From: Bacteroidota bacterium
Lineage (GTDB): Bacteria; Bacteroidota; Bacteroidia; CAILMK01; JAAYUY01
Assembly (NCBI GenBank): GCA_018698135.1
Contig: JABINZ010000263.1
Span: forward strand, 1 to 41,467
Reading direction: 5' to 3'
DNA: 41,467 nucleotides
Shown here: positions 1-41,467 of the stretch, one piece after another
Position numbering within the stretch: the first letter of the stretch is position 1
Layout of the letters: the number at the start of each line of letters is the position of its first letter
Translations under genes and position numbers: made by a program
The notes under the pieces: model-generated
The model's database searches: none
Told to the model about the DNA's origin: nothing
Seen by the model: only the letters and a program-made list of their open reading frames with translations

Positions 1-560
1 GCTGGCATCCAATGTGCATCTTTTCCATCCCACTTTACATTGCAACCAATAGGGTTTGTAATCGGGTTACTAATTACTTTACCTTCTACTAATTCAGTCA
101 AAACCTGATCTAAGTCAAATACCTTGGCTTTGGTATAATCCCTGGGAAAATCAATTGCTCGTCCGGTGTAAACAAGTTTCCTTTCTTGATCAAATACATA
201 AAAGTGAGGAGTACGTAATGCACCATATGCCTTGGCTATTTCTTGTGTTTCATCATATAAATACGTCCAAGGGAATTTGAACGCTTGCATGCGTGCTTTC
301 ATATGATCAAAGTCATCTTCAATGTAGGTGTTTTTACTATTTGAATTAATAGCCACGAATTCAACTCCATTAGAACGGAATTTTTCTGCAGTATTTCGGG
401 TTGATTCATCTGAGCCAATCACATAAGGACAATGATTGCAGGTAAAAAAAACAACCAAGATATCTGAACGATCAAAATCAGCTAATTGATAGGTTTGTCC
501 ACCTGTCGAAAGCAAATTGAAATCAGGTGCTTTGCTTCCTATTTGTAATGTAAAAGTCAT
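1..560 (-). CDS. Thioredoxin-fold (AhpC/TSA-like redoxin) protein, 3' end cut by window edge
   Basis: Reading the minus strand from an ATG at 558-560 gives an open frame to the window edge (about 186 residues), so the C-terminus is missing. The start [17 protein letters not shown] is the usual opening of the redoxin fold, and [15 protein letters not shown] holds a CxxC active site (CNHC) at about residues 44-47. Later blocks ([13 protein letters not shown] with the cis-Pro; GCNVKW near the end) match the PRX-like-1 type of thioredoxin-family proteins common in Bacteroidota. Likely a cytoplasmic thiol oxidoreductase or peroxiredoxin-like enzyme, since no signal peptide is seen. The substrate is unknown. 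Family confident, exact role not. Confidence 0.85.
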
Positions 561-693
561 TTATTTTATATTAGTTTATCCGAATAATCATGTAAAATTA
601 GGCAAAATATTGCAGGTGTATTTCAAGCCAAGAACAGATATCTTATATTCATATTTAATTTAAAAAATGTGTTTATGATGTTTAAATACTCCT

Positions 694-701
694 TATCTTT
701 G
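694..701 (+). promoter_or_regulatory. Bacteroidota -7 promoter element for the RRM gene
   Basis: TATCTTTG matches TAnnTTTG exactly. A weak -33 candidate (TTTA, 672-675) lies 18 nt upstream. Transcription would start near 706 and give a leader of about 85 nt that contains the hairpin at 714-754. Confidence 0.6.
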
Positions 702-713
702 TTATGATAAAGC

Positions 714-754
714 TAATAAAATGCGATTATTAGGTTTCAAACAGCATTTTATTA
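714..754 (+). promoter_or_regulatory. Perfect 11-bp inverted repeat in the RRM gene leader
   Basis: TAATAAAATGC (714-724) and GCATTTTATTA (744-754) are perfect reverse complements around a 19-nt loop. The hairpin ends 36 nt before the start codon at 791. There is no U-tract after it, so it is not an intrinsic terminator. Its place in the 5' leader suggests control of translation or RNA stability, for example temperature response or autoregulation by the encoded RNA-binding protein; that role is inference. Confidence 0.6.
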
Positions 755-790
755 AAGTCTTTTCGTATCGATTTCACTTAATATTGCAAT

Positions 791-1093
791 ATGAACATCT
801 ACGTAGGTAACTTAAATTACAATGTTACAGAAGAAGAATTACAAGAAGTCTTCTCAGAATTTGGAAGTGTAGCTTCTGTTAAAATTATCAAAGATCAACA
901 TACCGGCCGTGCAAAAGGATTTGCATTTATTGGTATGGATCAGGAAGAAGATGGTAAAAATGCCATCGAAAAATTAAATCAAACTGAAATTTTCGGTCGT
1001 ACTATTAAAGTTAGTCAGGCTAAAGATGGTGGAGGAAAAAGAGACAATTCCTTCAACAAGCCACAAAACAGATATGGCGACACCGATTTATAG
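791..1093 (+). CDS. RRM-domain RNA-binding protein
   Basis: A 100-residue protein made of a single RNA recognition motif. RNP2 is IYVGNL (residues 3-8) and RNP1 is KGFAFIGM (42-49); both carry the aromatic residues that stack on RNA bases. The remaining tail is short and hydrophilic (KRDNSFNKPQNRYGD). Such small RRM proteins are widespread in Bacteroidota and Cyanobacteria and bind single-stranded RNA; several are linked to cold response or post-transcriptional control. It is transcribed alone from the -7 element at 694. A 9-bp hairpin (1119-1144) without a U-tract lies just downstream and could protect the 3' end. Family certain, targets unknown. Confidence 0.95.
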   Translation: MNIYVGNLNYNVTEEELQEVFSEFGSVASVKIIKDQHTGRAKGFAFIGMDQEEDGKNAIEKLNQTEIFGRTIKVSQAKDGGGKRDNSFNKPQNRYGDTDL

Positions 1094-1134
1094 GTAAATT
1101 TTTCTTCTCAGATTATTCTATTCAATAGTAGTTC

Positions 1135-1656
1135 TTATTGAATAAACAGTGTTTTGATGCTTTCCTGAAGTCCATCATTGTATTTATTCTTTTGTTTTTC
1201 AGGGCAATCAAATCGAAAAAGAATGAATTCATTCTCGGATAGTTTAGTGCAAAAAACACATGTATATGTTTTCTTATTGCTAAACTCCTGAACGCCAACC
1301 TTCTTGTTTCTATTTATCAATATTTTTCTTTCCTTGACTGCTAATAAGTCATGTAAATCTTCAAATTCTCTTGATAAGGTATTGGTAACAGTTAATACAT
1401 CGGATGTAGATTGAAAGTCGAATACATAAGCCTTCATGGATGCTGCATTATTTTTCGTAGACCAGCTTTTCTCTAATTTAGCAAATTCAAGATGATCATT
1501 GCTATCTACAGTCTGTTTTTCAATAAACTCCTGTTGAATAAGCACTTTAACCTTATTTTCTAAAAATATATACTTGACAAATTTTTGCCCAAAAGAATTT
1601 AATGATATTATTACCATTGCCACAAATACCAATAAACTTATTGATTTACTCTTCAT
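1135..1656 (-). CDS. Small exported protein of unknown function
   Basis: About 173 residues from the ATG at 1654-1656. I chose this start because MKSKSISLLVFVAMVIISLNSFGQ is a clean signal peptide; an upstream in-frame start at 1689 would overlap the U-tract of the hairpin at 1694-1722. The mature part is basic, rich in Lys and Glu, with two Cys in a CVFC arrangement (YTCVFCTKL) in its last third, which could form a disulfide or bind a metal. I do not recognise the family. It is convergent with the RRM gene, only 41 nt away. Periplasmic location is inferred from the signal peptide. Confidence 0.7.
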   Translation of the reverse strand: MKSKSISLLVFVAMVIISLNSFGQKFVKYIFLENKVKVLIQQEFIEKQTVDSNDHLEFAKLEKSWSTKNNAASMKAYVFDFQSTSDVLTVTNTLSREFEDLHDLLAVKERKILINRNKKVGVQEFSNKKTYTCVFCTKLSENEFILFRFDCPEKQKNKYNDGLQESIKTLFIQ

Positions 1657-1686
1657 AAATAGCGTTGATTTGGTAATAATAAGATA

Positions 1687-1793
1687 CAAAAAAAAGGCAA
1701 ATAAGAACTACTTATTTGCCTTCCCTTGCTATTAAAGATTGAAAACAGTGATGAAACTTGATGCAAATATATTAGATTTTTGCAATTATCAAA
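1687..1793 (-). ncRNA. Candidate small RNA (or leader attenuator): promoter plus intrinsic terminator
   Basis: On the minus strand a -33-like TTTG (1793-1790), 18 nt, then the -7 element TATATTTG (1771-1764) is followed about 40 nt later by a perfect 12-bp stem AAGGCAAATAAG/CTTATTTGCCTT (1694-1722, 5-nt loop) running straight into eight U. A transcript from about 1759 to 1687 would be about 73 nt. No ORF fits in it. Alternatively it is the leader of the exported protein gene at 1656, with the terminator acting as an attenuator 31 nt before the start codon. No expression evidence is available. Confidence 0.5.
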
Positions 1794-2043
1794 ACTTTTT
1801 GAAATAATGATATTAAATCTAAATTACGAATGAATTCATACATTATATTCTTAATTAGTGGAAATAATCAGCAATCTGATTTTAAGTTTTTCATTTTCAA
1901 TTATTTCAAACTTACTTATCTAATTATTTAAATATTTAACAATAGTTCTTCAGTATCAAATTATCCGCAAAACATGCTAACTAACATATATGTGGATTAC
2001 TTTTAAAATTACACATTATAGAATTAATAGATTTGCAGAGAAT

Positions 2044-2082
2044 AAAAAAAGTCACAGGCTCAATAGGACATGAACCTGTGAC
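2044..2082 (-). terminator. Intrinsic terminator, minus strand
   Basis: On the minus strand GTCACAGG...CCTGTGAC forms an 8-bp stem (extendable to 11 with one G-U pair) around a short loop at 2082-2051, followed by seven U (2050-2044). It lies about 165 nt after the glycogen operon and about 115 nt beyond that operon's own hairpin at 2197-2239, so it is either a backup terminator or ends a separate short transcript from 2083-2196. Confidence 0.65.
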
Positions 2083-2196
2083 AGAAATGGTAGAAATGAA
2101 AAGAATCTGTACTTATATCCTTTTCATTCAATAAAAGTTACCTACGACCTTCAATGCATTTGATTTTCAAATACTTACAAACAGTATTTATTTTTT

Positions 2197-2239
2197 AAAA
2201 TCGAAAAGTCAGTAAGAATTTTACCGACTTTTCGATTTT
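2197..2239 (-). terminator. Long hairpin terminating the glycogen operon
   Basis: AAAATCGAAAAGTC (2197-2210) pairs perfectly with GACTTTTCGATTTT (2226-2239). The stem extends inward by GTAA/TTAC after one mismatch, leaving a 5-nt loop. It begins 9 nt after the stop codon of the synthase-phosphorylase gene. The U-tract is inside the stem, so it may act as terminator or as a 3' end protecting structure. Confidence 0.65.
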
Positions 2240-2248
2240 TCAATGCAT

Positions 2249-5200
2249 TTATGCCCAGTAGATTAAATTGATATTTGTTCTATTAGTTAAGTCAGGATGC
2301 TTGGGTAGGACGCGCATTCCATAATTGAATTTTCCCGATTTTTGGGCTACATAGTTAATCGAATAGGTCAACACATCTTCCTTCTCAGCAACTAATTGCA
2401 TTTCAAAAACAGAAAAGTATTCATCATAAATTTCCAACTTGTCTCCATAAACAATGGAATCGTGAGATGAATCTTTAATGATAATTAACTGCGCACTGAT
2501 TTCTTCTTTGGTTAATTTACCTTTATGCACTTCAATGCTAGCCGAAACTACATCATTCACATTAAGCACATCCCCATTTCCACCTTTTAAGTTGATGGTG
2601 TTAATATGAATGCTGGCAAAACGATTACGAATTGATGAAAGCCATTCAGAAAAGGACTTTGCTTTTTCAAAGGAGTTGTCTGATAGCAAAGCATAGCGGC
2701 TTGCTGTTGGTAAATACATATCTCTGAAATAGTCATTCAACATGCGATGTGTATTAAATCCACCTAATATCGTAATCATCGATCGTTTCATTTTTTCAAC
2801 CCATTGAACGGGTACTCCTCTGTTATTTCGATTGTAATAAGAAGCAACTATTTCATTCTCCAGTATATCATAAAAAGATTCACTGTCAAATATGTTTTGT
2901 GTATCTGTATTTTTATATTGTTTTTGCTCTCCTATTGCCCAGCCATTGGTTGAATCATAGGCTTCATCCCACCAGCCATCTAAAATGCTGCAATTGATTA
3001 CTCCATTGATTCCTGCCTTCATGCCACTGGTTCCCGATGCTTCATTAGGCCGTATGGGATTGTTTAGCCATACATCCACTCCTGATACCAATTTTCGAGC
3101 AAGTTTAATATTGTAATCCTCCAAAAATATAATTTTACCTAAAAATTCAGGCATTTTTGAAATGGCCACAATCTCCTTAATTAATCGAGCTCCTTCCAAA
3201 TCATCAGGATGTGCTTTACCAGCGAAAACCAACTGAACAGGATATTCAGGATTTAAAAGAATTTTCTTCAATCGATCAAAATCCTTGAATAATAAAGTCG
3301 CCCTTTTATATGTGGCAAATCTTCGTGCAAAACCAATGGTCAGTGGAGTGGGATCCAAATTCTTTAAAAACAGTTCCAATTTTGCAGGTTCTTCTCCTTC
3401 CCTTGTCCAGTTTAAAGTAACTTTTTCTTTCACATAACTAAAGAAACGTTCTTTACTGGTGTTGTGAGCATGCCAGATATCCTTCTCTGGAATTTTATTA
3501 ATCTTCTCCCAAAAGTCTTTGTTAAGTTGTCCTTTCTGATAATCAATCGATTGATACTTATCAAATAAATCGCGCATTTCGGATGACAGCCACGTACTCA
3601 AATGAATTCCATTTGTAATATGGCTAATAGGTACTTCCTCTTGCAAAAAGCCGGGCCAAAGTTTAGACCACATTTTACGTGAAACAACTCCATGTAATTT
3701 GCTTACACCATTTCTCTTGAATGTATTGGTTAAAGCAAGAATTGTCATTTCATATTCAGCTTTTGAATTAGCATTTCGTCCGGAAATATCATTGAAATTT
3801 TTCCAGCTTAAACCATTTGCTTCAACATAACTTCTCAGATAATTTTCAACCAAATTATAATCAAAAACCTCATTGCCTGCAGGAACAGGTGTGTGGGTAG
3901 TAAAAACAGTACTTGATCTAATAAGCTCTTTGGCCGTATCAAAATCCAGTTTATTGTATTTAATTTGATTGATAAAGCGCTGGATGATTAAGAAAGCTGA
4001 ATGTCCTTCATTCAAATGGTATACAGAAGGAGTAATATTTAATTCCTGTAAAAGTTTAACACCACCTATACCCAGTATTAATTCTTGTTCGATTCGATTC
4101 TTTTTTCCTCCTCCATATAGATTTGATGTAATCAAACGATCAGCAGGGCTGTTTTCAAGAATATCGGTATCAAGCATATACACTTGAATTCGTCCAACCT
4201 GAATGACCCATGCTTTTGCAAACACTTCTCTTCCCGGAAAATCGATGGATATCAAAACGGCTTTCCCTCTTTTCCTGAGTTCATGTATAGGCATTCTATG
4301 AAAATCGTTGTGAAAATATTCGACTTTCTGATTTCCATCCAAGCCAATTCCCTGCATAAAATATCCTTTTCGGTAGAGTAATCCTACACCAATCAAAGGA
4401 ATGTTCATATCGGAAGCTGACTTAATATGATCGCCTGAAAGAATGCCCAAGCCACCGGAATAAATGGGAATTGATTCGTGAAAACCAAATTCCATACTAA
4501 AATAAGCAACAGGTTTTTCTGGAGTAATGTAATCATCTCCTTTCACCATTGATTTTTTAGCACTCATGTATTTATTGAACTTATTCATTACTTCTTCGTA
4601 AAAATGAAGATAATTTTCGCTTTGAATAACTTCCTGTAAACGTTGTGGATCAATGGTTTCAATTAAACTAACCGGATTGTTTCCCAATTTATCATATAAA
4701 TCAGGATCAAGCCTATTAAATAATTGATGAGCAACTGGATTCCACGCCCACCATAAATTAAAAGCCAAATCTCTTAACCCCTGAATTTCTTTAGGCATTG
4801 ACGACTTGACTGTGAAGTTCCGCAGTCGAGGTTTAGTGCTATCTGTTCCACTGAATGCGAGCGCATTCACATTTGTTTTACTTTTTTCCATATGACCGTC
4901 AAATCTCTCTTTTGAAACTTTTTCTGCATTTGTATAGGCTGTTAAGTAGTGAGGATAAAAATTCGCCCATTCAGCTTGTAAAGCCAGCTCACGCAAACCC
5001 GGCCTTAGCTCATCAGCTTGCTTATTGCTCCGATTTATAAATTCCATAATGGATTCGGATAGCTCGTTAACCACAACATCGTGTGATTGATTATAGCGCT
5101 TGATTACATGAACTCCCGGAACCGTTTTTTTCTGCGCATTAACCCATAATCCAAATCCGGCTAAGTCAGTGGTTATTGTTGGAATACTAAATGCCACACT

Positions 5201-6496
5201 TTCAAGAGGGGTATATCCCCATGGCTCATAATAGGATGCAAAAACAGCTAAATCACAACCCGATAATGCATCGTAATATTCCATGTCAATTAGGCGATCT
5301 CGTCCATCTAAATAAATTGGAATAAAGATTAAATTAATTTTGTCGTTCTCACCATTCAATAAATTGTGCTGATTAGCAGCCTTCACAATAGGATCATCGT
5401 TCTGATTCCATAAAGGATGGGTTGCGATTTTAGCATGACGGACTCCGGATAGATTTTGGCTTTGATTGTTCGCCTCATTAGATCCGGCCAAAACAAACAT
5501 AAATACAATTAACTCCTTATTTTTGGCTAAACGATCTTCCTTTTTTATTCTTGCAATTGCATCTAACAATACATCCAATCCTTTGTTTCGATACTCATAT
5601 CGACCAGATGTTGACAGAATGAATGCATTTTCTTCATCAATATCCTTTTGAAGAAATTTAGAGGCTATTTCCAATAGTCTTTTTCTGTTTTTCTTGAAGT
5701 GCTCTGGATTTTTCTGATAATCGGGCACTTTGCTCATATCAAATCCATTTGGCAAAACCTGATCGACAGGCACATTCAGTAAATGTTTTGCTTCCATGGC
5801 TGTAATATCACTCACAGTTGTAAAGCTATCTGCCTCGTGTGCACAAATCTTCTCCATCGAATATTTTGCCAGAATATTAAATCGTGCTGCTTCACTATCT
5901 GGATTAATATTTTCAATAACACGATACAAATCAATTCCATTACCTGCAATGGAACGCCCTAGAATAGTAGCATGGGTTGTAAACACAGTACTGATATGTG
6001 GCGCATACTTTCTCAGATAGAGCAAACCAGAGCCTGTCATCCACTCATGGAAATGAGCAATTGTTTCCAGATCATCATAAATATCGCTAATTGCCTCAAT
6101 TACTCTTCCTGCATGATTGGCAAAGGAAACTGGTTCAATATAGTCCCATCCTCCGGTCATTGAGTCAACACCATATTCTTCCCATAATTCAAAAAGGATT
6201 TTATCTTTATCGACTATAGATGGAGGAACTAAAATAACAGCTGGTTTTTCGGGTAAATCCCAATATCCCACTTTTGCAAGTATTCCAAGGTGATCCAATT
6301 TGTGTTTGATGGTCAACATACTTGCTGAGTTCGATTCAACAAAGCCAGGATTTGAGTCCAGGAGAGGTCCTATTAGAAAATAGTTTTTACCAAATGCAGC
6401 GGTTGCTTGCTCCAATTTTGATGTAATAACAGTATATATTCCACCTACTTTATTACATACCTCCCAGGATACTTCAAAAAGTAATTTATGATTCAT
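2249..6496 (-). CDS. Glycogen synthase (GT3) - alpha-glucan phosphorylase (GT35) fusion
   Basis: About 1415 residues from the ATG at 6494-6496; an in-frame GTG at 6505 would add three. Residues 1-520 resemble eukaryotic-type glycogen synthase: FEVSWEVCNKVGGIYTVI at the N-terminus and the E-x7-E retaining-GT signature (YEPWGYTPLE) at about 424-432. After a linker at about 525-555 comes a short-form phosphorylase: a DUF3417-type entry segment (LRDLAFNLWWAWNP), YFSMEFGFHESIPIYSGGLG, and EASGTSGMK with the PLP-binding lysine at about 1160. A beta-rich tail ends the protein. One chain thus carries both the enzyme that adds glucosyl units from a nucleotide sugar and the one that removes them as glucose-1-phosphate. 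Last gene of the glycogen operon, 87 nt after the GH57 gene. Both halves look intact. Confidence 0.93.
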   Translation of the reverse strand: MNHKLLFEVSWEVCNKVGGIYTVITSKLEQATAAFGKNYFLIGPLLDSNPGFVESNSASMLTIKHKLDHLGILAKVGYWDLPEKPAVILVPPSIVDKDKILFELWEEYGVDSMTGGWDYIEPVSFANHAGRVIEAISDIYDDLETIAHFHEWMTGSGLLYLRKYAPHISTVFTTHATILGRSIAGNGIDLYRVIENINPDSEAARFNILAKYSMEKICAHEADSFTTVSDITAMEAKHLLNVPVDQVLPNGFDMSKVPDYQKNPEHFKKNRKRLLEIASKFLQKDIDEENAFILSTSGRYEYRNKGLDVLLDAIARIKKEDRLAKNKELIVFMFVLAGSNEANNQSQNLSGVRHAKIATHPLWNQNDDPIVKAANQHNLLNGENDKINLIFIPIYLDGRDRLIDMEYYDALSGCDLAVFASYYEPWGYTPLESVAFSIPTITTDLAGFGLWVNAQKKTVPGVHVIKRYNQSHDVVVNELSESIMEFINRSNKQADELRPGLRELALQAEWANFYPHYLTAYTNAEKVSKERFDGHMEKSKTNVNALAFSGTDSTKPRLRNFTVKSSMPKEIQGLRDLAFNLWWAWNPVAHQLFNRLDPDLYDKLGNNPVSLIETIDPQRLQEVIQSENYLHFYEEVMNKFNKYMSAKKSMVKGDDYITPEKPVAYFSMEFGFHESIPIYSGGLGILSGDHIKSASDMNIPLIGVGLLYRKGYFMQGIGLDGNQKVEYFHNDFHRMPIHELRKRGKAVLISIDFPGREVFAKAWVIQVGRIQVYMLDTDILENSPADRLITSNLYGGGKKNRIEQELILGIGGVKLLQELNITPSVYHLNEGHSAFLIIQRFINQIKYNKLDFDTAKELIRSSTVFTTHTPVPAGNEVFDYNLVENYLRSYVEANGLSWKNFNDISGRNANSKAEYEMTILALTNTFKRNGVSKLHGVVSRKMWSKLWPGFLQEEVPISHITNGIHLSTWLSSEMRDLFDKYQSIDYQKGQLNKDFWEKINKIPEKDIWHAHNTSKERFFSYVKEKVTLNWTREGEEPAKLELFLKNLDPTPLTIGFARRFATYKRATLLFKDFDRLKKILLNPEYPVQLVFAGKAHPDDLEGARLIKEIVAISKMPEFLGKIIFLEDYNIKLARKLVSGVDVWLNNPIRPNEASGTSGMKAGINGVINCSILDGWWDEAYDSTNGWAIGEQKQYKNTDTQNIFDSESFYDILENEIVASYYNRNNRGVPVQWVEKMKRSMITILGGFNTHRMLNDYFRDMYLPTASRYALLSDNSFEKAKSFSEWLSSIRNRFASIHINTINLKGGNGDVLNVNDVVSASIEVHKGKLTKEEISAQLIIIKDSSHDSIVYGDKLEIYDEYFSVFEMQLVAEKEDVLTYSINYVAQKSGKFNYGMRVLPKHPDLTNRTNINLIYWA

Positions 6497-6583
6497 TTTT
6501 TGCACGTTCGATATTTATTAATCTTGTTATTTGGGTAGTTGGCTAAAATCAATACACAGAAAAATCCAAAGTTTCTTCAGTGA

Positions 6584-7783
6584 TTATTTTAGTAAATTCT
6601 TTTGCTTCAATATTTCAATCAGGTCATTTAATACGTTTGCATAAATAACATAGGCATCATACGGACTTTCGTAGGGATTAAAATATTTATGTACATCACC
6701 ATCAGAAAACCATTTTGTACACATATAATAAAAATGATCGGATGTCAATAGTTTTCGCCAAGTGTGAATGAGGTTATTGTCTTTAGAAGCTTTTACTGCT
6801 TGCTCTATTTCGTATATTTTTTCAATAGCAGAATCCTGCAAAGGATTGCCCAACCATGCTGTTAAATCTCTTTCAAGGTCTGCCCATGAAATATAATAAG
6901 GCACATCAATTTGTGACAATGGCGTATAAAAATTACTGACTTCAGCTGGTGTAATAAATTGAAAATCGGGTTTTTTGTAAATTGCTTCCGGCATTGCCTT
7001 CATAAATTCAAAAATTCCAGTATCAGCCCATTGATGCTCTCCAAAAGTTTCATAATCCATAAATAGATTAATTAACTCTCCATTTCCTGAAGTGGAATGG
7101 ACCCATGAAGCAAATTTTTCGGCAGTTAAGGGATAATCTTCCCAAGCCTGATTTGAAAAACGAAAAGCAATATCGTCTGAAAGTTTGAAGTTTTTCAGCA
7201 ATAAATTCAATTTATGGGTTCCTGTGGGTTGGTATAGAAAATTTGGACTTCTCCAGCCCAATATTTGATTAGCCCCTTCAGTAATCACCGTTTTATAGCC
7301 CATCTTTTCCAATTCAAGGGCTAAGTCGTTGTGATAAATTAATTCAGTATTTCGAAATGTTGAGGGTGTTTGCCCAAAAAGTTTCTGTATTTTCTCTTTG
7401 TGCATCTGTACCTGCTCTTTGAATTCTTTTTTAGAAAACAAAAACGACAACGAATGAAAATAGGTTTCGTTTATAAACTCTACCTGACCTGTTGCAGCAA
7501 GCTCTTGAAAAAGTTCAAGCACATACGGATTATACATTTCGAACTGCTCGAGCGCAACTCCTGAAATAGAAAAGGAAACTTTAAATTGGCCCGGATAACG
7601 CTTTATTAAATCCAACAATAATTTGTTTGTAGGAATATAACATTTTTCAGCAACCTTATTTAATATGCTTCGATTTGCTTCTTCATCTTCATAAAAATGG
7701 TTCTTACCAATATCAAAAAAAGAATAATCCTTTTTTAATCGAAATGGTTGGTGAACCTGGAAATAAAATACAATTGATACCAT
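6584..7783 (-). CDS. Glycoside hydrolase family 57 (alpha-amylase / glucanotransferase type)
   Basis: A 399-residue cytoplasmic protein (no signal peptide) opening VFYFQVHQPFR, the GH57 region I HQP motif (residues 11-13). The nucleophile is expected at Glu147 in FRNTELIYHND, and the acid/base Asp243 lies in FMDYETFGEHQW; these are GH57 conserved regions. GH57 enzymes cleave or transfer alpha-1,4 (some alpha-1,6) glucans. It starts 2 nt after the GT4 gene's stop codon, so the two are translationally linked, and the synthase-phosphorylase follows. Within this operon it probably trims or remodels glycogen or maltodextrin. The exact activity (amylase versus 4-alpha-glucanotransferase or branching) cannot be read from sequence. 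Confidence 0.92.
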   Translation of the reverse strand: MVSIVFYFQVHQPFRLKKDYSFFDIGKNHFYEDEEANRSILNKVAEKCYIPTNKLLLDLIKRYPGQFKVSFSISGVALEQFEMYNPYVLELFQELAATGQVEFINETYFHSLSFLFSKKEFKEQVQMHKEKIQKLFGQTPSTFRNTELIYHNDLALELEKMGYKTVITEGANQILGWRSPNFLYQPTGTHKLNLLLKNFKLSDDIAFRFSNQAWEDYPLTAEKFASWVHSTSGNGELINLFMDYETFGEHQWADTGIFEFMKAMPEAIYKKPDFQFITPAEVSNFYTPLSQIDVPYYISWADLERDLTAWLGNPLQDSAIEKIYEIEQAVKASKDNNLIHTWRKLLTSDHFYYMCTKWFSDGDVHKYFNPYESPYDAYVIYANVLNDLIEILKQKNLLK

Positions 7784-7785
7784 TA

Positions 7786-9081
7786 TTAATTATTCAAGAT
7801 GGTTTTGTATACGATTTTAATTTTTTCTCCGGCAAAATCCCAATGGATAAATTCCATATCGCCCTTGCTTTTTTCGGCTACTTCTTTTGCCAATTCATCA
7901 TCTTCGAGAAGCATTAACATCATTTCAGCTAAACGATCGATATCCCAAAAATCGACTTTTATGGCATTATCTAAAACTTCTGCCACACCAGATTGCTTGG
8001 AGATAATGGCCGGAACATCATACAATAGGGCTTCAAAAGGAGAAATTCCAAATGGCTCAGAAACAGATGGCATCACATATACATCGCTGGTTGCATACAT
8101 TTTTTCAACCTCTATTCCTTTTAAGAAACCTGTAAAATGGAATTTATCAAGCATTCTTAAACTGGCTACACGCAATATCATACGAGTTAAAAGATCACCA
8201 CTACCAGCCATCACAAAACGCACATTTTTATATTTCTGAAGTACTTTATAAGCTGCTTCAACAAAATAATCAGGACCTTTTTGCATGGTTACACGACCTA
8301 AAAAAAGTACAATCTTCTCTTTTACATTTTTCTCGATTCCCAAGCGTTCCAACCGATGTTTCTTTTCAACAGCATTATGGACGACTTCTATTTTATCTGC
8401 ATCAATTCCATATTTGCTAACGATGATATTCTTCGTGAAATGACTTACTGCAATTATCTTATCAGCATGCTCCATTCCATATTTCTCTATTTCGAATACC
8501 TCCTTATTAACATGCTCTCCGCTTCTATCAATTTCGGTAGCATGAACATGTATGACCAAAGGTTTACCACTTGCATGTTTGGCTGCTACTCCGGCAATAA
8601 ATGTTAACCAATCATGTGCATGAATGATATCACAATCTTCACCATAACCAAGGATTTCACCAATAATACCATATCTATGAACTTCACTCATCAACTCCTT
8701 ACCATAATTTCCTGTGAAATGAAGTAATCCCTCCTGCTCAAGCTCCAACCTTTTTTGCTTGTTCTCAATTCTAAATTGATGTAGGTATTCAGTATATTCT
8801 TCTTTTGTAAAATAGGGAGCAATTGTAAATTTCTTTTCAAATACAGAAACATCAATATTTTTCATTTCACTGATAACGCTTTCATATCGCTTTATTAGAT
8901 GAACTTCATCAGCAGCAATAATTTTGAAAGGCACATCAATTTTTTGCCCTCTTTTTGTTGGCATTACAAAAGCCAGCTCCACTCCTGAATTGTGCAAACC
9001 ACGGGTAATTCCATAACTGGCGGTTCCCAAGCCTCCACTAATAATTGGAGGGAATTCCCAACCGAACATTAAAACCTTCAT
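7786..9081 (-). CDS. GT4-family glycosyltransferase, glycogen-synthase-like
   Basis: A 431-residue GT-B fold protein. The N-terminal domain opens MKVLMFGWEFPPIISGGLG with the glycine loop that holds the nucleotide sugar, and has DIIHAHDWLTFIAG in its middle. The C-terminal domain has VLFLGRVTMQKGPDYFVEAA and the E-x7-E signature in VSEPFGISPFEALL. This matches the glycogen synthase/glycosyltransferase found between debranching enzyme and GH57 in Bacteroidota. It lies 18 nt after the debranching enzyme and 2 nt before GH57. It is the second glucan synthase-like gene in the operon besides the GT3 fusion, so it may elongate a different acceptor or use a different donor; that is inference. Confidence 0.9.
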   Translation of the reverse strand: MKVLMFGWEFPPIISGGLGTASYGITRGLHNSGVELAFVMPTKRGQKIDVPFKIIAADEVHLIKRYESVISEMKNIDVSVFEKKFTIAPYFTKEEYTEYLHQFRIENKQKRLELEQEGLLHFTGNYGKELMSEVHRYGIIGEILGYGEDCDIIHAHDWLTFIAGVAAKHASGKPLVIHVHATEIDRSGEHVNKEVFEIEKYGMEHADKIIAVSHFTKNIIVSKYGIDADKIEVVHNAVEKKHRLERLGIEKNVKEKIVLFLGRVTMQKGPDYFVEAAYKVLQKYKNVRFVMAGSGDLLTRMILRVASLRMLDKFHFTGFLKGIEVEKMYATSDVYVMPSVSEPFGISPFEALLYDVPAIISKQSGVAEVLDNAIKVDFWDIDRLAEMMLMLLEDDELAKEVAEKSKGDMEFIHWDFAGEKIKIVYKTILNN

Positions 9082-9099
9082 AAATACTTATTGTTTCAA

Positions 9100-11061
9100 T
9101 TAAATTTTCAACAGACTTAAAACCCTGATTAATTCAGCTTCGCTCCATGCTTGAGCAATACAAGCTTTGGCTACATAAGGTGGATTAGGCCTGAATAATT
9201 CTGAAATATGGTTAAGTCCATATTGCTCCAAATGAACTTCCCATAAATCTTTAAAATTCTTGATTACTTCTTTTTTAACAGAAGCTTTTGATTTTGACTG
9301 TTTCAGCAAGGCATCTGTATAAATACCAATCAACCATGGCCAAACCATTCCCTGATGATATGATTCATCTCTTGTTTCTGGACTGCCCTTATATTCACCT
9401 CTGTAATTGGTGTTACGTGGTGATAATGTTCTTAAACCATAAGGAGTAACTAAATGCTGCTTAATAGTTTCCAGGCTTTGCTTGGCTTTGTCAGCACTAA
9501 CGCATGTATATGGCAATGCTAAGGCAAAAAGTTGATTAGGACGGATGAAGCTTGCCTCTAAGCTGCCATCATTTTTTAGATCACAAAAGCATCCATCATT
9601 TTCATTCCAAAAAGATGACTCAAAATGCTGTTCATACAACTTCAACTTTTCAAAAATTTGTTGCTTGAATGAATTATCCAAATGCTCATTAAAATCATTT
9701 ACTAAAAACTGAAGGGCATTATACCAAAGTGCATTTATTTCAATTGCTGCCCCTGATCTTGGAGTGATTGGTTTTCCATTTACCATGGCATCCATCCATG
9801 TATAATTTTCAGTCTCCGATCCAACATAAATGAAGCCATCACCTCCCATATGCATCAGAGGATTCCTATTTTCTAAAACTGCTGAAACTATATTTATCAT
9901 CAATGGTAGCAGTTTTTTAACAATCTTTTCTTTTTCTCCTGTGTATTCCAGATATTGTTGTGCTGCTCTAAAAAAGAGCCAAGGAGTGTCTACTGCATTA
10001 TAAGAATGAGCTCCTGATTGGTCAATTATATTTGGTAATAAACCATCTTTTTCATAAGCTGTGAAACTTTCCAAAATATTTAGAGCCGATTTAAAATCAT
10101 TTCGACAAAGCGTAATTCCTGCTAATGAGATTAAACTATCGCGTCCCCATTCTCCAAACCAATGGTATCCTGCAACTATACCTTTTCGCTTGTTCTGCTC
10201 AATTAAGAACTGACCGGCATGTGTTTTCAACGTTTTTAGTGGTTCAGCATCTGTTTTAAACTTTTGACTTTCACGAAGAGCTCTTTTATACTCTTTGTCC
10301 CATTCTTTACCTATTTCGGAATTAGCGGAACTCAAAGATGCTCTGAAAATCACTTCTTCCCCTTTTTTCAATTTAAATTCAAAAACTCCGGGAACAAATA
10401 AATCTTCCTGATAATCATATCCCCTATTTCTTTCTTTTAAATATTCAAAATTCAACCACCATTTTGGTGATGGGTAAAACACAGAAGGAATGGATGTTTG
10501 AATAAATAATGCCGGTAATCCTTTATATGGTTCAATTTTGAATCCATTTTCTTCAAAATAGGTTCGTGGCATAATATCCATATTCTGCTTAGATAAACTA
10601 TGTATGTTGCGTGAAGCAATAAGAGGATTAGCCTTGAAATGAATTTCCTGATCGCCTGATATCAGCTGATATTTTACCAAAACAGTATCTTCACCCTCAG
10701 GCATTAATATTGATTTTATAATAACAGCCTCTCCCAGTGTATAGGTTGTAATGGGATAAAAATCATAGTCAAACGAATCAACATATTTATGTCCGGTTGG
10801 ATTGTAAACACCGGGGAATTTATTGGTTGACAAATGAAATTCCATATCATTTACACTTGCTGTCAGTTCAATTTTCGAAAGAAAATTAAATACTTTACCC
10901 GTTTCAATAACAGGTAGATTTAATAAACCATGATATTTACGTGTATGACAATCAAGAACGGTACTTGAACAAAATCCTCCCCGACCATTTGTGATCAGAT
11001 ATTCCTTTTTCAGTGAAACCTGTAAATCAAGTAACTCCTCACGTTTGAGACTAATCTTCAT
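9100..11061 (-). CDS. Amylo-alpha-1,6-glucosidase (glycogen debranching enzyme, GH133)
   Basis: 653 residues. The N-terminal bacterial GDE domain contains YLITNGRGGFCSSTVLDCHTRKYHGLL, typical of the family. The C-terminal (alpha/alpha)6 domain includes GYHWFGEWGRDSLISLAG, AVDTPWLFFRAAQ, SPETRDESYHQGMVWPWLIG and AQAWSEAELIRVL. The enzyme hydrolyses alpha-1,6 branch stubs of glycogen, giving the phosphorylase of the same operon access past branches. First gene of the four-gene operon. No signal peptide, so cytoplasmic. A TTGACT-N16-TATAAT sequence lies 60-90 nt upstream, overlapping the preceding gene's terminator. Confidence 0.93.
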   Translation of the reverse strand: MKISLKREELLDLQVSLKKEYLITNGRGGFCSSTVLDCHTRKYHGLLNLPVIETGKVFNFLSKIELTASVNDMEFHLSTNKFPGVYNPTGHKYVDSFDYDFYPITTYTLGEAVIIKSILMPEGEDTVLVKYQLISGDQEIHFKANPLIASRNIHSLSKQNMDIMPRTYFEENGFKIEPYKGLPALFIQTSIPSVFYPSPKWWLNFEYLKERNRGYDYQEDLFVPGVFEFKLKKGEEVIFRASLSSANSEIGKEWDKEYKRALRESQKFKTDAEPLKTLKTHAGQFLIEQNKRKGIVAGYHWFGEWGRDSLISLAGITLCRNDFKSALNILESFTAYEKDGLLPNIIDQSGAHSYNAVDTPWLFFRAAQQYLEYTGEKEKIVKKLLPLMINIVSAVLENRNPLMHMGGDGFIYVGSETENYTWMDAMVNGKPITPRSGAAIEINALWYNALQFLVNDFNEHLDNSFKQQIFEKLKLYEQHFESSFWNENDGCFCDLKNDGSLEASFIRPNQLFALALPYTCVSADKAKQSLETIKQHLVTPYGLRTLSPRNTNYRGEYKGSPETRDESYHQGMVWPWLIGIYTDALLKQSKSKASVKKEVIKNFKDLWEVHLEQYGLNHISELFRPNPPYVAKACIAQAWSEAELIRVLSLLKI

Positions 11062-11120
11062 GCTATTTTTTATTTATTTCCATTTAGGATATGAAGGATG
11101 CATATCTCATCATTTCCCAA

Positions 11121-11148
11121 ATTATATCAAAAAATAGGCTCAAGTCAA
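11121..11148 (-). promoter_or_regulatory. Sigma70-like promoter candidate for the glycogen operon
   Basis: On the minus strand TTGACT (11148-11143), 16 nt, TATAAT (11126-11121). The boxes overlap the terminator hairpin of the upstream T9SS gene. Bacteroidota housekeeping promoters usually use TAnnTTTG instead, so the functional status is uncertain. It is placed 60 nt before the debranching enzyme start. Confidence 0.35.
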
Positions 11149-11161
11149 ACCTGAGCCTATT
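11128..11161 (-). terminator. Intrinsic terminator of the T9SS protein gene
   Basis: On the minus strand a 10-bp perfect stem AATAGGCTCA/TGAGCCTATT (11161-11133) with a 9-nt loop runs into six U (11134-11129). It lies 20 nt after the stop codon of the upstream gene and separates it from the glycogen operon. Confidence 0.85.
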
Positions 11162-11180
11162 CCTGTAATTTTTAAAACTT

Positions 11181-12644
11181 TTACTCTTTAATAAACTTGG
11201 CTGTAAAAGCATTTTCACCACCATCACTTATTGAAAAAATATAGGTGCCTGCTGCTAAAAAGTCAATATCTGTTGAAATAGTTTGTTTCCCAATTTGTTT
11301 CGTACTTGTCTGTTTTTGATAGACGATCTTCCCATTCAAGTCATGAATAGTAACAAATAATCCGTTTGGCTGATCTGCAAACAAATTGAAATCCATATTA
11401 ATTTGGGAGGTTGCAGGACTTGGGTAGAGATAACTTGTTTGGAAATCATCGGCAATTACCGGAATACCAACTGCCCCATAATAATAAATCATTTCGTCAA
11501 CAATCAATTCATTATTATAGCCCATAGTCGATCCAAAAAATAAATTACTCGACATTAATAAAATATTACTGGTATCAGGAATTGCACTTGTGCTATTAAA
11601 AACAAATGTTTTTCGTGTCCAATTAAAAGCACCCGGCAAAAAGGTCATAGAGGAGTCAACTGTTATACTTTGTTGCAAACCAGCATCAAATTTTGAAAAT
11701 GATGCATATACGATAGCCAAATCACTTGGATTATTTGAATTGTTATACTTGTAATAAAAGCTTAAAGAATCTGGTTTTTTACTCATGGCAAATCCACCTG
11801 AAAACCCAAAATCACCAATCATCCCGGTGGTTGCAATTCCGAAAGTATCCAACTCGCCTCCAAAAAGACTTAATGCCTTGGTTTTTACAGATATAGCTGA
11901 ATTGCCCATATAGGCATCTGTGGATCGTGTTACACTTGGAAGTTGCCCTTCTAATAGAAAATACAGATTAAAAGTATTCCATCCCAAGGGCTCTTCGGAT
12001 TGAACGGTTTTCCAGTTTTCAAAACCATTATTTGGAATTGAAGTAGTCGCATTTGTGAAACTAATATCATCAACCATTAACCAATTACCAGGATTTACCT
12101 GATCTGCTTCAGGAAGTGATGAAGCAAATCCAATAATAGCAGAATCAGGAGCTATACCTAATGGGTTTATTTTAAATGCCATTTCCGACCATGTGTTTTG
12201 AACTCCAGCAAATGGAATAAACTGCATTCCAATAGGAAATCCATTTTTCTTAAATAAAACAAGAATAACTGCAGAATCACCATTGGCAGTATTGTACTTA
12301 AAGCTTCCTTTTATAGAATCCGGCATATCCGTGAAAGGAAATCCGCCAAAGAAAAAATTATCATTTGGCTGACCGAAAACTGCATATCCAAATACAGTAT
12401 CTCCATCAAAAACAGTCGTTTCCATTCTTACTGAATAGGTCCCTTCAACTGCATCTGTAGATTTTGTTAAGTTTGGTGTTGCACCCATCATAAACAATTG
12501 CGCATTTGCTGATGTATATCCAATTGGATCTTCAAAAAACACTTTATTTTCCCATGCTTCAAAATCTCCATTATATACTCCTTGAGCAAAAACTGTATAC
12601 AGCATTCCAATCGACATAAATGCCGTGAACAATATCTTCTTCAT
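11181..12644 (-). CDS. T9SS type A sorting domain protein with two repeated modules
   Basis: About 487 residues from the ATG at 12642-12644 (another Met two codons upstream is possible); an earlier in-frame start would precede the signal peptide MKKILFTAFMSIGMLYTVFAQ. Two tandem modules of about 190 residues follow, each beginning NGDFEAW / NNGFENW and containing a P-IGY/P-LGW segment and a TKSTDA / TRSTDA block, so the gene carries an internal duplication. They resemble carbohydrate- or ligand-binding jelly-roll modules. The last 80 residues (YPSPATSQINMDF, LNGKIVYQKQ, GTYIFSISDG, KFIKE) form a C-terminal type A sorting domain used for outer-membrane export and surface attachment. Ligand unknown. 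Transcribed from the -7 element at 12676. Confidence 0.85.
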   Translation of the reverse strand: MKKILFTAFMSIGMLYTVFAQGVYNGDFEAWENKVFFEDPIGYTSANAQLFMMGATPNLTKSTDAVEGTYSVRMETTVFDGDTVFGYAVFGQPNDNFFFGGFPFTDMPDSIKGSFKYNTANGDSAVILVLFKKNGFPIGMQFIPFAGVQNTWSEMAFKINPLGIAPDSAIIGFASSLPEADQVNPGNWLMVDDISFTNATTSIPNNGFENWKTVQSEEPLGWNTFNLYFLLEGQLPSVTRSTDAYMGNSAISVKTKALSLFGGELDTFGIATTGMIGDFGFSGGFAMSKKPDSLSFYYKYNNSNNPSDLAIVYASFSKFDAGLQQSITVDSSMTFLPGAFNWTRKTFVFNSTSAIPDTSNILLMSSNLFFGSTMGYNNELIVDEMIYYYGAVGIPVIADDFQTSYLYPSPATSQINMDFNLFADQPNGLFVTIHDLNGKIVYQKQTSTKQIGKQTISTDIDFLAAGTYIFSISDGGENAFTAKFIKE

Positions 12645-12675
12645 AACCATTTTAATTAAAAGTTGAAAACGAGTA

Positions 12676-12683
12676 CAAAGATA
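12676..12683 (-). promoter_or_regulatory. Bacteroidota -7 promoter element for the T9SS protein gene
   Basis: TATCTTTG on the minus strand (12683-12676), about 30 nt upstream of the start codon. No clear -33 TTTG is seen. Confidence 0.55.
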
Positions 12684-12830
12684 CAATAAACAATAGCTTA
12701 TTGAGAATGGAATCAGTAAAATAGAAATAACTTATATATAGCTATGTGAGTCTCCAAAATCTTTTTTTTGCATTATTTATTTACTATCATCTCATTAGAG
12801 CAATTATGATTTACAACTATGCACAAAAAA

Positions 12831-12914
12831 CGTTAAAATGTTAACAATAATTTAACATTATATCCTTAAAAAGCATGAATTTAGATATGTCTTATTTTGA
12901 GATTAATTTAACAT
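12831..12914 (+). promoter_or_regulatory. Cluster of GTTAA/TTAAC half-sites upstream of the winged-helix gene
   Basis: AATGTTAA (12837-12844) and TTAACATT (12852-12859) form a perfect dyad with a 7-nt spacer; GTTAA-N4-TTAAC (12832-12845) overlaps it. AATTTAACAT occurs at 12849-12858 and again at 12905-12914, directly against the ATG at 12915. The arrangement looks like operator sites, possibly for the encoded protein itself. Confidence 0.4.
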
Positions 12915-13163
12915 ATGAACACAGAAAACACAAAATCAGAAAAAAAGAAGAATTCAGTTGATGATTTTACTGACGAAATCCTTAAGGATCCGGTAAAAAA
13001 GGCGATTATTGAGCTGCTTTATCAAAACGAAGGCTGTTTTTTTGGTGATATTATTGAGGAATTAAACTACCCTTATGCAATTATCCAACAGCATTTATTT
13101 GAACTTAAAAAACTGGGGATTATCAGAAAAAATTCCGAACCAGCACATTTCGTTCTTAATTAA
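12915..13163 (+). CDS. Small winged-helix (ArsR-like) DNA-binding protein
   Basis: 82 residues. After a charged, Lys-rich N-terminus (residues 1-22) comes a helix-turn-helix with wing: DPVKKAIIELLYQNEGCFFGDIIEELNYPYAIIQQHLFELKKLGIIRK. The pattern of a helix, a second helix starting around GDIIEEL, and a recognition helix YAIIQQHLFELKKLG followed by a short hairpin is typical of ArsR/MarR-like repressors, but there is no effector domain. One Cys (C36) is present, too few for a metal site alone. It probably represses or modulates transcription, perhaps its own, given the TTAAC repeats in its promoter. Target unknown. Confidence 0.8.
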   Translation: MNTENTKSEKKKNSVDDFTDEILKDPVKKAIIELLYQNEGCFFGDIIEELNYPYAIIQQHLFELKKLGIIRKNSEPAHFVLN

Positions 13164-13175
13164 CTGATTGCTGAT

Positions 13176-13212
13176 TAAAAAAAAGGGAAACCAGAATATC
13201 TCCAGTCTCCCT
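13176..13212 (-). terminator. Intrinsic terminator of the M49-like peptidase gene
   Basis: On the minus strand AGGGAGAC...GTTTCCCT (13212-13184) folds into a stem of 8-9 pairs including G-U pairs, followed by eight U (13184-13177). It sits 22 nt after the peptidase stop codon, between two convergent genes. Confidence 0.7.
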
Positions 13213-13234
13213 ATGTTTTTTTGTGCTATTAAAA

Positions 13235-14893
13235 TTACAATCCCAACATTTCAGGACCTTGTTTATAGACAATATCAGTAGGAATCGAAAGCTTTACCAA
13301 ACGATCCAAATCTTTTTGTAACTGTTCACCCACTTTGGCTCCTTCTTCAACCCAGCTTCTTGCTGCATCATAATCACCATTTCCCTGAATGGTCAAAATC
13401 TTTACAGCCAGTTCAGATACCAATACTTTCATTCTCTCAAAATCGACAAAATAGGTTCCTGTCTTTTCATTGCGAATTAAACCTCCATTTTCAATGATAT
13501 AATTGAAACGCATCATGTTGGCCTTCCCATGCGAGCTAGCCACACCAAAACGAACAGAACGGAAAATACTAGCACTAAAAGTCACATAATAGTCCAAAAG
13601 ATCCATGTCGCTTAGTTCTCCCTTTTCAGACAAATAAGTGACCATATAGAGTCCTAAAATATCAGCTTTCCCTTCTTCAATAGCTGAATACTGTTCTTTC
13701 AGAGCATCCCTGACAGATATTTTGGAATTATTAACCAAATATTTAATGCCCAATCCATGTGCTACTTCATGAAACATGGTATTTGAAAAGAAAGCATCAA
13801 ATTTCACATTTTCTCTTTGTGATGGATCAATCAATACATCTGTTATAGGAAGTAATATTTTGTCGAATTTAGCACGCATGGCATTTTTCAATTGCAGCTT
13901 TCTGGTTCCCTTCAGGATATGTACTTCTTCATCATTCGGAAGATTGATGGCTATTGTTTTACTTCCTGCATTGCAATCACCAGCATAAAATACAACATCG
14001 TAAGCATTCAATTCAGAATCTGTACCCGGTTTTTCTTTCTTATAATCCGCATTAACTGGCAATGACTGCTGTAATTCAGGAAGAAAAGCTGCATATTTTG
14101 CCAATTTAGCACTCCAAACTTTGTCCTTAATTAAGATAAATGCCTCATGAGCTGCTTTATATCCATAACGTGAATCTTCATAATTCTCAATCGGCCCTAC
14201 AACAAAATCAATGGTATTAGTTTTCATATCCAACCAAGCTAAATCACTGGGTTGATATTGATCGGTTATAAGTGCTTCTGCACGCAACGTCAAATAATTT
14301 TTTAATCCTTCATCTTCTGCCAAAGCGGCTGCTTCAAGCAAAAGGTCGTGTGCTTTAAGGTTTTGATCTTTAAAAAATTCGTGATAAGGAATCACAACTA
14401 ATTCATTGGCCTCATTTCTGAGAATTAATGTGTACAAGCTATTTTTAGCTTCATTATCCAGTGCATCAAATTCTGCAGATGTCATATCAGCAGGATAAAA
14501 ATTAGAACCCAATGGTTTGTCTCCAATTTCTTTGATAAAGCTGTTGTTACCATCCAGACGATCCCATGGGCCATAATTAATCTCAATAAATTTCTTTGTT
14601 CCCTTGTCTTTGGTTTTCGACATAAGCTCATTTTTATCACCATAAGCTTCAACCCAATACATTTCTTCAATAATTTTTGCTACTTCAAATAAAATAGGTA
14701 GCATTTGTTTTTCTTTGTCGGTTAGCATATTCATATCAGTAGTAAGCTGAACTTCTACATACTTTGCCAATCGATTTTCGATATCTATACCTGTGTAAGT
14801 AGTCACTTTTTTAGTCTTTGATTTATTTTGGGCATTTGCTTGTATTGATACAAACAGAACCAATAATCCAATTATACTTGCAATTTGTTTCAT
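13235..14893 (-). CDS. Exported M49-like (dipeptidyl peptidase III-type) zinc metallopeptidase
   Basis: 552 residues with a signal peptide (MKQIASIIGLLVLFVSIQANAQ). The zinc site is HEVAH (375-379) followed by EEGKAD (406-411), whose Glu is the expected third zinc ligand. This matches the layout of family M49, although classical DPP III has HExxGH with an extra residue; here it is the plain HExxH spacing. NYGPWDRLDGN (107-116) and GANFYPADMT-like text (130-137) are characteristic of this subgroup, some members of which carry misleading enzyme names in databases. It would release dipeptides or process short peptides in the periplasm. Its own promoter (14948) and terminator make it monocistronic. 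Confidence 0.85.
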   Translation of the reverse strand: MKQIASIIGLLVLFVSIQANAQNKSKTKKVTTYTGIDIENRLAKYVEVQLTTDMNMLTDKEKQMLPILFEVAKIIEEMYWVEAYGDKNELMSKTKDKGTKKFIEINYGPWDRLDGNNSFIKEIGDKPLGSNFYPADMTSAEFDALDNEAKNSLYTLILRNEANELVVIPYHEFFKDQNLKAHDLLLEAAALAEDEGLKNYLTLRAEALITDQYQPSDLAWLDMKTNTIDFVVGPIENYEDSRYGYKAAHEAFILIKDKVWSAKLAKYAAFLPELQQSLPVNADYKKEKPGTDSELNAYDVVFYAGDCNAGSKTIAINLPNDEEVHILKGTRKLQLKNAMRAKFDKILLPITDVLIDPSQRENVKFDAFFSNTMFHEVAHGLGIKYLVNNSKISVRDALKEQYSAIEEGKADILGLYMVTYLSEKGELSDMDLLDYYVTFSASIFRSVRFGVASSHGKANMMRFNYIIENGGLIRNEKTGTYFVDFERMKVLVSELAVKILTIQGNGDYDAARSWVEEGAKVGEQLQKDLDRLVKLSIPTDIVYKQGPEMLGL

Positions 14894-14947
14894 GTAAAAA
14901 AAATGTTTTGGCGTATCCTAAAATAATTATTCCACGCTTGAATTAAA

Positions 14948-14955
14948 CAAAGTTA
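14948..14955 (-). promoter_or_regulatory. Bacteroidota -7 promoter element for the M49-like gene
   Basis: TAACTTTG on the minus strand (14955-14948), with TTTG 16 nt further upstream (14975-14972). The leader would be about 50 nt. Confidence 0.55.
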
Positions 14956-15073
14956 AATGTGTAATAGTCTCCAAAAATAACAAATCAAAAATAGATAATG
15001 CTAAATAAGGCATCTTATTAATACAACCTCATCTTACAGAATTACGTCATTAGTTCATAATTCTATTTTGGAA

Positions 15074-15103
15074 TAAATTTGGCATTGAAAGGAATTATCT
15101 TTG
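15074..15103 (+). promoter_or_regulatory. Two -7 promoter elements upstream of the TPR gene
   Basis: TAAATTTG (15074-15081) and TATCTTTG (15096-15103) both match TAnnTTTG. The second places the transcription start about 20 nt before the ATG at 15130. No -33 element is at the ideal distance from either. Confidence 0.5.
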
Positions 15104-15129
15104 ACCAGAAAATCAAATAATCAATCAGC

Positions 15130-16296
15130 ATGAACAAGCAATTTATTACTATCCTACTTTTCTTAATAGTTCTTCAGGCAAATGCTCAGCCTCAAACTTC
15201 AAAAGATCGCATAAAAAATTTAATGGCTACTGGTACGATCGACTTTTTATCGGATAAAGAAAAGTCAATGCAAGCATTTAACGAAGTTTTAAAAATTGAT
15301 TCCAATTATTCTATGGCTTATTATATGAGAGGGCAATGTTATTATGCATTGAATATGCCCGTTCAGGCTATTGAAGATTTTAACAGGGTCATTAAACTGG
15401 ATCCAACTAATGCAAAAGCATATGCTTTGAAAGGAGTGGTTTATACTGATTTTCTTGATTATTACAATGCTTTAAGATCATATAATATGGCTGTCACGCT
15501 GGCCAAAGACCAGGGGAACTACTATTATTCAAGAGGCTATGTTCAGCTAAAAATGGAAAATTTCTGGTATGCAGTAAAGGATTTTGAAAAAGCCATTGAT
15601 CTGGGTTATAAGGAAAAACAAGTTTATTACTGGATGGGATTCTGTTATGTCATCCTCCACGATTTCCCAAATGCAGTGGTTAATCTACAAATTGCTAATG
15701 AAATTGGTCAACGTGATGCAGATATATATTATTATTTAGGATATAGCAAAATGTATCTTCTCGAATGGGATAACGCATTGAAAGATCTTGAAATGGCTGT
15801 AAACTTCGATCCCGCTTACGCTCCTGCTTATTTTACCAAAGGTTATATTTATTTGCATAAGCAAGATTTTCAACGATCAGTTGCCGCCTATACAACAGGT
15901 TTACAACTTACTCCTGGTATTGCCCGGGGTCATGTTAACAGAGGATTAGCCTATCAATCGCTAAGCATGGAAGCTGAGGCTTTAAAAGATTATGAGATGG
16001 CCGTCCTTATTGATCCAAAATACGCTGAAGCCTATTTACACCGATCTAAAATATGGGAGAAACAACAAGCCTATAAAAAAGCATTAGCCGATTTAGAAAA
16101 GTACACAATTTTAAAACCAGAAGACATGATTGCTCTCTATGCAAGAGGTCGAATGAAATTATATAATAATGACGGCACAGGTGCTTGCAAAGATTTCAGG
16201 GATGCAGCTCTTAAAGGAAATGAACAGGCTATCATTGCCGTAGAAGAAATTTGCAGCAAAATTGACGTGAATACTGATCAAGAAATCAACAAATAA
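15130..16296 (+). CDS. Exported tetratricopeptide-repeat protein
   Basis: 388 residues: a signal peptide (MNKQFITILLFLIVLQANAQ) then about nine TPR units of 34 residues covering nearly the whole mature chain, e.g. MAYYMRGQCYYALNMPVQAI, KAYALKGVVYTDFLDYYNAL, PAYFTKGYIYLHKQDFQRSV, AEAYLHRSKIWEKQQAYKKA. Repeats show the usual small residues at positions 8 and 20. Two Cys near the end (GACKDF, EEICSK) may form a disulfide. TPR arrays act as protein-binding scaffolds; the partner is unknown. It stands alone between divergent and convergent neighbours. Confidence 0.88.
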   Translation: MNKQFITILLFLIVLQANAQPQTSKDRIKNLMATGTIDFLSDKEKSMQAFNEVLKIDSNYSMAYYMRGQCYYALNMPVQAIEDFNRVIKLDPTNAKAYALKGVVYTDFLDYYNALRSYNMAVTLAKDQGNYYYSRGYVQLKMENFWYAVKDFEKAIDLGYKEKQVYYWMGFCYVILHDFPNAVVNLQIANEIGQRDADIYYYLGYSKMYLLEWDNALKDLEMAVNFDPAYAPAYFTKGYIYLHKQDFQRSVAAYTTGLQLTPGIARGHVNRGLAYQSLSMEAEALKDYEMAVLIDPKYAEAYLHRSKIWEKQQAYKKALADLEKYTILKPEDMIALYARGRMKLYNNDGTGACKDFRDAALKGNEQAIIAVEEICSKIDVNTDQEINK

Positions 16297-16332
16297 AAAT
16301 AGGAATCTCAATAACATTGAGATTCCTATTTT
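16296..16332. terminator. Bidirectional terminator between the TPR gene and nrfA
   Basis: A perfect 15-bp stem AATAGGAATCTCAAT/ATTGAGATTCCTATT (16298-16330) with a 3-nt AAC loop, extended by A/T pairs, starts at the TPR stop codon. U-rich runs follow on both strands, so it can end both convergent transcripts. Confidence 0.9.
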
Positions 16333-16386
16333 ATCAATCAGAAAGCCGAAATATAGTTTTGATTTATTTCAAGCTATCTTAAATTT

Positions 16387-17901
16387 TTATAGTGATCCGA
16401 TCTGTGGACTATAGGTTTTTTCTCGTTTTTCTGCTTCAGCTTTCCAAACAGGAAGTATATTTTTCTTAAAGACTTCTTTCTCTGCCTTTAACTTTTTCAT
16501 ATCCAAGCCTATAAAAGCTTGTGCATCGGCCTTGGTTTCAATGGCTGGATAAGGGATTTCACCAACTCCATATTTAGAAAGAATTCGTGCTAACAATACT
16601 CTTGATTCTTGTGATTTATCAATAGATGTTCCAATTATCCTTGCTGTTTCAAGAGGAGCATGGAAAGAACCTCCATGACTTGCAGCTGCATAATCCCATC
16701 GCCATTGTGCATGACGAATAAGCATTAAAACAGGAGCCATCTCTTCATCATTAGCACCTGCATCCCAGGCAGCTTTCGCTTCAACATGTGCCCGCACTAA
16801 TAATTCCTCTGCTTTATCCCGAATCTCGATAATACTTCTTTGGCGATCATATACATTCTGAATAAGCGTTTCTTCCTTTTCACGATGGCATACCTGACAA
16901 GCCTGATCAATATGGTTTAAAGGACTTTGTATTTTATGAGAAGTAAATTTTTGTCCACCTTCGCTGACATAAGGCATGTGACAATCAGCACAACTTACTC
17001 CACGTTCTGCATGAATTCCTTTTTTAAACATTTCATATCCCGGATGTTGTGCCTTTAACATGGGCGTTCTACTTAAAGCATGTTTCCAATCTGAGAATTC
17101 AATATTATCATAATATTCTTCGGCACCTTCTACGGTCATTCCATTCTTCCATGGAAAAGTGAGATAAGGTGTTTCCCCATCACTTTTGTCAAAATAATAT
17201 TCAACATGACATTGGGCACAAACCAGCGATCTCATTTCATTGTGTGTTGCTTTGCTGATATCCTTACCCATAGCGGTATATGCTTCAACCAATGCCGGAC
17301 GACTTATGCGCAAGTTCATTGTTTCAGGATCGTGACAGTCGTCACAACCAATTGAATTTGTTATTTCATGACCTTTGCCAGCCCACTTGCCTTGATAAAA
17401 CTCTTTCACGCCAATTTCATTCATCAAACGAGGAACATCCGGACTTTTGCATGTCCAACAAGTTGATGGCATTGGTCCATCATCTGGCCCTGTTGGCCCT
17501 CCTGTTCTTAAAGAATTATTAATATCAGTAATCGCATAAAAATGACCTCTTCCCTGCTTATAATCTTTAGCAAATCCATATCCAGCCCACAATACAACTA
17601 AACGTGGATCAACTTCTAGCATATCAATTTCTTTTCCTCCATTATACAAACTCCGAAATGAGGTATCTTCAGTTTCATAATAAGATTGAAACTCTTTCGG
17701 ATAATTCTCGCCCCAGATTTCATTTCTAGGCTCATTGTCGCTAATCTCAATTCGAGGAAGGTCTACAAACTGAGCTTCTGTTTTCCTTTCATTAATTGAA
17801 GAAGCCAACAGTCCTAATAAAAAAACAATAATCATTGTTACAAAGAATAATAACCAATTGATCCATGGTTTTCTTCCTTTTGAATTTCCCTTATTTTCCA
17901 T
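16387..17901 (-). CDS. nrfA: Cytochrome c nitrite reductase, ammonia-forming catalytic subunit
   Basis: 504 residues with an N-terminal membrane anchor or uncleaved signal (WINWLLFFVTMIIVFLLGLL, 14-32). Five heme sites are present: the catalytic CWTCK at 148-152 (Lys-ligated heme), and CDDCH 186-190, CAQCH 228-232, CADCH 304-308, CQVCH 335-339. SHKIQSPL (321-328) supplies the active-site His. The enzyme reduces nitrite to ammonium with six electrons in the periplasm and can also reduce NO. It starts 24 nt after nrfH, its membrane quinol-oxidising partner. The length is normal for the family. Confidence 0.98.
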   Translation of the reverse strand: MENKGNSKGRKPWINWLLFFVTMIIVFLLGLLASSINERKTEAQFVDLPRIEISDNEPRNEIWGENYPKEFQSYYETEDTSFRSLYNGGKEIDMLEVDPRLVVLWAGYGFAKDYKQGRGHFYAITDINNSLRTGGPTGPDDGPMPSTCWTCKSPDVPRLMNEIGVKEFYQGKWAGKGHEITNSIGCDDCHDPETMNLRISRPALVEAYTAMGKDISKATHNEMRSLVCAQCHVEYYFDKSDGETPYLTFPWKNGMTVEGAEEYYDNIEFSDWKHALSRTPMLKAQHPGYEMFKKGIHAERGVSCADCHMPYVSEGGQKFTSHKIQSPLNHIDQACQVCHREKEETLIQNVYDRQRSIIEIRDKAEELLVRAHVEAKAAWDAGANDEEMAPVLMLIRHAQWRWDYAAASHGGSFHAPLETARIIGTSIDKSQESRVLLARILSKYGVGEIPYPAIETKADAQAFIGLDMKKLKAEKEVFKKNILPVWKAEAEKREKTYSPQIGSL

Positions 17902-17925
17902 GATTAATAATTTATACTTTTCAAT

Positions 17926-18492
17926 TTAATTTATCCATTCTGCAACTATGCTACTTGCTTTAGAAACCTGTGCATTGGGTGTGCTTGATAAAGAATTGAC
18001 CCGACCATGCGGAACTTCCCGATGACAACTCCAACACACTTTTCCATCGCTGTGCAGGTAATTCTCTCCTGTCAAACTGAGTAAACCAACTTTCTCATTC
18101 AAATTCTCATGACATCTTTTACAATTCTCCTGAACCACTTTTAATCCTTCATCTTTAATGAAAATAACCTGAGGCTCTCTACGGAGTGTAAACATAGTGG
18201 CGTGTCGCATTCCATCTTTAGCTTTAAAAAAATACTTATTGAAGATGTTATTATGTGGAACATGACATTCGTTACAATTGGTTACTTCACGATGAGAGCT
18301 ATGATTCCAAGTTGCATATTGAGGATTCATTACATGGCAGTTAACACAGGTTTTTGGATCATCGGACAAATAGGAAACAGCATTGGAAGCATAAAACAAA
18401 TAGATAAGCATACCAATTCCACCTGCTAAAACAAGTATCGCAACAGTTTTCCATTGTGCTGGTGGTGTTATAAAACCAATCAATTTTTTCAT
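17926..18492 (-). CDS. nrfH: NapC/NirT-type tetraheme cytochrome, quinol dehydrogenase for NrfA
   Basis: 188 residues: a single transmembrane helix (VAILVLAGGIGMLIYLFYA, about 17-35) then four heme sites CVNCH (49-53, followed by VM, the unusual Met-ligated first heme of NrfH), CNECH (73-77), CKRCH (124-128) and CWSCH (153-157). It takes electrons from menaquinol and passes them to NrfA. First gene of the nrfHA unit, with its own promoter at 18535 and a dyad overlapping the -33 region. The C-terminal tail after the last heme is short and polar. Confidence 0.97.
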   Translation of the reverse strand: MKKLIGFITPPAQWKTVAILVLAGGIGMLIYLFYASNAVSYLSDDPKTCVNCHVMNPQYATWNHSSHREVTNCNECHVPHNNIFNKYFFKAKDGMRHATMFTLRREPQVIFIKDEGLKVVQENCKRCHENLNEKVGLLSLTGENYLHSDGKVCWSCHREVPHGRVNSLSSTPNAQVSKASSIVAEWIN

Positions 18493-18534
18493 CCAATCCT
18501 ATTTAAAGTATTCAAGCACTTGTTGTCTTAAATA

Positions 18535-18566
18535 CAAACTTATGCAATTGTTATTAAATTAACAAG
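18535..18566 (-). promoter_or_regulatory. nrfHA promoter with overlapping 18-bp dyad
   Basis: On the minus strand the -7 element TAAGTTTG (18542-18535) lies 20 nt after TTG (18565-18563), which is the edge of a perfect dyad TTGTTA-N6-TAACAA (plus coordinates 18548-18565). The arm length and 6-nt spacer are those of Crp/Fnr-family sites such as HcpR-type TTGTGA-N6-TCACAA. The dyad covers the -33 region and the spacer, about -34 to -17, a position more typical of repression than activation. Confidence 0.55.
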
Positions 18567-18634
18567 AGTAAATATATGAAAAGTACAATGCATCTATTTT
18601 GCTGAAAAGTAAAATACTAAGCACGAGGACTTCA

Positions 18635-18649
18635 TCTCAAATTGTGAGA
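18635..18649. promoter_or_regulatory. Short dyad TCTCA-N5-TGAGA between narK and nrfH
   Basis: TCTCA (18635-18639) and TGAGA (18645-18649) flank AATTG. It lies just after the second narK stop codon and about 105 nt upstream of the nrfHA promoter. It could be a weak operator. No strong terminator is seen in 18493-18663, so nar transcripts may read into nrfHA. Confidence 0.25.
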
Positions 18650-18663
18650 ATTAAGAATTCTTT

Positions 18664-20262
18664 TTAGCACTGAATCCCTGATTTTTTTCTATCGTAGAAA
18701 TACCAGTTAAGCACAAGGCAAGCAACATAATAGATGGCGAAACCAAACAAAGCTTTTTCAGGAGTTCCCAAACTGATTTGCTGACCAAATACTTTTGGTA
18801 TCACAAATGCTCCATAGGCAGCAATGGCGGATGTCCAACCGAGTACAGGTCCGGCTTGTTCTTTTTGAAAGATATAAGGAATACTTCTGAAAGTGGAACC
18901 ATTTCCAATTCCTGTGGTGAGGAAAAGCACCATAAAGGAAATAAAGAATGGCCACCAATATTGCTCAGGTGAATTTGCCTCTCTGGCTTTAATAACAAAA
19001 AAGGCGACAGCCAATGTTGCTATAATCTGAAATACTGTACTAAATGCTGTTACCCTTGAACCACTATTGATTTTATCCGAAAGAATTCCTCCCACAGGAC
19101 GTATTAACGCTCCTAAAGCGGGTCCTAAAAATACCCAAAGCATAAAATTTGGTGCATTCGGATTAATAAAGCTTGGATCAGCAGGATTTGTGTAAACAAA
19201 GATATCCTGACATAATTTGGGAAAAGCTGCAGAAAAACCAATGAATGAACCAAAAGTCATGGTATAGATAATGGTCATGATCCAGTTATGCTTATCGGAT
19301 AATATGGAAAACTGTTTCTTCAGATTTAGTTTTATCTCACCCGGAGTAGCATATTTCATGAGTAAAACCGATAGAATGATTACGATCGGAAGCACTATCC
19401 ACATGTTTACTTTCAAACCCACCAAAAGATAGGCGCCAACACTGGCTGAAACTAAACCCAGAAATACCATAAAGAGTGTTTTTGTTACTCCCTGAAAAGT
19501 ATTAGGCAATTTAGGTGTACCCGTAATCACATTGTTCATTCCAAAAAATGCAGCAATGGCAGCAAGCGAAAGAAGAGGAACCCATACCCATCCTGCATTT
19601 TGTAAACCTGCCAGAGGAGCGTCTCCTGATCCAACAGATGTGCCAATTGCTCCAAATAGTGCAAAACCAACTACAAACGGTATTGTCTTTTGCATAACGG
19701 CAACACCCAGATTTCCAATTCCGGCATTCATACCCAGCGCATAACCTTGATTTTTCTTGGGAAAGAAAAAACTGATATTACTCATGGAAGATGCAAAATT
19801 TCCACCACCAAAGCCAGAAAGTAAAGCCATTACAGCAAACATCAGATAGGTAGTATTCAGATCTGCTAATGCCATTGAGGTTCCTACAGCAGGAATGATC
19901 AACAATAATGTTGAAGTAAAAATCACATTTCTTCCTCCGGCTAATGAAATCAGAAATGAGTTTGGTAATCGCAAGGTAGCACCGGCCAATCCTGCTATGG
20001 CAGGTAAAGTGTAATAAAGGCCATTGACTTTATTAAGTGCTTCATTAAATGCATCAGAACCCGGGATTAAACCATCTGTCATTCCAAAATTATAACCGAA
20101 ATCTTTCATGTACTTGATGATAACTCCCCACATAATCCAAACAGAAAATGCCAGAAGCAATGCTGGTATTGAAATGATTAAATTACGATTGGCGATTTTC
20201 TTACCCGTTGATGCCCAAAAACCTGAGTCTTCAACATTCCAGTCTGAGATGTTAACTTTCAT
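18664..20262 (-). CDS. NarK-type nitrate/nitrite transporter (NNP family, MFS)
   Basis: 532 residues with about 12 transmembrane segments. The NNP signatures are clear: GFGGGNFASSMSNISFFFPKK followed by GYALGMNAGIGNLGVAVMQ, and in the second half GNGSTFRSIPYIF with AIAAYGAFVIPK. The glycine-rich stretches line the substrate path in NarK. Probably a nitrate/nitrite exchanger or nitrate-proton symporter feeding NarG. It is the second of two adjacent transporter genes, 37 nt after the other, and ends the nar operon. It resembles NarK more closely than its neighbour does. A long extra hydrophilic loop is not seen. Confidence 0.93.
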   Translation of the reverse strand: MKVNISDWNVEDSGFWASTGKKIANRNLIISIPALLLAFSVWIMWGVIIKYMKDFGYNFGMTDGLIPGSDAFNEALNKVNGLYYTLPAIAGLAGATLRLPNSFLISLAGGRNVIFTSTLLLIIPAVGTSMALADLNTTYLMFAVMALLSGFGGGNFASSMSNISFFFPKKNQGYALGMNAGIGNLGVAVMQKTIPFVVGFALFGAIGTSVGSGDAPLAGLQNAGWVWVPLLSLAAIAAFFGMNNVITGTPKLPNTFQGVTKTLFMVFLGLVSASVGAYLLVGLKVNMWIVLPIVIILSVLLMKYATPGEIKLNLKKQFSILSDKHNWIMTIIYTMTFGSFIGFSAAFPKLCQDIFVYTNPADPSFINPNAPNFMLWVFLGPALGALIRPVGGILSDKINSGSRVTAFSTVFQIIATLAVAFFVIKAREANSPEQYWWPFFISFMVLFLTTGIGNGSTFRSIPYIFQKEQAGPVLGWTSAIAAYGAFVIPKVFGQQISLGTPEKALFGFAIYYVACLVLNWYFYDRKKSGIQC

Positions 20263-20299
20263 AGGTCAATAATTATTTTTTTACAATGAAATGGTATTC

Positions 20300-21838
20300 T
20301 TAAAAACTATCAGCAAATGCATCTTTTGGTTCTTTCAACATAAAAAAGCAATAAACCAAGCTGATGAAGGCTCCTCCAGAAAGCATATATAAAAAGGTTT
20401 TATCGTCCATGAAAGTGTATAAGAATAAGTAGGTAACTGCGCCCACATTACCAAATGCTCCAGCCATTCCGGCTATTCGGCCTGTCATTTCTTTTTTGAT
20501 GGAGGGTATCATGGCAAATGTGGCTCCTTCAGCACCCTGAACAAAGAAGGAAGCAAACATGGTAATGACTACTGAAACAATTAACCAGCCCATGCTATTG
20601 AATTGAGGTAAAAGGCTTACTTCTCCATCAGCTCCCATTGGCCCATATTTTGAAATCATGGCCATTAGGAAAAAGCCAATGGTAATTCCACTCATATACA
20701 ACAACATGGTTTTTTTTCGGCTTCCCATTTTATCTGATAATAATCCGCCCAAAGGCCTAGCCACCAGGTTCATAAATGCAAAAGAACCTGCCACAGCACC
20801 TGCCAATGTTAAGGTCATAACTTGAGAACCATCAGCGTATAAAAGTCCACTAAAAACTTCATAAAAAAACATGGGTAACATGGATACGATGGCCAATTCG
20901 GCTCCAAAATTTGCAAAATAGGTAGAATTCAAAGCCCCAACACTTCCAAAAGGAAACTTCTCAGCATCAGGCACACCTGCTTTTAATCGGGGAAGATTAG
21001 TTTTTAAAATGCGCATCACATCGGCTAAATAAACGATGAATAAAGCTATCCAAATTCCAATGACAATATTCATCGAAATCATATGCTCCCCGTGTATCAT
21101 TTGCTTATGCAATACAAAGGCTACAAGACCAAGAGCTCCATACAAGGGTAGCTCCCATAATAGATATTGTCCCAAGTCGAGATATGATGACACAGGCATT
21201 GGCCCGCCTTTTTTCTTATCTGCAGACGGTTCCTGTCCTTCAGGATAATCATTAACAATCATAAAATAAATGACACCATATATGGCAGCAACAATACTTG
21301 TAATAGCCAATGACCATCTCCAATCACCACCTAAAAGATTAACAGCAACAAAAGGTACCAAGGCAGCTGCAGCAGCTGATCCAAAATTTCCCCAGCCGGC
21401 ATAAAATCCTTCTGCTCGTCCAATGTATTTTGGTGTAAACCAGTTGGCAGTCATTTTTATTCCAATAACAAAGCCAGCTCCAATAGCACCTAATGCTAAA
21501 CGACTTACTACCAGTTGAGTTAAATTATCTCCAAAAGCAAAAGTTAACCCTGGAATCACCATAATAACCATGAGGCCGGCAAATATTCGTCTCGGGCCAT
21601 ATTTATCGATTAGTCCACCCACAATAATTCTGGCAGGAATAGTTAGAGCCACATTGGTAACCAATAAGGCTTTTACATTGGCTTTTGTTAACCAATCAAA
21701 TTGCTTTATCATTTCAGATAATACACCAGCCATGTTAAACCAAACAACGAAGGTCAAGAAGAATGCAAGCCAAGTAAAATGCAAGGTGCGTATACTGGGA
21801 TTTTTAAAATCGATTAATGATGGTGCTTTGGGAGTCAT
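20300..21838 (-). CDS. NarK-related nitrate/nitrite MFS transporter
   Basis: 512 residues, about 12 transmembrane segments. It carries IPARIIVGGLIDKYGPRR (MFS loop 2-3 motif) and a diverged NNP signature GFYAGWGNFGSAAAAALVPF in place of GNLG. In the C-terminal half VARPLGGLLSDKMGSRKK repeats the MFS motif, and GAEGATFAMIPSIKKEMTGRIAGMAGAFGNVGA is the second NNP signature. It differs clearly from the next transporter gene, as in organisms that pair a NarK1-type symporter with a NarK2-type antiporter. It starts 29 nt beyond narI in the same operon. Direction of transport cannot be read from sequence. Confidence 0.9.
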   Translation of the reverse strand: MTPKAPSLIDFKNPSIRTLHFTWLAFFLTFVVWFNMAGVLSEMIKQFDWLTKANVKALLVTNVALTIPARIIVGGLIDKYGPRRIFAGLMVIMVIPGLTFAFGDNLTQLVVSRLALGAIGAGFVIGIKMTANWFTPKYIGRAEGFYAGWGNFGSAAAAALVPFVAVNLLGGDWRWSLAITSIVAAIYGVIYFMIVNDYPEGQEPSADKKKGGPMPVSSYLDLGQYLLWELPLYGALGLVAFVLHKQMIHGEHMISMNIVIGIWIALFIVYLADVMRILKTNLPRLKAGVPDAEKFPFGSVGALNSTYFANFGAELAIVSMLPMFFYEVFSGLLYADGSQVMTLTLAGAVAGSFAFMNLVARPLGGLLSDKMGSRKKTMLLYMSGITIGFFLMAMISKYGPMGADGEVSLLPQFNSMGWLIVSVVITMFASFFVQGAEGATFAMIPSIKKEMTGRIAGMAGAFGNVGAVTYLFLYTFMDDKTFLYMLSGGAFISLVYCFFMLKEPKDAFADSF

Positions 21839-21867
21839 TGTGTTGTTTTTATTATATCAATGTGTAA

Positions 21868-22590
21868 TTAAACTTCTTCAGAAATTTTTTGATTAGTCGC
21901 CAGTTTATTGGAAGTGCGGATTTTCTTCCTTTCCCAATTCCAGATAACCAATTGATAAGGTCGCCAGATATATGCAAACGGATAGACCAAAAAATGCATA
22001 AAACGGGTAAATGGAATCATCCCAAGAAGAACAAATGCGCTGGAAACATGAACTTTAACCATCAAAGGCATTGTTGCTATAATATTCATATCAGGTTTCA
22101 ACACAAAAATGGATTTCACATAAGGTGTTAGTGAGGAGGCAAACCAAGTGGAACCCCATCGGTGAAACAGGGCAATCCAAATACCTGTAACAATTTGAAC
22201 AAGCAATACAACATATACAGCTACATCCATTTTAGTTGTAACCATCTGCAGCTTTCTATTAGTTAACCTTCTAAAAATAAGCAGCATTAATCCTGTGAAT
22301 GCTGCTATTGCAAAGGCAAATGCCGAGGCTTCAATAATCAACAATCTTGCAGGTATACCATTCCATACTATTAATGTCCGGGGGAATAAAAATGCAATCA
22401 GGTGTCCAAAAAACAAGAAAATTATGCCCCAGTGAAATGGTCGGTTGCCCCAAAAAAGTTTCTTTCCTTCCAAAAACTGGGTAGACAAAGAAGATACCTG
22501 AAATGGTGTCACCTTATAGCGTAAGAATGAGCCAATTATAAATATTAATATGGCAGCATATGGCAATCCGATAAACCAGAAATTATTCAT
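21868..22590 (-). CDS. narI: Respiratory nitrate reductase gamma subunit (cytochrome b)
   Basis: About 240 residues from the ATG at 22588-22590; the longer frame upstream overlaps narJ and lacks a membrane start, so I used MNNFWFIGLPYAAILIF. Five transmembrane helices with histidines in the expected helices (FHWGIIFLFFGHLIAF and VKVHVSSAFVLLGMIPFTRFMHFLVYPF) that hold two b hemes. RPYQLVIWN near the C-terminus is typical of NarI. It oxidises menaquinol on the periplasmic side and sends electrons through NarH to NarG. It starts 10 nt after the narJ stop codon. Confidence 0.95.
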   Translation of the reverse strand: MNNFWFIGLPYAAILIFIIGSFLRYKVTPFQVSSLSTQFLEGKKLFWGNRPFHWGIIFLFFGHLIAFLFPRTLIVWNGIPARLLIIEASAFAFAIAAFTGLMLLIFRRLTNRKLQMVTTKMDVAVYVVLLVQIVTGIWIALFHRWGSTWFASSLTPYVKSIFVLKPDMNIIATMPLMVKVHVSSAFVLLGMIPFTRFMHFLVYPFAYIWRPYQLVIWNWERKKIRTSNKLATNQKISEEV

Positions 22591-22600
22591 ATTCTTTTCA

Positions 22601-23203
22601 TTAATAGTTATCTGTATTATTCGCAGAACATCCATTTCCTGCAAATACACAATCCTTGTTTTCAGGGATTTCGATTTTGATTTCCTCAATATTAAAATCC
22701 TTGATCAAAACTTCCTTTAAAATCTGTAGCAGAAATAAATACACATTTGATTCTGATTTGAAACCTTTGATCATACTTAAAAGAGCTGGCAATAAAATGA
22801 ACTGTACAAATTCATCTGCAAATTCACTATCATTTGTGCTGGCCAATAAAACCAAAACATTGGGTAAATGATCTGCTAACTCAAACCCTAAATCAGTTTT
22901 GTTTTTAATATGCTCTTGCTGAAGTTTGACCAGAAAATCTCCTCGTTTCAGATCTTCACCAAAAAGAATATAGCCTATGTCTAAATGTGATAATGCCTGA
23001 ATATCAAATGTGCTGACATAATATTCCTGTAAATCTCTTAGGGATTTAGTCTGGACATGATTCAGAAACAATTGACATTTTGAAATCTCATTTGTGTAGT
23101 TTGTCTGAATCAATTTTTCAAATTCTTCACTTTGACTTAATAAGCTTTCTGAGGGATATCTGAATAAATCTGCAATCTGCTTATAATGTTGTATCCTATC
23201 CAT
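22601..23203 (-). CDS. narJ: Nitrate reductase molybdenum cofactor assembly chaperone
   Basis: About 200 residues. I chose the ATG at 23201-23203, two bases after the narH stop codon, because AGAGGA lies at a good distance before it; an in-frame ATG at 23221 overlaps narH. The protein is all-helical, opening HYKQIADLFRYPSESLL, the usual start of the NarJ/TorD chaperone fold, with LQEYYVSTFD and LADHLPNVLVLLA as the two best-matching motifs. It keeps apo-NarG competent for cofactor insertion and docks it to the membrane. The C-terminus is Cys-containing (CVFAGNGC). Position between narH and narI is diagnostic. Confidence 0.92.
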   Translation of the reverse strand: MDRIQHYKQIADLFRYPSESLLSQSEEFEKLIQTNYTNEISKCQLFLNHVQTKSLRDLQEYYVSTFDIQALSHLDIGYILFGEDLKRGDFLVKLQQEHIKNKTDLGFELADHLPNVLVLLASTNDSEFADEFVQFILLPALLSMIKGFKSESNVYLFLLQILKEVLIKDFNIEEIKIEIPENKDCVFAGNGCSANNTDNY

Positions 23204-23204
23204 T

Positions 23205-24695
23205 TTACAATCCTCTTTCATTACTTTGATTTGCTCCAAATCCGGTTTTCCCTTTGAATTCCTCTGTATCATTCAACATTTCAATGGCTTCTTCCCGATG
23301 TGCTTCAGGAATCACAAATCGTTCATCAAATTTGGGCAGGGAGGTAAGCCTATAAATCGCATTGGCCGTTTCTTTGTCCAAGCCTGATTCTTTAAGTGCA
23401 AGTGTTGTGATTGCCTCATCCTGATCATTTACAGTTTGAGTTCTTCTCAGGTGTCGCACAGCCATTAATTTCCCTAACACTCCCCTGATTGTATCTGTAT
23501 TTCCAGCACTAAACATACTGGCCAAATATTTCAAGGGTACTCGCATGTTATCAATTCCGCCCCAGAATGAATCAGCTTGATTTTCATACATACCCTCTTT
23601 TATGGTGGCCATAGCCGGCAATAAGGGTGGCACATAAAATAAATTGGGAACTGTTCTGAATTCAGGGTGTAAAGGCAAGGCAATTTCCCATTCCTTCACA
23701 AATTTCCAAACAGGTGATTTTTGAGCAGATTCAAGTGTATTGATTGAAATACCATTATTTTTTGCTGCCTTAATTACTTCTTCATCAAATGGATCAAGAT
23801 AAATAGCACGTTGTGCTTCTACTAAATCTTCTTCAGGACATGAAGCAACTGCTTTTATTTTATCGGCATCGTATAGCATTACTCCGAGATAACGAATTCT
23901 CCCAACACAAGTATGCATACATGCAGGAGCCTGACCAGATTCTATTCTGGGGAAACAAAGAATACATTTCTCTGATTTGCCTGAATTCCAGTTGTAATAT
24001 GTTTTTTTATACGGACAAGCAGAAACACACATCCGCCATCCCCGACACTTTTCCTGATTGACTAATACAACACCATCTTCACCACGTTTATAAATAGCAC
24101 CAGATGGACAAGCTGCAACACAAGCAGGGTTCAGGCAATGATTGCATATTCTGGGCAGGTAATGGAAAGTCATTCTTTCCAGTTGAAACATAGCCTCTTG
24201 TTCAGCAGGACTCAAATTTTTAAAATTTACATCTTTACGTGCATAATCAAGAGATCCACTTAAGTCATCATCCCAGTTCGGTCCACCTTTAATGTTAATG
24301 AATTCTCCAGTAATTTGAGAAACCGGAATAGCTGTTGGTTGATCATTCGCATCTTCTGCCGTAAATAAATCCTGGTATTTATAGGTAAATGGTTCGTAAT
24401 AATCATCCATGGAAGGCATATTGGGATTATGGAAAATATTCCCTAATCCTTTACTTTTCCAATTTGTTTGAAGCTCTCCACTTAATTCATTGAGTTTCCA
24501 TCCCCCTTTATAAATATCCTGGTCTTCCCATTTAGTCGGATAACCTGTACCGGGTTTTGTTTCAACATTATTCCACCACATGTACTCTGAACCTTTTCGA
24601 TCGGTCCAGATATTTTTACAGGCAATAGAACAAGTATGGCAACCAATGCATTTATCAAGGTGAAAAACCATTGCTATTTGTGATCTGATATCCAT
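23205..24695 (-). CDS. narH: Respiratory nitrate reductase beta subunit (iron-sulfur)
   Basis: 496 residues. Four cluster-binding groups are visible: CIGCHTCSIACKN near the N-terminus; CNHCLNPACVAACPSGA; CRGWRMCVSACPYKK, where Trp replaces one Cys and gives the [3Fe-4S] cluster that is diagnostic for NarH; and CILCFPRIESGQAPACMHTC. It relays electrons from the b hemes of NarI to NarG. It starts 21 nt after narG and almost touches narJ. Length matches the family. Confidence 0.97.
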   Translation of the reverse strand: MDIRSQIAMVFHLDKCIGCHTCSIACKNIWTDRKGSEYMWWNNVETKPGTGYPTKWEDQDIYKGGWKLNELSGELQTNWKSKGLGNIFHNPNMPSMDDYYEPFTYKYQDLFTAEDANDQPTAIPVSQITGEFINIKGGPNWDDDLSGSLDYARKDVNFKNLSPAEQEAMFQLERMTFHYLPRICNHCLNPACVAACPSGAIYKRGEDGVVLVNQEKCRGWRMCVSACPYKKTYYNWNSGKSEKCILCFPRIESGQAPACMHTCVGRIRYLGVMLYDADKIKAVASCPEEDLVEAQRAIYLDPFDEEVIKAAKNNGISINTLESAQKSPVWKFVKEWEIALPLHPEFRTVPNLFYVPPLLPAMATIKEGMYENQADSFWGGIDNMRVPLKYLASMFSAGNTDTIRGVLGKLMAVRHLRRTQTVNDQDEAITTLALKESGLDKETANAIYRLTSLPKFDERFVIPEAHREEAIEMLNDTEEFKGKTGFGANQSNERGL

Positions 24696-24716
24696 AATCT
24701 GAGTTTTCTATTTTGA

Positions 24717-27700
24717 TTATAAAACAAAAGAAACCTTTTCCATTTTCCTCACCATGACAAATGAATCACGATTTACACCAACGGGGCCCCAATAATTAAA
24801 ATGATAAGTGAACTGACCATATCCACCCACGAGTAAATTTGGTTTTAAACGAACTCGGGTTAAACTGTTATGTCCACCAGCTCTTCTATTGTTCCGAACT
24901 TCTGATTTTGGAACAGAATAGGTTCTTTCAGGTGCATGATAAATGAAACAAATTCCTTTGGGAATTCTCACACTTACTACAGCTCGTGTACAATACACAC
25001 CATTGTCGTTATACACTTCAACCCAATCATTGTCTTTAATGCCAATTTCTTCAGCATCTATCTCACTGATCCAACAAGGAACCATTCCTCTTGAAAGCGT
25101 TAGCATCCGGATATTGTCGCTATAGGTAGAATGAATTTGCCATTTTCCATGAGGAGTCAAAACATTCAATGTTTTGGTTTTACCAAGAGGCTTTGAAACC
25201 TTAAGATCTCCATAAATCTCTGGATCGGGAGCTGGTTTGAAAGTTGGGAGGTGCTCTCCAAACTTAATATAACCCTCATGATCGAGGTAAAAATGTTGTC
25301 GGCCAGTAAGCGTTCTCCATGGGATGCTTCTGTCAACATTATAGGTAAATCCGGCATAGGTTCTTCCATGTTTCATTAATCCTGACCAAACCGGAGAATT
25401 ATTATATCGTTTTGGTTGACCTTGCAGAGCCATAAAATCAATTCGAACATCCTTGCTCCCTTCGCTTATATCAGTCAATTTAACGCCTGTTCTTTTCTCA
25501 GCATTCTGATAGGCTCGGTGGGCAAGCTCGCCATTGGTTAAGGAGGACAATTTGAGAATGGCATTAATGGCTTCTTCATCGTCTGCCAATGATGGATAAT
25601 TTTTCCCATCAACTAATTTAAGATGATTCTTATCTTCAAGCATTTCCTCATAAAAATCCTCACAATTATAAGAATTTCCATGAGCACTAAGTCCTTTTCT
25701 TACATTAGGACCAAGGCTAACGAACTTGTCATATATCTTTGTATAATCTCTTTCTACTATTGACAATCCATGCATACTCACACCAGGAATAGCTTCACAT
25801 TCTCCTAAATACCAATCTTTAATATCAGGCTGAGCAATTTCCGCTTTTGAATCATGTGAAAGAGGAGAATTTACAATCTCTCGGATGGGTTCATTATAAT
25901 GGGTTTTAGCTAAATCCTGAGTTGCTTTAGCAATATCCCTGAATATGGCCCAATCGCTTTTTGATTCCCAGGCAGGTTTGATGGCAGCAGTCAGTGGATG
26001 AATAAAAGAATGCATATCTGTGCTATTCAAATCAGATTTCTCATACCAGGTAGCTGCTGGCAGAACAATGTCAGAATATAAAGCAGAAGTATCCATGCGG
26101 AAATTCAGATCTACTATCAAATCCATTTTTCCTTGAGGAGCAACTTCATGCCATTTGATTTCCTTGACATGATCTTTTCCTAATTCTTCTGCCACATCAT
26201 TGTGATGAGTTCCTAAATAATGCTTCAAAAAATACTCATGTCCCTTGGCACTCGACATCAATGCATTGCCTCGCCAGATATACCAAACTCTTGGGAAATT
26301 AATGTCATTATCCGGATCAGAAACTGAGTATTCGATGGTTTTTTCTTTTAACTCTCCAATCAAATAATCAGCTATTTCCTTATCTGTTTTTGCTCCTTTT
26401 GCTTCTGCATCTTTTACAATATCAATATTGCTTTTGTTGTATTGAGGGTAAAAAGGCATCCAGCCATTTCGAACTGATTTTGCAATAAGATCGGCCGTAT
26501 GTTGTGATGACAATTCATTTTTTGGTGAATAATTATAATGTGCCTGATTGGAATCATATCTCCATTGATCAGAATTCATATAATGCCAGATTGGAGCTTG
26601 TTGTAAACGAGGAGAACCTGACCAATCCTTGGCTGACATGATCGTTCCCCATGAATCCACTGGAGCCAGTTTTTCCTGACCAACATAATGGTTCATGCCA
26701 CCTCCGTTTTTTCCAACACAACCCGTTAGCATTAAAGTCATCGCACCTGCTCGATATATTAAATTCCCATGATACCATTGATTGATACCAGCACCAATAA
26801 TGATCATGCATTTCCCTTCTGTAGTCTTTGCAGTAATGGCCCATTCCTCAGCAAACTTAATAACTGTGTTTGCGCTGATTCCAGTAAACATTTCCTGCCA
26901 GGCTGGCGTATAAGCAGCATTCTCATCCTGGTAAGATTTTGCATTTTCTCCATCCAAACCTCTGTCAATACCATATTGACCCATGATAAGATCATAGACC
27001 GTTGCCACTGAAATTTTTCCTTCAACAGTTTCCAGAATTCTTATAGGTACACCTCTGAGTGATTTCTTGTCTTTTCCATAATCAATGAACTCAACCTGCT
27101 CAACTTTATCGTGTTTTTCCAGAAAACTTAAAGCAGGTTTGTAATCTTTCCCATTTTCCCCATCTATTGGTAAAATATTCCAATTGCCATCTTTACTATC
27201 CCAGCGATGCCCGGAACTACCTGCAGGACACACCAACTGACCAGAATCTTCATCAATATTCAAGAATTTCCAATCTCCATTTTCGATGTCTTTGTATTCC
27301 TTTACACGACTGGCACGTAGCAATTGTCCAGCTTCAAACACACCATCTTTTTCAATCATTTCTACTAAAAATGGGCTATCCGTAAACTTTCTTACATAAT
27401 CAATGAAATAAGGAACAGGATTTTTATAATGATATTCATTCAAAATGACATGCGTAACTGCCATCCAAAAAGCACCATCCATACCAGCATGCACTGGAAC
27501 CCATTCATCCGAATACTTGGCAACCATACTCATATCAGGCGAAAAGACCACGGTTTTTGTTCCGTTGTGTCGAGCTTCAGCAAAAAAGTGAACATCAGGT
27601 GTACGAGTCATTGCCAAATTTGATCCCATGACTGCAATGAATTTGGAATTATACCAATCGGCACTTTCCGCAACATCTGTTTGTTCTCCCCATATTTCTG

Positions 27701-28334
27701 GAAAAGCATTGGGCAAATCGCAATACCAATCATAGAAACTCAGGTTTACACCACCCATTAATTGAAGAAAGCGAGAACCAGCAGCATAACTAATCATCGA
27801 CATGGCAGGAATTGGGGAAAAGCCAACTAATCTATCTGGACCATATTTTTTTACCGTATAGATATTTGCAGCAGCAATAATTTCATGTGCTTCATCCCAA
27901 CTGGCTCTTCTGAATCCACCTTTGCCTCGAGCTGTTTGATATAATTTCCTCTTTTCAGGATCTGTCTGAATATTCTCCCATGCTTGCAGTGCATCCCTTG
28001 TCTTTTCTTTTTCAGTATGAAATAAATCAAGTAGTTTACCTCTGATCATGGGATACTTTATTCGCAGCGGGCTATATAAATACCAGGAAGCAGAAATTCC
28101 TCTTTGGCAGCCACGTGGCTCATAGGGCGGTATATTGGGATCTATTTCAGGATAATCCAAAGCCTGTGTTTCCCAAACAACAATACCATCCTTTACAAAA
28201 ACCTGCCAGCTGCAACCACCAGTACAATTTGCTCCGTGTGTACTGCGAACAACTTTATCGTGCTGCCATCTGTTTCTGTAAAAATCTTCCCACTTACGGG
28301 TTTTTGGAGATACTAAATCTTTTATCCAAGTCAT
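24717..28334 (-). CDS. narG: Respiratory nitrate reductase alpha subunit (Mo-bis-MGD catalytic)
   Basis: 1205 residues. The FS0 iron-sulfur site uses His33, Cys37, Cys41 (HGANCTGGC) and Cys76 (PRGCQRG). The molybdenum is ligated by the Asp of [11 protein letters not shown] (about 206), followed by the family block [18 protein letters not shown]. No twin-arginine signal is present at the N-terminus ([15 protein letters not shown]), so the site should face the cytoplasm. It reduces nitrate to nitrite with electrons from NarH. It begins 20 nt after the diheme cytochrome gene. All expected parts are present and uninterrupted. Confidence 0.97.
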
Positions 28335-28354
28335 TGCACTTATACTTTATACTA

Positions 28355-29209
28355 TTACCTAGCCTGTCTATCAAAAATGCTTTTATTCACGCTTTCTTTT
28401 TTTCTCTTTGCCCAAATAAGGCTGATGAAAAACATTAGAAATGCAAGTATGATCAATCCGACAATAAATGTATCGGAAAAAATTGCCGCCTTTGTGATTT
28501 GTTTTTGTTCAGCACTGGCTTTCAAATAAGCTGATAAATGAGCCATTTCTTGCAGTGTTAAACTTTGGTCTTGATACGTTATTTGCATAGAAGGAAAAGG
28601 CGGGGATGTCATAATTGCATTAATGCCAGCTTCTCCACCACTTGTTTTATAGGACAAACTCAAATCTTTTGCTAACAGACCACCTTCCCTTGCATTAGGA
28701 AAACTAACATGATGACAACTTAAACAACTTGCCCCTTTGTTTCTAAAAGCAAGACTTCCTTCAAAATAAAGTTGTCCTGTGTCTATATTACCAGGCCATA
28801 CTTTCACAACAATAAGTAAATCTTCTACAATTGGAATAGGCTGATCACCCGTTTTATCAATATATTTAATAATCGCTTTGATATCAGCATCTGATCCATT
28901 GTAATCTGGCATCAAAATATTGAAATACTCCTTTGCAATTGCTACTGCATCAGGATCACCACTATCGATCATTTTTTTTGAAGATTTAATAAAACTTATC
29001 TGCCATTTTTCGCTTCTCTTTGAAGAAATACCAGATAAATCGGGACCAACTAGTCTTCCTTTACCAATTGTATGACATGCTGCACAATTGGTTAAATACA
29101 ACTCCTCACCTTGCTGCGCAGAAAGAATGAATATTGGGAAAATAAAGAAAACAACCATCAATAGCGATAGACGATTTCCTTTAAAACTCGATTTAGTTTT
29201 ATTATTCAT
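28355..29209 (-). CDS. Membrane-anchored diheme cytochrome c of the nar operon
   Basis: 284 residues: a signal peptide or anchor (LSLLMVVFFIFPIFILSAQ, 14-32), heme site CAACH (42-46) with likely Met ligand in ILMPDY (Met100), heme site CLSCH (162-166) with likely Met ligand in FPSMQI (about Met208), and a C-terminal helix (FIVGLIILAFLMFFISLIW, 248-266). Two mono-heme class I cytochrome domains thus face the periplasm between two membrane segments. It is the first gene of the nar operon. Thermus has a diheme cytochrome narC in the same position, where it supports assembly and electron flow of the Nar complex; a similar role is inferred here. Confidence 0.88.
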   Translation of the reverse strand: MNNKTKSSFKGNRLSLLMVVFFIFPIFILSAQQGEELYLTNCAACHTIGKGRLVGPDLSGISSKRSEKWQISFIKSSKKMIDSGDPDAVAIAKEYFNILMPDYNGSDADIKAIIKYIDKTGDQPIPIVEDLLIVVKVWPGNIDTGQLYFEGSLAFRNKGASCLSCHHVSFPNAREGGLLAKDLSLSYKTSGGEAGINAIMTSPPFPSMQITYQDQSLTLQEMAHLSAYLKASAEQKQITKAAIFSDTFIVGLIILAFLMFFISLIWAKRKKESVNKSIFDRQAR

Positions 29210-29346
29210 GATGAGTATAGATTTTCATATATATGTAAATGAAAAATTATCCTAAATAATTTGCCAATGAAGTTTTCAGAATGACTTTTATCTAAGATGG
29301 AGGGCTTTACAATAAAGTTTTACACTTATCAATTTAAGCTTTTTTG

Positions 29347-29420
29347 GGGATTTTACTTATAGTTTGCCTCCTAAAATATATGCAAAATCCCTTTTGAAAT
29401 CATTTCGGTATTTAAATACC
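29347..29420. promoter_or_regulatory. Upstream region of the nar operon with two dyads
   Basis: GGTATTTAAATACC at 29407-29420 is a perfect 14-bp palindrome. GGGATTTT (29347-29354) and AAAATCCC (29384-29391) form a second, widely spaced dyad. Both lie 140-210 nt before the diheme cytochrome start. No exact TAnnTTTG element is seen in 29210-29498, though TATATTTT (minus, 29380-29373) comes close. These are the best candidates for anaerobic or nitrate control of nar. Confidence 0.35.
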
Positions 29421-29498
29421 TTATTTCCAAAATTATTTTATTAATTTATAATAGCCAAAAAAAATATGAATGATTAATTAGACTAGTTTTTATTATCT

Positions 29499-30179
29499 CT
29501 ATATTGTTATCAAACGTGGAAAAAGAAAGTCTTTTTCTATATGTATGTGTGCATAGAGTTTATTACTAAACTCAGACAACTTTTGATAATACTTCTTGAT
29601 ATTTTTATCTGCATATGAACAATTAAAACCATCACATCTTCTATTGAGTTGCTTTAATGCACCTTCTGCTTCATCATGTTCAATTTCAAGTTTCTTCATT
29701 TTGTTTTCAAGCAGCTGTTGATCAGATTCAAGAAATAATGGAAACAGGTTTAGCTCTTCTTCCTTGACATGCTCTAAAACCTCATTTGACAAAGAATTAA
29801 AGAAATTAATCGTTTCTACTAAATCAGGATAAATTGCTCTAAACTCTTCAAGTAATTCAGACCCTGACTTTGTAATTTCGGGAATACTTTCTTTTAAATA
29901 TGAATGATGTATTTTGAGTAAGTATTCAATTAGTAAGCTATTCTGAAGATTTCCAAATTCAATTTCGTCTTCAAAGTCAACAACTCCTCCTACTAATAGT
30001 TTATCAAGAATCATTGAAGCATCAAAACCAAATTTATCAGCTAAACGTTGTAAGGAGTAATCTTTATGCAGCTCAAAGTCAATATTTTTTGCCAACAAAT
30101 AAGTGTATATACTATAATCATTGGCTTTAAAATCAAAGAGTGTTTTTTGTAAATAATTTTCTTGTGTTTTTGATTTCAT
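29499..30179 (-). CDS. RIC-like hemerythrin protein lacking the N-terminal cysteine pair
   Basis: 226 residues laid out like iron-sulfur repair proteins RIC/YtfE/ScdA: a short ScdA_N-like helical domain (about 12-60) then a four-helix hemerythrin domain. The diiron ligand motifs are visible in LKIHHSYLKESIP, EHVKEEELNLFP, EIEHDEAEGAL and HIHIEKDFLFP. In the N-terminal domain, the CCGG of RIC is replaced by ELHK (36-39) while the surrounding pattern NIDF....YSLQRLADKFGFD is kept. It may bind or sense NO or O2 through the diiron site without doing RIC-type thiol chemistry. It has its own promoter at 30195. Confidence 0.85.
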   Translation of the reverse strand: MKSKTQENYLQKTLFDFKANDYSIYTYLLAKNIDFELHKDYSLQRLADKFGFDASMILDKLLVGGVVDFEDEIEFGNLQNSLLIEYLLKIHHSYLKESIPEITKSGSELLEEFRAIYPDLVETINFFNSLSNEVLEHVKEEELNLFPLFLESDQQLLENKMKKLEIEHDEAEGALKQLNRRCDGFNCSYADKNIKKYYQKLSEFSNKLYAHIHIEKDFLFPRLITI

Positions 30180-30194
30180 GATTTTGTTTTAATC

Positions 30195-30209
30195 CAAATA
30201 TACATATTT
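30195..30209 (-). promoter_or_regulatory. -7 promoter element with overlapping dyad for the RIC-like gene
   Basis: TATATTTG (minus, 30202-30195) matches TAnnTTTG and lies 16 nt before the start codon. AAATAT-AC-ATATTT (30196-30209) is a dyad with a 2-nt centre directly over it, which would suit a repressor. A -33 TTTG is not evident. Confidence 0.45.
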
Positions 30210-30275
30210 ATACGCATTCAGGTACTTGTTTTCCTATTTGTTTCAAAAGAATTAGCATTAGCCGTATTTATAAGA

Positions 30276-31259
30276 CTATAATCTGGCTAAACCCAAGAAA
30301 ACGGAATGAATAGTTATGGTAATTATCAACCAAAGATTCCTTGCAGTTTCTGGTTTAAGATTCAGGAATTTGTATTTGATGGAAGAGGTATGGCAGCTTG
30401 TTATGCAATCGCCACATAAAGTACATGTTACATCAGGAATTCTGTTTTGTATATTTTTAATACTCAAGGCATCATAATAGCATGTCTTCGTGCAAGCCAT
30501 GCATTCAGTACAATTCGAATCAATATACATTCTAAAAGGGTTAATGTATTTTGCATATCGAATGAGTGTTCCAACCGGACAGTATACTGTGCAATGATAC
30601 ATTTTATTCAGGTCTGTACTAACTATTAATATGATCATAAAACCTGCAATTCCAAATAGTGCAGCTGCTGCGGATATTAAGTTTAGCTCAACATTAAATA
30701 ATCGGAAAAGAATAGCAACAATTACCACAAAGAATAAAAAAGTGTGCTTGAGCACGTTTCTATAAGGGATACTTTTTCGATTTGGTTTACCTTTGGCAGC
30801 AACTATATTATCAATGGCTCCAAAATAACAAAGTTGACTACACCAAGCTGGTCCTGATAGAATAATTGTGCTTAAGAAAAGAATAGGCATGAAAGAAATA
30901 TGCCCACGATAAATTGGACCACCAACAATTAAGGCTGGAATTGGAAAATGCAGTTTTTCAGGATTCATTAAGAATTTATCAAAACCAGATGTGCCCAATA
31001 TTAATTGAGTAAAGAAAACAATTGAAAATAATGTCCAACTTCTTCTTCTCCAAACAGCCGTTTTTTCAGGGTCTTTCATTTTTGAAATCAGAAAAGCTGA
31101 ATAAATTGCCAATATCAAAATCATTCCCCAGCCGGAATAAGGGATGAATCGTTCAATTAATAACATGGGCTTTTCAACCTTCCATTGAACCATTGAAAGG
31201 ATAATTGATGTGATGGCAAAAGTCCAGATGGAGAGTTTGTTTTGTTTTAACCAGTTCAT
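30276..31259 (-). CDS. NapH/NosR-like membrane 4Fe-4S protein
   Basis: About 327 residues from the ATG at 31257-31259; the longer frame would need a TTG. Five to six transmembrane helices are followed by a soluble ferredoxin domain. Two CxxxC motifs next to helices, CSQLCYF and CTVYCPVG, are typical of NapH, NosR and related quinol-linked proteins. Two [4Fe-4S] sites, CTECMACTKTC and CTLCGDCITSC, follow. A last helix (LWLIITITIHSVFLGLA) ends the protein. It likely moves electrons from quinol or a cytosolic donor across the membrane to a reductase. Neighbouring RIC-like and DUF438 genes suggest a role in NO or redox stress, but this is inference. Confidence 0.8.
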   Translation of the reverse strand: MNWLKQNKLSIWTFAITSIILSMVQWKVEKPMLLIERFIPYSGWGMILILAIYSAFLISKMKDPEKTAVWRRRSWTLFSIVFFTQLILGTSGFDKFLMNPEKLHFPIPALIVGGPIYRGHISFMPILFLSTIILSGPAWCSQLCYFGAIDNIVAAKGKPNRKSIPYRNVLKHTFLFFVVIVAILFRLFNVELNLISAAAALFGIAGFMIILIVSTDLNKMYHCTVYCPVGTLIRYAKYINPFRMYIDSNCTECMACTKTCYYDALSIKNIQNRIPDVTCTLCGDCITSCHTSSIKYKFLNLKPETARNLWLIITITIHSVFLGLARL

Positions 31260-31364
31260 TGTATATTTCAAATTTCAAAAGGCAAATTTCAAATAAAATA
31301 CAATACAAAAAGATCAAATCTCAATTTGCTTGTGATATAGGTAAATTTCTAATGCGATCTCTGC

Positions 31365-32474
31365 TTAATTTAAGTACTTCAAATAATGAGAAAGAAACAC
31401 ATCATACAAGCGATAGCCATCATCCAATTTGATTAAATATCGCTTATCCAATAAAGTTTTCAGGACACGTTGCATACTACTTGAATTTTTTACACCAGAA
31501 AATTTAAGAAAATCGCCAGAAGTAGGAGCCACAACCTTATTCTTTAGAGCAAATGCACGTAAGCATGCAAACTGTTGATTTGTAAGCCTATCTGGCAATT
31601 CGCTATAGTAAACATGTTTTTCTTCCAGATACTCCAAATATATAATTTCAAAATCATTTACACTTTCCGGTAAGTTGTCAAGGCTATATAAATAATTGAA
31701 TATACTCTGAACATAGAAAGTATGGCCAAATGTTATGTTTAAAACGTGTTCAATAATGGCATCATTTATCTCTCTTTTTGACTTCTTAAATTGTTTTTGA
31801 ATAAAATCGCCATATTTTTTTTCATCAATTATGTCCAATGAAAACATTCTTGTAGAAACATAAAATGGTCTGACTGGATTGTTAAAAATTTCATTTATAA
31901 TATGATACTCACTCCCACTAAATACAAAGCTTATGTTGTTACTTGCCTGAACATATTTTCTCAATTTTGCTTCTAAAGCAAATTCTTTTTCATACTTCGT
32001 AATTTCTTGAAATTCGTCAATGGCCAATATTACTTTTTTATTTTGATCATTCAGGAAAAAAAATATTTCTTCAAGGCTTTTAAAAAGTTGTTTTTTTTCA
32101 GAATAATTCAGACTTACTGATGGAGTGCCATCAACACCAAAACTTATTGAAGTACCCAAAGATTGAATAAATGAAGTAAGTTTTTGCGGCAATTTTCTGC
32201 TAGCGAATAAATTACTTCGAATTATGGCATTCGCTATTTCATTTATAAATTCTGAGACAGTTTTTGTTCCCCAAAGGTCAGCATAAATACATATATAATC
32301 CTTCCTTAAATAATAGAACACATTGTAAATCAGTGCGGTTTTGCCAAGCCTTCTATATGCATAAAGCGTTATATCCTGCTGATTGGTAAGTGCTTTTATA
32401 ATACTATTGGTTTCCTTTTCCCTGTCACAAAAATAGTCTGGACTTTTATAATTCTTAAGTATAAATGGGTTCAT
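31365..32474 (-). CDS. AAA+ ATPase of the archaeal-ATPase (ATPase_2) type with C-terminal winged helix
   Basis: About 369 residues from the ATG at 32472-32474 (MNPFILKNYKSPDYF, the usual opening); the longer frame runs into the upstream repeats. P-loop AYRRLGKT (39-46), Walker B KVILAIDEFQE (147-157) and a sensor-like stretch SFVFSGSEYHI (about 181-191) are seen. Residues from about 300 form a winged helix (LTNQQFACLRAFALKNK, SMQRVLKTLLDKRYLIK). Such STAND-like ATPases are common, poorly understood genes, often mobile or associated with defence or toxin-antitoxin-like units. The 25-bp repeats directly upstream may be its own binding sites. It interrupts an otherwise NO-stress set. Function not assigned. 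Confidence 0.8.
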   Translation of the reverse strand: MNPFILKNYKSPDYFCDREKETNSIIKALTNQQDITLYAYRRLGKTALIYNVFYYLRKDYICIYADLWGTKTVSEFINEIANAIIRSNLFASRKLPQKLTSFIQSLGTSISFGVDGTPSVSLNYSEKKQLFKSLEEIFFFLNDQNKKVILAIDEFQEITKYEKEFALEAKLRKYVQASNNISFVFSGSEYHIINEIFNNPVRPFYVSTRMFSLDIIDEKKYGDFIQKQFKKSKREINDAIIEHVLNITFGHTFYVQSIFNYLYSLDNLPESVNDFEIIYLEYLEEKHVYYSELPDRLTNQQFACLRAFALKNKVVAPTSGDFLKFSGVKNSSSMQRVLKTLLDKRYLIKLDDGYRLYDVFLSHYLKYLN

Positions 32475-32505
32475 GATCAGATTATTTTGAATGTTTTTCA
32501 CATGT

Positions 32506-32575
32506 TGCGTCACGCATTGTGCGTAATATATGATTTATATTTACACAAAGTGCGTTACGCATTGTGCGTAAATAT
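32506..32575. repeat. Two 25-bp direct repeats upstream of the AAA+ gene
   Basis: Unit A (32506-32530) and unit B (32551-32575) share TGCGT-N-ACGCA-TTG-TGCGT followed by an A/T-rich end, one base different in the core, 45 bp apart. Each has three TGCGT/ACGCA half-sites, so it is both a direct and an inverted repeat. They lie 32-101 nt before the AAA+ start codon. A near -7 element (TATATTTA, minus, 32576-32569) overlaps the edge of unit B. Operator sites or a mobile-element end are both possible. Confidence 0.75.
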
Positions 32576-32651
32576 ACAAAACATTTTAAACTCTTAATCC
32601 AATTATAAAGAATATTATCAGTTAGATTGTCTGCTATTAGAGTGTGTCTTT

Positions 32652-33857
32652 TTAGGCATTCCAATCGAGTAAGCGTTGCTCTCCTTCCAAATTTTTAACT
32701 TCGGTGATATCCTGGCTCACCTCCAGCGTTCCCAAATAAATACCAGTATTTGCTCGCACGGCAAAATACTGAATTAATAAAAACTTTCCCTTAATGGATA
32801 ACCAAAACGAAGCCTTATCTTTTTCCCCTTTTCTAAAGGAAGTAATAATTTCTTCAACCACATGAACACTTTCTGGAGGATGGCAATTATTTACCTTCCT
32901 CCCGATGATGGCTTTCGATCTTGTAAAAAATCTATCTTTTGGATTCGAAAAGTAAGCCACTTCATCATTGTGATCTACAAAAGTCATATCAAATGGAAGG
33001 TGATTCATCAATTGAACCAACTGCTCAACACTTAGCTTTCCAGTTTCCATGTCCACAAATCCATCTTTCAAAGTGCCTATTTCTGAAACATCTTGAATAG
33101 GTATCGGAGGTTCAATGAATACAAATCCTATTTCGAAACTCTGTTTATGCATTTTTGCCCAAGCTTTCTCAGGAACATATTTCAGTGCAACTGGATACAA
33201 TATAAAATCCTCTCTAAAAATTATAGCATGCATTGCAAAAAACAAATCGGCTATCGATTTATTGAATTTCTTCAAGTCAAGATTTACTGCCATTAAAATC
33301 TCATCCAAATCCTTAAAATGCTTTCTTATGTCATCATGAATGGACCACATCACAGAAAGACATTTGTATTCAGGGAAATGTGATTCAAAATATGGAAAAA
33401 AGATATTTTCCTTTTTCTGGTAATGAATTTCAAATTTTTGCAGTTCTTTTAATTCCTTTCTCACAATGTCAATAGCTTGAATATCTTGTATTCCATTCTT
33501 TTTATTGATTGCCTGAATATAAGGCCGCATTTTATTGAGCTTATCTTTCAAATGATAATTTTCAAGTATCATGTAATACAGAAAATGATTTTTAGTGAGT
33601 TTTTTCCGCACATGAAGCACCAGATATTTGTAGAAAACATTCAGGATTTTTCCAATATTTGCTTTTATCGCTTCGATGGAATAGCCTTTATTCATAAGCC
33701 AATCAACTACAACCACAGTATCCTCTGGTGTAACTTTTTCAATGAAAGTCTGATATTCATTGATTAAATCAATCCCTTTCCCTCCTTCTATCATTCCACA
33801 GCAAAAGGCCAATAAAGCTTTTCGTCTAATCTCAATATGATTTGATATTTCTGACAT
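32652..33857 (-). CDS. DUF438 - hemerythrin - PAS sensor protein
   Basis: 401 residues in three parts: an N-terminal DUF438 helical segment (about 1-90), a hemerythrin-like four-helix domain (about 100-230; ligands in IHYQKKENIFFP, SIHDDIRKH and FREDFILYP), and a C-terminal PAS domain (about 283-395; LPFDMTFVDHNDEVAYFSN, NCHPPESVHVV, YFAVRANTGIYLGTLEVSQDIT). No output domain or membrane segment is seen. Such proteins are thought to sense NO, O2 or redox state through the diiron and PAS sites. The gene is divergent from ric, with which it shares a 298-bp promoter region, and has a -7 element at 33875. Confidence 0.88.
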   Translation of the reverse strand: MSEISNHIEIRRKALLAFCCGMIEGGKGIDLINEYQTFIEKVTPEDTVVVVDWLMNKGYSIEAIKANIGKILNVFYKYLVLHVRKKLTKNHFLYYMILENYHLKDKLNKMRPYIQAINKKNGIQDIQAIDIVRKELKELQKFEIHYQKKENIFFPYFESHFPEYKCLSVMWSIHDDIRKHFKDLDEILMAVNLDLKKFNKSIADLFFAMHAIIFREDFILYPVALKYVPEKAWAKMHKQSFEIGFVFIEPPIPIQDVSEIGTLKDGFVDMETGKLSVEQLVQLMNHLPFDMTFVDHNDEVAYFSNPKDRFFTRSKAIIGRKVNNCHPPESVHVVEEIITSFRKGEKDKASFWLSIKGKFLLIQYFAVRANTGIYLGTLEVSQDITEVKNLEGEQRLLDWNA

Positions 33858-33874
33858 CTTATTCTTTCAAACAG

Positions 33875-33896
33875 CAAATTTATAATGTTTTAACAT
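33875..33896 (-). promoter_or_regulatory. -7 promoter element and adjacent dyad for the DUF438 gene
   Basis: TAAATTTG (minus, 33882-33875) matches TAnnTTTG and is 18 nt before the start codon. ATGTT-TT-AACAT (33885-33896) sits just upstream, in the spacer, as a possible operator. Confidence 0.5.
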
Positions 33897-33977
33897 ACGC
33901 GCTAGCCTAAAAATGTTTAGTTTTTCAGATCATATATTTACCAAATTTCCTATGTTATATTATACCTCTATTATAAG

Positions 33978-34051
33978 AAAGCAGCCTTGCCATGAAAAAT
34001 AGCAAGACTGTATAGCTCAATAAACTGCTATAAAGCTATTTCTGCTTTTTT
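33978..34051. other. Structured intergenic element between DUF438 and ric
   Basis: AAAGCAG (33978-33984) pairs with CTGCTTT (34042-34048), enclosing two hairpins: CTTGC/GCAAG (33986-34006) and ATAGCT/AGCTAT (34012-34039). On the plus strand the outer stem ends in a run of six U, as an intrinsic terminator would. On the minus strand the first hairpin extends to nine pairs through a G-U pair, favouring a leader RNA of the DUF438 gene. It matches no RNA family I recognise. Confidence 0.4.
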
Positions 34052-34083
34052 GTTTCTTAATTATTTTAAGGCAAATATATAAA

Positions 34084-34130
34084 TTATAAAAAGACCCGTT
34101 TATCTTTTTATAAATATTTTACTACCTTTG
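34084..34130 (+). promoter_or_regulatory. ric-rrf2 promoter with an 11-bp inverted repeat operator
   Basis: TTATAAAAAGA (34084-34094) and TCTTTTTATAA (34103-34113) are perfect reverse complements with an 8-nt spacer. The -7 element TACCTTTG (34123-34130) follows; the dyad covers the -33 region and the spacer. A protein bound there would block polymerase. The obvious candidate is the Rrf2 regulator encoded as second gene of this operon. Confidence 0.65.
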
Positions 34131-34155
34131 TTTCAGAATTTTTAAAAGGAATAAC

Positions 34156-34881
34156 ATGGAGATAAAATCAAACACATCAATTGGAGAAATTGTAAGACAG
34201 AATTTTAAAACTGCTAAAATATTTGAAGACCTGAATATTGATTTTTGCTGCGGAGGTGACATCTCCTTGACAGAAGCGTGTAAAAAATCAAATATAGACA
34301 TCAATAAAATATTACCAGTGTTAAATTTGATGATGGATGTAAACGATCCTGATTCAAAATACCTGGATGGACTTTCATTAGAAAGATTATGTGATTATAT
34401 TGTTGATAGACATCATACTTATGTAAATGAAAACATCCCGTTTCTATTACAAAATTTAAAGAAACTTTGTGATGTTCATGGAGAAAATCATCATGAACTA
34501 TTTGAAATTAAAGAGCATTTTGAAACTGCTGCTGGCAATTTATCAATGCATATGAAGAAGGAAGAGCAAACACTATTTCCATATATTCGTAATTTAGAAA
34601 AAAATAAATCTGAAGCAGTTGAAAATACTTTTGAATCAGGAAAATTCCATGATCTTTTAAATGAAATTGACAACGAGCACCTGGCTGAAGGGGAGAGATT
34701 TCTGAAAATATCAAAACTAACACAAAACTATAGTTGTCCGCCAGATGGATGCAACACCTATCAGCTTACCTTTAAAAGCCTAAAGGAATTTGAACAAGAT
34801 TTACATCGTCATATTCATTTAGAGAACAATATTTTATTTAAAAAAGCAATTGAATTGGAAAATAATACAAAACAGGAATAA
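34156..34881 (+). CDS. ric: Iron-sulfur cluster repair di-iron protein (RIC family)
   Basis: 241 residues with both RIC domains. The N-terminal ScdA_N domain has the conserved NIDFCCGGDISLTEAC (CCGG at 31-34), and the hemerythrin domain has the expected His/Glu sets (DRHHTYVNENIPF, ENHHELFE, HMKKEEQTLFPYI, DNEHLAEGERF, HRHIHLENNILF). RIC proteins (YtfE, ScdA, DnrN) restore [Fe-S] clusters damaged by NO or peroxide. AGGA lies 5-9 nt before the ATG. The gene is followed by its probable repressor with a 2-nt gap, and it sits close to nitrate/nitrite respiration genes that produce NO. Confidence 0.95.
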   Translation: MEIKSNTSIGEIVRQNFKTAKIFEDLNIDFCCGGDISLTEACKKSNIDINKILPVLNLMMDVNDPDSKYLDGLSLERLCDYIVDRHHTYVNENIPFLLQNLKKLCDVHGENHHELFEIKEHFETAAGNLSMHMKKEEQTLFPYIRNLEKNKSEAVENTFESGKFHDLLNEIDNEHLAEGERFLKISKLTQNYSCPPDGCNTYQLTFKSLKEFEQDLHRHIHLENNILFKKAIELENNTKQE

Positions 34882-34883
34882 TA

Positions 34884-35333
34884 ATGTTGGCAAAAAGTAC
34901 TGAATATGCCATACGGGCATTGGTTTATATTCAATTACAAAATTGGAAAGAGAAACGTCCGGGAGTTATTGGGATTGCTCATGAAATTGAGGCTCCTGAA
35001 GCTTATTCAGCAAAAATTCTCCAAACCCTGACCAAACACAAACTACTCGAGTCGATGAAAGGGCGTGGAGGTGGTTTTTTTTTCAACCAAAACCAATCAA
35101 ACATTACACTTTATGAAGTAGTACATGTAATGGAAGGAGATGGATGCTTCCATAAATGCGGTTTCGGTTTAAAGGATTGTAATAGTGAAAATCCTTGCCC
35201 CTTGCACAACAGATATATTGAAGTGCGTGATGGTTTTTACGACATTGTTACATCAGAAACAATTCGAACTCTTTCAGAAAGAATCCTTAATGGAAATGCA
35301 GTGTTAAATAGATTAGACAAAGAAAATGTTTAA
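34884..35333 (+). CDS. Rrf2-family transcriptional regulator (NsrR/IscR-like)
   Basis: 149 residues. The winged helix opens MLAKSTEYAIRALVYIQLQ, typical of Rrf2, with the recognition region APEAYSAKILQTLTKHKLLESMKGRGGGF. Cys88, Cys92, Cys99 and Cys105 (CFHKCGFGLKDCNSENPC) are placed where NsrR and IscR bind a [2Fe-2S] or [4Fe-4S] cluster. Loss or nitrosylation of the cluster would release DNA. It lies 2 nt after ric in the same operon and would repress it through the dyad at 34084. Whether it also controls the nar, nrf or DUF438 genes is not shown; their dyads differ. Confidence 0.92.
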   Translation: MLAKSTEYAIRALVYIQLQNWKEKRPGVIGIAHEIEAPEAYSAKILQTLTKHKLLESMKGRGGGFFFNQNQSNITLYEVVHVMEGDGCFHKCGFGLKDCNSENPCPLHNRYIEVRDGFYDIVTSETIRTLSERILNGNAVLNRLDKENV

Positions 35334-35828
35334 ACAATTCATTAAATTTTTTGATTCTTTGTCGATTTAGGTGGGGTAATGTTGTGGTAAATCACAAATA
35401 GCAATGGTCAAATCTCAAATAATAATCAACTTAAAAAAAGAAAAAACACCCGATTAATCAAATACGTTTCTGAACAAATAATCAATTTTGTGTCCACTCC
35501 GAAAAGTCCAAGAGATGATTTTCAGCACCTTTTTGCCCCTGCCCTGAAGGGAGAAGTTTGCTGGAAATCAGGACTCACTTCTTCGCTGCTGCATAGCTAT
35601 AGCAAAGCGCAGTAGGGTATTGGGGCAAAACCTGATCTTCAATTCCAATAGTACATACTTTTCAGAGTGGACTCAATTTTACAAATTGAAAGCCAGTGAA
35701 TTACATGAATTATTTTGTTGTTCGATTTGAATTTTGATAGATTGGCTTTTGTTGTTTATTTGTGATTTGGATTGTTGATTATTGTGATTTTAGATGTCAC
35801 CCACGGTGAACGACATAGAGCCAACTCA
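35334..35828. other. Gene-free stretch between rrf2 and the TetR gene
   Basis: These 495 bases lie between convergent genes. The middle holds the probable MITE. The flanks are low-complexity A/T sequence in which AAATCACAAATA (35389-35400) recurs inverted at 35757-35768 and AATAATCAAC (35421-35430) inverted at 35774-35783. A small hairpin TCACC-CAC-GGTGA (35797-35809) lies just after the TetR stop codon. No coding region is seen. Confidence 0.6.
35482..35680. mobile_element. Probable MITE with terminal inverted repeats and flanking direct repeat
   Basis: GTCCACTCCGAAAAGT (35492-35507) and ACTTTTCAGAGTGGAC (35657-35672) are inverted repeats with one mismatch. TCAATTTT occurs on both outer sides (35482-35489 and 35673-35680), as a target duplication would. 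The roughly 180-bp interior has no ORF and a nested inverted repeat TTTTGCCCC (35531-35539)/GGGGCAAAA (35622-35630). It is more GC-rich than its surroundings. The left end has two extra bases between the duplication and the repeat, so the exact boundary is uncertain. Confidence 0.6.
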
Positions 35829-36209
35829 TTAAAACATCTTATCCAATGTTTCATTCGAGATAGATTCTGGAATTGCATATTTTATGTAATGCTGAAGTAT
35901 ATCATCCCATTTCAACTTATTATAATTATTCAAGGCTTTAACAAACAACACTCTATTGCTTTTAAATTCATTTAATACAAATAATCCAACTGATAAATTT
36001 CCATCAGTATCATTCCTGTAATCAAGAATTTCCCGACCTATTTCCCTTACCACATTATCATAGAGTTTTTCTTTTGATCTATAATAATAATGGATTGCCG
36101 TTTTGCTTACTTTAGCATCGGTTGCAATCCTTTTAATAGTAGTGGCCTGAAAACCATACAGAAGGAAAACCCTACGGGCAGAATTCAGTATTTTTTCTTC
36201 AGCACTCAA
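35829..36209 (-). CDS. Short TetR/AcrR-family regulator (TTG start)
   Basis: 126 residues. The N-terminal helix-turn-helix is clear: ILNSARRVFLLYGFQATTIKRIATDAKVSKTAIHYYYRSKEKLYDNVV. The remaining ligand-binding part is only about 75 residues, against about 140 in ordinary TetR proteins, so it is either a short subtype or truncated; the stop follows NETLDKMF. No ATG is available: the frame must start at TTG 36209, 3 nt after the stop codon of the upstream gene, suggesting coupling. It is the last gene of the MMPL operon and probably regulates it in response to a lipid or drug. Confidence 0.82.
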   Translation of the reverse strand: MSAEEKILNSARRVFLLYGFQATTIKRIATDAKVSKTAIHYYYRSKEKLYDNVVREIGREILDYRNDTDGNLSVGLFVLNEFKSNRVLFVKALNNYNKLKWDDILQHYIKYAIPESISNETLDKMF

Positions 36210-36212
36210 GCT

Positions 36213-36461
36213 TTATTTTGAATCAGGTTTTTCTTGCCTCTCAAGACTATTATTCACCACTGCTTCATTCAAAATGTTCAGTAATTTATCCAGGGGCACT
36301 TTGTGTACTTTGGCTGCTGTTTTAACACTTATAAATTTTGAAATAAACTTTCGCAAACCTAATCCACCAACTCTTTTTAAGCCGAATGTTTCCATTACTT
36401 CAGCGATGTCGCCATACTCTTTGAGTATTGCTGATACTTTTGTTTTTTCTGTTATTTGCAT
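36213..36461 (-). CDS. DUF1858-like small protein without the usual cysteines
   Basis: 82 residues with the DUF1858/ScdA_N-type helical pattern: MQITEKTKVSAILKEYGDIAEVMETFGLKRVGGLG...VKTAAKVHKVPLDKLLNILNEA. Family members often carry a Cys-containing turn at the FGL..VGG position; here there is none. Its ATG overlaps the preceding stop codon (TAATG), so translation is coupled to the outer-membrane protein gene. Its role in a lipid-transport operon is not known. Related ScdA_N domains occur in two other proteins of this window, at 29499 and 34156. Confidence 0.75.
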   Translation of the reverse strand: MQITEKTKVSAILKEYGDIAEVMETFGLKRVGGLGLRKFISKFISVKTAAKVHKVPLDKLLNILNEAVVNNSLERQEKPDSK

Positions 36462-37696
36462 TAGAAGCTATATTTAATTTTTGTGTAAATCATTGAGTTG
36501 TCAGCGTATTGACCAAAGCGGCCCTTGTCATCACCAACAAATATATTTGAACCCAAAAGGATAGAAAATCCATCATCAAAATCGTAAGTAATTTTAGGTC
36601 GGATAAGAGCATCCTGATTTGTCAATCCGATGTATGAGAATAGTTCAAGGTGCAGTGTTTCCCTTAACAGGTCATATCGTGCTAAAAACGTCATGGTATT
36701 TTCTATTTCTGTTTTCTGCATCTTTTCATCATAATCCAAAACAACCTCCTGGATAAATTGCGAACTGAATTTTACACCCTTAATACTAAAATCTACTCCT
36801 GTAAGGTAGTGTATATAATCTTTTTGGACTAAAGCATCATTAGCAAAAGGATCTTCTGTTTGAAAATATTTGCCATTGTAATAAGCAGCTTCGCCACGCA
36901 ACACTACACCTTTGATTTCAGAACTAAATGATCCCCCACCAATTAGCAAGCGATGATGTTCCGGAGTTATGTTTAATCCAGTAAGTACTGGCTTTCCAGT
37001 AGACATATCAATAATTTTTTCAATATGCATGCTGGGATTATCATCCCATGTATATCCTCCCATGAGTTCAAAGTCAATCTTGGACGTCATCGCAGAATAT
37101 TTTACAAATAATTCGCTGTTTTCAAGATTAGGTGTCATACTGGATTTAGACCAATCGAAAGTAGGAACTATTGGAAACTCTGGTTGTACATGCCAAATTG
37201 ATCCCGCTTGTGGAATTTCAGTTGGGGTAAATAGAGGCATCCAAATTACTTCAAAAGTATGGTTGCCAATATAATAATCCAATTTAGTTGCCAATACACC
37301 GGTTCTTATTTCATCAAAATCGGGCAATAAAAACTCTGTCAGGTTAAGGGGAGAAACGATGTCGGTAATAAATGCCCCATCTGCTTTGCCCCAAACAATT
37401 TGCTGTTGTCCTATTCGTAAATCAAAGTTATCGAAATACAAATCCATATATAATTCTCTCAATCGTAAATCCAGTTTATTGTTATCGTAATGATACAACA
37501 TGGGGTTTGCTTTGAAAGCTGCCTTTCCTCCTGTTTTTTCAAAGTTTAAATCCAGAGTATTCTGAAGTATTGAAAAATCTCCTGTTTCTAACAAAACTCC
37601 TGTGTAATTTCGTACAAATCCTGAAATTTCAGTATTTTGAGATTTTGCAATATAGGAAAAGCTGATTGCTACTAATAGTATTATTATCTTTTTCAC
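36461..37696 (-). CDS. DUF1302-like outer-membrane beta-barrel protein
   Basis: 411 residues with a signal peptide (MKKIIILLVAISFSYIAKSQ). The start codon is GTG (37694-37696); no better start gives a full signal. The chain is rich in alternating aromatic/hydrophobic beta strands. LRIGQQQIVWGKADGAFITDIVSPLNLTEF is the motif typical of DUF1302 porin-like proteins, and the C-terminus ends in an aromatic residue (MIYTKIKYSF), as needed for barrel insertion. In other bacteria DUF1302 proteins sit with RND/MMPL transporters and LolA-like proteins, as here, and are thought to carry hydrophobic compounds across the outer membrane. A hairpin lies 19 nt upstream of the start. Confidence 0.82.
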   Translation of the reverse strand: MKKIIILLVAISFSYIAKSQNTEISGFVRNYTGVLLETGDFSILQNTLDLNFEKTGGKAAFKANPMLYHYDNNKLDLRLRELYMDLYFDNFDLRIGQQQIVWGKADGAFITDIVSPLNLTEFLLPDFDEIRTGVLATKLDYYIGNHTFEVIWMPLFTPTEIPQAGSIWHVQPEFPIVPTFDWSKSSMTPNLENSELFVKYSAMTSKIDFELMGGYTWDDNPSMHIEKIIDMSTGKPVLTGLNITPEHHRLLIGGGSFSSEIKGVVLRGEAAYYNGKYFQTEDPFANDALVQKDYIHYLTGVDFSIKGVKFSSQFIQEVVLDYDEKMQKTEIENTMTFLARYDLLRETLHLELFSYIGLTNQDALIRPKITYDFDDGFSILLGSNIFVGDDKGRFGQYADNSMIYTKIKYSF

Positions 37697-37714
37697 TTTT
37701 TTTGTTTTAAGGTT

Positions 37715-37747
37715 AATACCTACTAAAATTAGTATGTTGTAGGTATT
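37715..37747 (-). promoter_or_regulatory. Hairpin and palindrome between the LolA-like and DUF1302-like genes
   Basis: AATACCTAC (37715-37723) pairs with GTAGGTATT (37739-37747). Inside it TACTAA-AA-TTAGTA (37721-37734) is an alternative palindrome. In the direction of transcription no U-tract follows, so it is more likely an mRNA-stability element or an operator than a terminator. It lies 19 nt before the GTG start. Confidence 0.5.
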
Positions 37748-37754
37748 TTTGTTT

Positions 37755-38540
37755 TTATAATCCCCTCATCATCATTCTTTCGCTAAAATGTGTTGCTGGA
37801 ATACCAGTATTTATTTTCACATTACTTAATAGCATGTTTGTTTTATGATTTTTCTGAACATTATTCATTTCCAAACTGCTTATCACCCATATTCCAGCTA
37901 TTTTTTCTGATTTCTTAACGGTCAATATCTTTAACAATTCATCATCTTCATCGTAAAATTCTTTTTTCTCTCCAATAAAGTTCGATTTATCTACCCAGGT
38001 AATTGTTTTGGAATACATATATTCATCGTTCTTTGATACACTTTGAACTACGTAACAAGCTTTCCCATTGATGGTTTCTTCCCTTAATAGTTTATGTGTG
38101 TCATCTTCAAGTTTACGATCACCAAGATCATCATAGGTAAAATCAGATCCCATAAAATAATCACTTTTACTATCGCTTGAAATACGTTTTGTCTTTTTTA
38201 AAGCTGGTAAATATATCCACTGATCATCGCTTTGATCTGTGTCGTAAGCCCAACTCATAAAAGATGTATTTTTAACATCTGCAGGAGATGTAAAAAACAT
38301 AATGCTTTTTTCTACATCTGCAAATTGCTTGGAGTATTGTTTGATTTTTCTCACTCTTTGGCTTCCACTCTTATTCGTAAGTGTCATCGTAAGGTCAGCG
38401 GTTTGATCATTGCCTGATGGCCGATTATAGACTTTTTCTACAATTTGCTTTCCTGTCAAGTTTTGAGCAGAAACACTGGAGCTAATTCCAAATGTTAAAA
38501 ATATAGCTGCTAATATTGCTGTTATTCGTAAATGTTTCAT
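37755..38540 (-). CDS. LolA-like outer-membrane lipoprotein-sorting protein
   Basis: 261 residues with a signal peptide (MKHLRITAILAAIFLTFGISSSVSAQ). After it the chain runs GKQIVEKVYNRPSGNDQTADLTMTLTNKSG, then SIMFFTSPADVKNTSFMSWAYD, WIYLPALKKTKRISSDSKSDYFMGSDFTYDD and HKLLREETINGKACYVVQS, all characteristic of the periplasmic LolA-like family found next to MMPL transporters. These half-barrels bind lipid or acyl chains and are thought to shuttle them between inner-membrane pump and outer-membrane acceptor. It follows the MMPL gene by 18 nt. The physiological cargo is unknown. Confidence 0.9.
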   Translation of the reverse strand: MKHLRITAILAAIFLTFGISSSVSAQNLTGKQIVEKVYNRPSGNDQTADLTMTLTNKSGSQRVRKIKQYSKQFADVEKSIMFFTSPADVKNTSFMSWAYDTDQSDDQWIYLPALKKTKRISSDSKSDYFMGSDFTYDDLGDRKLEDDTHKLLREETINGKACYVVQSVSKNDEYMYSKTITWVDKSNFIGEKKEFYDEDDELLKILTVKKSEKIAGIWVISSLEMNNVQKNHKTNMLLSNVKINTGIPATHFSERMMMRGL

Positions 38541-38558
38541 GATTTTTCTTTTTAGATT

Positions 38559-40856
38559 TTATTTAATAGATTTTTTGAAATATATATTTGATATTTTTAA
38601 TAGAACCAACATAACTGTCACTGTACCAACAAAACTCGTAAACATATTTAGTGATACTAAAGCACCAAGCTCTCTGTTTGGAGGAAATACAGAAAACATT
38701 AAGACTAAGAAACCTGCAATGACCACTATTGCATTAAAAATAATTGCTTTGCCTGAATGTGCCATTGTTTTTTGTGCAACTACTAATTGATTGCTTGTTT
38801 TTAAAGCATTGAGACGATACTGCTCAATAAAATGAACAGCATAATCGATTCCGATTCCTATGGCTATACTCGACAAGAGCGCTGTTGTAGAGTTTAGGGG
38901 TATATTTAAGAAACCCATTACACCAAAACTTATGGCAGCTGTTATTACAATAGGTACTGATCCTATTAAACCCAGCGTAAACTTTCTAAACATTAAGGAC
39001 AGTAAAACAATAACGATTATCAAGGACAATAGTAAACTCGAGATTTGACCTTTTAGAATTAACTCTGTAAATACCAGACCTTTATAGCCACTACCTGCAT
39101 AATTTATACTTACCCCATATTTTTCAAGATCCACTTTATATGAATCTATAATTTCTATAGTCGAATTCATTGCTTTGGAATCGTCACTTTTAAGCTGATA
39201 AGTAACATTCATTTTAGCATAATCATAATCAACCACTTTGTTAAGATTTTCAGGGTCGCCTGACATTTCATAAAGCAATAAATATTGAGCAATCATATCC
39301 CGGGTATCAGGAATTGTATTGAACTCTTCCTTATCGGCATTCATCACTTTGTTCATCCGTTTTATATAGTCGGTAAGTGAAAAGGAGTTTCCAACTATTT
39401 CAAGTTCATCCTCTACTTGAGTTTGCATTTTGTCAACCAGTTTTAAAACCTCTGGATTTTTAAATACATTTAACTCATCCCCTCCATCTAAAATTAAATT
39501 AAACTGCGTAGTGCCGCCAAAGTTTTGGTTAATGAATTTATCAGTTAATACAATTTCACTGTCTTTCTCGAATTTATCAAGGAAACTGGAGTTGATCCAT
39601 ATCTTTTGCATTCCTATAATTGAAAGTACAATAATGAGTGCAGTTGCTATAATTGATACACTTTTTCTTTTTAATATAGCTGCTGCAAATTTGTGTAAAG
39701 GATCGCTCTTAGAAACAGCAGATTCTTTAACTTTTCTAGGTTTTGGCAATCCAAAAATCATGATTCCTGCTGGAACAAGAACAAGTGAAAAAAGCATAGC
39801 TGTTAATACACCAAAAGCCGTAAATAATCCAAAATATTTAATTGGATACACTTGTGATGTTAATAGTGAAATAAATCCAACAGCAGTTGTTACTGCAGCC
39901 ATTACAACGGGTTTCCACTTAAATTTCAACATGTCGGCTACAGCCTCTTTTTTGCCAGTTTCTGGGTTTTTATTTACAAATAATTGTAAATGCGTGTATA
40001 AATGAACCGAGTACGCAACACCAATGGCTATAAGCATTACAGGAATCATTGTTGAAACTGCATATATCGGAATATTTAACATAGCCATTAGCCCAAATAC
40101 CCAAATTGTAGATAAGAAAACAACAGACATTGTTAATAATGTGCTTTTTACACTTCGCAGTATCACCAACAAAACAATCATAATCACTATGAGTACAATT
40201 GGCACCATTTTCTTCATATCAGCAGGGCCAAGTAATGCCATAGTGCCCTCAACAATAGGACGACCAGCAACATGAACTTTAATGTCTTCCGTTTCATAGG
40301 ATTCAGCAAGTGCCAGTATTTCATCATAAAACTCCATACTAAACACGTCATCCTTAATTTCTGCTATTATAACTGTAACGGTTTCGTTGGTTGAAACAAG
40401 TCGCCCATAAATCATTTCATTCTTACGTACATTTTCTTTTAGCTCATTAATTTTTGATTCTGATTTCGGAACTCTTTTGAAAAACCGTTCTACTTCCATT
40501 CCATCCTCTGTGCCTATAATATTATCGGCAGTATATAAAGAGGTAACATCAGCTTTTTCAATTTCATCCATTTTCTGAAGTCTTTTTGTAAGCTGCTTTA
40601 GGGTGTCTAAGGTTGCCGTATTAAAAATTCCATTCTGATTTTCAATGGCCACAATTATTCCATCATTAATCCCAAACCATTCTTCAGCTTGATCGCTATA
40701 AACAAATGATGGATGATCCTGAGGCATGTATTTATCAAGATCAGTCTCCATTTTTGACTTTTCTTTCATTTGCATGAAAAATACTACACTGATAATTATA
40801 GTTACAGCAACGATAATCCAGGGTGCTTTTAAAAATTTCCTTAATAACTTTTCCAT
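38559..40856 (-). CDS. RND-superfamily (MMPL/HpnN-type) transporter
   Basis: 765 residues in two similar halves, each with one helix, a periplasmic domain and a group of five helices: about 12-30 then 215-370, and about 405-425 then 630-755. The fourth-helix motif of the second half, GIGIDYAVHFIEQYR, has the Asp expected to carry protons; the matching motif of the first half, AIGVAYSVHLYTHL, has lost it. This is the single-chain MMPL/hopanoid-transporter class rather than tripartite AcrB. It probably exports or transfers lipids with the LolA-like and DUF1302-like proteins of the same operon. Start ATG at 40854-40856. Confidence 0.92.
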   Translation of the reverse strand: MEKLLRKFLKAPWIIVAVTIIISVVFFMQMKEKSKMETDLDKYMPQDHPSFVYSDQAEEWFGINDGIIVAIENQNGIFNTATLDTLKQLTKRLQKMDEIEKADVTSLYTADNIIGTEDGMEVERFFKRVPKSESKINELKENVRKNEMIYGRLVSTNETVTVIIAEIKDDVFSMEFYDEILALAESYETEDIKVHVAGRPIVEGTMALLGPADMKKMVPIVLIVIMIVLLVILRSVKSTLLTMSVVFLSTIWVFGLMAMLNIPIYAVSTMIPVMLIAIGVAYSVHLYTHLQLFVNKNPETGKKEAVADMLKFKWKPVVMAAVTTAVGFISLLTSQVYPIKYFGLFTAFGVLTAMLFSLVLVPAGIMIFGLPKPRKVKESAVSKSDPLHKFAAAILKRKSVSIIATALIIVLSIIGMQKIWINSSFLDKFEKDSEIVLTDKFINQNFGGTTQFNLILDGGDELNVFKNPEVLKLVDKMQTQVEDELEIVGNSFSLTDYIKRMNKVMNADKEEFNTIPDTRDMIAQYLLLYEMSGDPENLNKVVDYDYAKMNVTYQLKSDDSKAMNSTIEIIDSYKVDLEKYGVSINYAGSGYKGLVFTELILKGQISSLLLSLIIVIVLLSLMFRKFTLGLIGSVPIVITAAISFGVMGFLNIPLNSTTALLSSIAIGIGIDYAVHFIEQYRLNALKTSNQLVVAQKTMAHSGKAIIFNAIVVIAGFLVLMFSVFPPNRELGALVSLNMFTSFVGTVTVMLVLLKISNIYFKKSIK

Positions 40857-40872
40857 ATTCTTATTGATGTTT

Positions 40873-40888
40873 GTTAATATTCACTAAC
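40873..40888. promoter_or_regulatory. Weak GTTA...TAAC dyad before the MMPL gene
   Basis: GTTAATATTCACTAAC is an imperfect dyad with GTTA/TAAC arms, 17-32 nt before the ATG. It could be a TetR-type operator for the MMPL operon but the symmetry is poor. No TAnnTTTG is seen nearby. Confidence 0.25.
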
Positions 40889-40899
40889 GTTTGATTGAC

Positions 40900-40927
40900 A
40901 AAAAAACCCACTTTATTGCAAGTGAGT
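40900..40927 (-). terminator. Intrinsic terminator after the cupin gene
   Basis: On the minus strand ACTCACTT (40927-40920) pairs with AAGTGGGT (40913-40906), 8 pairs with one G-U and a 6-nt loop, followed by seven U (40906-40900). It lies 13 nt after the cupin stop codon and separates the TetR-cupin unit from the MMPL operon. Confidence 0.8.
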
Positions 40928-40939
40928 CTTATACTATTA

Positions 40940-41278
40940 TTATAGCAATTTTGCTTTAGTTGTAGGTTTTGGCGCTTTTACGACAAGTATTCTTGCTACT
41001 TCAGTTGTATTGTTTGAAATGCAATGAGGTATATCTTTTGGACTTTCCACAAGACAATCGGCACCGACAATTTGTTTTTCATCTCCCACTAAAATTTCAG
41101 GGTTTCCTTCTAATATATAGAAGAATACATCTACTGGTGTAATGTGTGGCTTCAGGCTTTCTCCCGGATTCAATGTAATATGAACAGCCTGGGCAGTCTC
41201 TTCATCATATAATTTTCTCACATCTAACTTATGAGGTGTGTCAGTGATTTCAGTCTCAACGACTTTAGTTACTTTCAT
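40940..41278 (-). CDS. Small cupin-domain protein
   Basis: 112 residues forming one cupin barrel. The first motif is partly kept (GESLKPHITPVDVFFYILEG), the second is EILVGDEKQIVGADCLVESPKDIPHCISN. Metal ligands would be His56-type in KPH and the His of IPH; the usual second His and Glu of motif 1 are less clear (VDVFFYILEG). Such proteins may be metal-dependent isomerases or dioxygenases, or simply ligand-binding proteins. Its ATG overlaps the TGA of the upstream TetR gene (ATGA), so the two are coupled. Function not assigned. Confidence 0.82.
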   Translation of the reverse strand: MKVTKVVETEITDTPHKLDVRKLYDEETAQAVHITLNPGESLKPHITPVDVFFYILEGNPEILVGDEKQIVGADCLVESPKDIPHCISNNTTEVARILVVKAPKPTTKAKLL

Positions 41279-41467
41279 TTCTTTATTATTAATTTTATTG
41301 ATTCAACAAGTTGTTGGCCTTCAAGTGGTAAATCAAACGAAAAACCTGAGAATTGCCATTTCTTAATAAATAGTCTCAGGCTTCCCATGATTACAATGGA
41401 AAGGTTTTTCGCATCCATGTCGGAGCGCAATTCACCACTATTTTGACCCTCTGTTATTATTGCTGTA
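41275..41467 (-). CDS. TetR/AcrR-family regulator, C-terminal end only (5' end beyond window)
   Basis: The minus strand is open from the window edge to a TGA at 41277-41275, giving 63 residues: AIITEGQNSGELRSDMDAKN, then LSIVIMGSLRLFIKKWQFS and DLPLEGQQLVESIKLIIKK. The G-LR-DMD block followed by a hydrophobic helix IVIMGSLRLFIKKW and a final helix is the usual end of TetR ligand domains. The stop overlaps the cupin start, so the two genes are co-transcribed. The DNA-binding part lies outside the window, so the assignment rests on the tail alone. Confidence 0.65.
   Translation of the reverse strand, partial: TAIITEGQNSGELRSDMDAKNLSIVIMGSLRLFIKKWQFSGFSFDLPLEGQQLVESIKLIIKK

What the first reader, a model, noticed from the sequence alone, without database searches (positions are those of the whole stretch)
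32506..32575. Compound TGCGT/ACGCA repeats in front of an orphan AAA+ ATPase
Seen: two near-identical 25-bp units, each with three half-sites (TGCGT-N-ACGCA-TTG-TGCGT), in the leader and promoter of a STAND-like ATPase with a C-terminal winged helix. GC-rich blocks stand out in the A/T-rich surroundings, and the gene splits an otherwise coherent NO-response set. It may be a self-regulating, possibly mobile or defence-related unit whose repeats are its recognition sites.
Basis: partly seen in the sequence, partly recalled or inferred. Interest (0 to 1): 0.6.

Follow-up and report, generated by a model that had tools for sequence, protein, structure and literature searches.

The report
ATPase genes with private self-binding operators
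Two GC-rich repeats upstream of an orphan ATPase gene turn out to be one case of a general rule: most genes of this ATPase family carry in their own promoter a tandem array of 14- or 15-base palindromes whose sequence differs from gene to gene and changes in step with the DNA-reading helix of the ATPase it encodes, so each gene appears to carry a private switch operated by its own product.

Summary
The repeats are real: two exact TGCGTNACGCATTGTGCGT copies, found nowhere else in the host genome. Their true unit is a 14-bp imperfect palindrome in tandem. Of 82 non-redundant homologues of the ATPase (PF01637 plus C-terminal winged helix), 60 have 14 or 15 bp as best upstream self-lag, against 21 of 196 neighbouring-gene controls. 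A sister subfamily has exactly 15 bp in 28 of 30. Unit sequence is free; the period follows the protein clade. Half-site bases covary with the recognition helix: in 59 held-out arrays Arg/Lys336 goes with C at half-site position 4 (38/42), other residues never (0/17), and Arg versus Lys sets position 5. The array is therefore very probably the ATPase's own operator, read by its winged helix, most likely for autorepression. Repression, trigger and physiological output are inferred or unknown. One related clade fuses the module to TIR, a second P-loop NTPase and WD40 repeats, hinting at an immune-type sensor. The fold is known (SSO1545, PABY2304, Cdc6/Orc1-like). I found no published account of these self-addressed arrays, but only open-access papers could be searched.

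The parts
31365..32474 (-). Orphan AAA+/STAND-type ATPase, 369 aa: P-loop domain (ATPase_2, about residues 1-250) and C-terminal winged helix (residues 299-367; recognition helix 331-343, Arg336)
   Evidence: Pfam PF01637 E 1.6e-11; homologues align from Asn2; AlphaFold2 model pLDDT 94; nearest folds 2qen and 2fna
32497..32524 (-). Proximal operator array, two 14-bp palindromic units (gene strand ACGCACAATGCGTG ACGCAACATGTGAA), between the probable promoter core and the start codon
   Evidence: unit defined by family comparison
32542..32569 (-). Distal operator array, two 14-bp palindromic units (gene strand ACGCACAATGCGTA ACGCACTTTGTGTA)
32525..32541 (-). A/T-rich 17-bp gap between the arrays, probable core (-7) promoter region of the ATPase gene (inferred)
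   Evidence: sequence inspection; family arrays lie mostly just upstream of or across a TAnnTTTG element; the sigma-70 consensus scan found no site here, which does not cover Bacteroidota-type promoters

Best explanation
The repeats are the private operator of the ATPase gene. The ATPase binds its own promoter through the recognition helix of its C-terminal winged helix, probably as a row of dimers or a short filament spaced 14 bp apart, and thereby controls its own transcription; because arrays sit over, just upstream of, or just downstream of the core promoter, repression is the likelier sign. ATP binding or a ligand sensed by the STAND-like ATPase would switch the assembly on or off. Shown: array period is a property of the protein subfamily, and half-site bases covary with recognition-helix residues, on held-out data too. 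Inferred: direct binding, oligomeric assembly, repression, the ATP-dependent switch. Unknown: the signal, and whether the protein does anything besides regulating itself.
For: Period: 60 of 82 non-redundant homologues have best upstream self-lag 14 or 15 (plus 7 at 28 and 3 at 7), controls 21/196 and flat; score >=16 in 65% versus 3.6%. Sister subfamily: 28/30 exactly 15. Period tracks protein clade, Fisher 7e-16, also within one genome: the window's gene has 14 bp, its 27%-identical paralogue on contig C92 has a different 15-bp array. Held-out set: 12/13 subfamily-I members at 14 or 28; 7 of the 9 assigned to subfamily II at 15. Arrays also upstream of homologues on a Vibrio and a Geobacter plasmid. 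Covariation: among all residue-by-base tests R336 with C at half-site position 4 is the strongest (23/23 versus 7/31, p 2.7e-9), and hits at 330 and 332 also lie at the start of the recognition helix. Phylogenetically independent pairs: R/K336 5 concordant, 0 discordant. Held-out 59 arrays: R/K -> C 38/42, others 0/17 (p 2e-11); R -> A at position 5 19/19, K -> C or T 19/23 (p 2e-8). Motif unique to this locus in its genome. Structure: confident winged helix, residue 336 inside helix 331-343.
Against: No binding or expression data exist here. Related sequences inflate the simple p-values; the phylogenetic-pair test is small (p 0.03). Whole-domain Mantel correlations do not separate winged helix from ATPase domain (0.120 versus 0.112 partial); the signal is in single positions, and some ATPase-domain columns also score highly, probably through shared ancestry. 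About a fifth to a quarter of homologues show no clear array, and homologues on an Arcobacter and a Marinomonas plasmid show none. Repression rather than activation is not tested. No -7 consensus element was identified in the window itself.
Confidence: 0.82

Rival explanations
1. The array and ATPase form a replication or mobility module: an Orc1/Cdc6-like initiator or TnsC-like ATPase with iteron-like sites, a remnant or living selfish element.
For: Fold resembles Cdc6/Orc1 bound to origin DNA and TnsC/MuB-type ATPases; tandem sites look like iterons; some copies lie on plasmids; gene is patchy and neighbours vary.
Against: Arrays sit next to the start codon (median end -20) and mostly at or over the promoter; most copies found are single genes in chromosome-type contigs; no conserved partner, transposase or terminal repeats; no clean empty site.
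Confidence: 0.08
2. The ATPase binds the array but as an activator, or mainly to control neighbouring genes (here the nitric-oxide/nitrate set, elsewhere cas1), not to repress itself.
For: Most arrays with a recognisable TAnnTTTG element lie upstream of it; downstream neighbours are on the same strand in 43 of 77 loci and close in many; the ATPase directly precedes cas1 in several loci. MalT and IniR, STAND-type regulators, are activators (IniR: PMC5760070; MalT from general knowledge).
Against: Arrays also overlap or lie downstream of the core promoter in many genes, which fits repression better; neighbours are not conserved; no second copy of the array near other genes.
Confidence: 0.17
3. 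The repeats are sites of an unrelated regulator of the NO/nitrate genes, such as an Rrf2/NsrR- or Crp/FNR-type protein.
For: The locus holds an Rrf2 regulator and NO-related genes.
Against: The motif is found only at the ATPase promoter in the whole genome, and arrays follow ATPase homologues into unrelated loci and phyla.
Confidence: 0.02
4. The palindromes act as RNA hairpins in the leader.
For: They are palindromic and partly in the probable leader.
Against: In most homologues with a recognisable -7 element the array lies upstream of or across it, hence is not wholly transcribed, and it covaries with a DNA-binding helix.
Confidence: 0.02

Closest known systems
SSO1545 (2fna) and PABY2304 (2qen), archaeal ATPase_2 proteins of known structure
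   Same: Same fold over the full length including the C-terminal winged helix (Z 23.4 and 24.6) and sequence-profile relatives
   Different: No operator array or autoregulation is reported for them as far as I could find; the structural paper itself was not held
COG1672/arCOG03166-type ATPase_2 genes with a C-terminal nuclease-like DUF234 domain
   Same: Same ATPase_2 domain, with a palindrome at their own promoter; arCOG03166 is described as an AAA+ ATPase fused to HTH and RecB nuclease domains, likely defence or plasmid (PMC4158269)
   Different: Longer (about 470 aa), no 14/15-bp array; instead a single inverted repeat such as GCCAAA...TTTGGC bracketing the promoter. That these are DUF234 proteins is my reading of length and tail sequence, not a profile match
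STAND regulators MalT and IniR
   Same: STAND/AAA+ ATPase coupled to a DNA-binding domain; IniR's ATPase domain was modelled on SSO1545 (PMC5760070)
   Different: Both have large sensor domains and regulate separate target operons; this protein has no sensor domain and apparently one target, itself
Cdc6/Orc1 initiators
   Same: AAA+ plus winged helix reading repeated DNA sites (2qby Z 18.2)
   Different: No origin role shown; sites are promoter-proximal and private to each gene
Self-regulated repressors with tandem operators (phage and plasmid repressors, type Ia ParA)
   Same: Protein binds repeats in its own promoter
   Different: Here operator sequence is private to each gene, follows a residue-to-base code and a clade-fixed spacing, with an AAA+ ATPase as reader

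Membership tests
ATPase_2 (PF01637) | Match above curated cut-off | tested here: met
   44.9 bits against cut-off 33.2
ATPase_2 (PF01637) | P-loop, Walker B and sensor motifs | tested here: met
   R41, G44, K45, D153, E154, G187 and S188 invariant in 79 homologues
ATPase_2 (PF01637) | Fold of solved members SSO1545 and PABY2304 | tested here: met
   Z 23.4 and 24.6 over 332-334 residues
DUF234 long-form ATPase (COG1672/arCOG03166 type) | C-terminal nuclease-like domain after the winged helix | tested here: not met
   Protein ends at the winged helix, 369 aa; no such Pfam match
Autoregulated DNA-binding regulator | Sites in own promoter region | tested here: met
Autoregulated DNA-binding regulator | Sites read by its own DNA-binding helix | tested here: inconclusive
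   Strong covariation on held-out data, no binding experiment possible
Autoregulated DNA-binding regulator | Change of own expression on binding | not testable with these tools
   needs reporter or transcript data
Anti-phage defence system | Match to a known system | tested here: not met
   No PADLOC match for the window protein; weak candidate-family matches for some homologues
Transposon or mobile element | Defined ends, transposase/integrase or empty site | tested here: inconclusive
   No conserved partner; absent in congener's nar locus but flanking gene differs

The most novel reading that the evidence does not exclude
These are self-addressed immune-type sensors: a large family of AAA+/STAND ATPases, each holding itself silent on a private array that co-evolves with its recognition helix so that paralogues do not cross-regulate; a trigger (phage or DNA stress) frees the array, and in clades such as the TIR/WD40 fusions the released protein is itself an NLR-like effector.
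Probability: 0.2. Interest if true: 0.88.

Novelty: new variant of a known kind. Interest (0 to 1): 0.74.

Why it matters
A widespread, unnamed class of 'ATP-binding proteins' gains a concrete, testable function: sequence-specific binding to its own promoter. The finding supplies a large set of protein-operator pairs that diverge freely under a fixed geometry, with a simple residue-to-base code (R336 CA, K336 CC or CT, T336 T, S336 A), a natural data set for how DNA specificity evolves without a regulon to hold it back. The same module is fused to TIR and WD40 domains in one clade, which ties it to the STAND/NLR question of how such ATPases are kept off. It is directly testable with one purified protein and short DNA duplexes.

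Tried and rejected
A first repeat score (9-mers with one mismatch) showed no excess for many homologues including the window, because the half-site is shorter than 9 bp; self-lag analysis replaced it. Whole-domain Mantel tests did not separate winged helix from ATPase domain. A clean empty site was sought in relatives and not found. Long-form ATPase_2 genes were tested as a wider family and rejected as carriers of the 14/15-bp array. Literature searches for COG1672, DUF234, PF01637, SSO1545, STAND plus repeats, and an ATPase between cas9 and cas1 gave no account of these arrays; only open-licence papers are searchable, so this is weak evidence of novelty. Phage records hold two homologues only, on small unverified faecal contigs. 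Considered and rejected: host NO-regulator sites and RNA hairpins (see rivals).

Full report
What was reported and whether it is there. The two repeats are present exactly as described and are not expected by chance. In the 4.23-Mb host genome the compound motif occurs only here; one further two-mismatch match is at the level of the reversed control. The gene is a 369-aa ATPase_2 protein whose homology starts at ATG 32474, so the longer ORF with a GTG start inside the repeat is not the likely gene start.

What the unit really is. Reading the gene strand, each block is a tandem pair of 14-bp imperfect palindromes: ACGCACAATGCGTA ACGCACTTTGTGTA (distal) and ACGCACAATGCGTG ACGCAACATGTGAA (proximal), separated by a 17-bp A/T stretch.

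The family rule. 49 homologues from genome contigs, mostly Bacteroidales with 28-37% identity, show short repeats of quite different sequence upstream of the gene. A self-lag analysis gave a sharp peak at 14 and 15 bp against a flat background in shuffles. With more genomes and redundancy removed at 85% identity, 60 of 82 upstreams have best lag 14 or 15, with 7 more at 28 and 3 at 7; 196 upstreams of other ORFs in the same loci gave 21, spread over all lags. Examples: TTTACAAATTGTAA x4, TTCTAATAATTGAA x2, ACGGTTTTTCCGTA x2, TGCGTTACGCATTT x3-4.

A second subfamily, found through the window genome's own paralogue on contig C92 (27% identity), has exactly 15 bp in 28 of 30. The period therefore follows the protein (Fisher 7e-16) and differs between two genes of the same genome. 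A minority of subfamily I, mostly rumen Prevotella, also uses 15 bp. The long (about 470 aa) ATPase_2 genes lack such arrays and instead carry one inverted repeat around the promoter. New genomes of other classes repeated the rule, and it reaches a Vibrio and a Geobacter plasmid.

Who reads the array. AlphaFold2 gives a confident model (pLDDT 94) with a C-terminal winged helix and recognition helix 331-343. Writing each 14-bp operator as a half-site h1-h6 counted outwards from the dyad, the consensus is A-C/T-G/A-C/T-A-A/T. Of all residue-by-base pairs tested on 54 operators, R336 with h4=C is the strongest (23/23 against 7/31), and h2 goes with residues 330 and 332, all at the start of the recognition helix. 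Phylogenetically independent pairs agree 5 to 0 for R/K336.

The code was then tested on 59 arrays not used to derive it, scored by script with a frozen consensus: R or K at 336 gives h4=C in 38 of 42, other residues in 0 of 17; R gives h5=A in 19 of 19, K gives C or T in 19 of 23; T336 gives T in 8 of 8, S336 gives A in 4 of 4. The exceptions were left as the script scored them. Part of this set (subfamily II) had been looked at by eye and before the scripted test, and many of its sequences are related to each other, so the p-values overstate independence. Weak points: whole-domain correlations do not favour the winged helix over the ATPase domain, and several ATPase-domain columns also correlate, as expected from common descent.

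How it most likely works. The protein binds its own promoter as a regularly spaced row. Arrays end a median 20 bp before the start codon and lie upstream of, across or downstream of the -7 element, which favours repression by blocking polymerase over activation, but this is inference. That an ATPase of the STAND/Cdc6 kind reads the array suggests a nucleotide-dependent switch, also inference. Nothing shows what signal it answers.

Context and possible function. The gene is accessory: absent in the other three genomes of its family and from the nar locus of a congener with 91% NarG identity, where a hemerythrin gene directly precedes the NapH-like gene. Neighbours are not conserved, except that in five flavobacterial-type loci the ATPase lies directly upstream of cas1, in at least three of them apparently just after the cas9 reading frame (judged from its C-terminal sequence, not from a profile match). 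In an unnamed family of the same phylum the same module is the N-terminus of 1,300-1,900-aa proteins with TIR, a second P-loop NTPase, pentapeptide and WD40 repeats, with 14-bp arrays upstream in several. These point towards defence without proving it; the window protein has no PADLOC match.

Known or new. The fold and family are known. Autoregulation by tandem operators is a known kind of circuit. What I could not find described is a family in which each ATPase carries a private, drifting array with clade-fixed period and a readable recognition code. The literature search was limited to open-licence papers.

Noticed in passing
L205-L215, L217-L220 (unnamed family f82): ATPase_2 plus winged helix fused to TIR_2, a second P-loop NTPase, pentapeptide and WD40 repeats (1,300-1,900 aa), with 14-bp arrays upstream in several members.
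   Followed up: partly
L074, L076, L078, L079, L090: The ATPase gene lies directly upstream of cas1, and in L074, L079 and L090 apparently just after the cas9 reading frame, in type II-like CRISPR loci.
   Followed up: partly
L120-L149: Long ATPase_2 genes (about 470 aa) carry a different self-palindrome: one inverted repeat such as CGCCAAA...TTTGGCG about 25-30 bp apart around the promoter, its sequence also varying between genes.
   Followed up: no
L119; G000 contigs C92, C192, C103: The host genome holds a second, 27%-identical short ATPase with its own 15-bp array, and two long-form ATPases on contigs C192 and C103.
   Followed up: partly
window 2249-6505: Single 1,418-aa ORF that looks like a glycogen synthase-like part joined to a glycogen phosphorylase-like part; not searched further.
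   Followed up: no
L224 (congener G002): Same nar locus without the ATPase and without the hemerythrin-PAS gene; a different 185-aa hemerythrin gene precedes the NapH-like gene.
   Followed up: partly
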